From: Chitinophaga agri | GTDB lineage: Bacteria > Bacteroidota > Bacteroidia > Chitinophagales > Chitinophagaceae | Direction of reading: 5' to 3' | DNA: 64,000 nucleotides | NCBI RefSeq assembly: GCF_010093065.1 | Contig: NZ_CP048113.1 | Span: 2,418,001-2,482,000, forward strand | Shown: positions 1-64,000 of the stretch, piece after piece | Position numbering within the stretch: position 1 is the first letter of the stretch | How the letters are laid out: every line of letters starts with the position of its first letter | Notes under the pieces: generated by a model | What the model was told of the DNA's origin: nothing | Seen by the model: only the letters and a program-made list of their open reading frames with translations | Database searches by the model: none | Position numbers and translations under genes: made by a program

Positions 1-429
1 TCGCGTTCTACGCAGGTGTTTAAAATTTTTAAACGTATCCAGTTCTATGCCTTTGTACAGGCTACCCAGGTTCTGGGAGCTGAAACCAAAAGGATTTTCA
101 CCCAGGAAGTGATGGAAGTACCAGCAGATGAACATCCAGTCGAAACCGTTATTGTCACTGATGAAAATAGGACGATCTTCTGCCACTTTGTTGATCCAGG
201 CTTTAAAATCAGCCATCACCTTACGGGGATCGTTAAAAGAAAGGGTTTCCTCTCTTGAGTGCCCGGATACCGCCAGTGCTTCCGGAATGAACTTCTCTGA
301 AATGGGTTTTAGTTTACCGTAGAATGTCTTATTCAATGTATTGTCTACTCTGACCGCACCAAATGAGATCATTGAATAATCACCGGGAATAGGGCCATCG
401 CTTTCCACATCAACCATAATGTAGGCCAT
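1..429 (-). CDS. DEDD-family 3'-5' exonuclease, partial (C-terminus beyond window)
   Basis: The first 143 codons of a gene read from 429 leftwards and cut by the window edge. The start is an ATG at 429, and the protein begins MAYIMVDVESDGPIPGDYS. The DVESDGP near residues 7-13 is the ExoI metal-binding motif (DxE) of RNase T/DNA polymerase III epsilon-like exonucleases. A second acidic motif, SDNNGFDWMF, falls near residues 92-101 and fits ExoII. The closing ExoIII motif would lie off the window. Such proteins trim RNA or DNA from the 3' end using two metal ions, and the substrate cannot be told from this part. A strong promoter lies about 165 bp upstream. It is divergent from the AAA/RloB pair. 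The exonuclease fold is fairly certain; the exact subfamily is not. Confidence 0.8.
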   Translation of the reverse strand, partial: MAYIMVDVESDGPIPGDYSMISFGAVRVDNTLNKTFYGKLKPISEKFIPEALAVSGHSREETLSFNDPRKVMADFKAWINKVAEDRPIFISDNNGFDWMFICWYFHHFLGENPFGFSSQNLGSLYKGIELDTFKNFKHLRRTR

Positions 430-732
430 GTTCTTTCGTTTTTAAAGTAATAAATTGATTTTGACAGGGATATCTCCTGTGTGCGTTCCAGTCCCGGAAG
501 GAGCCTGCGGATACTGTTTGTCTTAGCCGGGGTTAGGTATAGAGGATCTTCAGGGTGCTTATTGGGCTGAAATAGTGTTTATAAACGGGGGCAAAGGTAT
601 GAAGATATTTTTTAATAGCAAAGGCAACTATCTAGCAATCTGCAACGAAATATTCGTTATAAACAATGTATTTTTTGGTAATTATGATAAATAGCCTGAA
701 TTTTATAACATATATTACGTAAAAATACTATT
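430..732. other. Divergent intergenic region, exonuclease / AAA-RloB operon
   Basis: About 300 bases between two divergent start codons. It holds the minus-strand promoter at 592-622. Base composition becomes strongly AT-rich to the right of about 600, where the defence-type operon begins. I see no convincing consensus promoter for the plus-strand gene, only a TTTG near 674-677 with a poor -7 match. No gene or RNA is evident. Confidence 0.5.
592..622 (-). promoter_or_regulatory. Bacteroidota-type promoter for the exonuclease
   Basis: On the minus strand, TACCTTTG (592-599) matches the -7 consensus TAnnTTTG, and a TTTG (619-622) sits 19 nt upstream at the -33 position. Both elements match with the expected spacing. 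The leader to the ATG at 429 would be about 155 nt. Confidence 0.7.
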
Positions 733-2073
733 ATGTTAATCAGATTCACCGTAGAAAACTTTCTTTCTTTTAATGAAGAGACTGAGTTTAACATGCTTGC
801 CGGTGATATTAGGAGGCATCCAGACCACGTAGTTAAGCTCCCGAACATTGAATTACTTAAAAGTGCTGTTATTTACGGAGCTAATGGAGCAGGCAAAAGT
901 AATCTGTTCCGGGCACTATCTCTCTTCCGTGAAATGGTACTTGGAGGTAATATTGATATTATTACACATGACCACTATTTCCGGCATGAACAAAATAAAG
1001 AACAACTGACCACATTTGAAGTTGAGTTCATCATAGGCAAAAAAGGATATGCTTATGGCTTGTCTTACAATGCCGGAGTGGTTAAAGAAGAATGGCTATA
1101 TCTACTACATTATGGCAAAAAAGAGGATGAACTTATATTTGAACGCACTGTAAATAATAAAGGAAAACAAACATTAAAACTATCTCCGAAATATACTAAA
1201 TCCTCCAAAGAAAAACTCCGCGTAGAGTTTTATCAAGAAGATGTCTTAAAGAATAGTAACCTCTTTATTCACTTAACTAAAGATAAAAAGTTCAAGGAAA
1301 TAACGGTAGCATTTGAGTGGATCACAGAAGCAATGTTGATAATTTTTCCGGGAAGCAAGAATTTCAACTTTATCAATACATTCCTTAAAAATAAGGATTT
1401 CAAAACATTTATAAATGAAACGATTTTTAGTTTTGAAACTGGCATAAATACATTAGATGTTCAGTCCATCCCTTTAAATGTTTATTTTGGAGAAGATAAC
1501 ATCCCTGAGAGGGAACAAGTATTAAAAGATATTCAAAGCGGAGAAATATTACCGGTTGGATCGACATGCAATGCAATTGCATTGATGGAGAATGATATTC
1601 CTGTTGTTAAGAAGATAATCTCATGTCATGTTAACGAAAGAGGAGAAGAGGCTGTCTTTGAATTATGGGAAGAATCAGATGGCACCCGAAGGCTGATTGA
1701 CTTTATTCCTTTGATATACTTCCTGGTGACATTACCTGTCACTGTGATTATAGACGAAATCGATCAAAGTATACATCCCTCTTTATTAAAAGATTTTATC
1801 ACTAAGGTGCAACAAATTCCCAATAAAAAAGGTCAACTCATCATCACTACCCACGAATCAAACTTACTCGATCTCGACTTGTTCCGTCAGGATGAAATAT
1901 GGTTTGCAGAAAAGAACAAAAACGGAGAAAGTCATTTCTATCCTTTGAGTGATTTCAATGTGCGTCCTGATCTTGATATCCGTAAAGGGTATCTATCTGG
2001 CAGATTCGGCGCCATTCCTTTTCTGGGAAATTTAAAAGATCTTAACTGGGATAAATATGCCGAGAAAGAATAG
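733..2073 (+). CDS. AAA-family ATPase, AbiLi/RloA-like
   Basis: A 446-residue P-loop ATPase of the OLD/ABC-like AAA_15/AAA_21 type. It opens with the family-typical MLIRFTVENFLSFNEE. Walker A is GANGAGKS at residues 49-56, a signature-like SDGTRRLI lies in the C-terminal half, Walker B is VTVIIDEID, and the switch histidine motif is TTHES. A long helical insert separates the two halves, as in ATPases that remodel nucleoprotein complexes. Its stop overlaps the start of the rloB-like gene by 17 nt (2057-2073), so the two are translationally coupled. This ATPase + RloB arrangement matches the AbiL abortive-infection pair known from Lactococcus and many other bacteria. The gene is clearly AT-richer than the surrounding genes, which suggests acquisition by transfer. 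Anti-phage function is inferred from family and pairing. Confidence 0.85.
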   Translation: MLIRFTVENFLSFNEETEFNMLAGDIRRHPDHVVKLPNIELLKSAVIYGANGAGKSNLFRALSLFREMVLGGNIDIITHDHYFRHEQNKEQLTTFEVEFIIGKKGYAYGLSYNAGVVKEEWLYLLHYGKKEDELIFERTVNNKGKQTLKLSPKYTKSSKEKLRVEFYQEDVLKNSNLFIHLTKDKKFKEITVAFEWITEAMLIIFPGSKNFNFINTFLKNKDFKTFINETIFSFETGINTLDVQSIPLNVYFGEDNIPEREQVLKDIQSGEILPVGSTCNAIALMENDIPVVKKIISCHVNERGEEAVFELWEESDGTRRLIDFIPLIYFLVTLPVTVIIDEIDQSIHPSLLKDFITKVQQIPNKKGQLIITTHESNLLDLDLFRQDEIWFAEKNKNGESHFYPLSDFNVRPDLDIRKGYLSGRFGAIPFLGNLKDLNWDKYAEKE

Positions 2074-2659
2074 GGAATATAAAAAGGGAGCACCACACAG
2101 AGATTGCCGGAAATTCATCATTGTAGCTGAAGGGGAAAGAGAAGACGAATATTTTCGCTATTTCAATAATTTAAACAGAAGAGTAAAAGTTGAAATTGTG
2201 GAACGTGATGGCGGTAAATCTGCCGCAAAATATCTACAGGAAAGAATCGCTACTTACCATACTAAATTTGGCATAGAGCCGGAAGATCTTGTATGGTTTG
2301 TACTGGACGTTGATAAATGGCCAAGGCGGGATATAAATGAGCTGCATCAGCATTGCACGACAGATGCAAACTGGGATATAGCCATTAGTAATCCTTGTTT
2401 TGAAGTGTGGTTACATTACCATCTGTTAAAAGCGATTCCAGTCAATGTTAAAACTCCCGGACAGTTAAAGACGAATTTAAATAAGCTACTACCAGGTGGC
2501 TACAATAAGGAGACATTCGCTAAACAGATAAAAGTGGCAGCCACTAACGCAGGAAAAGCAGATGAGCATAAGGACCATTACTTCCCGGAAAAGAATAACA
2601 CGAAGGTCTATGTGCTGGCTAACCAGCTATTGCAATTCTTAGGAAATAACTGGCAATAA
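2057..2659 (+). CDS. RloB-like protein, AbiLii-type effector partner
   Basis: A 200-residue protein of the RloB family (PF13707 type). Seen directly: a basic N-terminus, a KFIIVAEGEREDEYF segment with the conserved acidic cluster (residues ~20-34), a DVDKW motif after a hydrophobic strand (residues ~91-95), and the hallmark SNPCFEVWL block. The acidic residues in the first two blocks are arranged like a Toprim-type metal site, so a nuclease-like role is possible but unproven. It overlaps the upstream ATPase gene, and the two very probably act as one defence module: the ATPase senses or gates, RloB executes. It shares the low GC of its partner. The next gene (dusB-like) converges on it with a gap of about 60 bp. 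Confidence 0.85.
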   Translation: MPRKNREYKKGAPHRDCRKFIIVAEGEREDEYFRYFNNLNRRVKVEIVERDGGKSAAKYLQERIATYHTKFGIEPEDLVWFVLDVDKWPRRDINELHQHCTTDANWDIAISNPCFEVWLHYHLLKAIPVNVKTPGQLKTNLNKLLPGGYNKETFAKQIKVAATNAGKADEHKDHYFPEKNNTKVYVLANQLLQFLGNNWQ

Positions 2660-2721
2660 TAAAGCTCCAAAAATCCATTAAACACCACCTCCACATGGAC
2701 TCGTCCATCATTCACATCCTC

Positions 2722-3759
2722 TTACAACGCACAATTCTCATGATAATTCACCAGCTGAATAGGCTTATGCTCAAACTCAAATCCAGCATACACGCGTCCT
2801 ATCTCATCCAGTACATCCACTACGGCCGCTGACTCCACCGGTGTCACCAACCGGCTCCTGAATCCTTTAAAATCAGGCAGTCCTTTCAGATAACTAAAAT
2901 AGTGTTTACGCATACTGAATATACCAGGTCCTTCGCCGCGCCATTGCACAGATTTCTCCAGCTGACGCTTACACACGTCTATCCGCTCCTGCAGCGTTGG
3001 CGCAGGTAACAGCTCTCCCGTCTGTATGTAATGCTTCACTTCCCGGAAGATCCAGGGATAACCGATAGCAGCGCGACCGATCATGATACCGTCTACCCCG
3101 TAGCGATGCTTGTATTCCAGTGCCTTCTGCGGACTATCAATATCTCCGTTCCCGAAGATGGGAATATGTATTCGGGGGTTATTCTTCACTTTAGCGATCA
3201 GTTCCCAGTCGGCCACGCCCTTGTACATCTGCGTACGGGTACGGCCATGTATCGCCAGGGCCTTGATACCGACATCCTGCAGCCTTTCTGCCACCTCTTC
3301 AATATTCTTGGTATCCTCATCCCAGCCAAGGCGCGTTTTCACGGTTACAGGCAGATTAGTGGCATTTACACAGGCTTTGGTCAGCCGTACCATCAGGTCG
3401 ATGTCTTTCAGTACGCCTGAACCGGCTCCTTTGGCAACGATGCCTTTTATCGGACAACCGAAATTGATATCCAGCAGGTCCGGCTGCGTCATATCTACAA
3501 TCCTGGCGGCCATCGACAGCTTATCTTCATCTCCGCCAAAGATCTGTACCCCTACTGGACGTTCTTCGTCAAAAATGGCCAGTTTCCGGCGACACTTCTC
3601 CGTATCCTTCACCAGACCTTCACTGGAAATAAATTCCGTATACATCAGGTCAGCCCCGTTCTCCCGGCATACCACTCTGAAAGGCGGATCACTCACATCT
3701 TCCATAGGCGCCAGTAACAGCGGGAAATCAGGCAGCACAATATTGTCGATCTTTACCAA
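2722..3759 (-). CDS. dusB: tRNA-dihydrouridine synthase, DusB-like
   Basis: A 345-residue FMN-dependent TIM-barrel enzyme that reduces uridine to dihydrouridine in the tRNA D-arm. Seen motifs: LAPMEDVSDPPFR at the N-terminus, QIFGG, the catalytic-cysteine block NFGCPIKG, VTVKTRLGWD, IHGRTRTQMYKG and the FMN-phosphate loop GIMIGRAAIGYPW. Length and motif order fit the DusB/NifR3 group. The start is a TTG giving MVKIDNIVLPDFPLLLAP, which lines up with the family N-terminus; no ATG fits better. A -7 element (TAAATTTG on the minus strand, 3786-3793) lies about 27 nt upstream, giving a short leader. It is a monocistronic housekeeping gene, converging on the rloB-like gene. Confidence 0.92.
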   Translation of the reverse strand: MVKIDNIVLPDFPLLLAPMEDVSDPPFRVVCRENGADLMYTEFISSEGLVKDTEKCRRKLAIFDEERPVGVQIFGGDEDKLSMAARIVDMTQPDLLDINFGCPIKGIVAKGAGSGVLKDIDLMVRLTKACVNATNLPVTVKTRLGWDEDTKNIEEVAERLQDVGIKALAIHGRTRTQMYKGVADWELIAKVKNNPRIHIPIFGNGDIDSPQKALEYKHRYGVDGIMIGRAAIGYPWIFREVKHYIQTGELLPAPTLQERIDVCKRQLEKSVQWRGEGPGIFSMRKHYFSYLKGLPDFKGFRSRLVTPVESAAVVDVLDEIGRVYAGFEFEHKPIQLVNYHENCAL

Positions 3760-3785
3760 GGTAGTTTATTTATAAAAATGGAGTG

Positions 3786-3793
3786 CAAATTTA
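3786..3793 (-). promoter_or_regulatory. -7 element of the dusB promoter
   Basis: Minus-strand TAAATTTG matches TAnnTTTG. It predicts a transcription start about 20 nt before the TTG start codon of dusB, which supports that start choice. No clear -33 TTTG is present. Confidence 0.5.
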
Positions 3794-3820
3794 CGAAAAA
3801 CAGGGCAACCACCTGCCGGA

Positions 3821-3853
3821 TAAAAAAATAGCCCGGTAGGTATACCAGGCTAT
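3821..3853 (-). terminator. Rho-independent terminator of the porin gene
   Basis: Arms at 3828-3837 and 3844-3853 form a 10-bp stem with one mismatch and a 6-nt loop, followed on the minus strand by seven T. It lies just after the stop codon at 3876. Confidence 0.8.
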
Positions 3854-3875
3854 CTTATATGCTTCTAATATTCAA

Positions 3876-5204
3876 TTAGTTCAGGAACACCTGGTACTGT
3901 AACACAAAACTCCCCTTACGGTCAATCTTGAACGCATCCGGCGCCACGGCATCACTCTGGTATACCGGACGGCTCTGATACGCCAAAGTCAGTTTCGAGG
4001 TATGTCCTTTCAGTAACCAGTTCACACCACCATCCCAGTAAGCCATATTATCCCGCAGTCTGTCGTAATGTGCATACTGCAGAGACACGTAAGGCATCAG
4101 GGTGGTCTTGCCTATCAGGTTGTTTTTGAACTTATAGCCCACCTGGCCGTACAACAGGTTACCTGTGCCAAAGGAAGGATAGCCATTACCGCTGCCATTG
4201 AGGATCTCCGGCTTATTATTACCGGTTGCCGGGTTCATGGTCGACTGATTACGGATATAGCCCTTGCCCCAGTTAAAGTTGATATAAGATGCATAAGCGC
4301 TGATAGCCGTACCTGTAGTGGCATTGATAGGTGCATCATAGTAAGCATCCACCGCAAAGTGCTGCAGATTACTTTCAATCGTGTCATTGTTGTTACCGGC
4401 GCGCCACATCGCATCCGGCTGGTACTGAAAACCTGCGCCTATATTGAATACACGTTTTGTACCGAGGTAGGTGCCGGTAGTGTAAGCGGTCGTATTGGCT
4501 TCCTGGTCCAGGAACTGCCATTGGAAGTACCCATGCACCTGCATCTTGGCCGGTTTGGCGGAGAACGTAGCAAACTGACCTACTGCAGAAGAATAACCTG
4601 CTGCTTTCAGCGGCGACATCGGACTGCTCATTGCTACCCGGTAATCCAGTTTACCCAGCTTACCTTTAGCGTAGATACTCAGCTTTCGCAGGAACTGATC
4701 AGTAACATCATTAGTGCTCTGTTCAAATAATGGCGCGTCAAGCCCCAGAATAGAACCTACTGACGGTGCAGAAAAACGGCTCAGGCCATTCCAGGCAGTC
4801 AGCCCTGCTCCCATAGAGAGGTGCTTTCTTACGATCTCATATTCCCCCATGATATCATGGATAAAGAAACCCGCTTTTCTGTCAGAAGAGTAGTTGAAGT
4901 TATTCATACCGATCTGAGAATAGATGAATACCCTGTCCGCTATCTGGCCAAAAGCCTGGAAACGGGCCCTTCTGATACCGATATCGGTAAAGTTATTCTT
5001 CTCATAACCGTTGATCGTGGAACCGGGGTTCAGATCCGTATTTCTGAGCCATACCTGAGATACCAGTGTGAACTTGAAGTAATTACTGCCATCTTCATTC
5101 AGCCAGATCTTACCATCCCTGAATCCCTGAGCAGACGCACTCAGCGCGCTTCCGCCTATCAGCAGCATACATGCTGCCAGCTTCGTGAGTTTTTTGATGT
5201 ACAT
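3876..5204 (-). CDS. Outer-membrane porin-like beta-barrel protein
   Basis: A 442-residue secreted protein with a clear signal peptide (basic MYIKKLTK, hydrophobic core, cleavage near SASAQG). The rest alternates aromatic and polar residues in strand-sized stretches, for example FKFTLVSQVWLR, RARFQAFGQI and MPYVSLQYAHYD. The chain ends on the strand SFVLQYQVFLN with a near-terminal aromatic residue, as in outer-membrane barrels. It resembles the porin/phosphate-selective-porin-like proteins common in Bacteroidota, without a TonB plug. The substrate is not evident. It is a single gene with its own terminator. The barrel call is solid; the specific family is a judgement from composition. Confidence 0.7.
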   Translation of the reverse strand: MYIKKLTKLAACMLLIGGSALSASAQGFRDGKIWLNEDGSNYFKFTLVSQVWLRNTDLNPGSTINGYEKNNFTDIGIRRARFQAFGQIADRVFIYSQIGMNNFNYSSDRKAGFFIHDIMGEYEIVRKHLSMGAGLTAWNGLSRFSAPSVGSILGLDAPLFEQSTNDVTDQFLRKLSIYAKGKLGKLDYRVAMSSPMSPLKAAGYSSAVGQFATFSAKPAKMQVHGYFQWQFLDQEANTTAYTTGTYLGTKRVFNIGAGFQYQPDAMWRAGNNNDTIESNLQHFAVDAYYDAPINATTGTAISAYASYINFNWGKGYIRNQSTMNPATGNNKPEILNGSGNGYPSFGTGNLLYGQVGYKFKNNLIGKTTLMPYVSLQYAHYDRLRDNMAYWDGGVNWLLKGHTSKLTLAYQSRPVYQSDAVAPDAFKIDRKGSFVLQYQVFLN

Positions 5205-5391
5205 TTCCTATAAGCGTGTTTGTCGTTTCCGATTGTATACAGTGTAAATGAACGTACTCTTTGTCCGTACAGGCGGTCGTTTCCGGTTTTCACAGCTGAC
5301 AAAGAATTACTGCTACGGCATTGGTTATCCGATGTATGTGCTACAGCCAGTTCCTCCGGCAAAAATACGTGGAAGCCGGTCGGGCTTTTCC

Positions 5392-6501
5392 TCAGACGAT
5401 GGCGTCTCTCTTTTTCACAATATGCGTAATATCTTCCTGGATCATCTTTTCCAATAGTTCATACCCGCCGTTGGCTTTCTGATGCGCATATTCTCTTTCT
5501 GACAATGTAACAGGACTCACCCAGAAAAGATTGACCTTATCCCCATACATTTCCGGCATGTCGATACTTTCACCCGTGTAAAGTGCCGCAGATAACACCA
5601 GACTTTCAAATGGTGCCGGCAGTTTACTGGAACCAACGGTATGCCCCTCTCCCAGCCAGCTGATATGTCTCCATGGAATATCCGCTATGGCAGAGATACC
5701 TTCTGCCATTTTCATGATCTCTTCCTCGGTGTAATCGTCTTTGCTGACAGCCAGCGCCAGTTCCATTCTCCTGTATGCAGGTGCTGTCTCATTGTACAGG
5801 TAAGACACCCATGGCATAGAGCGGATACTCACCCCCATCGTCAGGAAGTAAACGATGTTATCTTTTTCAAACTTACCAAGTGCCATTGGCGGCCATTGGT
5901 TATTATCTATAGCAAAGTATTGTTTTATTTCTCCGAATTGCTTTTCGTACGCACTAATGAACTGCTGCTGTATCACCGGCCACTGTGGCGTTTCCGTATC
6001 TTCCCATGTCTGACGGAAGCGTATCGCTTCTGCGACACGCGCATGTTGTTCATTTTTGCCAGGCGCGCCCAGGGGGAATACAATCGCATTGCCATCTGCG
6101 CCTATACAATCTGCCGCATAGGCCGCAGGATCTTCTGCATACAGGCTCCATCCGGGAATAACACCGAGTATTTCCCCATCGTACAATACAGCAGCGCCGT
6201 CTTCTTCAGGCATCCATACAATGGATATCAGTGCTGCCTGTAATGGTTCCTTTCCTTCCGGATGATTACAATACTGCGCTTCCAGCATAGGCGCATCACC
6301 ATTTGCCATGGCTACACTGTCCCTTTGGGCAGGGCCAGGTTGCAGATTGCGCAGCCAGCAGGCCCGCATCCGGTATTTCTTGCTCTGCAATTCAGCAGGA
6401 TACAGGTAAAAATAAGCTGTCCGTTCGTCCTGCTCTACTACCGCATACATCGTATAGCGGCTATTCGCTTGTTCTATCAATACTGTTGGTCCGTTGCTCA
6501 T
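5392..6501 (-). CDS. Suppressor-of-fused (SUFU) domain protein
   Basis: A 369-residue cytosolic protein without signal peptide. The C-terminal half carries the SUFU-domain pattern: AVSKDDYTEEEI, IPWRHISWLGEGHTVG, and LFWVSPVTLSEREYAHQ followed by a conserved helix at the end. The N-terminal part (residues 1-170) is a separate region that looks like a DUF2314/DUF4026-type domain in composition, though I cannot place it. Bacterial SUFU proteins were proposed by comparative genomics to act as immunity proteins to polymorphic toxins; others sit alone, as here, with unknown function. No toxin gene is adjacent. It is transcribed alone, divergent from the helicase gene. Confidence 0.75.
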   Translation of the reverse strand: MSNGPTVLIEQANSRYTMYAVVEQDERTAYFYLYPAELQSKKYRMRACWLRNLQPGPAQRDSVAMANGDAPMLEAQYCNHPEGKEPLQAALISIVWMPEEDGAAVLYDGEILGVIPGWSLYAEDPAAYAADCIGADGNAIVFPLGAPGKNEQHARVAEAIRFRQTWEDTETPQWPVIQQQFISAYEKQFGEIKQYFAIDNNQWPPMALGKFEKDNIVYFLTMGVSIRSMPWVSYLYNETAPAYRRMELALAVSKDDYTEEEIMKMAEGISAIADIPWRHISWLGEGHTVGSSKLPAPFESLVLSAALYTGESIDMPEMYGDKVNLFWVSPVTLSEREYAHQKANGGYELLEKMIQEDITHIVKKRDAIV

Positions 6502-6560
6502 AATTACGCAAGATAGTCACTTATCCCTAAAACATGCCACCGCATATCATTTATTTAGTG

Positions 6561-6568
6561 TACCTTTG
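6561..6568 (+). promoter_or_regulatory. -7 element upstream of the DEAD-box helicase
   Basis: TACCTTTG matches TAnnTTTG exactly. Transcription from about 6575 would give a leader of about 150 nt before the proposed TTG start at 6724. A -33 TTTG is not obvious. Confidence 0.5.
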
Positions 6569-6649
6569 CGTCACTTTTATTCTCTTCCTTCACTGCTTTT
6601 GCAGTTACCTTCAAAACATTGTGCAGGCTTGCGAGTAAGGCGGGTAAAG

Positions 6650-6688
6650 TGTCAGCAGCATTCATCAGGACCAGTTCCACCGCTGACA
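6650..6688 (+). promoter_or_regulatory. Stem in the long helicase leader
   Basis: TGTCAGC (6650-6656) is complementary to GCTGACA (6682-6688), a 7-bp stem closing a 25-nt loop, 35 nt before the start codon. DEAD-box RNA helicase genes often have long structured, cold- or self-responsive leaders, so this may be regulatory. That role is inference. Confidence 0.3.
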
Positions 6689-6723
6689 GCCTTACCACTA
6701 TTGATCATCAAAAATTAAAGATT

Positions 6724-8079
6724 TTGTCATTTGAACAGTTAAGGCTTATAGAGCCCGTTTTGAAGGCACTCGAGCACGAGGGCTATACCGCCCCCACGCC
6801 TATTCAGCAACAGGCCATCCCATATGTACTCGAAAAGAGAGACCTCCTTGGTTGCGCCCAGACCGGTACCGGTAAAACAGCCGCATTTGCTATACCCCTG
6901 CTGCAATTAATGCATGAAGACCAGCAGCAACAACCTCGTAAAGGCCTTCGTAACATCAAGGCGCTGATATTAACACCTACCCGTGAGCTGGCCATTCAGA
7001 TCCACGAAAGCTTTACCGCATATGGTAAGTTCCTCGATCTGAAAAGCCTCGTGATCTTCGGGGGTGTGTCACAACATGGTCAGGTAGAAGCCCTCAAAAG
7101 AGGCGTTGACATCCTGATCGCTACACCTGGTCGCCTGCTGGATCTCATCAGTCAGAACTATATTACCCTTCGGGATATAAAGTATTTTGTACTGGATGAA
7201 GCCGACAGAATGCTGGACATGGGCTTTGTACACGACGTAAGACGTGTGATCATCAAACTGCCTGAACAGCGTCAGTCCCTCTTCTTCTCTGCGACTATGC
7301 CGCCTGAGATCCAGACGCTGGCTAAAACCATTCTCCGTAATCCGGCAAAAGTGGAAGTAACCCCTGTATCATCTACAGCGGAAACGATCACACAGTCCGT
7401 TTACTTTGTGAGCAAAAATGATAAACGCAACCTGCTGCTACATATTCTGAAAGATGCATCTATCAAAACACTACTCGTATTTGCCCGTACCAAACACGGT
7501 GCTGACAGAGTGGTAAAAGATCTGAATAAGGCAGAGATCACGGCGGAAGCGATCCATGGTAATAAATCACAGAATGCCCGTCAGCGTGCGCTGAATAATT
7601 TCAAATCGCAGCAAACAAGGGTACTCGTAGCCACCGATATCGCCGCCAGAGGTATCGATATCGATGAACTGACGCACGTTGTCAACTACGAACTGCCAAA
7701 CGTTCCTGAAACCTATGTACACCGTATAGGTCGTACCGGTCGTGCAGGCGCTAACGGTATCGCTATCTCCTTCTGTGAACCGGAGGAAAAAGCATTCCTG
7801 AAAGACATCCTGAAACTGATCGCTGTTGAAATACCCGTAGTCACTGCGCAGCCATTCCATAATGGTGACAGCCTTTCTACACCAGCGCCAAAGCCTGCTC
7901 CACAGCAGAAGCCCAAGCCACAACACCCGAGAGATAACAAAGGTGGATTTTCCAGGAACAGACAGGGTGTAGTGAACCCAAGAGGCGCAAAAGGAAATAG
8001 TGGCGGTAATCGCAATGGTGGTGGCAACAGTGGTGGTAATGGACAGCAACAGCGGAGAAAACCACAACAGCAGCATTAA
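6724..8079 (+). CDS. DEAD-box ATP-dependent RNA helicase, RhlE-type
   Basis: A complete DEAD-box core. Motifs in order: Q-motif ([14 protein letters not shown]), motif I AQTGTGKT, Ia PTRELAIQ, Ib [46 protein letters not shown] and [12 protein letters not shown]. The C-terminal tail of about 70 residues is rich in Pro, Gly, Asn, Arg and Gln, a disordered RNA-binding tail typical of the RhlE group. The open frame extends back to 6619, but family members begin at the residues read here as [11 protein letters not shown]. That Leu is a TTG codon at 6724, so I take TTG as the start (451 residues). The enzyme unwinds RNA in ribosome assembly or turnover. Confidence 0.9.
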
Positions 8080-8184
8080 TCAGGAATGAAAAATGAGGTA
8101 TTAGGAATTGCCATGCTGCAAGCGCATGTGATGTCTTAAATCCTCATTGATTTCTTAGCGTAATGATTTCTTTACAATAATACA

Positions 8185-8225
8185 ACAGGGCACTTCTATA
8201 TACTGAAGCGCCCTGTTTTATTTTG
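8185..8225 (+). terminator. Terminator after the DEAD-box helicase
   Basis: ACAGGGC-A-CTTC (8185-8195) pairs with GAAG-C-GCCCTGT (8205-8216), one internal mismatch, followed by a T-rich tract. It lies about 105 nt after the stop codon. Confidence 0.75.
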
Positions 8226-8306
8226 TGTATACAATACAATACACCTTCCTTATATCATGCTCCATCTTCGCTGCATGGCAACTCCCGATACCTGGCTCCC
8301 AATTTC

Positions 8307-9050
8307 CTAAAAGTATCGTTCAAACGTCAATCCATAACTCAGTAACAAATTCTTCCTCCCCGTTCTGTTCAGCTTATTATACGTCATCGTCGCTGTAAAA
8401 CTCAGCCATTTCCTCAGCAGCACTGATAGATTGGACGTAGACCGGATATTATAATCACTTCCCAGTGAGAACGAGTTTTGCAGGAAATGTGTCCCGTCAA
8501 GTGTCACAATATCAAACATCACAAACTTATACATCACCCGGAAAGAATTACGGAAAGTATGATACACATCCCGGATAGTATCCTTCAGGAACAGATCACT
8601 GTTTTCAAACAATATTCCATCACTCAGGGAAATATAGACATTCTTCTTATCCACTACATTATATGCAATGCCAGCGCCACCCTGAAAACGGTCATTGATC
8701 TTCAGGGATATACTCTTGTCATAGTTGGCCAGTCCCCAGTAATAGATCTGTTTTACACCGCGCAACAGACTGAAATCAAGTGATGACGCAAAGTCATTGT
8801 TTGTGATAACGCCATCCTGCTTACCATAGATCCATCCACCACTTCCGTTCAGTGCTATTTTCTTTTTACTGATACCTATCTTAAAGTTATTATTCAACAG
8901 GTATGACCTGCCATCCTGTGTAGAATTGATGGAACCCGTAGATGCTGCTCTCGCATAGTAATGCACAGAATCACTGTATTGTGCGAAGGAGGTGATATAA
9001 CAGGCCAATGTCAATAACAGCGCGCAAACATACTTCATAAATAATCTCAT
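8307..9050 (-). CDS. DUF481-family outer-membrane protein
   Basis: A 247-residue secreted beta-barrel protein. The signal peptide MKYVCALLLTLACYITSFA precedes QYSDSVHYYARAASTGSINSTQDGRSYLLNNN, the entry typical of DUF481 (PF04338). There follow amphipathic strands and a C-terminal strand LLLSYGLTFERYF ending in Phe, a barrel-assembly signal. Function is unknown; relatives include salt- or stress-linked outer-membrane proteins (YdiY). It lies 9 bp downstream of the App1-like gene on the same strand, so both are probably one transcript. Start at ATG 9050; a second ATG four codons on is possible. Confidence 0.8.
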   Translation of the reverse strand: MRLFMKYVCALLLTLACYITSFAQYSDSVHYYARAASTGSINSTQDGRSYLLNNNFKIGISKKKIALNGSGGWIYGKQDGVITNNDFASSLDFSLLRGVKQIYYWGLANYDKSISLKINDRFQGGAGIAYNVVDKKNVYISLSDGILFENSDLFLKDTIRDVYHTFRNSFRVMYKFVMFDIVTLDGTHFLQNSFSLGSDYNIRSTSNLSVLLRKWLSFTATMTYNKLNRTGRKNLLLSYGLTFERYF

Positions 9051-9059
9051 TCTTTTTAA

Positions 9060-10070
9060 TCATGTAATCAGTCCAATCTTTTTTGAATAGTCCATTGCCT
9101 CACTGCTATGTTTAAAATAGCAGCAGGGAATGCCTCTGGCCATGATCACATCAGTAACTTCCTTTGTAGCTGCATACCGGCTGTCACGTACATGCCGCAG
9201 ATATACCGCGAGTATCTGTGCCGGAAAATGTTTGGTGATCGCTTCGTATATCTGCGGGTCCTCCTGTGTATCGTCTCCCAGTAATACAAATCGCATATGC
9301 GGATAGTGTTTGAGGATACGGCTGATCCTCGTAAACTTGGTCACATGTTTCTGCTGTCCGCTCTTGAGTAATTTCCATAAAGGCTTCAGTTGACTCAGTA
9401 AAAACACGCCTTCCGGCAGTCCATGCATCCGGCAAAACTCACGTATATACGCATAAAGGTTCCACTCGCTGCTGGATACATAAAAGAACGGCCGTGGCAT
9501 TCTGCCTTTATTATCCGCATCACTCAGCATCCGGTAATGATTCACTACACCTTCAAAAGGCTTACGTGTACGGGCATTGCGTGTAAACAATACATGCAGC
9601 CTTTTAAAAAGCGAGGCAGAATGTGAGACAAGGAAAGTATCATCTATATCAGAAATACAACCAAACTGACTGCGATGTGGAATTATCACTACACCCATCA
9701 CACGCGTTACCGGGCTTTCCTCCACATTCACGATACGCACTTCCACAGGATGATCTCCCGGATCAGGCATCACATCCGGTTTCCATTGTAAGTGAAAAAA
9801 ACCATCCCCTTCCGTCACGCCCGTAATGGTTTGCCCCTCCCATACCAGCTCCACTGTAGCGCCCTTCCTGGGCCTTACCATGAACAAACGTATCAGGGCA
9901 AAGGTATTGACAAGGAAAAACCGGCTGTAATGTGTACGTGGCAAAGGTCCACGGTCCAGTACATGACCAAATATTTCCAGTTGCTCGGTACCGCCCACAC
10001 CATGATAAACTTTGATATGTGTGCGTGCTTCCAAACCCAGCCAATGTAGAATTTTATTCCATGCAGACAT
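9060..10070 (-). CDS. App1-like phosphatidate phosphatase (DUF2183)
   Basis: A 336-residue protein of the App1/DUF2183 family, HAD-fold phosphatases that dephosphorylate phosphatidate or related lipids. The catalytic DxDxT motif is seen as SDIDDTF near the middle, after a beta-sandwich-like N-terminal region. The conserved PFFYVSSSEWNLY and the acidic VLLGDDTQEDPQIY follow, then a helix leading to AVYLRHV. There is no signal peptide, so it acts in the cytosol or at the inner-membrane face. It is the first gene of a two-gene unit with the DUF481 gene. It diverges from a diacylglycerol-kinase-like gene that would catalyse the opposite reaction, suggesting a local phosphatidate/diacylglycerol balance. 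Confidence 0.85.
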   Translation of the reverse strand: MSAWNKILHWLGLEARTHIKVYHGVGGTEQLEIFGHVLDRGPLPRTHYSRFFLVNTFALIRLFMVRPRKGATVELVWEGQTITGVTEGDGFFHLQWKPDVMPDPGDHPVEVRIVNVEESPVTRVMGVVIIPHRSQFGCISDIDDTFLVSHSASLFKRLHVLFTRNARTRKPFEGVVNHYRMLSDADNKGRMPRPFFYVSSSEWNLYAYIREFCRMHGLPEGVFLLSQLKPLWKLLKSGQQKHVTKFTRISRILKHYPHMRFVLLGDDTQEDPQIYEAITKHFPAQILAVYLRHVRDSRYAATKEVTDVIMARGIPCCYFKHSSEAMDYSKKIGLIT

Positions 10071-10121
10071 TCAGGCGCTTATTTTGCAATAACAGGAAAG
10101 TATAACCACGAGTAAAAGCAC

Positions 10122-11027
10122 ATGGCGCAAACATCACCTATGCGGCTCCGGCTACTTTTTGTGATCAATCCAGTTTCAGGCGGCAAAAAGAAGGCCGATC
10201 CTGAAACAATTATCAAAAATTATTTCCGCGACAGACCGGAAGACGTCAGCTTTTTCCTGCTGAACGGGCCAGAGCAGTCACTTTCAGCTGCTATAAAAAA
10301 AACGGGGCCCGATCGTGTGATCGCTGTTGGCGGAGATGGTACTGTCAAAATGGTAGCTGAAGCCCTGCTGCATAAAAACATTCCCATGGGCATCCTGCCC
10401 GCGGGATCTGCCAACGGCATGGCAGCTGAACTATGTATACCGGCCGACTGGGAACAGGTGCTTGCACTGATATGCAATGAACAGCCTTCCACTGTAAAAG
10501 ATATTGACCTGATCAGGGTAAATAATGACATCTGCATTCATCTTAGCGACGTAGGTCTCAATGCCCTGCTGGTAAAGAATTTCGAGCAACGGGGTATCCG
10601 GGGAAAACTCGGCTATGCACTCTCCTCCTTCAAAACATTATGGCAGAGCAAACGGCTGGCCGTACATATCGAGAATAATAAACTCAGTCTGACCCGCTAC
10701 GCACATATGATCGTACTGGCCAATGCACGCATGTATGGTACCGGCGCCTGCATCAATCCGGATGGAGACCTGACTGACGGCTTGTTTGAAGTGGTGATCC
10801 TGAGAAGACTATCTATTCCCGAACTCCTGAAAATGCTGTTCAGGCACCGACCCTTTGACCCTGCTAAAACTGAGGTGCTGCAGGCCCGCCAGGTTACTAT
10901 CAGTACACGTAAAAGAGCGCATTTCCAGATAGACGGAGAATATATGGGCAGGATCAGACAGGTGACGGCCACTATCCTGCCGAAGGCGTTAAAGGTGATC
11001 ATACCCGTCCCTGTTGACGCCGGCTAA
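10122..11027 (+). CDS. Diacylglycerol kinase-family lipid kinase
   Basis: A 301-residue member of the DAGK catalytic family (YegS/BmrU/DgkB type). Motifs: LLFVINPVSGGKKK at residues ~10-23, the nucleotide-binding VGGDGTVKMVAEAL and the GILPAGSANGMA loop. Then comes the second beta-sandwich domain ending in AHFQIDGEYMG. These enzymes phosphorylate diacylglycerol or related lipids using ATP and Mg2+. It is cytosolic with no signal peptide. Start at ATG 10122; an internal ATG at 10140 is also possible because the conserved domain starts soon after. It is divergent from the App1-like phosphatase with only 51 bp between start codons, so the promoters must be close or overlapping. Confidence 0.9.
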   Translation: MAQTSPMRLRLLFVINPVSGGKKKADPETIIKNYFRDRPEDVSFFLLNGPEQSLSAAIKKTGPDRVIAVGGDGTVKMVAEALLHKNIPMGILPAGSANGMAAELCIPADWEQVLALICNEQPSTVKDIDLIRVNNDICIHLSDVGLNALLVKNFEQRGIRGKLGYALSSFKTLWQSKRLAVHIENNKLSLTRYAHMIVLANARMYGTGACINPDGDLTDGLFEVVILRRLSIPELLKMLFRHRPFDPAKTEVLQARQVTISTRKRAHFQIDGEYMGRIRQVTATILPKALKVIIPVPVDAG

Positions 11028-11180
11028 AATCATATCAGTTATTAAGGGGAAAATACCAGCTAAAATGTAATGTCTGCGGTACTTCCCGCAGGATATACCA
11101 TTCCTCCCGCATCCTTTCCATCCGTCAATATATTGCAGCTATTTGCAGCACGATGTCTATTTTGTATGCAAATAATTTAT

Positions 11181-13631
11181 ATGCGGAAGATACTACTGCT
11201 CCTGGCAATGCTAGTGCCGGGATACGGCCTTATTGCCCAACAGACCTATGAATTTAAAGACGGATTGATCAGCGGTCCCTGTCACCAGTATGGCCGAACG
11301 GCCCTGTTCACAGATCAGCTGGCATATGAACTTTGTAACGGTCAGCTGAAAACGCCACAGAACGGCGCTCCCTCCTTTGCTGACGAGAAAGGTGCTGCAC
11401 AGCACTGGCAAACTATTACAGCTGCTGCAGATGGTGCCTTTACCGGTCGCCAGATCAACAATGGCTATCTCTATGTTTCCTACAATGCGCCTAAAGCACA
11501 AACGGCTATCCTGAACATCGCAGGGCACCAGATGGTATATGTAAATGGTACCCCGCATGCGGGCGATATGTACCGCTACGGCTGGATGTACATCCCTGTG
11601 CAGTTACGTCAGGGTAACAACGAATTTTATATCCGTACCGGCCGCAGCTGGGGCAGACAGGGTATTAAAGCGAAACTCATGTTCCCTGAAAAACCGGTAT
11701 ACCTGAGCATCGCTGACTCTACGATGCCGTTCGTCGTAAAAGGTAACAGCAACAGTAACCTCTGGGGCGCCGTCGTTGTTGTCAATACAACTACACAGGC
11801 GTTAAAAGGACTGTCTGTCACGGCGAAGGTAAATGGCGTAAATGTAACTACTTCTCTACCCGACATCGCACCGCTTACTACCCGTAAAGTTGGTTTTAAA
11901 TTCGATGCGACTGCATCTGCAAAAGACGGCAGCTACAATTGTACACTGACGCTGGAAGGCAAACAGGTGAACGATACAAAAACATTCCCCTTAACGGTTG
12001 TTACTAACAAAGACCATTACAGTAATACATTTGTCAGCGATATTGATGGTAGCGTACAATATTACGCTGTATCTCCACAGGCAAATCCTGATGGTAAAGC
12101 ACCGGCCTTCTTCCTGTCCGTACACGGCGCTGAAGTACAGGCTATCAACCAGGCAAGAGCGTATAAATACAAAGACTGGGGTGTACTGGTAGCTCCTACC
12201 AACCGCCGTCCGCGTGGCTTTAACTGGGAAGACTGGGGCCGTCTCGATGCACTGGAAGTACTCAACATCGGCGTGAACACCTTCCATCCTGATCCGTCCC
12301 GTATCTATCTGACAGGCCACTCTATGGGCGGACATGGCACCTGGTACCTGGGCGCAACCTTTGCCGGTAAATGGGCAGCTATTGCACCATGCTCCGGCTA
12401 CCCAACCCTGATGGGTTATGGCTCTGCTGATGGACTGATCCCCGATTCTCCGCGTAACAGCACCGAGCAGATATTACTGAGAGCCAGCAATCCAAGCAAC
12501 GTCTTCAAGTTAGCGAATAACTACAAGGCAGGTGGTGTGTACATCCTGCATGGTGACAGCGATAAGGTTGTCTCCGTAGATTACGCCAGACAGATGAAAA
12601 AGATCCTGGCCGATTTCCATAAAGATTTCAGTTACTATGAATATCCGGGTGGTGAACATTGGTACGGTGATACCTGTGTTGACTGGGGTCCGCTGTACGA
12701 GTACTTCAAATGGCACACTATCCCGGCAGATACAAGCGTGAATGAAATTGACTTCACCACGGCAAATCCCGCCATTTCAGCGGTACACCACTGGGTACGC
12801 ATCCTGCAACAGCAGCATACCCTGGAATACAGCCGTATCCAGTTAAGCAGGAACAGTGCACGCAACACCGTTACAGGAACCACCTCCAATATCCAGACAC
12901 TGGCTATTGACCTGAAGGACGTTCCTGTGGGCAATACCCTGCGCATCGCACTGGACGGCAATCCTGCAATCAGCTACACCCGTCATGCCGGTGACAGTCT
13001 GCTGTACTTACAGCATGGCAACCAGTGGGCGATCGGTACTGCACCAGCAGCTACCGACAAGGGCGTTGTACGTAACGGTACTTTCAAGGAAGCATTCAAC
13101 CATCGCATGGTATTCGTATACAGCACAGGAGGTACACCGGCTGAAAATGAATGGTCCGTAAGTAAAGCCCGTTATGATGCCGAAACCTGGTATTACAGAG
13201 GTAATGGTGCAGTTGATATCGTAGCAGATAAAGACTTCAAAGCAGCTAACTACCCTGACCGCGGTATCATCCTTTATGGTAATGCTACTACGAATAAAGC
13301 CTGGAATCAGTTATTGCAACAGGCGCCGGTACAGATCACCCGTGGTAAGGTAACGGTGGGTCAGCAGGAATATGCAGGCGATAATTTCGCAGCGTACTTC
13401 ATGTGGCCAAGAGCAGACAGCAAAACAGCATCCGTTGCGGTGGTAGCTGGTACTGGCCTGGCAGGTATGCGTGCAGCAGATGCCAACCAGTACTTCGCAG
13501 GTGGCAGCGGTTTTCCCGACTATATGGTCTTCAGCACTGACCTGCTGAAAGGAAATATGCAGGCAGTGAAAACAGCTGGCTTCTACGATAACAAATGGCA
13601 GCTGGACGAGACTGAGCGTATTAAGAACTAA
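11181..13631 (+). CDS. Secreted alpha/beta-hydrolase (carboxylesterase/peptidase-like)
   Basis: An 816-residue exported enzyme. The frame is open from 11070, but the ATG at 11181 begins a perfect signal peptide (MRKILLLLAMLVPGYGLIAQ) and lies 17 nt after a near-consensus -7 element, so I choose it. The N-terminal ~200 residues form beta-rich, substrate-binding-like modules. The central hydrolase domain shows the nucleophile elbow GHSMGG (Ser at about 381), HGDSDKVV with the acid, and GGEHWYGD with the histidine, a full Ser-Asp-His triad. The C-terminal ~270 residues are a further beta-rich region. Relatives are annotated as prolyl-oligopeptidase-like or acetyl-xylan-type esterases. Substrate is unknown. 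A strong terminator follows. Confidence 0.8.
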   Translation: MRKILLLLAMLVPGYGLIAQQTYEFKDGLISGPCHQYGRTALFTDQLAYELCNGQLKTPQNGAPSFADEKGAAQHWQTITAAADGAFTGRQINNGYLYVSYNAPKAQTAILNIAGHQMVYVNGTPHAGDMYRYGWMYIPVQLRQGNNEFYIRTGRSWGRQGIKAKLMFPEKPVYLSIADSTMPFVVKGNSNSNLWGAVVVVNTTTQALKGLSVTAKVNGVNVTTSLPDIAPLTTRKVGFKFDATASAKDGSYNCTLTLEGKQVNDTKTFPLTVVTNKDHYSNTFVSDIDGSVQYYAVSPQANPDGKAPAFFLSVHGAEVQAINQARAYKYKDWGVLVAPTNRRPRGFNWEDWGRLDALEVLNIGVNTFHPDPSRIYLTGHSMGGHGTWYLGATFAGKWAAIAPCSGYPTLMGYGSADGLIPDSPRNSTEQILLRASNPSNVFKLANNYKAGGVYILHGDSDKVVSVDYARQMKKILADFHKDFSYYEYPGGEHWYGDTCVDWGPLYEYFKWHTIPADTSVNEIDFTTANPAISAVHHWVRILQQQHTLEYSRIQLSRNSARNTVTGTTSNIQTLAIDLKDVPVGNTLRIALDGNPAISYTRHAGDSLLYLQHGNQWAIGTAPAATDKGVVRNGTFKEAFNHRMVFVYSTGGTPAENEWSVSKARYDAETWYYRGNGAVDIVADKDFKAANYPDRGIILYGNATTNKAWNQLLQQAPVQITRGKVTVGQQEYAGDNFAAYFMWPRADSKTASVAVVAGTGLAGMRAADANQYFAGGSGFPDYMVFSTDLLKGNMQAVKTAGFYDNKWQLDETERIKN

Positions 13632-13652
13632 CGGATTCATGATACTACCCGT

Positions 13653-13688
13653 GAAAAGAGCGTTCCCCTTCGGAGGAACGCTCTTTTT
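13653..13688 (+). terminator. Terminator of the secreted hydrolase gene
   Basis: AAGAGCGTTCC pairs with GGAACGCTCTT across a short loop (stem about 13655-13684), followed by a T-run. It lies 25 nt after the stop at 13631. Confidence 0.9.
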
Positions 13689-13739
13689 GTGCCCTTTAGC
13701 ACCTCTTCTGGAACCGTGCTGATCTCTATACCTAATAAG

Positions 13740-13812
13740 CACCAAAAGGTCACTTCAAGGGCACTTCAATATCCCGGGGATATTGAAGTGCCCTTGAAGT
13801 GACCTTTTGGTG
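13740..13812. repeat. 73-bp near-perfect palindrome
   Basis: The 36-base arm at 13740-13775 is exactly complementary to 13777-13812, with a single G (13776) at the centre. Each arm contains an internal near-duplication (CACTTCAAGGG / CACTTCAATA). It is not a standard terminator: it is far longer, has no T-run and lies between two regular terminators. A transcript from either strand would fold into one long rod. Origin unknown; a mobile repeat (MITE or REP-like), a recombination or nuclease target, or a palindrome born by inverted duplication are all possible. Confidence 0.9.
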
Positions 13813-13886
13813 ACCTCCTGATGACCGGTAAATAAGGATATCAGTTGTGCTACAGGCACCGGCTTCATCAGCGACTGTACAGGGGT

Positions 13887-13929
13887 AAAAAAAAGCCGCC
13901 TCATGTGATACATGAGACGGCTCTTTTTT
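13887..13929. terminator. Bidirectional terminator, serving the GAF-PAS gene
   Basis: AGCCG-C-CTCATGT (13894-13906) pairs with ACATGAG-A-CGGCT (13910-13922), flanked by an A-run on the left and a T-run on the right, so it works in both directions. It lies 23 nt past the stop codon of the minus-strand gene. Confidence 0.85.
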
Positions 13930-13951
13930 ATGCTGTAAAAAGGTGTTTAAA

Positions 13952-14791
13952 TCATTCTAATTCAACCGGTAACTTCCTGAAACGCCACAGCTTACCCTTC
14001 CCCATGGCCGGCATGCACGACACCTCAAAGTTCCCGTCAGGCAGTATCCAAATCATAGCTTCCAGACTGCTGTCGGGCGAGGCGAACAACTGCATGGCCA
14101 TTCCCATGATCTCGTCCCTGTTCTGTGCCCGCTGGATCAGCGCTGCCATAGCTCCGGATACGGTCGCTGGCGCCAGCTCCCCTCCCTGCGGCAGCTGCAG
14201 CAGGCCTGCGGCAGGTATATTCATCCAGCCGCTATGCCCTTCGGCACCGATAAAGACGAGGGCTTCGGGCAGGGTATTGAGCACTGACAGGTACCGCGTA
14301 ATGGCCGCTTCAGCAGCCTGTTCTACCTGTGTCTGGCGACAAACCTCCTCTATCCGGATACGTACCACCTCTATGAACTCCCTGAAGACCGGTTCACAAT
14401 GCCGCGTTTCGCTCCATCCCAGGATGATTAAGACGTTTATGCCGCCCTGACGTACCGGTAGTAGTACGGCAGAAGAAAGAGCCTGAAAAAGGTCCTCAAA
14501 TGCGTTTTTCTCAGGTATCCCGGTCCAGTAGACCGGCCGATGTCCACCTCCTTCCATCAGGAGCTGGATAGGCCCGGGGTTAAATATAAGATCGTCCAGG
14601 TAAAAGGGACTCGCATCCTTCACCCGGGCAGTATAATTGTCTTCAAAATCCAGTTGCAGGGACATATAGGCCCCTGTCAGTTCTCTGAGTAACGCTACAC
14701 TGAAAGATAAAAAGGAACGGATGTCTCCCCGCCTGTCCCATTCATTTGTCTGGCTGATAAATGTAAGCGCTTTTCTTTCCCAGGTTGCCAC
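13952..14791 (-). CDS. GAF-PAS sensor protein without output domain
   Basis: A 279-residue cytosolic protein. Residues ~5-150 read as a GAF-like domain: a helix FLSFSVALLRELTGAYMSL, then strands ending in SAVLLPVRQGGINVLIILGW, the classical end of GAF domains. A linking helix (EVVRIRIEEVCRQTQ) leads to a PAS-like domain from ~165 (LPEALVFIGAEGHSGWMN) that closes with GKLWRFRKL. No histidine kinase, PP2C phosphatase, GGDEF or DNA-binding domain follows, so signal output must be through a partner. The start is GTG at 14791; no in-frame ATG fits. It lies 22 bp downstream of the RsbQ-like gene in the same operon. In Bacillus, RsbQ works with the PAS-PP2C protein RsbP, so this protein occupies RsbP's place without its phosphatase. 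Confidence 0.7.
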   Translation of the reverse strand: MATWERKALTFISQTNEWDRRGDIRSFLSFSVALLRELTGAYMSLQLDFEDNYTARVKDASPFYLDDLIFNPGPIQLLMEGGGHRPVYWTGIPEKNAFEDLFQALSSAVLLPVRQGGINVLIILGWSETRHCEPVFREFIEVVRIRIEEVCRQTQVEQAAEAAITRYLSVLNTLPEALVFIGAEGHSGWMNIPAAGLLQLPQGGELAPATVSGAMAALIQRAQNRDEIMGMAMQLFASPDSSLEAMIWILPDGNFEVSCMPAMGKGKLWRFRKLPVELE

Positions 14792-14813
14792 TATGTGCGT
14801 TGTTTATTGGTAG

Positions 14814-15626
14814 TCATATAAAAGTACGGATGGCACTGATCACCTCTTCCGGAGCGACGATATGTGGAAAATGTCCTGTTGCGTTCACTACGACCTTCCT
14901 GCTACCTGGAATATGTTGTTCCAGGTAATCGCCCACTACAACTGGTACGGCCACGTCATCGGCGGTCTGTATAATGAGGGACGGTATAGTACAATGCGCC
15001 AGATCTTCACGATGATCCATCTCGAAGATAGCTTTTGCTACTGATAATGCAATGTCAGGACGTATGGCAGATAAGGTCGCGGCAAAAGCTTCTGCAAAAT
15101 GCGGCTGGTCAGGATTTCTCATCACAAGTGCTGAAAAACCACTGGCCCAGGCATAGTAATTTGTACTCATTGCATTGTATAGACCAGTGAGTGCTTCCAT
15201 ATCAAATCCACCGGTATAAGCGGTCTCCGTATCATTCAAATACCGCGGACTACTACCGAGCAGTACCAGTTTATCGAAGTAGTCGGGGTACTTGTTAGCC
15301 GTCAGCAAACCAATCATTCCGTTCACCGAATGACCTACATAAATAATGTTAGATAACTGTAAAGACTTAATAATATCAGACAGGTCTGTTACATATCCCT
15401 GTATACCGCTGTAACGTGAGGGGTTGAAAGCATCAATATCAGCTTTACCACCGCCAACATTATCAAACAATACAATTTTATAGTCCTGCTCAAAGGCTCT
15501 TACCAGTGCGGCAAACGCGGTCTGTGAGGAACCAAAGCCATGGCCGAAGATGATAGTCTGTAATGCGTCCTGTTTTCCGCAGATATGAATATTGTTTTTC
15601 TTTATTACACTTGCTGTGATGCTCAT
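14814..15626 (-). CDS. RsbQ-like alpha/beta hydrolase
   Basis: A 270-residue hydrolase close to RsbQ of Bacillus and to plant KAI2/D14 receptors. Seen: HGFGSSQTAF (oxyanion region), FDNVGGGKADIDAF, nucleophile elbow GHSVNGMIG with Ser100, TADDVAVP with the acid near 223-224, and GHFPHI with His252. The length (~270) is that of RsbQ. Family members hydrolyse or bind a small hydrophobic ligand and pass the signal to a PAS-containing partner. First gene of an operon with the GAF-PAS gene 22 bp downstream, which supports a sensing role over a metabolic one. Cytosolic; no signal peptide. The ligand is unknown. Confidence 0.85.
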   Translation of the reverse strand: MSITASVIKKNNIHICGKQDALQTIIFGHGFGSSQTAFAALVRAFEQDYKIVLFDNVGGGKADIDAFNPSRYSGIQGYVTDLSDIIKSLQLSNIIYVGHSVNGMIGLLTANKYPDYFDKLVLLGSSPRYLNDTETAYTGGFDMEALTGLYNAMSTNYYAWASGFSALVMRNPDQPHFAEAFAATLSAIRPDIALSVAKAIFEMDHREDLAHCTIPSLIIQTADDVAVPVVVGDYLEQHIPGSRKVVVNATGHFPHIVAPEEVISAIRTFI

Positions 15627-15865
15627 ATGATATGGAATGTGGTGGATGGAGCGTTATCCTTCTATTGCTAAAGTACGTAAATTCTACGGTTCAACAGACG
15701 TGCATCATCTGAGGAATAAAAAACAGGGTGTACAGGACAAGATGTGTAAAATTACCCATAAACGTGGAGTATTGCGGGGAACGTGGTACTAAGAAATTTC
15801 CAATGGCACAGTTTATGTTTTTAAGGGTATAAAATCATTGTTCATTTTTTAAAAGCTCCAAAGTT

Positions 15866-16570
15866 ATGACACCTCTGAATTATGCCAGCAAGGGTCTGTT
15901 AGCCACGTTAGCCCTGACAGGAATGTTTGCGTTTTCATCATGCAGTAAAGATGATGACGATACTACTGTTGACCCTGATGCAACTGTCAAAATTGTGAAC
16001 GTTTTACCGGATGCGGGACCTGTAGATGTATACAATGGTTCCAGTAAACTTAATTCATCTTCCATCGGCTATGGTGAAGCTACCGGTTATCTGAATGTGA
16101 AGGACGGCGATGCCAGATTTGATTTCAAATCAACCGTGACAGGTAGCACTGTACTCTCTGCTCCTGTTGACTTTGACGGCGGCAGTTACTCATTGTTCGC
16201 TGCCGGCGAAACAGATGGTAACGCGACTGTAGGTATCCTTGCGAAAGATGATCTGGGCGCGCCTGCAAGCGGTAAGGCAAAAGTACGTTTTGTACATGCC
16301 AGCAGTGATGCACCTGCTGTAAATTTCCTGCTGAATAATAACGCAGTTATAAGCAGTGCAGGTTTTAAATCAGCCAGTGAATTCAGAGAAGTAGATGCAG
16401 GTACCTATTCACTGAAACTGAATAATGCTTCAAGTGGAGAAACTGTGATCACCCGTGATGGTATTGTGATGGAAGCAGGTAAGATCTACACAGTAGTAGC
16501 ACAGGGACTGGTTAGTCCCACACCAGTAGTTGAGCAGCCTTTTTCTCTCAATATTCTGGCGAATAATTAA
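15866..16570 (+). CDS. DUF4397-domain lipoprotein
   Basis: A 234-residue lipoprotein. A hydrophobic signal ends in the lipobox FSSC, with Cys followed by SKDDDD. This acidic tag is the type reported to send Bacteroidota lipoproteins to the cell surface. The body is a DUF4397 (PF14344) beta-rich domain, seen twice in outline: VKIVNVLPDAGPVDVYNG at residues ~42-60 and VRFVHASSDAPAVNFLL in the middle. The role is unknown; relatives are abundant surface proteins. It is monocistronic, with a shared bidirectional terminator against the convergent lipoprotein gene. Confidence 0.85.
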   Translation: MTPLNYASKGLLATLALTGMFAFSSCSKDDDDTTVDPDATVKIVNVLPDAGPVDVYNGSSKLNSSSIGYGEATGYLNVKDGDARFDFKSTVTGSTVLSAPVDFDGGSYSLFAAGETDGNATVGILAKDDLGAPASGKAKVRFVHASSDAPAVNFLLNNNAVISSAGFKSASEFREVDAGTYSLKLNNASSGETVITRDGIVMEAGKIYTVVAQGLVSPTPVVEQPFSLNILANN

Positions 16571-16585
16571 TTATCGGCGGAAGCA

Positions 16586-16630
16586 AAAACACAAAAGCCG
16601 TTCGCATAAAGCGAACGGCTTTTGTGTTTT
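16586..16630. terminator. Bidirectional terminator between two lipoprotein genes
   Basis: A perfect 20-bp stem (16586-16605 with 16611-16630) and 5-nt loop. The arms start with A-runs and end with T-runs, so it serves both convergent genes. Confidence 0.92.
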
Positions 16631-16644
16631 TATAACGTTCAGTA

Positions 16645-17424
16645 TTACCACTGTAATTCAAAGGTACCACCGCCACTTATTACGTAAGTTGCTTTCTTGT
16701 TGCCTTTGAAAGTGATCATACCACTGTAGCTGAATGCATTGCCTTTGCTGTCTTTACCAGAGATCTTCGCAGTAGCAGTACCAGATACGATCATGTGAGT
16801 AGTTTTGCTAACCTTTATATCAGTTGATTCATAGTGGATCTCACTGGTGTAAGACGGCATGTCAGTAGTCTTTGATTCCAGTTTACCAGTAGCGTCATAT
16901 TTCTGACTGATCTCCCAGTTAGCACTGTTCGCGCCGAGACCTCTCAGCGTATATTGAGAAGCGTAAGTGCTTGAACTGGAGAACTTCTCCATACCCAGTG
17001 AAATAGTACCGTTTGCTTCGAAATTGAATGCAGATGGAATATCCTGAAGACATTGAAGACCATAACTCCAGTATAGGGCATAACTAAAGCTGGTTCCATT
17101 GCCATTGCCGGAAAATGCCACCGTGTCCTTTTCTGTTTTACCACAGAAATCACTGAGTCTTCCGCCTTCTGCTTTTCTTGCTTCCAGTGCAGATACCGTC
17201 AATGTTGAAGCTTCGATCTGCGTAACCAGACCACCCTGGGAGGTTACAGACTGTGACACCATTACGGCGGCATTCTCGTTAGTCACGCCTGGAGTAGCTT
17301 CGTCTTTATCATCCTTTGAACAGGAAGTTACGCCGAAAGAGATACCAGCAGCTAAGAACATTAATAACAGTGTAGATTTACCTTTTGCGAAAGTGAGGTT
17401 TTGTCTTTTCATAGAATGAGACAT
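16645..17424 (-). CDS. Hypothetical lipoprotein
   Basis: A 259-residue lipoprotein. The N-terminus has a basic stretch, a hydrophobic core (STLLLMFLAAGISFG) and lipobox VTSC followed by SKDDKDE, again an acidic surface-export tag. The mature part is Ser/Thr-rich and beta-rich, with a possible disulphide pair around DFCGKT and GLQCLQ. The C-terminus repeats short strands with Gly (AKISGKDSKGNAFSYSGMITFKG). I do not recognise the family. The start could also be the Met at codon 5. It converges on the DUF4397 gene. A -7 element sits at 17504-17511. Confidence 0.75.
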   Translation of the reverse strand: MSHSMKRQNLTFAKGKSTLLLMFLAAGISFGVTSCSKDDKDEATPGVTNENAAVMVSQSVTSQGGLVTQIEASTLTVSALEARKAEGGRLSDFCGKTEKDTVAFSGNGNGTSFSYALYWSYGLQCLQDIPSAFNFEANGTISLGMEKFSSSSTYASQYTLRGLGANSANWEISQKYDATGKLESKTTDMPSYTSEIHYESTDIKVSKTTHMIVSGTATAKISGKDSKGNAFSYSGMITFKGNKKATYVISGGGTFELQW

Positions 17425-17733
17425 TTGGAATTTAATGATGATGATGTATAATGATTGATGCTTTTCGAATAATTCACATTAATTGCTGCATACTTCCCTT
17501 TCACAAATCTATATCAATATATATTTAAATCATAATATAAACGGATATTTTACAATTCTATTGTTGCCCCTGCTTTTCGCACTTATAATATAACTGATAA
17601 TCAATAATAAATATTGCTACATGCAGTAAAAAATACCATCGGGTAATGCCGACGGTCAATGAGTTTATGACAAAAGAAAATCGCTTTCACCTAGGCGAAA
17701 GCGATTGACTGTCTTTATAGCGACTATTTAATA
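17425..17733. other. AT-rich intergenic region
   Basis: About 310 bases. A minus-strand -7 element (TAGATTTG, 17504-17511) upstream of the lipoprotein gene, then an AT-rich stretch (17515-17640), then the terminator of the DUF1080 gene. No gene seen. Confidence 0.5.
17672..17706 (-). terminator. Terminator of the DUF1080 gene
   Basis: Arms 17679-17688 and 17697-17706 form a perfect 10-bp stem with an 8-nt loop. On the minus strand a T-rich run follows. Confidence 0.75.
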
Positions 17734-18501
17734 CTATAATTCTCTGATCCAGATATTTCTGAAGCTCAGTGGCTCACTCTTATCGCCGTGAGACTGCAGC
17801 TTGATCGGACTAGGGCCATGTGCCTTATTGTAAGACGCCTTGCCGATATATCTTGTAGGACCTGCCAGCTCTGTATTGTTCTGCACCAGTACACCATTGA
17901 AGAATACAGTTACACGGGCAGGAGACTGCACGGAGCCATCAGCGTTGAAACGTGGCGCCGTCCAGATCACATCATACGTTTGCCACTCACCTGGTTTGCG
18001 GTTAGCATTTGCCAGTGGAGCCGTTTGTTTATAGATGCTCGCCGACTGACCGTTCACATATGTTTTGTTATTGTAGTTATCAAGGATCTGCAGTTCATAA
18101 CCATCATCACCGCTACCTGTGGAAGCCAGGAACAGACCGCTGTTACCTCTGCCCTGCCCTGTACCGGTGATATTCTTAGGTACACGCCATTCCAGGTGCA
18201 GCTGATAATTATTGAAGGATCTTTTCGTCTGAATGTTGCCGGTAGATTTATCTACTGTAAATATTCCACCTGCGACTTTCCATTTTGCTGCCTGGGTCGT
18301 ATCGTTTACAGATACCCACTGGTCCAGGTTCTTACCGTCAAACAGGATGATCGCGTCGGAAGGCGCATCTGTATTTACTTTACCGGGTGTAACAACCGCT
18401 GGTACCGGTTCCCATACTTCTGTATCCTCCGGTTTCGACTGCGCAAATAACGTGGCAGAGAGCACAACAGCTGCGGCTGTTGTAAGCGTTTTCTTGTACA
18501 T
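17734..18501 (-). CDS. DUF1080 (3-keto-disaccharide hydrolase-type) exported protein
   Basis: A 255-residue protein with signal peptide (MYKKTLTTAAAVVLSATLFAQ) and a single DUF1080 domain (PF06439), a concanavalin-like jelly roll. Typical blocks: ILFDGKNLDQWVS, KRSFNNYQLHLEWRVP, RGNSGLFL, YELQILDNYNNKTY, and a C-terminal PIKLQSHGDKSEPLSFRNIWIREL. Some members hydrolyse 3-keto-glycosides; many just bind carbohydrate. The frame opens with a GTG at 18507, but the ATG two codons later (18501) is the better start. Monocistronic with its own terminator. Confidence 0.88.
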   Translation of the reverse strand: MYKKTLTTAAAVVLSATLFAQSKPEDTEVWEPVPAVVTPGKVNTDAPSDAIILFDGKNLDQWVSVNDTTQAAKWKVAGGIFTVDKSTGNIQTKRSFNNYQLHLEWRVPKNITGTGQGRGNSGLFLASTGSGDDGYELQILDNYNNKTYVNGQSASIYKQTAPLANANRKPGEWQTYDVIWTAPRFNADGSVQSPARVTVFFNGVLVQNNTELAGPTRYIGKASYNKAHGPSPIKLQSHGDKSEPLSFRNIWIREL

Positions 18502-18823
18502 GATCACAATAATTTAATTCCCTAAATTAAAAATAGATATCACAAATAACAATCCGGCCATCATATTTAAGTCTTTTTTCTGATAAGCGTCACCCGGCGT
18601 GATAATGCCATTATCCATATACCATTATATTTGCATATAAATACATTAGTCGTTATCTTCGGTTTGTAATGATAGTATGTTGGAGAATGATTGTTCATGT
18701 TGACCTCACCGGGACTATCAGGTCACAGGCAATTGCCCTGATCCGCACTCACATAATCCTTTGACTATTAAATATTTTTCAGCGACGGTTAGCGCCGCAG
18801 CCGGTACGCCATATTCTTATACA
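18502..18823. other. Divergent intergenic region and leader of the ternary operon
   Basis: About 320 bases. TATATTTG at 18626-18633 is a consensus -7 element facing the five-gene operon, giving a leader near 185 nt. Within the leader, TGACCT (18701-18706) and AGGTCA (18720-18725) form an inverted repeat with 13-nt spacing. The frame of the first gene is open back to a TTG at 18761, but an ATG at 18824 is preferred. Confidence 0.5.
18626..18633 (+). promoter_or_regulatory. -7 element of the ternary operon
   Basis: TATATTTG matches TAnnTTTG. It is the only good match upstream of the five-gene operon. No clear -33 TTTG at the expected distance. Confidence 0.45.
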
Positions 18824-19456
18824 ATGACACTGAGCGAATTTATATCATCACTGATCAATAAAGGAGAAGTCATCGTAGCTCCCGCTCTCCAGCCATTTGA
18901 CACGGACGATCTCCGGGTCGCCCGGATCCATCTGGAGCAGCACTATACGGACGACGTCAGTGAAGTGCCGGGACAAGCTCCCGCGTATGATCCGGAGGCC
19001 GCTATATGGGCAGCCGGTTATCTGTACAGGACCGTACAGTTCCTGTTACTCAGACACCTGGATGCATCGGACATCGAAGCGCACCTGCCTCCTTTTACTG
19101 GGGTGCAAACGCCTGCGGCTATCTATTCCGCTGATCTGTGTTTACGTTACCTGCCGGATATATTCCTGCTGGCAAAAGGCATCTCTCCGGAAGATCCATT
19201 GGTCGTTACACTACAGGCCATGACATTACAATGGCCACTATCGGCGGCCGCTATCCCGGGCGTCGTATCAGCAGACCTGTCGGCCGTACTGCAACACCCG
19301 TCACTGACACGCATGTACACAGACAGGATCATCCTGGCAAAAGACTTTGACAAATGCACACATCCGGCCTGTCTTCCTCTTGTAGCGGAAGCCCTGGGCG
19401 CATACAGTGCAAAATTCTGGCCGCAATTTAAAATAGACCTTACTGCTCATAACTAA
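18824..19456 (+). CDS. Ternary-system accessory protein (bpX-type, unknown)
   Basis: A 210-residue cytosolic, mostly helical protein (MTLSEFISSLINKGEVIVAP...), first gene of the MoxR/vWA/propeller operon. It has no catalytic motif that I recognise. Features: acidic DTDDLRVARIHLEQHY, then AAIWAAGYLYRTVQFLLLRHL and a C-terminal ALGAYSAKFWPQFKIDL. I think it corresponds to one of the small bpX domains (possibly bpX4) defined for MoxR-vWA-beta-propeller ternary systems, but the number is from memory and unsure. The 3-nt gap to the MoxR gene makes co-translation likely. The ATG at 18824 is preferred over the TTG at 18761, which would add a 21-residue low-complexity stretch. Confidence 0.7.
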   Translation: MTLSEFISSLINKGEVIVAPALQPFDTDDLRVARIHLEQHYTDDVSEVPGQAPAYDPEAAIWAAGYLYRTVQFLLLRHLDASDIEAHLPPFTGVQTPAAIYSADLCLRYLPDIFLLAKGISPEDPLVVTLQAMTLQWPLSAAAIPGVVSADLSAVLQHPSLTRMYTDRIILAKDFDKCTHPACLPLVAEALGAYSAKFWPQFKIDLTAHN

Positions 19457-19459
19457 CAT

Positions 19460-20611
19460 ATGCAACCTGTAACCTTTGAATCACCGCTGGTAGACAAACT
19501 GAATGGTATCCTGCAACGCCTGAAAGGCACATTCGTAGGAAAAGATGATGTGATAGACCTGATGGGTATCTGCCTAGCAGGCAGAGAGAACCTGTTCCTG
19601 TTCGGTCCTCCGGGTACCGCCAAAAGTGCCATTGTACGTGAACTATCCCGCCAGCTGGATGTGCAGACATTTGAATACCTGCTCACCCGCTTCACAGAAC
19701 CCAACGAACTCTTTGGCCCGTTCGACATCCGTAAACTACGCGACGGCGAGCTGGTTACCAATACCGAAGGCATGTTGCCGGAAGCATCGCTCGTATTTCT
19801 CGACGAGCTGCTGAACGCCAACAGTGCTATTCTGAACAGCCTGCTCATGGCGCTGAACGAAAAGATCTTCCGCAGAGGTAAAGAAACACGCGAACTGCCG
19901 GCCCTGATCTTCATCGGCGCCAGCAATCACCTGCCTGAAGATGAAGCTCTCCAGGCATTGTTTGACAGGTTCCTGCTCCGTGTACGTTGTACCAACGTGG
20001 ACCCCGCCATGCTGAATAGCGTACTGCAGGCAGGCTGGGGATTGGAACAGGCCGCGACCAATGGACAGGAAGGTATCCCCGCGGCGGACCTCCGCACCCT
20101 GCAGCAGCTCACCACCACCGTGGACCTGAACGCTGTAAGACCGGATTACATTATGCTGATACAGCAGCTGCGCAATGCGGGTGTACAGATCTCAGACAGA
20201 CGTGCGGTGAAACTCCAGCGCCTGATCGCAGCCAGCGCCCTGCTTTGTAAAAGAACGACAGCCATCCTCTCCGACCTCTGGGTCCTGCGTTACATCTGGG
20301 ATACAGAAGAACAGGTGGAGATCATTGCCGGCATCGTCAACACCGTGATCGCACAAGCCGCCACACATCCGCAGGAACATCCCCGCGCGAACAACAGTGG
20401 TACGCCGGATGCAGAAACACTTTACAGTGAAGTGGAAGAGCTGCATCAGCAATGGGACGATCCTGCTGCTACACCGGCGTCCCGTGCACAGATCAAGGAC
20501 AGGCTGCGCAGCATCACCAGCCGCTGTGAATGGATCAGTAATGCGACACAACGCAACTACGTACAGGAACCCATAGATGGACTATGGAAGAAGATAATGC
20601 AAACAGCATGA
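19460..20611 (+). CDS. MoxR-family AAA+ ATPase of a ternary conflict system
   Basis: A 383-residue MoxR/RavA-like AAA+ chaperone. Walker A GPPGTAKS at residues 49-56, Walker B LVFLDELLNANSAILN at 111-126, sensor 1 IGASNHLPE at ~152-160, the arginine-finger block FDRFLLRV at 168-175, then the helical lid. The C-terminal ~80 residues are helical. MoxR ATPases pair with vWA-domain proteins to remodel metal- or complex-bound clients. Here the partner is the degenerate-vWA/propeller gene two cistrons downstream. Its TGA stop overlaps the ATG of the next gene (ATGA). I infer this is the NTP-dependent switch of the system: it would use ATP to control assembly or release of the bpX and propeller proteins. 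Confidence 0.93.
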   Translation: MQPVTFESPLVDKLNGILQRLKGTFVGKDDVIDLMGICLAGRENLFLFGPPGTAKSAIVRELSRQLDVQTFEYLLTRFTEPNELFGPFDIRKLRDGELVTNTEGMLPEASLVFLDELLNANSAILNSLLMALNEKIFRRGKETRELPALIFIGASNHLPEDEALQALFDRFLLRVRCTNVDPAMLNSVLQAGWGLEQAATNGQEGIPAADLRTLQQLTTTVDLNAVRPDYIMLIQQLRNAGVQISDRRAVKLQRLIAASALLCKRTTAILSDLWVLRYIWDTEEQVEIIAGIVNTVIAQAATHPQEHPRANNSGTPDAETLYSEVEELHQQWDDPAATPASRAQIKDRLRSITSRCEWISNATQRNYVQEPIDGLWKKIMQTA

Positions 20612-21312
20612 AAGAAATGATCGTTGTGTTGTCAGCAGACAACATGGAATCACTTGGCAGTATACGTACCTGGCCTGGCCTGCTGGTGTCACTATCCGGT
20701 GATCAGATCTGGGTAAGAGGGATACCACCTGACGCAAATGATATACGGTTACGTAAGTTGCCTGCCATACATACCTACCTGGCCGATTTCCAGGAACGTT
20801 TATTCCTCCCCGGTAAACAAACACCGCATGATGCACTGAAAAGAATGACCTGGGAATCGCTGGCTTCTTTTATAAAAGTGGAACTGCCGGTATCTGCCTT
20901 ACCAGGATCGACAGCAGGTGTATTTACTATAAAACTGGCACCTTCCGCACAGCACACAGAACCGGCGGGCATCATCACCTCCCTGGAACACTGGAAAGCC
21001 TATGCGGATAGCGCTCCGCTGATCAGGTTACAGGGACTGGTCTTCGCTGCCTGCGGGTCAGGGGAAGTACTGATCATGGGCACGCCGGTTCCGCCGATAC
21101 CCGGTCAGGCATTCACGCTGCATGATCAGCTGTTATTGCCTGCGGGATATGACTTCGATCCACCGGCAGCAGGCGTGTTCATTGCGGCACATTTTAAACA
21201 GGAGACCGGGACTTTTATACGCTATCATCGCGATGGCCGCTGGGAGAAGATCCCGGGGAGTAGTTTCGTACATGCTACCAGGAGTGCCATACGCCTTACC
21301 AACATTGACTAA
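20608..21312 (+). CDS. Ternary-system bpX-type protein (unknown)
   Basis: A 234-residue protein between the MoxR and vWA/propeller genes. The frame reaches back to an ATG at 20584, but the ATG at 20608 forms an ATGA overlap with the MoxR stop and is the likely coupled start (MKEMIVVLSADNMESLGSI). The sequence is mixed alpha/beta: short strands around a TWPGLLVSLSGDQIWVRGIP region, a helical centre, then QGLVFAACGSGEVLIMGTP. No catalytic motif or transmembrane segment. It probably matches one of the small bpX families (perhaps bpX5; number unsure). Its TAA overlaps the next ATG (TAATG). Confidence 0.7.
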   Translation: MKEMIVVLSADNMESLGSIRTWPGLLVSLSGDQIWVRGIPPDANDIRLRKLPAIHTYLADFQERLFLPGKQTPHDALKRMTWESLASFIKVELPVSALPGSTAGVFTIKLAPSAQHTEPAGIITSLEHWKAYADSAPLIRLQGLVFAACGSGEVLIMGTPVPPIPGQAFTLHDQLLLPAGYDFDPPAAGVFIAAHFKQETGTFIRYHRDGRWEKIPGSSFVHATRSAIRLTNID

Positions 21313-23831
21313 TGAATAAGAAAGACTGGAGTACAGCATATTTTGAGTCAACAACCAACTACTTCTGGCGCTGGGCGCAGGAAGAAGGAACAGGGAGCCT
21401 CGTTGTTGAGACAACGGTTCCTGCTATCACTATTTGCTACTGGGAGGAACTTTTGAATGACCTGCAGTCAATGACGGGGCATCTTCCACCGTTGTCTGTT
21501 CTGCTGATGACCATGGCCATCGGCAAAACAGATGAGGAGCATGCGACTACCCACTTCACCCGTGAGTCTGTACAGTTACATCTTTTACGCCCCATCATGC
21601 GCAGGGATACCTGGTCAGAATTGCTGCCACTTGAAGAACTGAAAGAGCTGACGGCAACGATCACCAGTTTTGTACAACGCCTGCATGCTCTTCCCAGGAG
21701 ATACTGGCAGGGAGATGAACGGCACCTGTTATTCAAAACACTTTTTGCATGTACGCCGGCGGAAATGTCTCCCAAAGAGGCGCACGAAATGCTGACAATG
21801 TTCCGGGAAACAGGCATGCTGCCTTCTCTTAATAAACGTGCTGAAGAATACAAGATTGAACAGGCCAGAACGGATGCCGGGTTCCTGAAAATGATCCTGG
21901 AACAGTATCCCGACAGTGACGCGCTGGAAAAGGCGTTAAAGGCTGCTATCATGCCTCCGCCACCACCTCCTCCTGCTCCGATCGAAGTGCCGGAAAAGCT
22001 GCCGCTGCCTGCGGACGCGAAGGAGTTGTCATTACTGCAGCTACTGGCAGAAGATGACCGGACGGCGTATATCGCCCTGCTCACCCAACGCCTGCTGGCG
22101 GCATTACACCTGCCAGCACATATGCCGCACGCCGGAGATATCACCGTAGGTGGTGTTGCTGATATTACCAATAAGGGCACGATAGACAGACTGCTGATCA
22201 GTGAACTGGCCAATGAAGATGACGTACTCATGGCAAGGCTGGCAAATAATGAAGCACTATATCTGCGCCGGGAAGAAGTGCCTGACAACGAGCCACCACA
22301 CCGGTATATCCTGATCGATAAAAGTATCCGGATGTGGGGAACTCCGCATATACTGGCAATAGCTACCGGACTGGCCTGCGCGCTGGACAACAAACGCGCT
22401 GCGGCTATACATGCGTTTGCGCTGACGGGTGACACTTTTCAACCCATTGACCTTACAGAGAAAGATGATATTGTCAGAACGATGCACCGCCTGTCTCCTG
22501 CCCTGAACAGCGCAGCGGCATTAACGGCATTCAATATGACGCATCCGCTCACGATGAGTGATGAATACTTCCTGATCACCAGTGAGGAATTATTTAATCA
22601 ACCTGCATTCCAGCAGGCCTTTGCTGCGTTAAGAACAGTGAACGGGTTTCTGATCACTGTCAGCAGAGAGGCGGACGTACTGGTATACAGGTATATGTCC
22701 GGCCACCGGAAACTACTGCGTACGTCAAAGATCAACCTGGACCCACCCAAAGCATTACCTAAAAAAGCACCGGCGAAAGATGCTTTCAGGGGAACGCCTA
22801 CTGTAATGGACGTACCGAAATTCCTCCAGGAGTCCCCACTGCCCCTGCTGATGGCAGCAGGCAGTCTCTATCGTCATTCGAATAGAAGTGCATCAGGACA
22901 GGAAGGCTATCTGGCACTGACCGAACAACGGCAACTGGTATTCTGGCCGGACCGGAAAAAAGGCGGATCAGAGATCATGTCCCTATTCCCCGAAGCCTAT
23001 GCGGAAAAATATTACTTCGGATATACCGGCGCACATTATGTCTTTTCCTTCCAGGAAAAACATAGCCGGAACATCAAACTGTATCAGTTCTCGCCCGAGA
23101 CGCTTGAACTGATCGAAATACCGGTCAGTATGACGCTGCCTGCCACACCGGAAAGGCTGTTTGATGACCTGTATGATACCAGGACCCACCAGTTTATATT
23201 CACCAGGAACCGATGGAAAACAGACCTTGTGACACTGGATGTGTATAGTGGTTTGTTAGCCGCTGATCAAACCCGGACATGGGAGGTCGTTAAAAAGGAA
23301 CTTGATGAAGAGAAAAGAAAAGCGAATCTGAAGTATTATGTGCCTCCACCAGTAGCTCCGCAATATTTCACATTCATATCGGCACTCAAATCCATTAAGA
23401 TAAATAAGAAGGGGAATCTCGTCATCAATGGTAAACATGAGCTGACCTTTGTGCCCAACAATATGGAGTTTGTGCTGACACACGGACCTGTTGAAGCGCG
23501 CGATATCGTATTGACAGCGGAGAAACTGAAATTAAAAGACCTCCGGCCACCGCTGCTGCGTTATAACTGGCCCGACGGCAGTGAGCTATGGTTTGACAAA
23601 GCGCGGCATATGCTGTACCTGCGGAGCTCAGACAAAGCAATCCCGGAAATGGCGATACCACTGGTGATACAGACACAGACAGCCTGCTGGGCATCAGATG
23701 GCGTTATCTGCGGAAATCCCTACTTCCGGCCGAAAGAAGTGGAGGTCATTACCGTCATGGACTTCCATGAGAAATATTTCAGACCATTTATAAACGTAAT
23801 TCAGCAATATGCTACTGCAGCTGCAACCTGA
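21312..23831 (+). CDS. vWA-like / beta-propeller core protein of the ternary system
   Basis: An 839-residue cytosolic protein in four parts. Residues 1-210: helical N-terminus. Residues ~215-225: a proline run (MPPPPPPPAP) followed by a Pro/Glu linker. Residues ~330-475: a vWA-like fold starting RYILIDKSIRMWGTPHIL and continuing to DEYFLITSEE. The MIDAS motif DxSxS is reduced to D336-K-S338-I-R, so metal binding may be weak or lost. Residues ~510-839: repeated strand pairs (GYLALTEQRQLVFWPD, HYVFSFQEK, GNLVINGKHELTFV, ELWFDKARHMLYLR) that fit a WD40-like beta-propeller. This fusion is the expected central partner of MoxR in ternary systems. It overlaps the next gene by 23 nt. Confidence 0.82.
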   Translation: MNKKDWSTAYFESTTNYFWRWAQEEGTGSLVVETTVPAITICYWEELLNDLQSMTGHLPPLSVLLMTMAIGKTDEEHATTHFTRESVQLHLLRPIMRRDTWSELLPLEELKELTATITSFVQRLHALPRRYWQGDERHLLFKTLFACTPAEMSPKEAHEMLTMFRETGMLPSLNKRAEEYKIEQARTDAGFLKMILEQYPDSDALEKALKAAIMPPPPPPPAPIEVPEKLPLPADAKELSLLQLLAEDDRTAYIALLTQRLLAALHLPAHMPHAGDITVGGVADITNKGTIDRLLISELANEDDVLMARLANNEALYLRREEVPDNEPPHRYILIDKSIRMWGTPHILAIATGLACALDNKRAAAIHAFALTGDTFQPIDLTEKDDIVRTMHRLSPALNSAAALTAFNMTHPLTMSDEYFLITSEELFNQPAFQQAFAALRTVNGFLITVSREADVLVYRYMSGHRKLLRTSKINLDPPKALPKKAPAKDAFRGTPTVMDVPKFLQESPLPLLMAAGSLYRHSNRSASGQEGYLALTEQRQLVFWPDRKKGGSEIMSLFPEAYAEKYYFGYTGAHYVFSFQEKHSRNIKLYQFSPETLELIEIPVSMTLPATPERLFDDLYDTRTHQFIFTRNRWKTDLVTLDVYSGLLAADQTRTWEVVKKELDEEKRKANLKYYVPPPVAPQYFTFISALKSIKINKKGNLVINGKHELTFVPNNMEFVLTHGPVEARDIVLTAEKLKLKDLRPPLLRYNWPDGSELWFDKARHMLYLRSSDKAIPEMAIPLVIQTQTACWASDGVICGNPYFRPKEVEVITVMDFHEKYFRPFINVIQQYATAAAT

Positions 23832-26640
23832 TATACAAACGCGGCATAAAACAGCTGCCGCTTTCCTGAGAGGCAACTCACCGGAACAATGGTTCCGTGA
23901 GATGAATGAATGGCAGATACCACTACAGCATCTCACCGGACTACTGCTGCCTGCACATAAAAACACCGTGGAACCGGGAGGCTTGCTGGTTATCTTTAAA
24001 AATGATATTCCTGCTCCCGATAAGATCATCCATGCATATGGTGTGATTAACGACAACCTGTTTATTCCGGTAAATGCACAGATCATACCTGCCGTTACTG
24101 CGGAAGAAATGAAGGAGCTGCTGATATGGCACCGCCAGGTAATGCATCCGGGGATTGGTTTCATTGGTTATGAAGCAAGAGATGAAAGACCACTTTCCTC
24201 CTTCATTACACCAGGTAGCGAGGTACAACGCTCCTGGGGACATGCACATCCGGGATTACCACTACTGGCGCCACTTACCAGCATTGGTGTGGCAAGGTCG
24301 CAGGAGGAAGAGATCAGTGACATGCTGGGCATCTACGAACAACGGCCGCTGGATGAATTACCAGAAGACGATACACCCCTGACTGACGATCATATTGCGT
24401 CGGAAGACAGACGGTCATTTACTGACAGGGAACTTCCCTCCTTCTTCCGGTACAATCCGCTGGGTATCATGCTGGCAGCCATCTTAGCCGGCCTGGCTAA
24501 GCTGTTTTCTTTCGGCGGCCGCACCTTTATGGGTATGGGACGTGGCGGCTTTTCCCGTGGTGAAGGCGATGGAGGCCATACATTCGGCCGTTCCCGTAAA
24601 CGGAATGGTCCTGATGATCTGAAAAACTTACAGACAAAAAGAGACCGGGAACTGGAACGATTACTCCGGTTATTTGATACGAACCTGTCAGAAGCCTTAA
24701 AGTTTGCGATTCCCCTGCAGGACAATGGGGCCGGTAGAGGAACGGCCAGTCCTTCGGCACGGTTAGGAGAAAGATCTACCGACTTTAATATGGGTTCACT
24801 GTTCAGCAACAGACCCGTAGACGGATGGTCCGTTGGGGATGACCATGGAACACGACTGCGGCAGAAATATGAGGAACAGGCAAAGAAAGCGACAGAAGAT
24901 GGTAACCACCGGCAGGCGGCCTACATCTATGCACATCTGCTGGGCGACCTGAACCGGGCAGCCAAAGTACTGGAATGGGGCAGGTTTTATCATGAAGCGG
25001 CTACCCTTTATCTCAACCATCTTAAGCAGCCACTGGAAGCCGCCAGATGTTATGAGGAGGGCGGATTACTGCTGGATGCCATCAGGATCTACAAGGAACA
25101 GGAGAAATTTGAGAAGACCGGAGACCTGCTGATGCAGTTGTCACAGACAGGTAGTGGGCAGCAATATTACCAGCTGGCGACAGATAGGTCCCTGCGCAAA
25201 AAGGACTTTCTGGATGCCGCACGTATACAGCACGATAAACGCAAAGATCCTGATGCCGCCTGTGAGACCCTCCTGAAGGGCTGGCAGATGAACTATGATG
25301 GGGTGAAATGCCTGAACAGGTACCTGAAAATCAGCAATGAGCTGGATAAAGAAAGGTTAGCGGAAAAGATCGAACTGGTCTACACAGAAAAAACAGCGCC
25401 TGTCCAACTGGAAACCCTGCTGGACACCCTGATCGGTTTCCGGCCTGATATGAATGATGCCGCCAAAGATACCACCACAAGGATCGCCTTTGAGGTAATA
25501 AGTCCGCTGGTTGAAAAAGGAAAGGAAGAGAAGCTGGAAATACTGAAAAAAGTGCTGCCGGGAGATAAGCAGTTATCATCCGATATTCAGCGCTACCTGC
25601 ACCGGAATAAATATCCGGATGCACAGATGAACATGGAGCATAGTTTCAAACTGCGGGAAGACATTGAATGGTGTGGCGCGACGTCCGTCAATAACCAGCT
25701 GGTGTTTGTAGGTATGAAAGAAACCCGGCTGTTTGTGGTGCGGATGCTGCCGAATGGCCGTCAGCAGTATTACTCCTGGGAATCGAAACACCTGGCAGAT
25801 AATTTAGACAGGAAACGGAAAGTCATGCTTTATCCCTACTTCCCGGTCAGTGGCGACAACCGTTACTATAGACAGACCATGTTCCTGCAAACAGATCGTG
25901 GAGTGATAGACCTGGGAAAGCTGGTATTGCCTGCAGAAAAACCGTTTGAAGGAACGATCGTGCTGGATACAACCGATTATTCCATTCATGGGGATATGCA
26001 GGGTATCACAACAGATAAAGATGAACAGGTCATCACCCTGATGACCGATAAAAAGAACGGACAGGCAATATTACGCGATTTTCACCAGGATGAGGAGCTG
26101 CAGCAGGTCAGATGTTATAATGCGGAGGACAATTCGCCGGTGATCATCCCTAAAAGGATTAAAAATACAGTAGATCTGCAACTCTATGGTAATGAACCAT
26201 TTTTCACCTGGTACGGCAACAGACTGTACCGGTTCAATTCGATCGGAGAGACTGAGATCCTGAAAACAGCGGCCGCCATTGATAACCTGGCCATCTATCA
26301 AACCGTCAGGGCCACTACACTGGTGGTATCTACAGCAAAAGGATGCTACTGGGTCCTGGATGATAAGGATGGCTTCAGGGTGATCACCAGCAACTTTACC
26401 GCCGAGCCGCATACCGGCCCCTGGAAGATGCTATCCGACGAACGACTGGTAATGGCCAATAAGACCACAGGAGCGACCGTCTATGAGTTTAACAATAAAA
26501 ACGGGGGAAGAACGGTACAGCAGCTGAAAACCGCCTCCGCCATCAGATTTATCCTGATGATGCACCATCCTGATCAGGTATTCCTGGTTGATGACAAAGG
26601 CAGGACGTCCCTGCACGAAATCAACGCTTCAGGAAGATAG
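23809..26640 (+). CDS. Large helical-solenoid/propeller protein of the ternary system (bpX6-like)
   Basis: A 943-residue protein closing the operon. Residues 1-165: globular N-terminal domain, probably the domain called bpX6 (number from memory). Residues ~217-235: a hydrophobic segment (GIMLAAILAGLAKLFSF) flanked by a Gly/Arg-rich stretch, so it may insert in a membrane. Residues ~350-605: short helical pairs in TPR/COP-like style (AAYIYAHLLGDLNRAA, EAARCYEEGGLLLDAIRIY, KTGDLLMQL). Residues ~620-943: strand-rich repeats fitting a second beta-propeller (NQLVFVGMKETRLFVVR, RLYRFNSIGETEIL). No enzyme motif. I infer a scaffold or sensor/effector linking the MoxR-vWA switch to the membrane or to a target. 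Confidence 0.78.
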   Translation: MLLQLQPDIQTRHKTAAAFLRGNSPEQWFREMNEWQIPLQHLTGLLLPAHKNTVEPGGLLVIFKNDIPAPDKIIHAYGVINDNLFIPVNAQIIPAVTAEEMKELLIWHRQVMHPGIGFIGYEARDERPLSSFITPGSEVQRSWGHAHPGLPLLAPLTSIGVARSQEEEISDMLGIYEQRPLDELPEDDTPLTDDHIASEDRRSFTDRELPSFFRYNPLGIMLAAILAGLAKLFSFGGRTFMGMGRGGFSRGEGDGGHTFGRSRKRNGPDDLKNLQTKRDRELERLLRLFDTNLSEALKFAIPLQDNGAGRGTASPSARLGERSTDFNMGSLFSNRPVDGWSVGDDHGTRLRQKYEEQAKKATEDGNHRQAAYIYAHLLGDLNRAAKVLEWGRFYHEAATLYLNHLKQPLEAARCYEEGGLLLDAIRIYKEQEKFEKTGDLLMQLSQTGSGQQYYQLATDRSLRKKDFLDAARIQHDKRKDPDAACETLLKGWQMNYDGVKCLNRYLKISNELDKERLAEKIELVYTEKTAPVQLETLLDTLIGFRPDMNDAAKDTTTRIAFEVISPLVEKGKEEKLEILKKVLPGDKQLSSDIQRYLHRNKYPDAQMNMEHSFKLREDIEWCGATSVNNQLVFVGMKETRLFVVRMLPNGRQQYYSWESKHLADNLDRKRKVMLYPYFPVSGDNRYYRQTMFLQTDRGVIDLGKLVLPAEKPFEGTIVLDTTDYSIHGDMQGITTDKDEQVITLMTDKKNGQAILRDFHQDEELQQVRCYNAEDNSPVIIPKRIKNTVDLQLYGNEPFFTWYGNRLYRFNSIGETEILKTAAAIDNLAIYQTVRATTLVVSTAKGCYWVLDDKDGFRVITSNFTAEPHTGPWKMLSDERLVMANKTTGATVYEFNNKNGGRTVQQLKTASAIRFILMMHHPDQVFLVDDKGRTSLHEINASGR

Positions 26641-26703
26641 CCAATTTAAGTTTTAATTAACGTTCGGGGTGGACGGAATGATCTTAATCCGGCGTTTGTG
26701 GCG

Positions 26704-26711
26704 TAAATTTG
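26704..26711 (+). promoter_or_regulatory. -7 element before the TetR-type regulator
   Basis: TAAATTTG matches TAnnTTTG, about 70 nt before the ATG at 26780, so the TetR/ABC1 pair is transcribed separately from the ternary operon. Confidence 0.5.
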
Positions 26712-26779
26712 TAATAGCGGATTATGCTACACGCACTAATCTGCCGTCATGTTTTTACTTACACGCCAAACCCTGGATC

Positions 26780-27406
26780 ATGGATAAAAAACTCATACGC
26801 GACGCTTATAAAACTTACTGGCTGGAAAATGGTAAAAAGCCTGTTTCTGTGTATACCTTCTGTCAGCAGCTGGAGATCTCAGAAACAAACTTTTACGACA
26901 GCTATTCCTCATTTGATGCACTGGAGAAAGACATCTGGCGCGCCTTCCTGGAAGAGACACTGGACAAGCTGAAGGAGGACGAGATCTATCAGAACTATTC
27001 TGCCCGGGAGAAACTGCTGACTTTTTATTTCCTCTGGGTACAGACATTACGCGAAAACAGAAGTTATATTTTACAGCAGAAAGAGCAATACCTGGTACCA
27101 GGTCTGCACCTGGACAAACTGGAAGCCTTCCGTATCGCGTTTTATGACTATATCCGTGCACTCATCCTGGAAGGTTATCAGACGGGTGAGATCAAGGAAC
27201 GTAAGTACATTTCTGACCAGTATGTACACGGTTTCTGGTTACAGGCCCTGTTTGTACTGCGTTACTGGACAAAAGATGACAGTGACCGCTTTGAAATGAC
27301 AGATGCTGCCATCGAAAAAGCCGTTAATCTGAGCTTCCAGCTGATCAGTTCCAATACGCTTGACAGCATACTGGACTTTGGAAAATTCATGTTTGCAAGG
27401 AAATAA
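26780..27406 (+). CDS. TetR/AcrR-family transcriptional regulator
   Basis: A 208-residue protein. The frame is open from 26669, but the ATG at 26780 (MDKKLIRDAYKTYWLENG) begins a normal TetR-type N-terminal helix. The helix-turn-helix region PVSVYTFCQQLEISETNFYDSYSSFDALEKDIW follows the TetR pattern (helix, turn, recognition helix with FYDSYSS in place of LYYHF). The C-terminal ~140 residues are the helical ligand/dimerisation domain. It lies 7 bp before the ABC1-kinase gene, a pairing that suggests it controls that gene and itself. No operator could be assigned. Confidence 0.85.
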   Translation: MDKKLIRDAYKTYWLENGKKPVSVYTFCQQLEISETNFYDSYSSFDALEKDIWRAFLEETLDKLKEDEIYQNYSAREKLLTFYFLWVQTLRENRSYILQQKEQYLVPGLHLDKLEAFRIAFYDYIRALILEGYQTGEIKERKYISDQYVHGFWLQALFVLRYWTKDDSDRFEMTDAAIEKAVNLSFQLISSNTLDSILDFGKFMFARK

Positions 27407-27413
27407 TACGGTG

Positions 27414-28736
27414 ATGAAAGAACAAACTAATATCCCTACCGGAAAAGTTGAACGTGCCAGCAAATTTGTTACGACGGGATTAAAAGTAGGTACCAATTAC
27501 CTTAAACATTATACAAAGAAACTTATTGATCCTTCTATTAGCAGAGAAGAGCTGCATGCCGACAATGCAGAGGACATTTACGACACCCTCAGCAATCTGA
27601 AAGGAAGCGCATTGAAAGTTGCGCAGATGCTTAGTATGGACCGCGGCATGCTGCCAAAGGCTTATTCAGAGCGTTTTGCCATGTCTCAGTACAGTGCCCC
27701 TCCCCTTTCCGGCCCGCTGGTGATCAATACATTTATAAAGACACTGGGCAAATCTCCTTCCCAGCTATATGATAAGTTTGAGATGCAGGCGTCTAATGCA
27801 GCGTCTATCGGACAGGTGCATAAGGCCGTAAAATGGGGGAAGGACCTGGCGGTGAAGATCCAGTATCCGGGAGTGGCGAACAGTGTTAAATCCGACTTAC
27901 GTATCGTAAAGCCTTTCGCCATGCGTATCGTAGGAATGACAGAAGTGGATATGGACAAGTACTTCCAGGAAATAGAAGGAAAGCTGCTGGAAGAAACTGA
28001 TTACCAACTGGAGATAAGACGCTCTATAGAAGTATCTGAGAAATGCGCGCATATTCCAAATCTTGTATTCCCGGTATATTACCCGGAACTCTCAAGTGAC
28101 AGGATCATTACGATGGACTGGCTCAAAGGGTTCCACCTGAAAGAATTCCTGGAACGTGATCCGTCTCAGGAAGCACGTAATCAGATCGGACAGGCACTGT
28201 GGGACTTCTACCAGTTCCAGGTACATGCGCTAAAACAGGTACATGCCGATCCGCACCCGGGCAATTTCCTGATGCGGGAAGATGGTACTGTAGGTGTGTT
28301 TGACTTTGGTTGTATCAAGGAAATTCCGGAGGACTTCTACGTTAATTACTTCCTGCTGACCAATAAAGAGGTACTGAAAGATGAAGTAAGGCGTAGAGAG
28401 ATCTATACGAACCTGGAAATGATCCATCCGAGTGATACCGAAAAAGAAGTGGTATTCTTCTCAGGGCTGTTCCAGCGTATGATCGATCTGCTGACGCTTC
28501 CGTTCACCCAGGAGGAATTTGACTTTGGCAATGAGTCCTATTTCACGGAAATATATGCCTACATGGACTACCTCTCCAATCTGAAGGAAGTAAGAGAGTC
28601 CAAGGTAGCGAGGGGTTCCCGACACTCGCTGTATGTGAACAGAACGTATTTCGGCCTGTATTCTATCCTGAGTGACCTGAAGGCAAAGGTCATCACCAAT
28701 GAGGCACGTATCCAGACAATGATGCACCCGGCATAA
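27414..28736 (+). CDS. ABC1/AarF (UbiB-like) atypical kinase family protein
   Basis: A 440-residue ADCK/UbiB-family protein. Seen: the N-terminal family motif as LKGSALKVAQMLSMD (a variant of the usual KxGQ, with VAQ), the Ala-rich SNAASIGQVHKA, the lysine strand DLAVKIQYPG, the acidic ETDYQLE, the catalytic loop HADPHPGNFLM and the metal-binding FDFG. These proteins are ATP-binding and linked to quinone or lipid handling at the membrane. No transmembrane helix is obvious at the C-terminus. The start is the ATG at 27414; the track-style extension overlaps the TetR gene. A terminator follows. Confidence 0.9.
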   Translation: MKEQTNIPTGKVERASKFVTTGLKVGTNYLKHYTKKLIDPSISREELHADNAEDIYDTLSNLKGSALKVAQMLSMDRGMLPKAYSERFAMSQYSAPPLSGPLVINTFIKTLGKSPSQLYDKFEMQASNAASIGQVHKAVKWGKDLAVKIQYPGVANSVKSDLRIVKPFAMRIVGMTEVDMDKYFQEIEGKLLEETDYQLEIRRSIEVSEKCAHIPNLVFPVYYPELSSDRIITMDWLKGFHLKEFLERDPSQEARNQIGQALWDFYQFQVHALKQVHADPHPGNFLMREDGTVGVFDFGCIKEIPEDFYVNYFLLTNKEVLKDEVRRREIYTNLEMIHPSDTEKEVVFFSGLFQRMIDLLTLPFTQEEFDFGNESYFTEIYAYMDYLSNLKEVRESKVARGSRHSLYVNRTYFGLYSILSDLKAKVITNEARIQTMMHPA

Positions 28737-28765
28737 AACCCGGCTGATGACATATATTTAACAGC

Positions 28766-28818
28766 ACCGGCATGGTCAGTATAGTCTTTCAGGTTATACA
28801 GATCGTGCCGGTTTTTTG
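28766..28818 (+). terminator. Terminator after the ABC1-like gene
   Basis: ACCGGCA (28766-28772) pairs with TGCCGGT (28806-28812), followed by a T-run. The loop is long (33 nt), so efficiency may vary. Confidence 0.65.
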
Positions 28819-29052
28819 TTTAACATGTAGTGCTGCATATATGATAAATTATCTGTTTTTAAACTTTTTTTAACAAAACTTAACACTCCGATAATACATA
28901 AACAATTGTTAATCAGTATTATTATATGATCATTAAAAGTCCGTTAACATTCTGTTAAAATCCATTAACAGGTTTGGTAAATAAATCCTACTATTTTTAT
29001 AGGGTCAGGTAAACACGCAGGTTCACTTATCGAAAGGTTTTTAGATTAAGTA

Positions 29053-29139
29053 ATGCAGATCAATGAATTGGTCCCTGGTGCTGAGAGATTCCAGTTTTTG
29101 AGAGAGAAGGCAAAACCAAAATTAAAAGTAGAAAGATAG
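29053..29139 (+). CDS. Possible 28-residue peptide (tentative)
   Basis: ATG at 29053 to TAG at 29137-29139 gives a short, charged, Lys/Glu/Arg-rich peptide beginning MQINELVPGAERFQFLREKA. It lies alone in a long intergenic region, 290 bases before the discoidin lipoprotein gene. It could be a leader peptide, a remnant, or chance. No ribosome-binding purine run is clear. I do not recognise it. Confidence 0.25.
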   Translation: MQINELVPGAERFQFLREKAKPKLKVER

Positions 29140-29425
29140 CGTGTTATCAGCCTATGCCGGATAATAACTCTATCCCTAAGGAATAGCTAGTTCGTCGTTA
29201 TAAAAATTAAATCAGCCACAAATGGGGGAAGTAGGTCGTCTTATATCTCTGTAAGTGAACAAAAGCAGTAATGCTTAATTATTTTTTCTTGTGAACGTCT
29301 CTGTACAAACGGGGACAGGCTGTCATCTGCCCTATCGTGTCCACACACGACAGGAACAGAACAGGATTCTTATGCGCCTTAATGAACAATGCTGACTAAA
29401 ACAAGCAATTCAAGCCAAAATCGAT

Positions 29426-30007
29426 ATGAACATGAAGATTTACAAACTAACCAACATTAAAGCTCTGGTCTTCCTTGCGCTGATAATGGCGGTGCTTACA
29501 GGATGCGACAAAAAGAAAGAACGCGTCTATGAATTACTACCTCCTGATCCGGAAACCGAAAAAGACCTCACTGAACTGGCCATCAACATGACCGTAAGCA
29601 TTGAGAACTCTGGTGGTGCTAACGCTGGCGAGGGTTCCAGGAAACTGATCGACAATGACCTCGATTCCAAGTTCCTGATCTTCTCTTTTGATCCGACCTT
29701 CTACATTCAACTGGAATATGATATAGCAGAGCGACTGGATGCATACACACTGACCTCTGCAAACGATGCGGATGGCAGAGATCCGAAAAACTGGAAAATA
29801 CTGGCTTCAAACGATAAGGCTACCTGGACAGAACTGGACAATCAGACCAACCAGGCATTCGACGCTAGAAGGAAAACTGTACGTTATGAATTCACCAATA
29901 GTGAGAAATTCAAATACTACCGCTTTGCGATCTCTGAGCTGAAAGGTGGTACAAGTGGTCTCTTCCAGCTGGCTGAATGGCGCGTGATCAGAAGACCACA
30001 ACAATAA
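29426..30007 (+). CDS. F5/8-type C (discoidin) domain lipoprotein
   Basis: A 193-residue lipoprotein. Signal and lipobox: hydrophobic core ALVFLALIMAVLTGC with Cys followed by DKKKE. The mature part is one discoidin-like jelly roll: LIDNDLDSKFLIFS, YIQLEYDIAERLDAYTLTSANDADGRDPKNWKILASND, ending FKYYRFAISEL and LFQLAEWRVI. Such domains bind carbohydrates or proteins on the cell surface. It is first in the Sus-like cluster, 80 bp before susC. Putting the binding lipoprotein before susC is unusual, since such genes normally follow susD. Role as an auxiliary binding protein (SusE/F-like) is inferred. Confidence 0.85.
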   Translation: MNMKIYKLTNIKALVFLALIMAVLTGCDKKKERVYELLPPDPETEKDLTELAINMTVSIENSGGANAGEGSRKLIDNDLDSKFLIFSFDPTFYIQLEYDIAERLDAYTLTSANDADGRDPKNWKILASNDKATWTELDNQTNQAFDARRKTVRYEFTNSEKFKYYRFAISELKGGTSGLFQLAEWRVIRRPQQ

Positions 30008-30087
30008 CAAAAAAAAAGTCTTATCGGAGTAGCATCATGACCGATCTGTCCCTGATAATATTTCCATAATCAACCAAACAAAGCACT

Positions 30088-33000
30088 ATGCTTGGAAATT
30101 TTAAAAAGTCTCTTACGATGGGTGGCCTATGCCTGTCGGGTCTATTAGTCACTACGGCGGTTGTCGCACAACAAGCCGAAAAGATCACCATCACAGGTAA
30201 CGTAAAAGATGAGCTGAGAGCTGTGATGCCTGGCGTTATGATCATCAACCAGACTTCCAAGGCTGGCGTTCCTACTGATGAAAAAGGTAACTTCTCTATC
30301 AATGCAAAAAGAGGTGATACCCTGGTAGCACGTCTTGTGGGATATGAACCTTACCTGTTTGTAATCAACAAAACAATTGATTTTGATATTACCCTGAAAG
30401 CCACCAACAGCTCCCTGAATGAGGTAGTAGTAGTGGGTTTCGGCCAACAAAAAAAGATCAGCCTCGTTGGTGCACAGTCTTCAGTAAAAGTGGAAGACCT
30501 GAAACAACCGGTAGCTAACCTGAGTGCTGCACTCGCTGGCCGTATCGCTGGTGTGGTAGGTGTTCAGCGTTCCGGTTTACCTGGTTCCAACAGTGCTGAC
30601 CTGTGGATCCGTGGTATCTCTACCTTTAACAAGTCTGGTAACAATGCCTCTCCGCTGATCGTAGTGGATGGTGTACAGGGTCGTGATATCAATACCTTTG
30701 ATCCGGAAGATATCGCTTCCTTCACGGTACTGAAAGATGCGGCTGCTACCGCTGTATATGGTGTGGCGGGTGCAAACGGCGTTGTGATCGTTACCACCAA
30801 AAAAGGTATACCCGGCAAAGCCAATCTGATGTTCAACTATAACCATGGTATCACTTCTTTCACCAAGGTACCTGAACTGACGGACGGTGTGATGTACATG
30901 ATGCTGCGCAACGAAGCACAGCGTAATACCGGCCTGACTCCAGAGTACTCCAACAATACTATCAACTCCACTATTCTGAAAGAAGATCCGAACTTATATC
31001 CGAATGTGGATTGGATGGACGCGCTTTTCAAAGACGTGAGCCAGAACAGACGTGCTAACTTCAGCGCGCGTGGTGGTACTGATGCATCTGCTTACTATGT
31101 GTCTCTCGGCTACTACGATGAAACGAGCTTGCTGAACACAGACGCCCTGCAGAGCTATAATGCATCTACCCGTTACAAACGTTACAACTTTACTTCCAAC
31201 GTAAATATGAACTGGACCAAGACCACCAAATTTGATCTCGGTATCCAGGGCTATATTTCCTCTATGAACCAGCCTGATGTTGGACCTGAAGACGCGTTCC
31301 GTAACGTGATGCAGACCAACCCTGTGCTTTATCCGATCATGTATCCGGGTAACCTGGTGCCAAGTGTGAACTCACAGGGTGCACAGCCAAACCCATATGC
31401 GCAGATCACACAGACCGGTTACAGGAACACCTTCTCTAACCAGGTATATTCCAATGCACGTATCTCTCAGGACCTGAAAATGATCACTCCGGGATTATCT
31501 GCTTACGGTTTATTCTCATTTGACGTATATAATACACACCAGATCCGCCGCTACCGCAACAGAAGCGCGTACCTGATCAACAAGGCGCGTCCTTACAACG
31601 CAGATGGCAGCATCAACCTGAACCTGATCTCTAATGGTAGTGATGACCTGAAGTACGAGCGTGGAAACAACTCTAACCGTCAGTTCTACGTAGAGGGTGC
31701 AGTGAACTATGACAGAAACATCGGTAACAAAGGTCACCTGACTGCCATGTTCCTGTACAATCAGCGTGAAGAAGTGCAGGCATTCGCCGGTGACGTAACC
31801 AGCTCACTCCCCTACCGCAGCATGGGTCTGGCAGGTAGAGGTACTTACTCTTACGATGACAGATACTTTGCAGAGGTGAACTTCGGTTACAATGGTTCCG
31901 AAAACTTCGCACCAGGCAAGAAATTCGGTTTCTTCCCATCATTTGGTGTGGGTTGGGTGATCTCTAATGAAGCCTTCTTCGAAAACGCGAAACAATCTGT
32001 TCAGTTCTTCAAACTCCGTTACTCTGATGGTAAAGTAGGTGATGGCGGTAACGGTGGCCGTCGCTTCGGTTACCTGACACTGGTTGCTACGAATCCTAAT
32101 GGAGATGATGTGGGTATGGACTTCGGTAAGAATGGCGCCATTATCGGCAGAGATGGTACTGTCATCACTGACTATGGTTCCAATGTAACCTGGGCTACCT
32201 CCCACAAACAGGATTTAGGTATCGAGATCAGAACACTGAACGATCACCTGTCCCTGACAGCAGACTTCTTTAAAGAAAGACGTTCCGGCGTATTCCTGCA
32301 GAGAGCTTCCCTGTCTACTTTCATTGGTCTGAACTCTGCACCATGGGGTAACCTGGGTATCATCGAGAACAAAGGTATCGACGTAACCCTCGATGTAACT
32401 CCGGTGAAGATCGCCAAAGACCTGACGATCGATGGTCGTGCGACTTTCTCTTACAACAGGGATAAAGTAATTGAAAACGATCAGCCGGTACAGCCTTTCC
32501 CTTATATGGAAAAACGCGGTACTAACTATAACTCTACTTACGGTTATGTAGCAGAAGGACTGTTCGTTGATCAGTCAGATATCGACAAACATGCGAACCA
32601 GTCCATCTTTGGTACCGTACACCCTGGTGATATTAAATATGCTGACTTAAACGGCGACGGTATTATTAATGCGAACGACGTTAAACGTATCGGTAATGGT
32701 GATGTACCAACTACTATCTACGGTTTCGGTCTGAATATCACCTACAAAAACTTCTACATCGGCGCATTCTTCCAGGGTGTTGCAGGTGCTGACAGACTGC
32801 TGGGTGGCGATGGTATGATTCCATTTAACAACAGCACCGGTCCGGAAAGAAGTAACCTGTTTGCTATCGCAGAAGACAGATGGACAGAAGCTAACCCTAA
32901 CCAGAACGCCTTCTACCCTCGTCTCGCTTATGGTAACGCAGCTAACAAGAACAACTCTCAGACTTCCAGCTGGTGGATAAAAGACATTGATTTCCTCCGT

Positions 33001-33204
33001 CTTAAAACCGCTGACCTGGGTTACAACCTGCCTAAGAACGTGTTGAGAAAAGTAGGTATGAAGAATGCACGTGTATATATACAGGGTCTGAACCTGTTCT
33101 ACTGGAGCAAATTCAAACTGTGGGATCCTGAGCTGAACACCAACAACGGTACCAACTACCCGAACGTAAGATCTGTAAACATCGGTGTGCAGGCTAACTT
33201 CTAA
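30088..33204 (+). CDS. SusC/RagA-family TonB-linked outer-membrane transporter
   Basis: A 1038-residue TonB-dependent transporter. Signal peptide to about residue 28 (TTAVVAQQ). A CarboxypepD_reg-like beta-sandwich domain covers ~33-110, with the TonB-box region at NEVVVVGFGQQKK. The plug lies at ~125-240, with ADLWIRGISTF, PLIVVDGVQG and the conserved TVLKDAAATAVYGV. The remaining ~800 residues form the 22-strand barrel, ending NIGVQANF. It would pump a substrate bound by the paired SusD protein across the outer membrane, using TonB energy. Followed at 64 bp by susD. The substrate is unknown; the metallopeptidase nearby hints at peptide or glycoprotein uptake. Confidence 0.95.
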   Translation: MLGNFKKSLTMGGLCLSGLLVTTAVVAQQAEKITITGNVKDELRAVMPGVMIINQTSKAGVPTDEKGNFSINAKRGDTLVARLVGYEPYLFVINKTIDFDITLKATNSSLNEVVVVGFGQQKKISLVGAQSSVKVEDLKQPVANLSAALAGRIAGVVGVQRSGLPGSNSADLWIRGISTFNKSGNNASPLIVVDGVQGRDINTFDPEDIASFTVLKDAAATAVYGVAGANGVVIVTTKKGIPGKANLMFNYNHGITSFTKVPELTDGVMYMMLRNEAQRNTGLTPEYSNNTINSTILKEDPNLYPNVDWMDALFKDVSQNRRANFSARGGTDASAYYVSLGYYDETSLLNTDALQSYNASTRYKRYNFTSNVNMNWTKTTKFDLGIQGYISSMNQPDVGPEDAFRNVMQTNPVLYPIMYPGNLVPSVNSQGAQPNPYAQITQTGYRNTFSNQVYSNARISQDLKMITPGLSAYGLFSFDVYNTHQIRRYRNRSAYLINKARPYNADGSINLNLISNGSDDLKYERGNNSNRQFYVEGAVNYDRNIGNKGHLTAMFLYNQREEVQAFAGDVTSSLPYRSMGLAGRGTYSYDDRYFAEVNFGYNGSENFAPGKKFGFFPSFGVGWVISNEAFFENAKQSVQFFKLRYSDGKVGDGGNGGRRFGYLTLVATNPNGDDVGMDFGKNGAIIGRDGTVITDYGSNVTWATSHKQDLGIEIRTLNDHLSLTADFFKERRSGVFLQRASLSTFIGLNSAPWGNLGIIENKGIDVTLDVTPVKIAKDLTIDGRATFSYNRDKVIENDQPVQPFPYMEKRGTNYNSTYGYVAEGLFVDQSDIDKHANQSIFGTVHPGDIKYADLNGDGIINANDVKRIGNGDVPTTIYGFGLNITYKNFYIGAFFQGVAGADRLLGGDGMIPFNNSTGPERSNLFAIAEDRWTEANPNQNAFYPRLAYGNAANKNNSQTSSWWIKDIDFLRLKTADLGYNLPKNVLRKVGMKNARVYIQGLNLFYWSKFKLWDPELNTNNGTNYPNVRSVNIGVQANF

Positions 33205-33268
33205 ACCAGGCTTTGAATTACCCGGTATCGTGTATAACGGGATATGTGACAATGTCAAACACTAGCAA

Positions 33269-35083
33269 ATGAAAAAAGTATTCTTAATATTCGCTGCTGC
33301 AGCAGCACTAGGTATCACCTCCTGTAAGAAGTATCTTGATCAGGTACCGGATGACGTACTGACCATAGATGATATATTCCAGTCAAAAAGCAATACGGAC
33401 AACTTCCTGGCAAACGTATACTATTCACTGCCAAACGAACTGGAACAGCGTTTTACAGGTAATGAGAACTCCGGTGCATGGCATGCGGCTTCTGATGAAT
33501 CCAAATACAACTGGTCGTTCAACTATACCAATAACATGAACACCGGCGCATGGGCCAGCACAGATGGCAACGTAGCCACCTACTGGACTAACTTCTACAA
33601 AGCGATCCGTAATGCTTCTTATTTCATACAGAACATTGATGGTGCGAACAGCGTAGAAGTAGATGCCGGCATGAAAAAACAATACAAAGCGGAAGCCCGT
33701 GCCTTACGTGCGATGTATTATTTCTTCCTGGTAAGAACTTACGGTCCGGTGATCATGCTGGGCGAAGAGCCGGTAGATATCAATACACCTGCCACTGACC
33801 TTCAGCTGAGCCGTTCACACATTGATACCTGTATCAACTTTATTGTAACGGAACTGGATAAAGCAGCTGCTGACCTGAGCGCTGATATCCCTGCAGGTGG
33901 TACTGAATATGGCAGGATCACCAGTGGCGTGGCTAAAGCCTACAAGATACAGGCCCTGATGCTGGCTGCAAGTCCGCTGTGGAACGGTAACACCGACTAT
34001 GCAAACTTCAAGAACCGTGACGGTGCGCCCCTGGTAAATACCTCTTATGATGCTGCAAAGTGGACAAGAGCCGCTACTGCTGCGAAAGAATTCCTGGATA
34101 CCTACGTACCAAGCCAGTATGACCTGTTCACTGCTACCGGTGCTGACGCATTCACTGCTGCGTACAACTCCTGCCGCCAGGTAACTACGGTAGAGTGGAA
34201 TAAGGAATGGATCTATGCACGTTCTAACTCAGGCAGCTACATGCGCTATGACAGAACGCCTTTCCACGCAGGTTTGCCAGCTAACCAGCACGGTGCGGGT
34301 GCACACGGTGCGACACAGGCAATGGTAGACGCTTACTTCATGGCAAACGGCCGTCTGATCTCCGATCCTGCGTCTGGTTATGTAGCCAGTGGTTTCTCTT
34401 CCTTTAAAGCGCCTTTCGACAACGCTGCAAGAAATACCTTCAACCAGTGGGTGAACAGAGAGCCGCGTTTCTATGTAGGTATCACCTACAATAACAGCTA
34501 CTGGCTGTTCCAGGAAGGTTCCAATCCGATCATCACCAACATGGAATTCAACGGTAACTCCGGCAGAAGCCAGAGTACTTCCGACGTATCTCCTACCGGT
34601 TATATTGTAAGGAAAGATGTAATGCCGAATGATAACTCCCGTGGTGCACTGATGCTGAGATTAGGCCAGATATTCCTGGACTATGCGGAAGCCCTGAACG
34701 AATCTGCTCCGGGTAGCACTGACATCATGAAGTATGTAAACCAGATCCGTAGCCGTGCTGGTGTACCACAATATGGTGCTGGTGAGGGTATGATCCCTGC
34801 GCCAACCTCACAGGATGCTGTTCGTGATGCGATCCGTGCGGAAAGAAGAGTTGAACTGGCATTTGAAAGCCCGCGTTATTTTGATACGCGTCGCTGGAAG
34901 ATCGCTAAAACAACTAACAACGGTCCGGTGTATGGTATGAATATGAACGGCAATGGTAGTGAGTTCTATCAGAGAACACTGATCGAAACACGCATCTTCA
35001 CTGACAAAGACTACTTGTTCCCTATACCTAACACCCAGATCCTGATTAATCCGAACCTGGTACAGAACCCAGGCTGGAAATAA
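33269..35083 (+). CDS. SusD/RagB-family nutrient-binding outer-membrane lipoprotein
   Basis: A 604-residue lipoprotein with signal MKKVFLIFAAAAALGITSC and lipid Cys followed by KKYLDQVPDD, the usual start of the SusD family. The N-terminal half has TPR-like helices (EARALRAMYYFFLVRTYG). The C-terminal RagB/SusD region contains LMLRLGQIFLDYAEALNE, VNQIRSRAGVPQY and AIRAERRVELAFESPRYFDTRRW, and ends LFPIPNTQILINPNLVQNPGW. It caps the SusC barrel from outside and binds substrate. It lies directly downstream of susC and 10 bp before the metallopeptidase gene. Confidence 0.95.
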   Translation: MKKVFLIFAAAAALGITSCKKYLDQVPDDVLTIDDIFQSKSNTDNFLANVYYSLPNELEQRFTGNENSGAWHAASDESKYNWSFNYTNNMNTGAWASTDGNVATYWTNFYKAIRNASYFIQNIDGANSVEVDAGMKKQYKAEARALRAMYYFFLVRTYGPVIMLGEEPVDINTPATDLQLSRSHIDTCINFIVTELDKAAADLSADIPAGGTEYGRITSGVAKAYKIQALMLAASPLWNGNTDYANFKNRDGAPLVNTSYDAAKWTRAATAAKEFLDTYVPSQYDLFTATGADAFTAAYNSCRQVTTVEWNKEWIYARSNSGSYMRYDRTPFHAGLPANQHGAGAHGATQAMVDAYFMANGRLISDPASGYVASGFSSFKAPFDNAARNTFNQWVNREPRFYVGITYNNSYWLFQEGSNPIITNMEFNGNSGRSQSTSDVSPTGYIVRKDVMPNDNSRGALMLRLGQIFLDYAEALNESAPGSTDIMKYVNQIRSRAGVPQYGAGEGMIPAPTSQDAVRDAIRAERRVELAFESPRYFDTRRWKIAKTTNNGPVYGMNMNGNGSEFYQRTLIETRIFTDKDYLFPIPNTQILINPNLVQNPGWK

Positions 35084-35093
35084 TTAAACTCCT

Positions 35094-36032
35094 ATGAAAA
35101 TGCTATTTTTCAGTTTGACGCTCCTGGGTCTTTTATCCGCCTCCTGCAAACAGGAAAAGGAAATTATAAAACTCACAGGAAATCCAACCGATCCCAATGC
35201 TCCTTCTTCCACCTGGAAGGAGCATTGGTTCGAACACAACCAGCTGGTAAAGCTGGTCTCCTACAATGATGAAGTAGGCGTTTACTACGATGACGATGTG
35301 CCTAAAGACATCACCTGGCCGCAAAGAACCATGACCGCCATCTGGAAATACACCAAGGCAACTTACGGTAACTTCGGACAGGACAAAGACAAACGTCTCT
35401 CTGTCATCCTGCATTTCAACAAGTACGGCGGCGGTCACCCGGCCACCTTCTTTGATGCCAGCCATGACAACCGTAATATGATCGATGTAGGATCAAACAA
35501 CCCATGGACAGACAGTACCGGATGGAACCTCGACATCGTGGCACATGAAGTCGGACATATTGTGGAAGGCGCCTCCAAAGGCACTCACAACTCTCCGGCC
35601 ATGGCTATCTGGCACGACAGTAAATGGATGGAGATCTATCAGTATGATGTGTATAAGAACCTGGGATGGGAGCAAGAAGCAACCCGCTGGTACAATGATA
35701 AGATGAATGCGGTTGACAACTACCCGAAAGCGGGCACACAATGGTTTAAGAACTGGTTCTATCCTATCTATCGCGACCACGGAGGCAAAGATGTGCTGAA
35801 TGGCTTCTTTACCCTGTTATCAAAGCAGTTCCCTACCAGAACTATCTCTCTGGGCAAGGAATATACACGCGACATGAATATGGGTGAATTTGTTCACTTC
35901 TGGAGCGGTGCGGCGAAAACCAATCTGAAACAGCTGGCACTGGATGCATTCGGCCCTAATGACGAACGCGGACAGGACTGGGTAGCTCAGTTTGAACAGG
36001 CGCAGAAAGACTTCCCTAACATCACCTACTAA
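35094..36032 (+). CDS. Basic secretory protein (BSP) family metallopeptidase lipoprotein
   Basis: A 312-residue lipoprotein: signal MKMLFFSLTLLGLLSASC, lipid Cys at ~18 followed by KQEKE. The rest is a BSP (PF04450) domain of the zincin class. Seen: AIWKYTKATYGNFGQ, the Gly-rich KYGGGHPATFFDASH, the zinc motif HEVGH at residues 151-155, WMEIYQYDVYKNLGW, and a C-terminal MNMGEFVHFWSGAA. It should cleave proteins or peptides at the cell surface, so the Sus locus may import the products. It is co-transcribed with susD (10-bp gap), and a terminator follows 27 nt after the stop. Confidence 0.9.
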   Translation: MKMLFFSLTLLGLLSASCKQEKEIIKLTGNPTDPNAPSSTWKEHWFEHNQLVKLVSYNDEVGVYYDDDVPKDITWPQRTMTAIWKYTKATYGNFGQDKDKRLSVILHFNKYGGGHPATFFDASHDNRNMIDVGSNNPWTDSTGWNLDIVAHEVGHIVEGASKGTHNSPAMAIWHDSKWMEIYQYDVYKNLGWEQEATRWYNDKMNAVDNYPKAGTQWFKNWFYPIYRDHGGKDVLNGFFTLLSKQFPTRTISLGKEYTRDMNMGEFVHFWSGAAKTNLKQLALDAFGPNDERGQDWVAQFEQAQKDFPNITY

Positions 36033-36057
36033 TCACCTTTGTTGTTTCGTTTTTTAT

Positions 36058-36097
36058 AAAAAAAGCGTCTGCTGAATAAGCAGGCGCTTTCTATTTT
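36058..36097 (+). terminator. Terminator of the Sus-like operon
   Basis: Arms 36062-36073 and 36079-36090 form a 12-bp stem with one wobble and a 5-nt loop, followed by a T-rich stretch. Confidence 0.8.
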
Positions 36098-36115
36098 AGC
36101 TTACATGCTGTTGTC

Positions 36116-36613
36116 TTATTTCACAGGCACCTCAACATGCGCGTCATCCCATTCAACAACTACCTTGCTGGCTGGTACAGTGATGGTGAGCTTTTCAACC
36201 GGTGCACTGGTTTTGGTAGCTTTCGCTTTTACTTCCAGTACGTTCTTGCCCTTGATCTCCTCATATTTATAAGCACCCCACTGTTTCAGTTCGCTGTTCA
36301 GAATGAATGTCCATTCATTCGCTTCCGGAATAGCGAATAAAGTATAAGTACCCGCTTTTACCGCTTTACCGCCAAAGCTGCCATCCTTCGCAAAGGTGAT
36401 CTCCGTCGCCTCGTTAGCGCCTAAACGCCATACTTTGCCATAAGGCACCAGCTGACCGAAGATAGCCCTGCCTCTTTTGGATGGCTGGCCGTAGGTGATC
36501 TTTACATTTTTTCCTTCAGCAGTCACGCGTGGACTTTGCGGAGCCTTCTCCTGTGCGGATACAAAGCTGCTGGTACCTGCCAGCAATGCAAAGAATAAGA
36601 GAACGTGTTTCAT
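36116..36613 (-). CDS. DUF2911-family exported protein
   Basis: A 165-residue protein with signal peptide (MKHVLLFFALLAGTSSFVSAQE) and a full DUF2911 domain (PF11138). Typical blocks are KITYGQPSKRGRAIFGQLVPYGKVWRLGANEATEI, VKAGTYTLFAIP and EWTFILNSELKQWGAYKY. The domain is found in the periplasm or on the surface of many Bacteroidota. Function is unknown. It converges on the Sus operon. The SRPBCC gene lies about 105 bp upstream on the same strand. Confidence 0.9.
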   Translation of the reverse strand: MKHVLLFFALLAGTSSFVSAQEKAPQSPRVTAEGKNVKITYGQPSKRGRAIFGQLVPYGKVWRLGANEATEITFAKDGSFGGKAVKAGTYTLFAIPEANEWTFILNSELKQWGAYKYEEIKGKNVLEVKAKATKTSAPVEKLTITVPASKVVVEWDDAHVEVPVK

Positions 36614-36718
36614 AGTACTATGTTTGTTTTACTGATCAGTAATTTCTATGAAAATACACTCTTTCAATCAAACATCACTACCGCCCATAATAATTAGGAA
36701 GCACGGCTGTACCGTATC

Positions 36719-37261
36719 CTACTTCTTCTCGCAGATCGTCCTGAGCTGCGTGAGCCCGGATTCCAGCTGAGGACCGGTCAGTTTATCTGCCAGGAACCCT
36801 CTCAGTTTCCACCAGGGCAATAACCCCAGTTCGGTTTCCAGGCGCCATTGAATAGCCGTACCCTTTCCGTCCGCCGAAGGCTTGAGCTCGAATGCCGCAG
36901 TCATCGGTTTCATACTGCTGAATGTAAGATCACAATACACGCCTTTGGCAGGATTGCTCTCCCGGATCATCACAGTACCTGTAACCGGCTTATCATGCTG
37001 GGTACCCGACCAGGTATAACCAGCACCCTTTCCTGTCGCTGGTCCGGTATAGTTAATTTTCTGTGCTACATCCGGCGCTGCCCAGGGATTCCAGGAAGGC
37101 CAGGTCTTCAGGTCATTGATCTGACCATATACCACGGACAACGGCGCGTCTATCACGCCGGAACGCTCAACAATGGCCTTAGATGGGAATAAAAGAGAGG
37201 TAAGGAATATTAGTATTCCGAAAACAAGGCCGCTTAGCAGCAATAATTTAATAAATCGCAT
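36719..37261 (-). CDS. SRPBCC-family (polyketide-cyclase-like) protein
   Basis: A 180-residue protein with an N-terminal transmembrane or signal-anchor helix (LLLLSGLVFGILIFLTSLLF). A START/Bet v1-like domain follows: VERSGVIDAPLSVVYGQINDLKTWPSWNPW, GKGAGYTWSG, and a long C-terminal helix (QLESGLTQLRTICEKK). The fold makes a hydrophobic pocket for lipids or other small molecules. The ligand is unknown. It lies 59 bp downstream of the ABC permease gene on the same strand and could be co-transcribed. Confidence 0.85.
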   Translation of the reverse strand: MRFIKLLLLSGLVFGILIFLTSLLFPSKAIVERSGVIDAPLSVVYGQINDLKTWPSWNPWAAPDVAQKINYTGPATGKGAGYTWSGTQHDKPVTGTVMIRESNPAKGVYCDLTFSSMKPMTAAFELKPSADGKGTAIQWRLETELGLLPWWKLRGFLADKLTGPQLESGLTQLRTICEKK

Positions 37262-37319
37262 ATCTGTTACTGGTTTCTCCGGGTCAGCTGACCCACTTTC
37301 TGAAAAGCTGTCCTCCTGG

Positions 37320-38423
37320 TTATTCCCAACGGAATACCTTCACAGCCACAATATATACCACTACACCCCATGCAGCGATCACGCCCAGCTCGAAGCCTAC
37401 GTTCCAGATGTGCAGTCCTTCAAAGGCAACTTTACGGAATGCATCATTCAGATAGGTCAGCGGCATAATCCGGCATATGGGCTGTAACCAGGAAGGGAAA
37501 GAATCAACAGGTACAAAGGTACCTGCCAGCAGGAACTGCGGCAAAGTGATCACATTTGCAATAGGCGGGATCGTGCTTTCACTCGTAGCGATCCCACTCA
37601 CCACAAACCCAAAGCCCATAAAGACGACCACCCCGAAAGCCGTTAATAACAGCATTTCCAGGAATGTACTCCATCCATGCACCAGTGTAAAGCCGAAGGC
37701 AAAGTAACCAATAGCGATGATCAGAATGGCTCCTGCCACCTGGAATACCAGACGGGCAAGTGCCTCACCCAGCACTATGTACAAGCGACGAATAGGTGTG
37801 GCAAAGAAACGTTTTAATACCAGCGTCTGTCGCAGGTTGAAGAACAGGAAGGCCGTGCTGAACACCGCAGCACTCAGCAATGAGAAGCTGAGCAGGCCAG
37901 GCAGGATGAAATCGATCGTACGGTAACGACGGCCGGGTAGTACTTCCACCGGGGCCAGTTTCGCCACGGACTGCCTTGGATAATAGCTGTCATCTGCCTT
38001 ATATATGACCCCGGTCAGAATAGCATTAAACAGAGAGATCTTGTCTACTGCCGCTGTAGAGGTCTGCACCTTCACATCGCAGGCAGGTGTATTCCCGCTG
38101 GAAGTTTGTGAAGTGATACGGATAATAGCGGTAATATGCCCTTTCTTCAGGTCCTCTTCCATCTCCGCAGCCGGTTTGCCGGTTTGCAGTTTCAGGCTTT
38201 TCTCCTTTGCCAGCTGCCTGTACAGATAGCTGGTCGTATCTGTGGCCGCATCCACGCCTACTTTTACCGACACACCGCTATCGCCGATAAATCCAAACAC
38301 CAGGATGAATACCAGCGGAAACCCAAGACTGAAAATGACCGCTGAAGGACTTCTTAATATTCCTATCAGACTTGCTTTGGACATCGCTAACAGCGCCTTC
38401 CATTGATTATATTTAACCGCCAT
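37320..38423 (-). CDS. ABC-2 type transporter permease
   Basis: A 367-residue membrane protein. The frame extends back to 38546, but that extension spans the terminator hairpin at 38491-38516, so the ATG at 38423 (MAVKYNQWKALLAMSKASL) is the real start. Transmembrane segments: one near the N-terminus (AVIFSLGFPLVFILVFGFIG), a large extracytoplasmic loop (~50-190), then five C-terminal helices from LPGLLSFSLLSAAVF to ELGVIAAWGVVVYIVAV. This is the ABC2 membrane topology of exporters such as YbhR-type. No ATPase gene is adjacent, so it must pair with a subunit encoded elsewhere. Substrate unknown. Confidence 0.88.
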   Translation of the reverse strand: MAVKYNQWKALLAMSKASLIGILRSPSAVIFSLGFPLVFILVFGFIGDSGVSVKVGVDAATDTTSYLYRQLAKEKSLKLQTGKPAAEMEEDLKKGHITAIIRITSQTSSGNTPACDVKVQTSTAAVDKISLFNAILTGVIYKADDSYYPRQSVAKLAPVEVLPGRRYRTIDFILPGLLSFSLLSAAVFSTAFLFFNLRQTLVLKRFFATPIRRLYIVLGEALARLVFQVAGAILIIAIGYFAFGFTLVHGWSTFLEMLLLTAFGVVVFMGFGFVVSGIATSESTIPPIANVITLPQFLLAGTFVPVDSFPSWLQPICRIMPLTYLNDAFRKVAFEGLHIWNVGFELGVIAAWGVVVYIVAVKVFRWE

Positions 38424-38490
38424 ACTTACTTTCGCTGGATCTGTTCTTAAAAAATCGCCTAAAACTACTATTGTTTTACCCATTTCCATA

Positions 38491-38516
38491 AAAAAACCTG
38501 CCGCAAGCGGCAGGTT
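38491..38516 (-). terminator. Terminator of sppA
   Basis: AACCTGCCGC (38495-38504) is complementary to GCGGCAGGTT (38507-38516). On the minus strand a T-run follows. It sits between the sppA stop and the ABC-permease start. Confidence 0.85.
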
Positions 38517-38590
38517 TAATATTATTTTAAGTACGCCGACAGGCATTTTCCTGTCCTGCTGCCAATAGCTAATTAGTTGTACAGCAGCCT

Positions 38591-40354
38591 TTATCTGATT
38601 TCCATCAGGTAAGGCAGTTTCGCCTGCACCTCTCCGCTCATTTCTTTCATTTCCCTGATCTGCTGGTACAATTTATACTGGTCGCCCAGCTCCGCCTTCA
38701 TGGCATTTTCTACGCTCGCACTGGCGCCGAAGCTACGTACCATCCGGGAAATTGAGGCATCTGTTTCAGGATATTCACGCAGGCGGTAAGACGACACCTT
38801 CGCCAGTTTAACTGCGCATCTGATCGCATCATTGATACCACCGATACGGTCCACCAAACCTAATTCTTTCGCCTGGATCCCGCTCCATACGCGCCCCTGT
38901 GCGATGCTGTCCACCACAGGACCGCTCAGTTTACGACCTTCTACCACACGTCCCTTGAATGTGCTGTAAATGCTGTCTACTGAGTTCTGGATAAATTTCT
39001 TCTCCATTTCTGTCAGTGGGCGGGAAGTATTCCCCAGATCGGCATACTGAGCTGTTTTCACCCCATCAAAGGTCACACCCAGTTTATTCTTAAAGAATCC
39101 CTGCAGGTTAGGCAATACAGCAAATACACCGATAGAGCCGGTCAGGGTATTCGGCTGTGCAAAAATGGAATCTGCCATACAGGAGATATAATAGCCACCG
39201 GATGCGGCATAATCGCCCATTGATACGACCACTGGCTTGCTTTTCTTCGCCAGCACCAGTTCACGCCAGATAGATTCGGAAGCCAGCGCGCTGCCTCCCG
39301 GTGAATTCACACGGAACACGATCGCTTTGACATCTTTATCCTGTCTTGCCTCGCGGATGATCTTAACGAAATGGCCACTGCTGATAGTAGCTTCTTTCTC
39401 GCTTTCTCCGCCAACGATGCTACCCTCTGCATAGATGATAGCGATTTTATTGTCAGCACCTTTGTTTTCGGTCAGGTCAGTAGCGCTGGTATATTTGGAA
39501 AGAGACACAAAATTCACCTCCTCATCTCCCTTGAGGCCCAGTCTGGCTTTGATCTCGTCCATTACCTGGTCGTTGTATTTCAGACCGTCCACCAGTTTGT
39601 ATTTCACTGCGTCTCCTGCTTCCTGGATCAGGCCTTCGTTGGCATAACGGTGGAGGGTGGCGGTATCGATCTTGCGCGCAATACCGATGTTTTTGAGGAA
39701 GTTAGCATACAGCTCACCCAGATAGGCGTTCGTCTGAATACGGTTTGCTACGGTCATTTCTGTTTCACGTAAAGGCTCGGTGGCACTTTTGAAACGGCCA
39801 TCATAGAAGATCTGTGGCTGGATCTCCAGTTTATCCAGTGCCCCCTTCAGGAAGGTCAGCTGGGTAAAGAAACCGCCAAATTCCACGCCCCCTTTCGGGT
39901 GTACATATACTCTGTCGGCCAGGGAAGCCATATAATAGCTCTTCTGGTCCATCACCTCGCCATAGGCATAGACGAATTTGCCTGACTGTTTGAACTGCAG
40001 CAGTGCATTACGGATCTCTTCACTGGTGGCAAAGCCGTTGCCGTTGCCTTCGGCCTTGAGATAAATACCTTTTATGTTATCGTCCGTTTCAGCATGTTTA
40101 AGGAGACGTACCAGGTCATATACGCCAGGCACTTCTTTCGGTTCCTGACGGATGAGGGCATTCAGCGGATTGGATACTTTCTGTTCGGCATACTGCTGAC
40201 TGGTCTCCAGGACCAGCACACTGTTAGGCGACAGGGTAACAACTTCGGGGCTGATAGCGCTACCTATTGCGCCCATCAGCAGGATCACTCCCAATATGAG
40301 GATCACTACAAAGGCCAGCAGCGTGGCAAAGAAAATTTTAAAAAAGCTACGCAT
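38591..40354 (-). CDS. sppA: Signal peptide peptidase SppA, 67K type
   Basis: A 587-residue membrane-anchored serine protease. The frame begins at 40405, but the ATG at 40354 begins the expected anchor (MRSFFKIFFATLLAFVVILILGVILLMG). Two tandem SppA domains make it the 67K form: the catalytic Lys sits in the N-terminal domain (GEVMDQKSYYMASLADRVY) and the nucleophile Ser in the C-terminal domain (GDYAASGGYYISC). The supporting FRVNSPGGSALASE and LTGSIGVF are also seen. It degrades leftover signal peptides in the inner membrane, with the active site on the periplasmic side. It diverges from folK; the -7 elements of the two lie about 12 bp apart. Confidence 0.93.
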   Translation of the reverse strand: MRSFFKIFFATLLAFVVILILGVILLMGAIGSAISPEVVTLSPNSVLVLETSQQYAEQKVSNPLNALIRQEPKEVPGVYDLVRLLKHAETDDNIKGIYLKAEGNGNGFATSEEIRNALLQFKQSGKFVYAYGEVMDQKSYYMASLADRVYVHPKGGVEFGGFFTQLTFLKGALDKLEIQPQIFYDGRFKSATEPLRETEMTVANRIQTNAYLGELYANFLKNIGIARKIDTATLHRYANEGLIQEAGDAVKYKLVDGLKYNDQVMDEIKARLGLKGDEEVNFVSLSKYTSATDLTENKGADNKIAIIYAEGSIVGGESEKEATISSGHFVKIIREARQDKDVKAIVFRVNSPGGSALASESIWRELVLAKKSKPVVVSMGDYAASGGYYISCMADSIFAQPNTLTGSIGVFAVLPNLQGFFKNKLGVTFDGVKTAQYADLGNTSRPLTEMEKKFIQNSVDSIYSTFKGRVVEGRKLSGPVVDSIAQGRVWSGIQAKELGLVDRIGGINDAIRCAVKLAKVSSYRLREYPETDASISRMVRSFGASASVENAMKAELGDQYKLYQQIREMKEMSGEVQAKLPYLMEIR

Positions 40355-40402
40355 TATAGAGGATTTAATTTTAAAAGACAGACAGGTCGTCTTCCTTTTT
40401 TC

Positions 40403-40410
40403 CAAAAATA
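40403..40410 (-). promoter_or_regulatory. -7 element of sppA
   Basis: TATTTTTG on the minus strand matches TAnnTTTG, about 50 nt upstream of the ATG at 40354. Confidence 0.45.
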
Positions 40411-40421
40411 AAGAATATGTC

Positions 40422-40429
40422 TACTTTTG
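40422..40429 (+). promoter_or_regulatory. -7 element of folK
   Basis: TACTTTTG matches TAnnTTTG and lies 15 nt before the ATG at 40445, giving a very short leader. It is close to the divergent sppA promoter. Confidence 0.55.
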
Positions 40430-40444
40430 GGCCGTTGAAGATAC

Positions 40445-40936
40445 ATGAATAAAGCAATATTACTTATAGGTGGCAATCTCGGAGACCGTATCGGAAACCT
40501 CCGGGAGGCAGTAGCGCAAATAGAGAAGCAGGTCGGTAAGGTAGAAAAGCTATCCGCCCTTTATGAAACGGCAGCCTGGGGCGATGTAGCCCAACCGGAT
40601 TACCTGAATCAGGCCCTTTTGGTATCAACCGAAATGGATGCACGAACGCTTTTGCATACCGTCCTGGCAATTGAACATCATATAGGCCGCGTACGCAGGC
40701 AGAAATGGGGCGCACGGGTGATTGACATTGACATCATTTTCTATAATGATGCGATCATTAACGAGCCTGATCTGAAGGTGCCGCACCCACAGATGCAGTT
40801 CAGGCAGTTTGTACTGGTCCCTCTGGAAGAGATACTGCCCGACTGGGAACATCCGCTACTCCGTCAGTCAGTCCGTAAATTACTGGAACATTGTACAGAC
40901 CAGCTCCCCGCCAGAAAATACGAAGGCGTACGTTAA
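40445..40936 (+). CDS. folK: 2-amino-4-hydroxy-6-hydroxymethyldihydropteridine pyrophosphokinase
   Basis: A 163-residue HPPK of folate synthesis, which transfers pyrophosphate from ATP to hydroxymethyl-dihydropterin. Seen: AILLIGGNLGDRIGNL at the N-terminus, the substrate loop YETAAWGDVAQPDYLNQ, the conserved RVRRQKWGARVIDIDIIFY containing the catalytic Arg residues and the metal-binding DIDI, and PHPQMQFRQFVLVPL. Length matches the family. The deoxynucleoside kinase gene starts 16 bp after the stop, so the two are one operon. Confidence 0.95.
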   Translation: MNKAILLIGGNLGDRIGNLREAVAQIEKQVGKVEKLSALYETAAWGDVAQPDYLNQALLVSTEMDARTLLHTVLAIEHHIGRVRRQKWGARVIDIDIIFYNDAIINEPDLKVPHPQMQFRQFVLVPLEEILPDWEHPLLRQSVRKLLEHCTDQLPARKYEGVR

Positions 40937-40952
40937 ACTATCTAACCGGCAC

Positions 40953-41576
40953 ATGAAATACAACTACATTACAATAGAAGGGAATATCGGCGCAGGGAAG
41001 ACAACACTGGCCACCAAACTATCCGCTCACTTTGGTGCTAAACTGATCCTGGAAGAGTTTGCAGATAATCCCTTTCTGCCTAAATTCTATGAAAAGCCGC
41101 AGCAATATGCTTTCCCACTGGAGCTGTTCTTTATGGCCGAACGATACAAACAGCTGAAAGACATGCTGCAGATGCAGGACATGTTCAGTAACCTGGTGAT
41201 TTCAGATTATCTTTTTATCAAGAGCCTGTTATTTGCCAAGATCAACCTGAAAGAAGAAGAATACGCACTCTACCAGAAGCTGTTTGATATTATCAACCCT
41301 CAGCTCATACAACCCGATCTGCTCATCTTCCTGAATGCACCGGTGGCCAAACTCCAGCAGAATATAAAACACCGGAACCGCTCATATGAGCAGCAGATAG
41401 AAGATCAGTACCTGAGTAATGTACACGATATGTATATGCAGTATATCAGGCAACATCCTGTTCGTGTACTGATGGTGGATATGACAAAGACTGACTTCGT
41501 TAAAAATCCGGGCGACTTTGAGACACTGCTGCATGCCCTGGATACAGATTATGAGCCAGGCATACACTATTTGTAG
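40953..41576 (+). CDS. Deoxynucleoside kinase family protein
   Basis: A 207-residue P-loop kinase (dNK/dGK type). The frame is open from 40809 inside folK, but the ATG at 40953 begins MKYNYITIEGNIGAGKTTL, with Walker A GNIGAGKT starting at residue 10. Other motifs: the substrate/lid FFMAERYKQLKDM, SDYLFIKSLLFAK, FLNAPVAKLQQNIKHRNRSYEQQ and a C-terminal MVDM. It phosphorylates deoxynucleosides for salvage. Co-transcribed with folK. A weak hairpin at 41615-41643 may terminate it. Confidence 0.92.
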   Translation: MKYNYITIEGNIGAGKTTLATKLSAHFGAKLILEEFADNPFLPKFYEKPQQYAFPLELFFMAERYKQLKDMLQMQDMFSNLVISDYLFIKSLLFAKINLKEEEYALYQKLFDIINPQLIQPDLLIFLNAPVAKLQQNIKHRNRSYEQQIEDQYLSNVHDMYMQYIRQHPVRVLMVDMTKTDFVKNPGDFETLLHALDTDYEPGIHYL

Positions 41577-41650
41577 CACCGGGAATCGGGAACTGGTTCG
41601 CCTGTTAATTTAAAAGGGTGTCTTATATATTATAAAGCACCCTGGCATTT

Positions 41651-41709
41651 ACTATTATTAATTATTAGTACTTATTATTAATTGTTAGTGCTCATTATTA
41701 ATTTTCTGT
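41651..41709. repeat. Three imperfect 20-bp AT-rich tandem copies
   Basis: Copies of about 20 bases containing ATTATTAATT(A/G/T)TTAGT start near 41651, 41670 and 41690. The last copies reach into the end of the flavoprotein gene (stop at 41685), so the C-terminal codons of that gene come from repeat-like sequence. Probably replication slippage. Confidence 0.6.
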
Positions 41710-42926
41710 ACTATACTGCTGGCTGCGATCCATCCGCTGGTCCAGGCATGCTGAAAATTGAATCCGCCGGTGATACCGTCCACGTCCATGACCTCTCCGG
41801 CAAAAAACAATCCCGGTGCCAGCCTGCTTTCCATGGTGGCAGGATCTATTTCTGACAATTGCACACCCCCACAGGTTACGAATTCTTCTTTGAAGGTTGT
41901 CTTCCCTTTGACCGGGCACTCCATGGCTGTCAGCAGCTTCACCAGTTTATGCTGGTCTTTTGCCGGCATATCTGCCCAACGTACATCTTCTCCAATTCCG
42001 GACTGTTGTAAAAGGAAATGCCAGAGCCGCTGTGGCAGTCCGAAAGGGTTCTTATGATGCATTTTCTGTCCACCGAGTGAAAACCGCAGATCCTGCATTT
42101 CGTCGCGCAGGCTGTTCTCGTTAAATGCAGGCAGCCAGTTCACGATCGCTGTAAACTGATATTGTATGGCGCCGAGATCACGGGCCCCCCACGCAGACAG
42201 GCGCAGGATACAGGGGCCGCTCATACCCCAGTGCGTGATCATCAGCGGACCGCGCTCCTGTAATTTCGTACCTGCTATTTTCACATGTGCTTCTTCCACA
42301 CTCACCCCCATCAGTGCCGTAATAGGGTTACCAGGCATGTTGAACGTGAACAGTGATGGCATAGGAGCCACGATCTGATGCCCTGTGTCCTGTAACCAGG
42401 CAAACTTTTCTACCTGGGCATAACCGCCGGCAGCGACACATACATAATTGGCTTTCAATGAGCTACCGTCCTGCAGGGCAACATTCCACACCTTCCCTTC
42501 CCGGGTCAGGGCAGTCACCCCGGCATTCATTTTAATCTTTACCCCATATTTATCAACCTCCCTCAGCAAACAGTCTATGATCGTCTGGGAATTATCTGTA
42601 ACGGGAAACATCCTGCCGTCCGCCTCTGCCTTCAGTGACACGCCTCTTTCCTTAAACCAGCTGATCGTATCAGGCACAAAAAACCGGTTAAAGGTCTTTT
42701 TCACGAAATGCTGTCCTCTTGGATATCGTTTCGACATGTATGAAATATCGGGGGCATTATGGGTCACGTTACATCTTCCACCGCCTGAAACCTTCACTTT
42801 GGATAAAAGTTTACTGCTTTTCTCTATCAGTATGACTTCCAATTGAGTATGAAGACGTGCGGCGTTCACCGCACAGAAAAAACCGGCTGCTCCGCCACCA
42901 ATAATTACTAATCTATTGTTTATCAT
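41685..42926 (-). CDS. BaiN/YhiN-like FAD-dependent oxidoreductase (HI0933 family)
   Basis: A 413-residue flavoprotein. Start at the ATG at 42926 (MINNRLVIIGGGAAGFFCA); the longer frame adds 11 non-family residues. Motifs: the Rossmann GGGAAG for FAD at residues ~8-13, the family block LLSKVKVSGGGRCNVTH, YVCVAAGGYAQ, TAGV-type strands, and the C-terminal FAD-contact GLFFAGEVMDVDGITGGFNFQHAWTSGW. This HI0933/YhiN group includes BaiN (bile-acid flavoprotein) but the reaction of most members is unknown. Convergent with the dNK gene; monocistronic. Confidence 0.92.
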   Translation of the reverse strand: MINNRLVIIGGGAAGFFCAVNAARLHTQLEVILIEKSSKLLSKVKVSGGGRCNVTHNAPDISYMSKRYPRGQHFVKKTFNRFFVPDTISWFKERGVSLKAEADGRMFPVTDNSQTIIDCLLREVDKYGVKIKMNAGVTALTREGKVWNVALQDGSSLKANYVCVAAGGYAQVEKFAWLQDTGHQIVAPMPSLFTFNMPGNPITALMGVSVEEAHVKIAGTKLQERGPLMITHWGMSGPCILRLSAWGARDLGAIQYQFTAIVNWLPAFNENSLRDEMQDLRFSLGGQKMHHKNPFGLPQRLWHFLLQQSGIGEDVRWADMPAKDQHKLVKLLTAMECPVKGKTTFKEEFVTCGGVQLSEIDPATMESRLAPGLFFAGEVMDVDGITGGFNFQHAWTSGWIAASSIVQKINNEH

Positions 42927-43085
42927 GATATTACAAATCCAGTCATGCAATATTCGCATTCCCGCCGCAATAATAAATCAAAGCCGGGATATTCTAATTT
43001 ATTCTGCATCAATAACATTTTTTGCATATATTAATTTTTCACGCTATTTTGCATATTATATTTTTTGATACTATATTGTCGCAAA

Positions 43086-45551
43086 ATGTTGTTCCACATG
43101 CAATCTGTGTTCTCTAAAACAAAAAAACGCTTTAAGTGGCTCCTCCCAGCATGCATGTTGGGGATCACAGGTGCCCTTGCATTTTATCCTGCGGACGAGT
43201 GGCAGGATAAAATCACCGAAGCCTTGGAACTGTACAGCAAACGCTTCCCCCAGGAAAAGGTTTACCTTCAACTGGACAAAGACTACTATGCCGCTGGGGA
43301 AACCATGTGGTTCAAAGCGTATGTTTTGCTACAAGGCCAGCCATCACTTTCTGCTACCAACCTATACGTAGAGCTGGTTGATAAAGGAGGAAATGTGGTA
43401 AGTAAAAAACTGATCTCCATTGGTGGTGCTACCGGTTCCGGTGCATTTGAACTGCCGGAGAGCCAGAAAGCCGGTCAATACCAGCTGCGTGCCTACACCG
43501 CGTGGATGCTGAACTTTGACTCGGAATATCTCTTCTACAAAAGCATTGAAATATTCGATCCGTCTAAACCGGTTGGCCCTTCTCAGAAGCCGGCTGCTAC
43601 CGATTTTGCGGTAAACTTCTTCCCCGAAGGCGGTAACCTGATCGCTGGTATTCCCGGCCGTGTGGCTTTTAAAGCCATCGACCAGCAGGGTTTCCCACAG
43701 GAAGCGAACGGTATCATCCAGAACCTGAAAGGTGAAACAGTAGCACAGCTGAAGACCACCCGTGATGGTATGGGTATGTTTGAACTGACGCCGGCTGCGG
43801 GTGAAACCTACAAGGCCCTGATGCAGACCAGTAAAGGCCTGCAGAAAACGATCCTGCTGCCTGTAGTGAAAACTACCGGTGTCGGCATGAAAGTCTTCAA
43901 CAAAGGTGCCCGTATATTCTACACGACCACTCCTGCCTCCAAAGATAACCCGATGTACAATAACCTGATGATCGTTGCGCAGATGCAGCAGCACATCGTG
44001 TACAAGGCAAAACTGAATGCAGGTGAAGGTCAGATGAGCGGCTTCATCCCGACCAAGGAATTACCTTCCGGTATCCTGCAGCTGACTGTATTCAACAGTG
44101 ATGGCGTGCCAATGGCAGAAAGGCTGGCTTTTGTAAGAAAGAACGACTTCCTGTCTCTTGGTTTACAGAACATGGCCATCAATACACAGCCAAGACAGAA
44201 GAACACGCTTGAGATCAAGATCCCGGACACCATGCTAACAAGCCTGTCCGTTACGATCACAGATGCGGACAACATTGTTAAAGACCAGGATGAGAACAAT
44301 ATTCTTTCTAACCTGCTGCTGACTTCTGATCTGAAAGGATATATCGCTAATCCTGCACAATATTTCAAAGATGCAGATCCTTCTACCCTTGCAGGTCTCG
44401 ACCTGGTGATGATGACGAACGGATGGAGAAGGTTCACCTGGGAGAAAGTGCTGCATAACTACATGCCTGACATCAAGTATCCTTACGAACAGGGTCTGCT
44501 GCTGAAAGGTATCGCTACTACCAACAAAGGTGCATCTGCACTGTCTAATGGTAAAGTAGACTTTATCCTGAAACAGCCGATCGATACCTCTACCGCATTC
44601 TCTTCCGTTACTACTAATGACAAAGGTGAATTTGCTGTAGACCGTCTGCAGTTCGTGGATACCATCAACGTATTCTACCGTGCGAACGATCCGAATAAAG
44701 CATGGAAAGATGTGTCTGTGAAATTCGAACCACACTTCTTCGAATCCAGAGAACCAGTGACACTGCCTTATCCATTCAGAAATAATGTGGAGATAGAAAG
44801 CAGGGTACTGAGCACCTATCTCTCTACCGTTGCTGAGAACAGTGCAGTAAGCAGATCTATCCGTAACAAACCGATCTTCCTGAAAGAGATCAACGTGCGT
44901 GAAAAACGCCTCAGTAAAACTGAAACTGTTGAAGCCCGTTACGCAACCGGTATGTTCAGCGCAGGCGATGGTTATGCATTCGACCTGACCAAGGATGAAC
45001 CAGGTAGTCTAAGTATCTTCCAGTACCTGCAGTCTAAAGTACCTGGTCTGACGGTTAACCTGGCTGATCCTGTCGTGGGTCCTACGATGCAATGGCGTGG
45101 TGGTCCTCCGGTACTGTTCCTGAATGAAATGCCTACCAACATCAACATGCTGAGCAACATTAACATAGGCGATGTGGCATTCATTAAAGTACTGCGTCCT
45201 ACTTTCGTAGGTGGCTTCGGTGGTAGCTCAGGTGCGATCGCTGTATACACGAGAAAAGGTGGTGACAGCAAGAACGATGTGGATACACGTGGATTCGAAA
45301 AATACAGAAAAGCAGGTTACGATATCGTGAAGGAGTTTTACGCACCTGATTATACTGTACGTAAAGAGATCCACATCCTGCAGGATAAAAGGCTGACCCT
45401 CTACTGGAATCCAAACCTGATAGCGGACTCCCTGACACACACTGCAAAGGTATCCTTCTACAACAACGACTTCACAAGACGTTTCCGCATTATTGTGGAG
45501 GGTATGGGTGAAGACGGATCACTGGGACACACAGAACAGATCTTGCAATAA
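43086..45551 (+). CDS. MG2-like / TonB plug-domain surface protein without barrel
   Basis: An 821-residue exported protein. The open frame begins with a TTG at 43065; the ATG at 43086 (or 43098) precedes a signal-anchor-type segment (WLLPACMLGITGALAF). Residues ~50-150 match a macroglobulin MG2-like domain (EKVYLQLDKDYYAAGETMWFKAYVL, SGAFELPESQKAGQYQLRAYTAWM). Beta-sandwich modules follow to ~570. A TonB-receptor plug-like domain sits at ~640-740, with IFQYLQSKVPGLTVN, PPVLFLNEMPTNINML, VAFIKVLRPTF and SSGAIAVYTRKGG. No beta-barrel follows. This architecture is widespread and unexplained in Bacteroidota; it may act as a periplasmic partner to TonB systems. Confidence 0.8.
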   Translation: MLFHMQSVFSKTKKRFKWLLPACMLGITGALAFYPADEWQDKITEALELYSKRFPQEKVYLQLDKDYYAAGETMWFKAYVLLQGQPSLSATNLYVELVDKGGNVVSKKLISIGGATGSGAFELPESQKAGQYQLRAYTAWMLNFDSEYLFYKSIEIFDPSKPVGPSQKPAATDFAVNFFPEGGNLIAGIPGRVAFKAIDQQGFPQEANGIIQNLKGETVAQLKTTRDGMGMFELTPAAGETYKALMQTSKGLQKTILLPVVKTTGVGMKVFNKGARIFYTTTPASKDNPMYNNLMIVAQMQQHIVYKAKLNAGEGQMSGFIPTKELPSGILQLTVFNSDGVPMAERLAFVRKNDFLSLGLQNMAINTQPRQKNTLEIKIPDTMLTSLSVTITDADNIVKDQDENNILSNLLLTSDLKGYIANPAQYFKDADPSTLAGLDLVMMTNGWRRFTWEKVLHNYMPDIKYPYEQGLLLKGIATTNKGASALSNGKVDFILKQPIDTSTAFSSVTTNDKGEFAVDRLQFVDTINVFYRANDPNKAWKDVSVKFEPHFFESREPVTLPYPFRNNVEIESRVLSTYLSTVAENSAVSRSIRNKPIFLKEINVREKRLSKTETVEARYATGMFSAGDGYAFDLTKDEPGSLSIFQYLQSKVPGLTVNLADPVVGPTMQWRGGPPVLFLNEMPTNINMLSNINIGDVAFIKVLRPTFVGGFGGSSGAIAVYTRKGGDSKNDVDTRGFEKYRKAGYDIVKEFYAPDYTVRKEIHILQDKRLTLYWNPNLIADSLTHTAKVSFYNNDFTRRFRIIVEGMGEDGSLGHTEQILQ

Positions 45552-45569
45552 TCCAAGGCTCCGGCTGAT

Positions 45570-45613
45570 AAATAAATAGTCCATAGTTCAACACTATGGA
45601 CTATTTTTATTTA
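45570..45613. terminator. Terminator after the MG2/plug gene
   Basis: An 18-base left arm (45570-45587) pairs almost fully with the sequence from 45593, with a 5-nt loop, A-runs on the left and T-rich on the right; bidirectional in form. Confidence 0.85.
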
Positions 45614-45629
45614 TACAACATGCCAGGAT

Positions 45630-46769
45630 ATGAACAATCTCGTAAACAGGATACCGAAAGGCTGGCAAGCCCCCCATCATTTATTGGTGTTAATACTCAC
45701 CGGCTGCCTTTGCATACTGCTATCCCAAAACTCTTCCGCCCAACCTCTTAAGCCAGGCTTTGACGCAAAGGAATATCTTGATATGCTCAGCATAGATTTC
45801 CTGCATGCAGACACACCCTGGACAAACACACATCTTATACCTCCTGCAAACGCGCAGCTGGTGTACCGCTCACCTGAAACCGGCTTACATAACCGATGGG
45901 ATCTCTGGCTGCGGGATGATGGTGTGGCCATCGTTAGTATACGCGGAACAGTGGGTAACAAAGAATCATGGATGGAGAACTTCTTCGCAGGTATGATTCC
46001 CGCAACAGGACAGTTCCAGCTGAATGACAGTACAACTTTTAAATACCGGCTGGCGAAGGATGAAAGAGCCTATGTACATGCCGGCTGGACGCTCGCACTG
46101 GCCAGTATGGCACCCGACATTGTTGCACATATTAAAACCTACTATAAAAAAGGATACCATGCATTCCTGATCTCCGGCCACAGTCAGGGTGGTGCCATCA
46201 GTTTTCTGCTACGCTCCTATCTGCAATACCTGGACGATCCGGAGTTTCCGAAGGATATTGTCTATAAAACCTATTGCAGTGCAGCACCTAAACCTGGCAA
46301 TCTGTACTATGCATACGACTATGATTACATTACCCGGGATGGCTGGGGCTTCCGCGTAGTCAATGCGAGAGACTGGGTACCCGAAACGCCTTTCTCGTTA
46401 CAGACCACTAATGACTTCAACACCCCAAATCCTTTCATGGGTGTAAAAAGAGCGCTTAAAAAACAAAATTTCTTCGTGCGGCTTGTCATAGGAAGCATGT
46501 ATAATAGACTCGACCGCAGTAGTAAAAAGGCGAGCCGTCGTATGCAGAAAATGCTGGGGAAAAGATTGTCAAAACTGGTGAAGAGAGCTGTTCCGGGTTA
46601 TAGCGCGCCTCCTTTTACAGGCAGTCACAATTATCATCCCGCAGGAACACCTGTTATACTGTACCCGGATGCAGCGTATGATAGCAAATATATCTTTGAT
46701 GGAAAGAACCTTTTTATCCATCACATGTATGCGCCCTACCGGGAGTTGACAAACAGCATTTATCATTGA
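45630..46769 (+). CDS. Secreted class-3 lipase family protein
   Basis: A 379-residue exported alpha/beta hydrolase. Signal peptide: HHLLVLILTGCLCILLSQNSSAQ. Lipase_3 features: DGVAIVSIRGTVGNKESWMENFF (oxyanion region), the nucleophile elbow ISGHSQGGAISFLL with Ser at about 185, KTYCSAAPKPGN, VVNARDWVPETPF with the acidic residue, and FTGSHNYHPAGTPVIL with the histidine. It probably hydrolyses acylglycerols or phospholipids outside the inner membrane. It lies just after the plug-domain gene, but a terminator separates them. Basic Lys/Arg-rich helices (ASRRMQKMLGKRLSKLVKRA) lie between the acid and the histidine. Confidence 0.85.
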   Translation: MNNLVNRIPKGWQAPHHLLVLILTGCLCILLSQNSSAQPLKPGFDAKEYLDMLSIDFLHADTPWTNTHLIPPANAQLVYRSPETGLHNRWDLWLRDDGVAIVSIRGTVGNKESWMENFFAGMIPATGQFQLNDSTTFKYRLAKDERAYVHAGWTLALASMAPDIVAHIKTYYKKGYHAFLISGHSQGGAISFLLRSYLQYLDDPEFPKDIVYKTYCSAAPKPGNLYYAYDYDYITRDGWGFRVVNARDWVPETPFSLQTTNDFNTPNPFMGVKRALKKQNFFVRLVIGSMYNRLDRSSKKASRRMQKMLGKRLSKLVKRAVPGYSAPPFTGSHNYHPAGTPVILYPDAAYDSKYIFDGKNLFIHHMYAPYRELTNSIYH

Positions 46770-46884
46770 TAAGGCACCTGTCATTTTGATCTGTAACACG
46801 CAGCCAGTCATGCTAATTTCTTTGTTAACAATGGGTTAACTTTTAGATTAACCTGAAATTAACAGTTCAACTTTTTTTTCGGGT

Positions 46885-46892
46885 TATGTTTG
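46885..46892 (+). promoter_or_regulatory. -7 element in an intergenic region
   Basis: TATGTTTG matches TAnnTTTG with no protein gene downstream on this strand; it sits just ahead of the foldable segment 46911-46997. Confidence 0.45.
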
Positions 46893-46899
46893 TATCGAT

Positions 46900-47190
46900 A
46901 AAAGCAAAAGCACGTTGTCCTTTACTGCCAGGCCTCTCATATAAAGCGTATGAGGGCTTGGGTGGTAAGGGAACAAAAATCAACACCTCACACAACGATT
47001 TCATCATATTACTTACATAGAGATTACTAGCAAAATTTATTAGCAGCACCCTGCAATATGGCTCAAAGTATTAGAGGGGGAATAATATAGGCTAAATATA
47101 CTTTACATGACCATGAATAAGACTATAGTGGTCACTCTAAATCAAAAACCAACTAACAGAAAAGGTCTCGTTTTCACGAGACCTTTTTCC
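46900..47190 (+). ncRNA. Candidate small structured RNA
   Basis: Between the -7 element (46885) and the terminator (47160-47188) lies no convincing gene. Folding by eye: CTCATA (46935-46940) with TATGAG (46949-46954), extended by AGGC/GCTT, then CCTT-ACTGCC (with one bulged T) paired to GGTGGTAAGG, and an outer CGTTGT (46913-46918) with ACAACG (46992-46997). Several G-U pairs are needed. The remainder (47000-47155) shows less structure. No known RNA family recognised. Confidence 0.35.
47160..47188 (+). terminator. Orphan terminator in intergenic region
   Basis: AAAAGGTCTCGT and ACGAGACCTTTT form a perfect 12-bp stem with a TTTC loop, then T-rich. It has no coding gene directly upstream on its strand; the lipase stop is about 390 bp away. 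It supports a transcript in the preceding region. Confidence 0.85.
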
Positions 47191-47277
47191 ATATTCCGAA
47201 ATAAAAACAGTCTTATTACCACAAATCATTTAAAAACAGGCATATCCACAATAAACAGATGGTTAAATACAGCTGAG

Positions 47278-48483
47278 CTAATCCTTCAGCTTATGGAGAA
47301 AAGTAGACAGCTTGAATAACAGCTCATCCTGCAACCCCGCCCTCAGCTTAGCTTCTTCATCCGTGATACCTAGTTTTTTCATTCGCTGATAATAGCCGTA
47401 AGAGCCCCCGATCAGTTCCAGACATTCTTCGATCTTGCCCCTGATCTCGGCATCCTTGCTCTTCTTATCATACTCCCTCCGGGACAGTATCCTGTCAATG
47501 AAATAGAGATTATCCTTTGTCTCTACCCATTTGCCTCTAGACAGATGTTGTGGCTTGTAGACCTCCAGGTAGCAGTCGTCCAGCTGCAAAATCTGGCCGA
47601 ATTCAGCCCTTACGTCAATGGCAGCAGACTTATCCTTTTTACTACCTGACATTAGCTTTTTGATGAAGAGATTGATCTCGCTACCCAGTTCTCCGCTGGC
47701 CATTAATATTTGTGTCAGCTGTGAAAGCTTCATCACCATGGTCACACGAATATACCGGCTACCCGATTTCAGTTTACCGATAATACGCGGCGTTTGCTGC
47801 TCGTCCAGCAGGATATCTTCCACCTGCAGCTTGCTAACCATGCGCAGGTTTGGCGTATAACCCTCGGAAGCAGGCAGTGCAGCTTTACCGGCGGTGCCTG
47901 CATGCTGCTGTTTAAGGGTCTGCTGAGCGAAATCATCTATAAAGCGGAGGTCATGTCCTTTCATACGATGATACAATTCATGGGTATTATAGTTGACGAT
48001 CCGGCTCAGCAGCTGGATATCGTCCCACGCGTCAGCGTATTGCACTTTCTTCAGTTCATCCAGCACATCTGCCGCGATCACATTCCTGCGATACAGTAAT
48101 TCGCCTATCAGAAAAACGGAGTAGTCATTTACCGGGTAACCCAGTTCAGGCAGGAGGTCGTATGGCGTCCTTTTTTGCTCCTTTGCCTGCTCCAGCTGTT
48201 CCTGGTCAGACACAACCGGAGCCAGCAGATATTTGCGCGCAGCAGTCTTCAGTTTCTTACTCACATAGTCAAGCATATGATCATTCACTTCCCGCTGACT
48301 GACAAAGTCATGCAGAATCTGCACAAAACGCTTGGAGGCAGGCAAGCCGAACTGCAGCAAAATATCATTTTCCATATCCGGCACACTCGCTCCATCTACC
48401 TGATCCCGACCGGTTTTAGTCCGCGTTTCCTGCCGCTGGCAGCGCTGATAATATTCCTGTAATTTCAGTTTGAGCTTATCCAT
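47278..48483 (-). CDS. Hypothetical protein (unrecognised, helical)
   Basis: A 401-residue cytosolic protein, highly charged and mostly helical, with no signal peptide, transmembrane segment or enzyme motif that I can see. It begins with a basic helix (MDKLKLKLQEYYQRCQRQ). The centre has a QVEDILLDEQQTPRIIGKLKSGSRYIRVTMVMKLSQLTQILM region, mixed alpha/beta, and a YLEVYKPQHLSRGKWVETKDNLYFIDRIL stretch. The end is a coiled, Lys/Glu-rich helix. I do not recognise the family and give no function. Start at ATG 48483. The gene stands alone. Confidence 0.75.
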   Translation of the reverse strand: MDKLKLKLQEYYQRCQRQETRTKTGRDQVDGASVPDMENDILLQFGLPASKRFVQILHDFVSQREVNDHMLDYVSKKLKTAARKYLLAPVVSDQEQLEQAKEQKRTPYDLLPELGYPVNDYSVFLIGELLYRRNVIAADVLDELKKVQYADAWDDIQLLSRIVNYNTHELYHRMKGHDLRFIDDFAQQTLKQQHAGTAGKAALPASEGYTPNLRMVSKLQVEDILLDEQQTPRIIGKLKSGSRYIRVTMVMKLSQLTQILMASGELGSEINLFIKKLMSGSKKDKSAAIDVRAEFGQILQLDDCYLEVYKPQHLSRGKWVETKDNLYFIDRILSRREYDKKSKDAEIRGKIEECLELIGGSYGYYQRMKKLGITDEEAKLRAGLQDELLFKLSTFLHKLKD

Positions 48484-49085
48484 ATATTATCTGATTAAAT
48501 CAATACTTGATACCTCTTCCGGTCGGTATGACAATAGATCGTCAGTCCGGTGGACGGAATAAGGGTCAGGACAGCACTTTTGACGAACACTGGCGCTCGC
48601 TTCAGTACAATTCCTTGTATTACAATAAGTTATTCAATGGGAGTAGTATAGTTGATCTAATGGGAAGCATGCAAATATACACCTTTTGAGGTTTAGGCCC
48701 CAATCAGCTCTGTAATCAAATTGTAAAGCAATAAGCTGGCTGATCATGACGCTGGCCCGCTCCCACAGGGCTAAACGGTCGGGTATCCATTCAAGCCGCC
48801 ACTAATACGAATTGTGCGTCACTGAAATTTATCATAGGGTTTTCCTTTATATGTGGTAGTCCAGCCATCAGGCTGGTCGCGATCGTATTGAGCTTATAAA
48901 CGGTGCAGAACAGCAGGCGGATGCTACGGCGTACTGGGGGGTGGCCAGGAGGTCTGGCGCATCCTGGCCGCCGGGATCTCCTGCGCATTACGTTTACCTT
49001 TCATGTAAAACTCACTGGTATAGTATTTGGCCTGCTGCTTAGTGATTATTGTCCACGAATTGATCATCTCAAAAAACGTTCAGTT
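48484..49085. other. 600-bp region without a recognisable gene
   Basis: Between the unrecognised 401-aa gene and the DUF892 gene. A minus-strand frame (48791-48988) and a plus-strand frame (48507-48689) both lack family features; the former might be a gene remnant because its second half has normal protein composition. No promoter consensus found for the DUF892 gene. Confidence 0.45.
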
Positions 49086-49610
49086 ATGCAGATACAATCT
49101 AACACCTTTACAAATTCCAGACTGGAGTTATTCTTCTCCACGATGCTACAGGAGATCTACTGGTCAGAACAACACCTGGTCAATGTACTGTCTACCATGA
49201 CTGCCGCAGCCACCAATACGGAACTGATCCAGGCATTTGATCAACATAAGCAGCAGACGCAGGAGCATGTCAGAATAGTAGAAAAAGTATTTGACATGCT
49301 GGGCATACCTGCGGAAGGAGAACCCAGTATGGGACTTCAGGGGCTCTTTGATGAGGGATGGCAGGTAATTGATGAAACAGAGGAAGGTTCCGCACAGCGG
49401 GATGTGGCACTGATCATTGCCGCACAAAAGGTGGAACATTATGAGATCGCCTGTTATGGTAGTCTGGTGACACTGGCCAGCACCCTGGGAGAAACGGAAG
49501 TTGCCGACTTGTTAAGAGGTATTCTGACAGAGGAAAAAGAGACGGATGCATTGCTGACCATTATCGCAGAAAGTAAGATCAATGAACAGGCAAGTGAGGA
49601 GAGTTTGTAA
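49086..49610 (+). CDS. DUF892 (YciE/YciF-like) ferritin-like protein
   Basis: A 174-residue four-helix protein of PF05974. The frame extends back to 48903, but the ATG at 49086 gives the family N-terminus. Helices carry the likely di-iron ligands: LFFSTMLQEIYWSEQHLV (helix 1), QTQEHVRIVEKVFDML (helix 2), KVEHYEIACYGSLVTLA (helix 3) and LTEEKETDALLT (helix 4). Members are stress- and stationary-phase-induced with unproven function. Stands alone, with a hairpin after the stop. Confidence 0.88.
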   Translation: MQIQSNTFTNSRLELFFSTMLQEIYWSEQHLVNVLSTMTAAATNTELIQAFDQHKQQTQEHVRIVEKVFDMLGIPAEGEPSMGLQGLFDEGWQVIDETEEGSAQRDVALIIAAQKVEHYEIACYGSLVTLASTLGETEVADLLRGILTEEKETDALLTIIAESKINEQASEESL

Positions 49611-49615
49611 TACAC

Positions 49616-49662
49616 AAACTGCATTTACGAACAATGATCGTCATCGTTCGTAAATGCAGTTT
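49616..49662. terminator. Convergent terminator, DUF892 / PEBP genes
   Basis: A 17-bp perfect outer stem (49616-49632 with 49646-49662), one mismatch, a further 4 bp (49634-49637 with 49641-49644) and a 3-nt loop. Lies directly between convergent stops. Confidence 0.85.
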
Positions 49663-49670
49663 AACATGGA

Positions 49671-50135
49671 TTACAATCCCTTTTTACCATACGTTCCCAT
49701 CAACACTCCTTCCGCAATTACATGCCCTTCAATGGCCGCTTTAAGCGCCGCTTTATCTGCTCCGCCATCCAGGTCAAGTTTCACATCAAGGGCATATACA
49801 TGGAAGTAATAACGATGCGTACCTGAGGGCGGACAAGGTCCGTAATAGTTACAGTTCCCTCCACTGTTTTTTCCGCAGATACCGGGTACCGAATCACCGC
49901 CTATCATGCTGGAAGCAGGAGGAATGTTCCATACCAGCCAGTGATCGAATGTACCATTCGGTGCATCTGGATCTTCCATGATAATAGCAAGTGTTTTAGT
50001 TCCCTCTGGTATCTGTTCTATCTGCAGTGGTGGATTCACTTCTTCGCCCTCACATGTGTACTTCAGCGGGATCACACCTTCATGATCGAAGGCACTACTC
50101 GTGATTTTCAATGTTTTTGCTGTATTGTTTTCCAT
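49671..50135 (-). CDS. YbhB/YbcL-family Raf-kinase-inhibitor-like (PEBP) protein
   Basis: A 154-residue cytosolic protein of the PEBP fold, complete over its length. Motifs: IPLKYTCEGEEVNPPLQIE, the ligand-site block LAIIMEDPDAPNGTFDHWLVWNIP, then NSGGNCNYYGPCPPSGTHRYYFHVYALD, all diagnostic of YbhB/YbcL. The anion-binding pocket residues (Asp, His and the GxHRY block) are present. The role in bacteria is unknown. The NUDIX gene lies 116 bp upstream on the same strand. Confidence 0.93.
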   Translation of the reverse strand: MENNTAKTLKITSSAFDHEGVIPLKYTCEGEEVNPPLQIEQIPEGTKTLAIIMEDPDAPNGTFDHWLVWNIPPASSMIGGDSVPGICGKNSGGNCNYYGPCPPSGTHRYYFHVYALDVKLDLDGGADKAALKAAIEGHVIAEGVLMGTYGKKGL

Positions 50136-50251
50136 ACACAGCCATACAAAAAAATCAAGCCAGACTGAATGTGCAGTATTACAGTGTCTCAGACTGGCAA
50201 GGGGGGTAAGGCTGCTACATTTAAACCAGCAGAATGTGGATGTTGTAGAGA

Positions 50252-50713
50252 CTATTCATCAATAAGCACTGCCAGCTCTTCTATAAAGGAACGTTGTTTT
50301 TCCAGGATCTTCTCCCTCGCTTGTTCCAGTGTGAACCAGGCCCCGCGGTCTATCTCCGGGAAAGACCGCATCTTCCCTGAACGGGGAGGCCATTCCAGGT
50401 CAAAGTAGTTGCTTACAATGCTGTCAGCATCCAGCGCTCCTTCTACCGCCCAGCAATGTACCGTCTTATGCCCTTTCTGTCGGATGGTGGTCAGTTGTAT
50501 AAACCCGCCTGTTGGCCGGTAACCCGTCTCCTCCTCGAATTCGCGGATAGCAGCCTGAAGCGGCTCCTCCCCTTCCAAATATTCTCCTTTCGGGACCGAC
50601 CAGCTGCCCAGGTCTTTTTTAGCCCAGAAAGGGCCTCCCGGATGCCCTAAAAAGACTTCCAGCTGTTTATTGTGACGACGGTAGAGTAATATGCCTGCGC
50701 TTTGCTTTGCCAT
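50252..50713 (-). CDS. NUDIX hydrolase
   Basis: A 153-residue enzyme. The Nudix box is complete: GEYLEGEEPLQAAIREFEEETG (G-x5-E-x7-REUxEExGU), giving the Mg2+ site. The N-terminus AKQSAGILLYRR and the region LGHPGGPFWAKKDLGSWSVPKGE are typical of the diadenosine-polyphosphate/NTP pyrophosphatase-like NUDIX proteins found widely. It cleaves a nucleoside diphosphate linked to some other moiety. Substrate not determined. Monocistronic or upstream of the PEBP gene. Confidence 0.92.
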   Translation of the reverse strand: MAKQSAGILLYRRHNKQLEVFLGHPGGPFWAKKDLGSWSVPKGEYLEGEEPLQAAIREFEEETGYRPTGGFIQLTTIRQKGHKTVHCWAVEGALDADSIVSNYFDLEWPPRSGKMRSFPEIDRGAWFTLEQAREKILEKQRSFIEELAVLIDE

Positions 50714-50865
50714 ACATCAGCGTAATTAACAAAAAATAGCTCATAAAGCGTTATATGGATCAGCAATCCAAAAACCATACAACAATATACACCATTCGGG
50801 AGTTATTAATAATCAGGAACTAAGCCAGCCCCAGTCAACAAAGATGCATCCGGAGAGCAGTTAAA

Positions 50866-50897
50866 TTGATGAACAATTGTTAATTACACTAATTTTG
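50866..50897 (+). promoter_or_regulatory. Promoter of the beta-helix gene
   Basis: TTG (50866-50868) and TAATTTTG (50890-50897) match the -33 and -7 elements with ~21-nt spacing. It places the transcript start near 50904, which supports the ATG at 50916 and rules out the frame start at 50877. Confidence 0.6.
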
Positions 50898-50915
50898 CGC
50901 TACTTTACACATACT

Positions 50916-52280
50916 ATGATTGTAGCAACCCTTCTGCGTCTGGTAGTTAGTTTTACTACGGGACCTGTACTAACTCCAGACGACTATACGGCCCCTTTAT
51001 CCCTGATAGACACGGTATCCACTTATGCCAAAGAACATACATTGACTGCGGATAAGAATGGACGACTGATTATCGACAATAAAAATAACACCTATCGCCC
51101 GGGAGACGTTCTTCAGCTGAAAGGCAATTTTAAATCTGTACTCATTTCTAATATGAGCGGCACGGCGGCTAAACCTATTGTCATCCGCAACTACCGGAAT
51201 ACCCCGCTTACCGTCGGCGAACCAGACTGGAACGGTGGCAGCTGGTCTGCCGCATTTGAACTGAACAATTGTCATTACATCCGGCTGGGCAGCATGTCGG
51301 ACAGGAACCAGTTTATTATCAATGGTTCGGTACAACCTGCCCGCGAAGCCTATCGTGCCTTGCAGATAGGTAATAAGACAGACAATATAGAAGTCTGCTT
51401 TCTGATAATTAGAAATGGAGGCAACGGAATTGTGGCTAAAACAGACCCTGTTAAAAGCGACCCCAGTACGGCATACCCACGTTCAACCATCCGCAACCTG
51501 TCAATACATGACCTGACCATCACGGACACGAAGAATGAAGCCATGTATATAGGCCATACGGCCACTTACTGGGACCATACCATTAATCAACCCTTCTATC
51601 AATCCCCTTCCCGGTTTGCTGCAGGGCATGACTACGTACAACCTATCAAATGGGAGAATGTCAGGATCTATAATAACCTGGTAAGGAACAGTGGGCTGGA
51701 TGGGATACAGACGGCGGCTATTGATGGACTCGAAATCCACAATAATGAGGTGACGAACTGGGGGACACAGCATAATGCCGCACATAACGGAGGGATTCTT
51801 ATTGGCGGACGCACGACCAATACCAACACCCGTGACAACTATGTGCATGACGGCTGGGGAGAATTTTGTCAGTTCTATGGCTCGGGAGAGAACAGCGCGA
51901 CCCATATCATCAGCAATAATCTCTTCATCAATAACCAAAGTGACGGTATCAGCATGAGAGGTACGGAGAATGCCATTGTGAAGATCACAAATAATACCAT
52001 CTCAGGAACGAAGGGAAATAGTCTCCGTATTAACGGATATACCGGCATGAAGGGTAAGCAGATCGTAAGCGGGAACGTATTTATATCGCCTAACGGTGGC
52101 GTGAATATTGGCAGCAGGAACTATGTGTATGTGGAAGTCGGTGGAGATGCTGTTGAAGGTACCGGAGAAGAGGAAAATAAAAAGTTTCCGTCAGTTACCG
52201 CTGCCCGTGTAAATACGCAGGACTATTATAAACCTGTGGAAGGCTCGACAGTGAACAAAGCCGGATACAGAAAGAATTAG
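50916..52280 (+). CDS. Right-handed parallel beta-helix repeat protein, exported
   Basis: A 454-residue protein with a short N-terminal signal (MIVATLLRLVVSFTTG). From ~90 onwards it reads as parallel beta-helix turns: STIRNLSIHDLTIT, MYIGHTATY, NVRIYNNLVRNSGLDGIQTAAIDGLEIHNNEVTNWG, HIISNNLFINNQSDGISMRG, NAIVKITNNTISGTKGNSLRIN. Such turns with Asn ladders belong to pectate-lyase-like or mannuronan-epimerase-like superfamilies. Catalytic residues cannot be assigned. It may act on polysaccharide outside the cell. Monocistronic with its own terminator. Confidence 0.85.
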   Translation: MIVATLLRLVVSFTTGPVLTPDDYTAPLSLIDTVSTYAKEHTLTADKNGRLIIDNKNNTYRPGDVLQLKGNFKSVLISNMSGTAAKPIVIRNYRNTPLTVGEPDWNGGSWSAAFELNNCHYIRLGSMSDRNQFIINGSVQPAREAYRALQIGNKTDNIEVCFLIIRNGGNGIVAKTDPVKSDPSTAYPRSTIRNLSIHDLTITDTKNEAMYIGHTATYWDHTINQPFYQSPSRFAAGHDYVQPIKWENVRIYNNLVRNSGLDGIQTAAIDGLEIHNNEVTNWGTQHNAAHNGGILIGGRTTNTNTRDNYVHDGWGEFCQFYGSGENSATHIISNNLFINNQSDGISMRGTENAIVKITNNTISGTKGNSLRINGYTGMKGKQIVSGNVFISPNGGVNIGSRNYVYVEVGGDAVEGTGEEENKKFPSVTAARVNTQDYYKPVEGSTVNKAGYRKN

Positions 52281-52313
52281 CCGTAACCTTACCAAACGGC
52301 TTTAGCAGATACT

Positions 52314-52349
52314 GAGCGCTCCTGCCATTATAGGCCAGGGGCGCTCCTT
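52314..52349 (+). terminator. Terminator of the beta-helix gene
   Basis: GAGCGC (52314-52319) pairs with GCGCTC (52341-52346), with CCTG/CAGG and CC/GG inside, then a T-run. Confidence 0.7.
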
Positions 52350-52493
52350 TATAGTAGCAAGCTCGCACCATAGTAAATTCCCAATTCCTGATTGCCAATT
52401 CCCGATTTAATTAGCGCTCCTATTTAGTGTTTTAATTCATATGCCCTATAATACTCATAAAAAAAATATTTCTTTTCTCAAAAAAAGAACATA

Positions 52494-52501
52494 TATCTTT
52501 G
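52494..52501 (+). promoter_or_regulatory. -7 element upstream of the Gfo/Idh/MocA gene
   Basis: TATCTTTG matches TAnnTTTG; the preceding 50 bases are AT-rich. It may drive the Gfo/Idh gene and the collar/adhesin genes behind it. Confidence 0.5.
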
Positions 52502-52669
52502 CCCCTTATAATATAACATATTGCCACAACCATAATTTTGACCCTAATCTATTGAAAACCGAACGTTTCTAGGAACAGAAAAACGAGAGACGCCATTTCT
52601 TCTATTATTTGGAACCTAATCAGCTGTTACAAAATAAGAAAGCCCTAAAACAAACAGGAATAGTTCCTT

Positions 52670-53869
52670 ATGCATACAACCAGTAGAAGGCATTTTTTGA
52701 AGAATGCCGCCATTTTATCCCCTGTGCTTACATTTCTGCCATCCTATCTGACGGCAGGAACAGGTTCCCGTTTACGCACCGGTTTTATAGGTATGGGTCC
52801 CTGGGGACAGCAATATCTTGCGCAGGCATTGATGCACAAAGATATTGACGTCAGGGCCATCTGTGACACCGATCCGGCCGCTATCCGTGCCGGGCTGCAA
52901 TTGTTCGACGACGCTGCGTACACTCGTCCCGAAGTTTACAAGGAAAGCTATAACGACTTATTATCCCGAAAGGATATTGATGCCGTTATTATCGCTGCAC
53001 CGTGGCAACTGCACTATGAGATTGCCAGGGCAGCCATGCTGGCAGGCAAACACGTAGCCTGCGGCGCTATCATGGGTACTACTATCGAAGAGCACAAAGA
53101 CATCGTTCGTATCAGCGAAAGAACAGGCCTGCAGTACTTTACCCTGGACGAGAACAGTTATCGCTCCGACCTCCTGGCCGTTACCAATATGGCAAAAGAG
53201 GGCGCATTCGGTACGCTGGAATCTATCCAGGCTGGCGCACGTCACGACGTGCTGGCTGCTAAAAACGAAAAGACAGCCTCCTCCTACCCTGTATATCCGG
53301 CTATTGCTGCTGGCAGAATACTGGGTGTGGAGAAGGACAATCCATTCGTTTCCCTGCAGGTGGTGACACAAAAGCAGGATTATGTAGTGAATAATCCGCA
53401 TCCTAAAAAAGGGCATGACCGTCTGTTTATCAAAAGGGGCGAGATCAGGACCATCTGTCTGACCACTAAAAAAGGCCAGACCTTATCCCTTCAGATGGAA
53501 GCTGCACATGAGCAGCCCATTTCCACTGGTTTCCGTGTTAATGGGACAAACGGAAACTGGGTAGATGTATTTAATAGTATTTACCTCAAAGACCAGCACC
53601 CTGCCACACAGGTATGTGATGCAGGCAAACCTTATCTTCTTCCATACACAGAACAGGCAGACCTGCAACGTTTCAAAAAGGTCGCCAACGATGGATGTGC
53701 AATGGCTTTACAATCGTTCGTAAGCGTCATCAGTCAGCCATCCAAACAGGAGCCGCCTGTGTATACAGCAGCCGCCAATAGTCTGATCGGTCCTATGGCC
53801 GCACTCTCCGCTAAAAGAAATGGCGCTGTTGTCGACTTCCCTGATTTAACAAACCCACCTATTTATTAA
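52670..53869 (+). CDS. Tat-exported Gfo/Idh/MocA-family oxidoreductase
   Basis: A 399-residue protein. It opens with a twin-arginine signal (SRRHFLKNAAIL, residues 5-16), then the Rossmann start RTGFIGMGPWGQQYLAQAL, AICDTDPAAIRAG, KDIDAVIIAAPWQLHYEIARAAMLAGKHV. At the place of the usual catalytic EKP (after GKHVxxE) the protein has GKHVACGAIMG, so the conserved Lys is missing and catalysis may differ or be lost. The C-terminal beta-sheet domain is present. Relatives are NAD(P)-dependent sugar or glycoside-processing enzymes. It precedes the tail-collar gene by 29 bp on the same strand, so a shared transcript is possible. Confidence 0.88.
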   Translation: MHTTSRRHFLKNAAILSPVLTFLPSYLTAGTGSRLRTGFIGMGPWGQQYLAQALMHKDIDVRAICDTDPAAIRAGLQLFDDAAYTRPEVYKESYNDLLSRKDIDAVIIAAPWQLHYEIARAAMLAGKHVACGAIMGTTIEEHKDIVRISERTGLQYFTLDENSYRSDLLAVTNMAKEGAFGTLESIQAGARHDVLAAKNEKTASSYPVYPAIAAGRILGVEKDNPFVSLQVVTQKQDYVVNNPHPKKGHDRLFIKRGEIRTICLTTKKGQTLSLQMEAAHEQPISTGFRVNGTNGNWVDVFNSIYLKDQHPATQVCDAGKPYLLPYTEQADLQRFKKVANDGCAMALQSFVSVISQPSKQEPPVYTAAANSLIGPMAALSAKRNGAVVDFPDLTNPPIY

Positions 53870-53898
53870 TTAGTAAACAATTCAATAAACACAATCAA

Positions 53899-54489
53899 AT
53901 GACAGAACCGTACATCGCGATTATTTTGCTTTTTGCCGGTAACTTCCCACCGCGGGGCTGGGCTTTTTGTATGGGCCAGATCCTTTCAATTGCACAGAAT
54001 ACTGCACTATTTTCCCTCGTAGGCACCACGTATGGTGGTAATGGTCAAACCACCTTCGCATTACCTGATCTCAGAGGTCGTGTACCAATCGGTCCTGGCC
54101 AGGGTCCTGGATTACCTGCATACAATATGGGTGAAATGGGCGGCGCACCGACGCACTCGCTGATCATCACAGAAATGCCTGCGCACAATCACGTTGCTCA
54201 GCCTAACCTGACTGCTACTCCGTCTGCTTCTACAGCTGCTGGTACAAGTAATACCCCAGGTGCTGCGTTAGTACCGTCAGTATTGCCATCGTTTGGCTCT
54301 GGTCCAGCTGCACAACAGATTAAAGGCTATACTACCCAAGACAATACAACAACCCTGGCTCCAGGCGCTGTTAGTGGTTCTGTAACCATTGGTATTGCAG
54401 GAGGCAGCCAGCCACACAATAACATGCAGCCATACCTGGGAATATACTACATCATTGCCATGGAAGGCGTTTATCCTAGCCGTAACTAA
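53899..54489 (+). CDS. Phage tail collar-domain (MdpB-like) protein
   Basis: A 196-residue protein of the phage tail-collar/microcystin-dependent protein family. Seen: EPYIAIILLFAGNFPPRGWAFCMGQ (collar start), TALFSLVGTTYGGNGQTTFALPDLRGRVP (the hallmark), then a Ser/Thr/Ala-rich stretch and the end NNMQPYLGIYYIIAMEGVYPSRN. No signal peptide. These proteins occur both in phages and in bacterial chromosomes without phage genes, where their role is unknown. It is first of a cluster with a binding protein (11 bp downstream) and a giant exported protein. Confidence 0.9.
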   Translation: MTEPYIAIILLFAGNFPPRGWAFCMGQILSIAQNTALFSLVGTTYGGNGQTTFALPDLRGRVPIGPGQGPGLPAYNMGEMGGAPTHSLIITEMPAHNHVAQPNLTATPSASTAAGTSNTPGAALVPSVLPSFGSGPAAQQIKGYTTQDNTTTLAPGAVSGSVTIGIAGGSQPHNNMQPYLGIYYIIAMEGVYPSRN

Positions 54490-54500
54490 TTAGACAGACT

Positions 54501-55664
54501 ATGCCATCAACGCTTTCTATTGGATTCCTTACTCCCTATTCCGGTGTATATCCCTATTACTCTGCCCATCTTGTAACAGGATGGCTGATTGGTATGGGCC
54601 TTGATCCCGCGCGACAGAAAACAGTGCAGTTTACATCAGAGTATACCCATATGGGAAGCGCTGAAGCATCTGTTAATGCGGTCCGAAAGCTGCTTTTTTT
54701 CAACAATGTGGATGTTATCTCCGGTCTGGTTAGTTATAAGATCATGCCGGAGATCATTCCGTTGGTGGAAAATACAAAACGCCCGGGTTTCTTCTTTGAT
54801 ATGGGCGAGTATATTCCACATTTCCCTTACCTGAGCCAGAGTGTATTTTATGCCTCGCATCAGCTGTGGCAATCACAGTATGCATTGGGACAATGGGCAC
54901 AGGGCAAATTCGGGGATGGCGGTTATATTATTGCGCCGGCATATGAGGCAGGTTATCACCTGCACAGTGCATTCAGGGAAGGCGCGGCAACAGCAGGCGG
55001 AAAGCAGGTTAAAATGGCTGTATTACCAGCGGACCCTAACGATCCTAAAAAACTGGATCTGGACGAACTCTTTGCAACACTCGCCAAGGACGGCCCCTCC
55101 TATGTGCATGCCATCTTCGCAGGCACCATGGGTGCAGCATTTCTGCAAAAATGGATACAGAGCGGGTTCCATAAAAAGATACCGTTGCTGATCAATGAAA
55201 CGATGGCCTATGATGATGTACTGGAAGATGTGAAACACATAGACCTGGAACTTTACACCTCCATGATGTGGATGCGTGAGGACCAGCGGCCGGCCAACCA
55301 GCAGTTTGTAAAGAAGTTTGAAAGCATCGCAAAACAACCGGCCAACATTTACGCCCTTATGGGATATGAAGCCGGACTGGTATGGAGGGAGTTGTTGCCC
55401 CACGCCCTCAAAAAAGACTGGGATACGGTAAAACAATTACTTAGGACCACTATCATAGATGGCCCGAGAGGAGCGAAAAACTTCTACCCCGCATCCGGAT
55501 TTGCGCTGCCTTCAGCTAACATTCTAAAGATCAGTACAGCTGGTAATAAAATCAATAAGTTAATTATTGACCAGGGGACAGGTATGCGCTATGATGCAAA
55601 AGATTTTGAGATGATTCATAACGAATCAATGTCTGGTTGGCAAAATCCCTTTCTCTGTATTTAA
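54501..55664 (+). CDS. Periplasmic-binding-protein-like (Leu/Ile/Val type) protein lacking a signal peptide
   Basis: A 387-residue class-I binding-protein fold: N-terminal strand LSIGFLTPYSGVYPYYSAHL, the subdomain with VDVISGLVSYKIMPEI, FGDGGYIIAPAYEAGYHLHSAFREGAATAGG, then PSYVHAIFAGTMGAAFLQKW and IYALMGYEAGLVWREL. This is the Peripla_BP_6 pattern of amino-acid ABC transporters. The start codon is followed directly by the first strand, with no signal peptide or lipobox, and no ABC genes are near. It sits between a tail-collar gene and a giant surface protein (11-bp gaps each side), so it may serve as a sensor or structural subunit rather than a transporter part. Confidence 0.85.
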   Translation: MPSTLSIGFLTPYSGVYPYYSAHLVTGWLIGMGLDPARQKTVQFTSEYTHMGSAEASVNAVRKLLFFNNVDVISGLVSYKIMPEIIPLVENTKRPGFFFDMGEYIPHFPYLSQSVFYASHQLWQSQYALGQWAQGKFGDGGYIIAPAYEAGYHLHSAFREGAATAGGKQVKMAVLPADPNDPKKLDLDELFATLAKDGPSYVHAIFAGTMGAAFLQKWIQSGFHKKIPLLINETMAYDDVLEDVKHIDLELYTSMMWMREDQRPANQQFVKKFESIAKQPANIYALMGYEAGLVWRELLPHALKKDWDTVKQLLRTTIIDGPRGAKNFYPASGFALPSANILKISTAGNKINKLIIDQGTGMRYDAKDFEMIHNESMSGWQNPFLCI

Positions 55665-55675
55665 CAATCTCAATT

Positions 55676-58600
55676 ATGAGTGACACATTTACAAAATGTA
55701 TCAACAGGCTACTGTTGGTACTATTCTTCATTGTATCCGGTGTCACGGGTTACGCGCAATATAACAAAAGCGCACTCGAAACCGGATACTACTACACAGG
55801 GATCGCCCGCAATCAAAATGGCGACCTTTTCGCGGTGCGAAGTAACGCATCGGGGAAATATGATGTAGTAAAATATGCTGGCGGTGCTGGCGCCGGTAAC
55901 ATCATCTATCAGAACATAGATGTTGATCCGCCGACAGCCCCATATGGCATCGCCGTCAATTCAGGTGGTGACGTATTTGTTACCAGTATGAATAGTGCGG
56001 TAACAGGCTGGGAAGTAGTCAAACTGACATATCCCTCCTATGCTCCTACCAAAATATTAGGCAACAATGGCAAATATATCACAGGGTTAGCCATCGATAA
56101 TAACGATGACCTCCTCACCCTGGAATACGAAGGCGGCAGGTATACAGTAAGACGGTACCCCCACGGAAATGAAAACTCCGCGGGTACAACCGTGTATGCT
56201 ACAGGTGTTCCTCTTGGAGCGCCGCCCTATCCGTCAGCGATCGCTGTAGACTCCCGTAATAACATCTACTTCGCCGACTTCCCCGCCGAAGCTCGTGGTA
56301 TCATTAAAGTGAAGGCTCCCTTTTACACAACTGATAGCATCATAGCTAATGGCCGTGCCTTCTCAGGACTGGCAATAGATAACTTTGATCGTATCTATGC
56401 TACCGAGATCGTTTCTTCTACTGCAAGTTCCATCATAAGGTGGAACGATTCAAGCTTTACAACCGCTACGTCTGTTTACACCAATCTGCATAATTCCCCC
56501 GGGTCCTATCCCGGCGGCGTACAGCCGATGGCGAGTGGTAAGATCTTCGCTACTGATGGTGTAGACCAGGAAATCGTACAGCTAACACCTCAGACCACGC
56601 AGATCATGCAGGTCAAAGGCCTGACGGCGAATCCGACTGCAGCTAATAGCCTCAGCTTCGAGGTGGTGTATAGTGCTGCTCCTTCCGGCATAGGCGTCGG
56701 CTCATTCTCCCTGACCACTACCGGCGTTACAGGTGCCAGCATCAGCAGCATCGCACCGACTGCGGAGGCTAACAAGTACAATGTATATGTGGCTACCGGC
56801 AATAATTCCGGCACAATACGACTCAACGCCAATGCAACTGGTATCACTCCTACAGTTACAAATGCTCCAATGAGCAGTGCAACTTACACCATTGACAAGG
56901 ACGCACCTTCCGGTAGTTTCACTATCAATGGCGGAGCAGGATATACGAATAATCCAAATATAGTACTGGCACTGACGGCAAGTGATGTAACTACATCAGT
57001 TAACAGAATGTCGTTCTCCATTGATGGTGGATCCTATACTACCAATGAGACTTTCGCCACAAGCAAGAACCTTACAATACCTGCTACAAGCGCTTCGCAT
57101 ACAGTAGATGTAAGGTTCATTGATGAAGCAGGCAATGCATTACAGGTAAGCCGGAACATTGTCTATGATGACGTGCCTCCTGCGACTCCTGTCATCACAG
57201 CTAATCCTGCGGCATTGACCACTTCAGGCAATGCTACATTTACTTTCACAGGCGAATCAGGCGCAACTTTTGAGGCGTTACTGGACGGTGGCGCTTATGC
57301 AGCAGCTACAAGCCCTAGAACCTATACAGGTCTGGCAGATGGCAGTCACACTTTCTCAGTGAGAGCAGTCGATCAGGCAGGTAACCTGTCTACCACTCCA
57401 GCCACCTATACGTGGACAGTAGATGCTACCGCACCGGCTGTTAGCAGTGTAAGTGTTCCTGCGAACGGTTACTACCGTGCTGGTATGGACATGGACTTCA
57501 AAGTGAAGTTCAGTGAAGTAGTGAATGTCACCAATGCAGCAGGTAATCCTTATATCAACATCATCATTGGACTGACCACCGTACAGGTACCCTATATAAG
57601 CGGTACGGGTACAGATGAACTGACGTTCAGATATACCGTACAGGCAGGAGAAAATGATGCAGATGGTATTGCGGTACAACCTGACCTGCGCCTGAACAGC
57701 GGCGCTATCAGAGATGCGGCAGGTAATGGCTACGCTGGTGTGCAGACTATGCCACTGGCCGGTGTAGCGTCTACTACAGCGGTACGGGTAAATACTTCTA
57801 TCCCGTCAGTAACGCTGAGCAGTGCTGCTAATGCAATACTCAATGCACCGTTCTCCATTACTGTTACGTTCAGCGAGGCAGTAACTGGTCTTGTAGCTGC
57901 TGACTTCACCCTGACCAATGCAACGGCAGGTGCTCCTGCCACTTCCGACAATATCACCTATACCATACTGGTTACGCCAACGGCACAGGGTGCGGTAAGT
58001 GTTAGCCTGCCAGCTGGTACTGTTGTGAATATCGGTGGTAATCCGAATACGGCATCTAATACGATCAACCGTACATTCGACAATATTGCTCCAACTGTAA
58101 CATCTGTAGATGTACCAGCAAATGGGTACTACAATGCAGGTAAAAACCTGGATTTCACTGTTAATTTCAGCGAAGACGTTGTAGTGACCGGCACACCACG
58201 TATCGTACTGGTTGTTGGATCAACATCTATTGCTGCCGACTACATTGGTATGAGCGGCACAAATGGCCTGATCTTCCGTTATACGGTACAGAGCGGCCAG
58301 CAGGATATGGACGGTATCCAGGTGACCGGCTTTACACCAAATGCATCAACAATCAGAGATGCAGCAGGTAACAACGCCAACACAGCCCTGAATAATGTAG
58401 CTAATACTACACAGGTAAGAGTAAACACGACCAGCCCAACGGTTACACTGTCTGCTCCGCTTACACTCACGAATGCTCCATTCACCGTAACGGCTGCATT
58501 CAGTGAAGCGGTGACTGGCCTGAATGCAAGCGACTTCGCTGTTACAAATGGTACCGCGGATAACCTGCAGACAAGCGACAATATCACCTATACAGTAACC

Positions 58601-61600
58601 ATCACTCCTGCTGCGAATGGTGCCGTTACAGTACAATTACCTGCGGCTGCGGCTGTCAACATCGGTGACAACCCTACCCAGGCTTCCAATACCGTAAGTG
58701 TTACTGCTGACTTTACTGCTCCGGTAGTAACATCCGTAGGTATTACTCCTAATGGTTTCTATAACGAAGGACAAACACTCGACTTCACTGTTACTTTCAG
58801 CGAGGTGGTGAACGTAACTACTGCAGGTGGTACACCATATATGGCTGTAAACTTAACCAGTGGCGTTCAACCAGCTGTTTACAGTGCAGGTTCAGGTACT
58901 AACACCCTGACCTTCACTTACACAGTAGTAGCAGGCGACATGGATATGGACGGCATCACACTTGGTGCGGGCATATCTCTTGGTGGTGGCGGTACAATTA
59001 CTGACGCTGCCGGCAACAATGCGAACCTGGTACTGAATGGTGTTGGTAATTCCAGCGGTGTGTTTGTGAATACAAGCCATCCAACGGTGACTATCAGCGC
59101 TGCAGCGCCTTCATTGGTAAACGCTCCGTTTACGGTAAACATCACTTTCAGTGAAGCTGTAACAGGTTTAACAGCTACCGATTTCAGCATCGCAGGTGCC
59201 ACGATCAGTAACATACAGACGACAAATAACATCACCTATACCGCGCTGGTTACACCAGGTGCCGACGGTAACTATAACCTGAGTCTGCCGGCTAACGCAG
59301 TAGTCAATATTGGCGATAACGGTAACCAGGCGTCTAACACCTACACCTTCACATACGATGCAACTGCACCTGTTGTAACAGGGGTAGCTGTTCCTGTGAA
59401 TGGTTATTATAAAGCAGGTCAGACACTTGACTTCATCGTAAGATTTGATGATGATATCATCATCAATACGACCGGTGGTAATCCAACCCTGTCACTGACT
59501 ATCGGCACTGCTACAGTAAATGCTACCTATACAGGCGCAAACGGTACAGATGGTCTGAACTTCAGCTACACCGTAGCAGATGGCGACCAGGACATGGACG
59601 GCATCACAGTAGGTACGCTGGCCCTCAATGGTGCAACCATTAAAGACGTAGCTACCAACGATGCGAACCTGACACTTAACAACGTGGGTAACACTTCGGC
59701 TGTAAGAGTGAACACCACGCATCCGACAGTAGCACTCTCTACGAATGCAGTTTCACCAACTAATGCCGCCTATACTGCGACTGTCACCTTCAGCGAAGCT
59801 GTTACAGGTTTCGTAAGTGGCGATATCACAGTAAGCAATGCAACATTAGGTGCAGTTAGCACTACAGACAACATTACCTACACCGTACTGGTAACACCGA
59901 CTGCGGATGGCGCGGTAAGTCTGACTGTTCCTGCTGATGCAGCTGTTAACATCGGCGATAACGGCAACTCCGCATCTAATACCCTGACCCTGACTTACGA
60001 TGTTACAGCTCCGGTTGTAACTTCCGTGACTGTTCCGGCAGATGGCTATTATAAAGCGACACAACAGCTGAATTTCATTGTAAACTTCAATGAGAACATC
60101 ACTGTTAACACAACAGGTGGTAACCCAACCCTGTCACTGACTATCGGTGCGGCTACCGTGAATGCTACCTACATGGGTACTTCCGGTACAAACGGCATCA
60201 CATTCAGCTACATCGTACAGAATGGTCAGGAAGATATGGATGGCATCACAGTAGGTACACTGGCACTGAATGGCGCGACCATTCAAGATGCGGCTACCAA
60301 CGACGTGAACCTGACACTCAATAGCGTAGGCAACACTGCCAACGTAAAAGTGAATACGACGAATACAACTGCTATACTGAGCACACCAGCTACACTGGTA
60401 AATGGTGCATTTACTGTAACCGCTACCTTCGGCGAAGCAGTGACAGGTCTGGTGGCTGGCGACTTTGTCACTACAAATGGCAATGTTACCAACCTGCAAA
60501 CAGCAGATAACATCACCTACACCGTTACTGTAACTCCAACTACAGACGGTGCTGCCACTACAGTAAACCTGCCGGCATCTGCTGCAGTGAATGTGGGTGG
60601 TAATCCATCACAGGCGTCCAATACACTGACTGTCAATTACGATGCAACTGCACCAGTAGTAACAACAGTAGGTGTTCCTGCAAATGGATATTACAAAGCA
60701 GGCGATGTGCTGACCTTCACTGTTAACTTCAGTGAAAACATCACCGTAACCGGTACCCCTTCACTGGGTGTGACCATCGGTACTGCCACTGTTGCCGCTA
60801 CCTATACAGGTGGTACTGGTACAAACGCGCTGACCTACGCATACACAGTAGTGAACGGCGACCAGGACATGAACGGTATCGAAGTAGGTACACTGTCTCT
60901 GAACGGTGGTACGATGAAAGATGCTGCTGGCAACAATGCGAACGGGACTCTCAATAGCGTTGGTGCTACTACCGGCGTATTTGTGAACACAACGCATCCG
61001 ACAGTAACCCTGTCAACCACTGCTCCTTCACTGGTGAACGCACCGTTCACAGCGACGATCACTTTCAGCGAAGCTGTAACAGGTTTCGCAGCGGGTGATA
61101 TCACAGTGGCTAATGCTACACTGAGTGCAATAAATACTACAGACAACATCACCTACACCGTGCTGGTTACACCAACTGCGGATGGTGTGGTTAGTCTGAA
61201 TGTGTCTGCTGACGTAGCCGTTAACATCGGAAACAACGGCAACTCCGCTTCCAATACCCTGAACCGAACCTTCGATGGTACTGCTCCGGTAGTAACATCA
61301 GTGAGTGTGCCTTTACCTCGCTATTATCATGCTGGCCAGGCGCTGAACTTCACCGTTCATTACGACAGTGATATCAGTGTCAACACCGCAGGTGGCGTTC
61401 CAACCATTTCGCTTGAAATCGGGTCCGTTATGGTAAACGCTACCTACACTGGTATGGACGGTACAAACGGGCTGAACTTCACCTACACGGTAGTGAATGG
61501 TGACGAAGACATGAACGGTATCATAGTAGGTACGATGGCGCTGAATGGAGCTACCATTAGAGATGCGGCCACCAACGATGCGAACCTGATACTGTTTAAT

Positions 61601-64000
61601 ACTGCCAACACTTCGGGCGTCCGGGTAAACACCACACATCCGACGGTAGCTATTTCTACTACTGCTCCGGCATTGGTGAACGTTCCGTTTAATATGACTG
61701 TCACATTCAGCGAGGCTGTTACTGGCTTTACTGGCGCTGACATCACTGCCACCAATGCAACTGTCGGCACGCCGGCTACTACAGACAACATCACCTACAC
61801 CGTACTGGTTACGCCAACTGCGGATGGTGCGGTTAGCCTGAATGTGCCTGCTAACGTCGCTGTGAACATTGGAGACAACGGTAACTCCGCTTCCAATACC
61901 CTGAACCTGACGTACGATGCGACCGGTCCGGTAGTCACTTCCGTAACAGTTCCGGCAGATGGTTACTACAACGAGGGTAACACACTGAACTTCTCTGTTA
62001 CATTCAACGAGGACATCGCAGTAAACATTCCTGCAGGTAATGATCCAACACTGTCTATCATCATCGGTACAGCCACTGTCAATGCTACCTACACAGGTAA
62101 AACAGCTGCAAACGCGCTGGGCTTCAGCTACACTGTAGTAGATGGTGACCAGGATATGGACGGTATCACTATCGGTACCCTGACACTGAATGGTTCAACC
62201 GTTCAGGATGCAGTTAATAACAATGCGAACCTGACACTTAACAACGTAGGTAACACTACAAATGTTAAAGTAAGCACTGCCAATCCTACTGTGACGCTGT
62301 CCACAACAGCCACACTGGTGAACGCTCCGTTCACGGTAACAGCTGTATTCAGCGAACCAGTAACGATCCTGACAGCAAGCGACTTTGCCGCTACAAACGG
62401 TACAGTATCTAACGTGTCAAGTACTGACAACATCACTTACACCGCCACTATAACACCAACTGCCGATGGCGCTGTCACCGTACAGATCCCGGCTAACGGA
62501 GTAGTTAACACTGGTGGCAACCCGAACCTCGCTTCTAATACTGTCACCGTTACAAACGATGTTACAGCTCCGGTTGTAACGGCCGTAACTGTTCCAGCCA
62601 ATGGTTATTACAAAGCAGGAGACGTGCTGAACTTCACTGTTAACTTCAGTGAGAACATCACAGCAGCTACAACAGGCGGCACTCCTTATCTGACAGTCAC
62701 CCTGAGCACCGGTACAGTAAGAGCTGGCTACACAGGTACAGCGGCTAACGCAGTTACCTTCAGCTACATCGTACGTCCGGGCGATATGGATCTGGATGGC
62801 ATCACTGTAGGCACCATCACCCTGAACGGCGGTACATTCCAGGATGTAGCGACCAACGATGCGGATGTGACACTGCACAACATCGGTAACACTACCGGCG
62901 TGTTGGTACACACTGCGTCTCCTTCAGTACAGTTGTCTACTACCGCGGCTTCCCGCGTAAATGCACCATTCACTGTAACTGTTACCTTCAACGAAGCAGT
63001 GACCGGTCTGGCCATCGCCGACTTCACCGTTACCAACGGTACTGCTGGCAGTCTGCAAACAGCAGATAACATCACTTACACAGTAGTGGTAACACCAGCT
63101 GTTGACGGTGCTGTAACCATCCAGCTGCCAACCGGTACAGTGGTGAACGTTGTTGGTAATGTAAACACAGCATCCAACATCCTCAGTCTGACCTACGACG
63201 TAACAGCTCCTGTTGTTACAACGGGTCTGGCATTTGAAACGCTGGAAAGAAGTGCAGTAGGTGCTACTGTCGGTACTGTAACCGCTACTGAAGTGGCAGG
63301 CACCCTGCAGAACTGGACTATTGCAACTGACGATTCTAATGGCGCCTTCGCTATCGACGCGAATGGCAACATCACAGTGAAAGACCAGGCGAAACTGAAC
63401 GCTAAGGCAAACAGCACTGTCACCCTGACTGTTACAGTCAGCGACGGACTGAACACCAGCGTAGCAACACCGGTTACTGTGAAAGTACTGCCGGTGAATC
63501 TGGCTCCAAGCCTCGATCCGATCAGTGATGAGACTGTTTGTCCTTCGGACGACATCCACACGATCAACCTGAACGGCGCTTCCGCAGGAGAGGCTGCACA
63601 GACCTTCTCCTTCAGGATCAGCACTGATAAACCAGCTAACTTCGACCAGCTGAGCGTTAGCTCAACTTCAGGTCAGGTTACCTATCAGCTGAAACCTACA
63701 GCTACCGGAACAGCTACTGTTACTGTTACTATCCAGGATAACGGCGGTACAGCTAACGGTGGTGTAGATACGCTGCGCCGTTCATTCACTATCACTGTAG
63801 CTACCCTGGGCCAGGTAGACATCACCAGCGATAAAGGCAACTCCATCTCTAAAGGAGATGTGGTTAACCTGACCGCGACCGGTGGTACTATCTTCAAATG
63901 GGATAACGCAACTGGCATTATCAGTGGCCAGAACAGCGCGGTACTGGTAGTAAGACCAATGGAGAACACGACTTACCGTGTGACAGTAAGCAACGCTGCA
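55676..64000 (+). CDS. Giant exported repeat protein, partial (C-terminus beyond window)
   Basis: An open frame from ATG 55676 to the right edge, 2775 codons without stop, so the real protein is larger. Signal peptide RLLLVLFFIVSGVTGYAQ. Residues ~30-300: NHL/beta-propeller-like strands (GIAVNSGGDVFVT, GLAIDNNDDLLTL, AIAVDSRNNIYFAD, GLAIDNFDRIYAT). Then Ig-like modules, followed by nine repeat units of ~213 residues (57431-63205). Next a cadherin-like stretch (LAFETLERSAVGATVGTVTATE, FAIDANGNITVKDQAKLN) and further Ig-like domains. Likely a surface adhesin or matrix protein; a type IX sorting domain at the C-terminus is expected but not visible here. Co-directional with the collar and binding-protein genes. 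Confidence 0.9.
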   Translation, partial: MSDTFTKCINRLLLVLFFIVSGVTGYAQYNKSALETGYYYTGIARNQNGDLFAVRSNASGKYDVVKYAGGAGAGNIIYQNIDVDPPTAPYGIAVNSGGDVFVTSMNSAVTGWEVVKLTYPSYAPTKILGNNGKYITGLAIDNNDDLLTLEYEGGRYTVRRYPHGNENSAGTTVYATGVPLGAPPYPSAIAVDSRNNIYFADFPAEARGIIKVKAPFYTTDSIIANGRAFSGLAIDNFDRIYATEIVSSTASSIIRWNDSSFTTATSVYTNLHNSPGSYPGGVQPMASGKIFATDGVDQEIVQLTPQTTQIMQVKGLTANPTAANSLSFEVVYSAAPSGIGVGSFSLTTTGVTGASISSIAPTAEANKYNVYVATGNNSGTIRLNANATGITPTVTNAPMSSATYTIDKDAPSGSFTINGGAGYTNNPNIVLALTASDVTTSVNRMSFSIDGGSYTTNETFATSKNLTIPATSASHTVDVRFIDEAGNALQVSRNIVYDDVPPATPVITANPAALTTSGNATFTFTGESGATFEALLDGGAYAAATSPRTYTGLADGSHTFSVRAVDQAGNLSTTPATYTWTVDATAPAVSSVSVPANGYYRAGMDMDFKVKFSEVVNVTNAAGNPYINIIIGLTTVQVPYISGTGTDELTFRYTVQAGENDADGIAVQPDLRLNSGAIRDAAGNGYAGVQTMPLAGVASTTAVRVNTSIPSVTLSSAANAILNAPFSITVTFSEAVTGLVAADFTLTNATAGAPATSDNITYTILVTPTAQGAVSVSLPAGTVVNIGGNPNTASNTINRTFDNIAPTVTSVDVPANGYYNAGKNLDFTVNFSEDVVVTGTPRIVLVVGSTSIAADYIGMSGTNGLIFRYTVQSGQQDMDGIQVTGFTPNASTIRDAAGNNANTALNNVANTTQVRVNTTSPTVTLSAPLTLTNAPFTVTAAFSEAVTGLNASDFAVTNGTADNLQTSDNITYTVTITPAANGAVTVQLPAAAAVNIGDNPTQASNTVSVTADFTAPVVTSVGITPNGFYNEGQTLDFTVTFSEVVNVTTAGGTPYMAVNLTSGVQPAVYSAGSGTNTLTFTYTVVAGDMDMDGITLGAGISLGGGGTITDAAGNNANLVLNGVGNSSGVFVNTSHPTVTISAAAPSLVNAPFTVNITFSEAVTGLTATDFSIAGATISNIQTTNNITYTALVTPGADGNYNLSLPANAVVNIGDNGNQASNTYTFTYDATAPVVTGVAVPVNGYYKAGQTLDFIVRFDDDIIINTTGGNPTLSLTIGTATVNATYTGANGTDGLNFSYTVADGDQDMDGITVGTLALNGATIKDVATNDANLTLNNVGNTSAVRVNTTHPTVALSTNAVSPTNAAYTATVTFSEAVTGFVSGDITVSNATLGAVSTTDNITYTVLVTPTADGAVSLTVPADAAVNIGDNGNSASNTLTLTYDVTAPVVTSVTVPADGYYKATQQLNFIVNFNENITVNTTGGNPTLSLTIGAATVNATYMGTSGTNGITFSYIVQNGQEDMDGITVGTLALNGATIQDAATNDVNLTLNSVGNTANVKVNTTNTTAILSTPATLVNGAFTVTATFGEAVTGLVAGDFVTTNGNVTNLQTADNITYTVTVTPTTDGAATTVNLPASAAVNVGGNPSQASNTLTVNYDATAPVVTTVGVPANGYYKAGDVLTFTVNFSENITVTGTPSLGVTIGTATVAATYTGGTGTNALTYAYTVVNGDQDMNGIEVGTLSLNGGTMKDAAGNNANGTLNSVGATTGVFVNTTHPTVTLSTTAPSLVNAPFTATITFSEAVTGFAAGDITVANATLSAINTTDNITYTVLVTPTADGVVSLNVSADVAVNIGNNGNSASNTLNRTFDGTAPVVTSVSVPLPRYYHAGQALNFTVHYDSDISVNTAGGVPTISLEIGSVMVNATYTGMDGTNGLNFTYTVVNGDEDMNGIIVGTMALNGATIRDAATNDANLILFNTANTSGVRVNTTHPTVAISTTAPALVNVPFNMTVTFSEAVTGFTGADITATNATVGTPATTDNITYTVLVTPTADGAVSLNVPANVAVNIGDNGNSASNTLNLTYDATGPVVTSVTVPADGYYNEGNTLNFSVTFNEDIAVNIPAGNDPTLSIIIGTATVNATYTGKTAANALGFSYTVVDGDQDMDGITIGTLTLNGSTVQDAVNNNANLTLNNVGNTTNVKVSTANPTVTLSTTATLVNAPFTVTAVFSEPVTILTASDFAATNGTVSNVSSTDNITYTATITPTADGAVTVQIPANGVVNTGGNPNLASNTVTVTNDVTAPVVTAVTVPANGYYKAGDVLNFTVNFSENITAATTGGTPYLTVTLSTGTVRAGYTGTAANAVTFSYIVRPGDMDLDGITVGTITLNGGTFQDVATNDADVTLHNIGNTTGVLVHTASPSVQLSTTAASRVNAPFTVTVTFNEAVTGLAIADFTVTNGTAGSLQTADNITYTVVVTPAVDGAVTIQLPTGTVVNVVGNVNTASNILSLTYDVTAPVVTTGLAFETLERSAVGATVGTVTATEVAGTLQNWTIATDDSNGAFAIDANGNITVKDQAKLNAKANSTVTLTVTVSDGLNTSVATPVTVKVLPVNLAPSLDPISDETVCPSDDIHTINLNGASAGEAAQTFSFRISTDKPANFDQLSVSSTSGQVTYQLKPTATGTATVTVTIQDNGGTANGGVDTLRRSFTITVATLGQVDITSDKGNSISKGDVVNLTATGGTIFKWDNATGIISGQNSAVLVVRPMENTTYRVTVSNAA
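57431..63205 (+). repeat. Nine tandem ~640-bp repeat units
   Basis: Units start at 57431, 58088, 58718, 59366, 60008, 60650, 61283, 61925 and 62567; the next element starts at 63206. Spacing is 630-657 bp. Each encodes two Ig-like domains: one led by VPANGYYKAG and FSENITV, and one with FSEAVTG, DNITYTV and VNIGDNGN. Copies are similar but not identical, mostly at silent and surface positions, so duplications are not fresh but homogenised. Confidence 0.9.

What the first reader, a model, noticed from the sequence alone, without database searches (positions are those of the whole stretch)
18824..26640. Five-gene MoxR-vWA-beta-propeller ternary operon
The genes are tightly packed: 3-nt gap, ATGA overlap, TAATG overlap and 23-nt overlap. 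They encode a MoxR AAA+ ATPase, two small unknown proteins, a vWA/propeller fusion and a large solenoid/propeller protein. This composition corresponds to the ternary NTP-dependent conflict systems described by comparative genomics in 2020 for social and multicellular bacteria. The biochemistry of the small and N-terminal domains remains unknown, so the operon may be an anti-invasion system of interest.
Basis: partly seen in the sequence, partly recalled or inferred. Interest (0 to 1): 0.85.

Follow-up and report, generated by a model that had tools for sequence, protein, structure and literature searches.

The report
Known MoxR-vWA beta-propeller conflict operon
A Chitinophaga-like bacterium carries a complete copy of a five-gene machine that others predicted to fight invading viruses, and in some related bacteria the same machine sits beside clusters of tRNA genes and RNA-repair enzymes, which suggests what it may protect.

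Summary
18824-26640 is a same-strand five-gene operon: bpX4, bpMoxR, bpX2, bpX0-vWA-bpX1 and bpX3-solenoid-propeller. It fits subsystem 4 (beta-propeller ternary systems) of Kaur et al. 2020, including the GXXXTAKS P-loop. The anti-invader role is those authors' inference; I could not test it, and no defence-library model fits.

New here: the gene order was the same in all 39 family loci read (of 41 carriers) and complete in 69 of 80 named loci. In the window's slot the operon is inherited vertically, but two of 21 genomes have lost it, one of them the window's nearest neighbour in the flank tree. vWA and bpX3 proteins evolve five to seven times faster (dN) than flanking genes; MoxR up to twice.

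The unexpected part is in relatives. In Flavobacterium the operon mostly lies downstream of tRNA genes and an RNA-repair cassette; in Chryseobacterium upstream of one: the cassette exonuclease was 7.7-19.3 kb downstream in 86 of 86 assessable genomes. Nothing similar was found beside the 39 family loci, this one included. I favour an invader-triggered MoxR-vWA remodelling machine tied to tRNA/translation damage. Identity is near certain, mechanism about even odds.

The parts
18824..19456 (+). gene 1: bpX4 protein (210 aa), biochemistry unknown
   Evidence: PF19920 1.8e-61; first gene in 39 of 39 loci
19460..20611 (+). gene 2: bpMoxR AAA+ ATPase (383 aa), P-loop GPPGTAKS, Walker B FLDE
   Evidence: PF20030 2.9e-99; motifs invariant in 9 sequences; nearest solved relative RavA 1.4e-54
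20608..21312 (+). gene 3: bpX2 protein (234 aa from the ATGA start)
   Evidence: PF19918 1.5e-60; alignment; no solved relative at E 0.1
21312..23831 (+). gene 4: bpX0 - conserved segment 265-325 - vWA (about 330-473) - beta-rich, partly propeller-like region (about 513-801) with bpX1
   Evidence: PF19915, PF19917; AlphaFold model mean pLDDT 83.6; structural matches; conservation
23809..26640 (+). gene 5: bpX3 (3-169), low-confidence poorly conserved linker with hydrophobic segment about 218-236, alpha-solenoid (344-601), WD40-like propeller (608-943)

Best explanation
This is a complete MoxR-vWA-beta-propeller ternary system, with one bpMoxR and one bpX2 gene in the genome (identity about 0.98). 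Most likely mechanism, each step marked. (1) MoxR forms an ATPase ring that works on the vWA protein (inferred from family knowledge). (2) The most conserved stretch of the vWA protein, residues 265-325 just before the vWA domain, partly without confident structure in the monomer, is the probable MoxR contact or induced-fit switch (inferred). (3) The beta-rich half of gene 4 and the solenoid and propeller of gene 5 hold a client or sensor complex, which gene 5 may keep near the membrane through its hydrophobic linker segment (architecture predicted, tethering inferred). (4) ATP-driven remodelling of that complex is switched on by invader-linked injury to translation, most plausibly tRNA damage, because in Flavobacterium and Chryseobacterium the same operon neighbours tRNA arrays and RNA-repair enzymes (linkage shown; causal role inferred; not present at the window's own locus). 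The bpX4 and bpX2 proteins are constant accessory subunits (constancy shown, role inferred). The stated confidence is for the mechanism as a whole.
Against: With 18 cassette queries none of the 39 family loci, the window or the two empty sites shows an RNA-repair gene, and ARAGORN finds one lone tRNA in those 39 loci (L078) and none in the window. The two best RNA ligases of the window's genome are unlinked and without the cassette. In the Flavobacterium-type sample 15 of 24 genomes with the exonuclease lack bpX2, so bpX is not needed for it; one Flavobacterium-type carrier (L179) has no cassette in the stretch read. No conventional effector was recognised. No significant PADLOC match (best 0.0066). 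In the window's slot inheritance is vertical rather than mobile.
Confidence: 0.5

Rival explanations
1. Stand-alone anti-phage sensor and containment machine with no tRNA link, as Kaur et al. propose: propellers or the variable part of the bpX3 protein bind invader proteins and MoxR-vWA assembles a membrane-proximal block.
For: Slow MoxR with fast-evolving vWA and bpX3 proteins; patchy presence and losses; hydrophobic segment of gene 5, 19-residue hydropathy 1.6 or more in 41 of 91 homologues; no tRNA array near the 39 family loci.
Against: No defence-gene context around the window's copy: of 9 neighbours scanned only the ABC1 kinase matches PADLOC, weakly, to kinase-type PD-T4-6 models; near-universal presence in the Chryseobacterium-type sample (99 of 108) is unusual for a patchy defence system; does not explain the tRNA and RNA-repair neighbours.
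Confidence: 0.35
2. RavA-ViaA-like stress chaperone for an endogenous complex (respiratory, membrane or ribosomal), not a conflict system.
For: Closest solved relative of the MoxR is RavA (1.4e-54; NCBIfam RavA 6.6e-48); dN/dS 0.04-0.30 for the five genes in the seven close pairs with useful divergence; vertical inheritance in the slot.
Against: NCBIfam RavA score 164 against a cut-off of 681; absent from 50 of 79 genomes of the genus and lost in close relatives; extra bpX proteins and propellers are not part of RavA-ViaA (recalled).
Confidence: 0.25
3. The tRNA and RNA-repair neighbours are genomic hitchhikers: islands accumulate beside tRNA genes, and gene order is simply inherited within each genus.
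For: tRNA genes are usual island integration sites (recalled); within each genus the arrangement is shared by descent; in the operon tree the Flavobacterium and Chryseobacterium copies lie in neighbouring clades (0.81), so the link may have arisen once; absent near the 39 family loci.
Against: Opposite arrangements in the two genera (cassette upstream or downstream); arrays of several tRNAs with RNA ligase, exonuclease and phosphoesterase rather than one attachment tRNA; the RNA ligase family differs (RLIG1-like or Rnl2), so roles rather than one inherited block are kept; all 9 bpX2-bearing of 121 Flavobacterium-type genomes have the exonuclease close by, against 15 of the other 112 having it at all (not phylogeny-corrected).
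Confidence: 0.3

Closest known systems
MoxR-vWA subsystem 4, beta-propeller ternary systems (Kaur, Burroughs, Iyer, Aravind 2020, PMC7159879; Pfam bpMoxR, bpX0-bpX4)
   Same: GXXXTAKS MoxR; vWA protein with N-terminal helical and C-terminal beta domains; third component with bpX3, poorly conserved linker with hydrophobic segment, solenoid and propeller; two further linked genes.
   Different: No difference in architecture that I could show; the gene 4 propeller is only partly resolved, and an L12/ClpS insertion was not looked for. The two further genes are present in 39 of 39 loci here, where the paper says 'a subset'. The paper's held main text has 'tRNA' and 'RNA repair' only in its reference list and no 'RNA ligase', 'slipin', 'exonuclease' or 'anticodon'.
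RavA-ViaA (E. coli)
   Same: MoxR AAA+ plus vWA partner; RavA is the nearest solved structure of the MoxR.
   Different: Below the RavA family cut-off; further bpX proteins and propellers; patchy distribution.
tRNA arrays with RNaseR, RNaseH and DNA polymerase III epsilon-like exonuclease (Altae-Tran et al. 2023, PMC10910872, passages read)
   Same: The cassette beside the Chryseobacterium operon has RNaseH_like (PF04308) and RNase_T exonucleases next to a tRNA array.
   Different: The passages I read do not mention a MoxR-vWA-propeller operon beside those arrays; whether they are the same arrays was not tested.
Anabaena trn operon of 26 tRNAs, induced by translational stress; TrcR, its repressor, also represses rtcB and a slipin gene (PMC10272220, passages read)
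   Same: A reserve tRNA array co-regulated with an RNA ligase and a Band-7/slipin protein.
   Different: No bpX operon is mentioned in the passages read.

Membership tests
MoxR-vWA beta-propeller ternary system (Kaur subsystem 4) | MoxR AAA+ of the bpMoxR type with GXXXTAKS P-loop | tested here: met
   bpMoxR 2.9e-99; GPPGTAKS invariant in 9 sequences; motif text
MoxR-vWA beta-propeller ternary system (Kaur subsystem 4) | vWA domain, possibly with degenerate MIDAS | tested here: met
[quoted passage not shown]
MoxR-vWA beta-propeller ternary system (Kaur subsystem 4) | N-terminal helical and C-terminal beta domain of the vWA protein (bpX0, bpX1) | tested here: met
   PF19915 53.4 bits and PF19917 70 bits, cut-off 27 each
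MoxR-vWA beta-propeller ternary system (Kaur subsystem 4) | Third component with bpX3, TPR-like solenoid and propeller | tested here: met
MoxR-vWA beta-propeller ternary system (Kaur subsystem 4) | Variable region with membrane-spanning segment in the third component | tested here: inconclusive
   Linker 181-270 is poorly conserved (0.23-0.25; the propeller stretch 661-690 is lower, 0.18) and holds a hydrophobic stretch, but only 41 of 91 homologues reach hydropathy 1.6
MoxR-vWA beta-propeller ternary system (Kaur subsystem 4) | Role in biological conflict | not testable with these tools
   Needs phage or plasmid challenge; only indirect signs
RavA-ViaA | MoxR scoring over the RavA equivalog cut-off | tested here: not met
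   164 bits against 681
Known defence systems in PADLOC-DB 2.0.0 | A significant match of any of the five proteins | tested here: not met
   Only MoxR has matches at E up to 1, best 0.0066 to an AAA region
Metabolic MoxR cluster (dehydrogenase, gas vesicle) | Metabolic or structural client genes next to the MoxR | tested here: not met
   Nearest neighbours are a 3-keto-disaccharide hydrolase on one side and TetR and an ABC1 kinase on the other, and these stay together where the operon is absent

The most novel reading that the evidence does not exclude
The enigmatic beta-propeller MoxR-vWA systems are tRNA-damage response machines: they work with reserve tRNA arrays and RNA-repair enzymes (RNA ligase, exonuclease, phosphoesterase, Band-7, cyclic-phosphate receiver domain) to keep translation going, or to control its shut-down, when anticodon nucleases or phages attack tRNA. 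Chitinophaga copies such as the window's run the same machine without the local repair cassette.
Probability: 0.35. Interest if true: 0.82.

Novelty: new member of a known kind. Interest (0 to 1): 0.55.

Why it matters
Kaur et al. call these systems enigmatic because they show no conventional effector. The operon in the window is one more, cleanly readable member. The comparative result, that relatives of the same operon sit with tRNA arrays and RNA-repair genes in two arrangements, gives the first concrete biochemical hypothesis that I know of and makes the function testable by deletion plus tRNA sequencing. I found no statement of that link in the papers searched (listings; passages). Supplementary files and paywalled papers were not searched, and Burroughs and Aravind 2016 on RNA-repair systems is not held and could contain it.

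Tried and rejected
Rejected: an ordinary metabolic MoxR cluster (neighbours do not fit and persist without the operon). Rejected: a mobile island hopping in this slot (operon and flank trees agree in their main groups), although three Chitinophaga copies (L072, L073, L103) fall apart from the others and suggest transfer. Rejected: TetR and ABC1 as members of the operon, because both remain at the two empty sites. Tried without result: four tRNA clusters of the window's own genome and its two best RNA ligases of five matches are not beside such a cassette; the single-sequence queries did not find those two ligases themselves, so their sensitivity is limited. No solved relative of the bpX2 profile (E 0.1) or the gene 4 profile (E 0.01). 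In the fold searches single domains filled the lists, so bpX0, bpX1 and bpX3 were barely tested. Against predicted viral structures gene 5 gave partial matches, mostly uncharacterised or WD40-repeat proteins and some gamma-SNAPs; the table gives no aligned ranges.

Dropped before counts: L054 from the gene 5 profile and rates (broken gene). dS is saturated for many pairs, so rates are compared by dN. In one search the best exonuclease match per genome was used; G805 and G817 counted as having it on weaker matches whose place was not listed, and five more (G623, G766, G784, G794, G815) have operon and exonuclease on different contigs. One of the 99 bpX2-bearing genomes (G807, 75% complete) has stops in bpX2. 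Some named loci are the same genomes as unnamed ones (for example L137 and L177, MoxR 100% identical), so the sets overlap.
Full report
What is there. Five genes on the plus strand, 18824-26640, packed with a 3-nt gap and 4-, 1- and 23-nt overlaps. Pfam matches all of them: bpX4, bpMoxR, bpX2, bpX0 plus bpX1 on one protein, and bpX3. This is the cast of the MoxR-vWA-beta-propeller ternary systems of Kaur et al. 2020 (abstract, section 8, part 1 of section 35 and searched passages read). The genome has one bpMoxR at 332 bits; its three other matches score about 50 bits or less. No Rfam family reaches its threshold and no tRNA is found in the window.

Distribution and inheritance. bpX2 occurs in 29 of 79 genus genomes, 14 of 294 family genomes, 13 over cut-off, 10 of 395 in a phylum sample, 99 of 108 Chryseobacterium-type genomes and 9 of 121 Flavobacterium-type genomes; the first three counts include the window's own genome. 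The five-gene order holds in 39 of 39 loci read and is complete in 69 of 80 named loci, which are the best 80 of a capped list of 554. Of the 29 copies in the genus, 19 lie between a 3-keto-disaccharide hydrolase and the TetR-ABC1 pair; 10 lie elsewhere. By the listed matches 21 of 79 genomes have those flank genes together; 2 of the 21, G041 and G067, have that slot empty. In the unrooted flank tree G041 is the nearest neighbour of the window's genome (0.94) and G067 of two carriers (0.999), both among carriers, so both are best read as losses. Operon and flank trees agree in their main groups. In a wider tree of bpX4, MoxR and bpX2 three Chitinophaga copies (L072, L073, L103) lie apart from the other Chitinophaga copies (0.93), which suggests transfer.

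Rates. Among the 19 syntenic copies (18 for gene 5) the median dN is 0.35 (bpX4), 0.17 (MoxR), 0.44 (bpX2), 0.61 (vWA) and 0.61 (bpX3), against 0.12, 0.09 and 0.085 for TetR, ABC1 and the hydrolase. In the eight closest pairs, leaving out one nearly identical pair, dN/dS of the five genes is 0.04-0.30, so they are kept under purifying selection. A slower MoxR with fast partners fits the constant-core and variable-partner pattern that Kaur et al. take as a sign of conflict, but it is not proof.

The unexpected linkage. Clustering up to six genes on each side of the 80 named loci showed recurrent RNA-repair neighbours. In 15 of 17 Flavobacterium-type named loci an RNase_T-family exonuclease lies upstream; 9 of 17 also have an RLIG1-like RNA ligase; others carry a calcineurin-like phosphoesterase and a Band_7 protein; 14 of 17 have tRNA genes upstream, up to seven. 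In Chryseobacterium the tRNAs lie downstream instead: all 6 named loci and 4 of 5 sampled genomes show arrays of 3-15 tRNAs; in the fifth (L183) the contig ends inside the operon. Rfam confirms the tRNAs in the four loci checked (L133, L145, L164, L187) and finds none in the window's locus L084. Behind the array, in the 4 stretches fetched: RNaseH_like 4, cyclic-phosphate receiver 3, phosphoesterase 3, RNase_T exonuclease 3, T4 Rnl2-type RNA ligase 1, Band_7 1. Apart from Flavobacterium, Chryseobacterium and the single cases below, the other named loci showed no hit and no array (single tRNAs in L093 and L123).

Testing the linkage. In 108 Chryseobacterium-type genomes bpX2 and the exonuclease occur together in 93, bpX2 alone in 6, exonuclease alone in 1 and neither in 8 (Fisher p 7e-8). 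In 86 of 86 genomes with bpX2 and the best exonuclease match on one contig, that match is on the same strand, 7.7-19.3 kb downstream (median 13.5). In 121 Flavobacterium-type genomes all 9 with bpX2 have the exonuclease, on the same strand and upstream of bpX2: 2.0-2.1 kb away in 8 and 8.2 kb in one by the listed coordinates. Of the 112 genomes without bpX2, 15 have it (p 1.2e-7). Adding the three further carriers of the phylum sample, G642 and G646 have it and G690 (L179) shows no cassette in the stretch read. Neither p-value corrects for shared ancestry, and Flavobacterium and Chryseobacterium copies lie in neighbouring clades (0.81), so the link may have arisen once and been rearranged. Further single cases: KptA beside L095 and L109 (opposite strand in L109), PRS plus NAMPT beside L095 and L144, NAMPT beside L150. 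Nothing of the kind was found near the 39 family loci or in the window, nor beside the tRNA clusters and RNA ligases of the window's genome that I looked at.

Reading. Membership in the known family is settled by five domain models over cut-off families, the P-loop and the gene order; the gene 4 propeller and the membrane segment remain inconclusive. Function is open. I favour an invader-triggered MoxR-vWA remodelling complex whose trigger or client is damage to tRNA or translation, because that explains the neighbours in relatives; for the window this rests on homology alone. Related facts in print: reserve tRNA arrays co-regulated with an RNA ligase and a slipin in Anabaena (PMC10272220, passages), and tRNA arrays with RNaseH and epsilon-like exonuclease found by deep clustering (PMC10910872, passages). 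The searches listed under Why it matters found no paper that joins such arrays to the bpX operon; Burroughs and Aravind 2016 could not be read.

Noticed in passing
window 26759-28736: TetR (TetR_C_23) and an ABC1-family kinase directly downstream; both stay at the same place when the operon is absent (L085, L086), so they are not part of it. The kinase has weak matches to PD-T4-6 models, probably the generic kinase fold.
   Followed up: yes
L085 and L086: Empty sites between the 3-keto-disaccharide hydrolase and TetR-ABC1 in two genomes of the genus; the stretch between shows no similarity to the window's operon.
   Followed up: yes
L054 and L088: Gene 5 is broken into four ORFs in a record titled Chitinophaga pinensis YS-16; decay or sequencing error, left as it is.
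   Followed up: no
L056, L065, L075, L076, L078; L074, L077, L079, L151, L182: Gene 5 exists in short forms or split into two ORFs (in L182 a bpX3 protein and a protein with TPR and weak SNAP matches), so its modules are separable.
   Followed up: partly
L074, L077, L079: Copies from one genus of the window's family group with Chryseobacterium copies in the operon tree (support 1.00), suggesting transfer between families; no tRNA array beside them.
   Followed up: partly
L112: A Thermoanaerobaculia MAG contig carries the operon with about 3.6 kb between bpX2 and the vWA gene, no bpX4 found and only a piece of bpX3; distant transfer or MAG contamination.
   Followed up: no
L138, L139, L148, L176, L178: A protein of about 750 aa with a sub-threshold prokaryotic RING match lies upstream of the operon in several Flavobacterium-type loci.
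   Followed up: no
window genome 4263771-4264180 (L189): Four tandem low-scoring tRNA genes, three with Trp anticodon and one unreadable, within 410 bases of the window's own genome; unexplained.
   Followed up: partly
L154 and L163: Inserts inside the operon: about 1.8 kb between bpX2 and the vWA gene in L154, about 3 kb between bpX4 and MoxR in L163; contents not examined.
   Followed up: no
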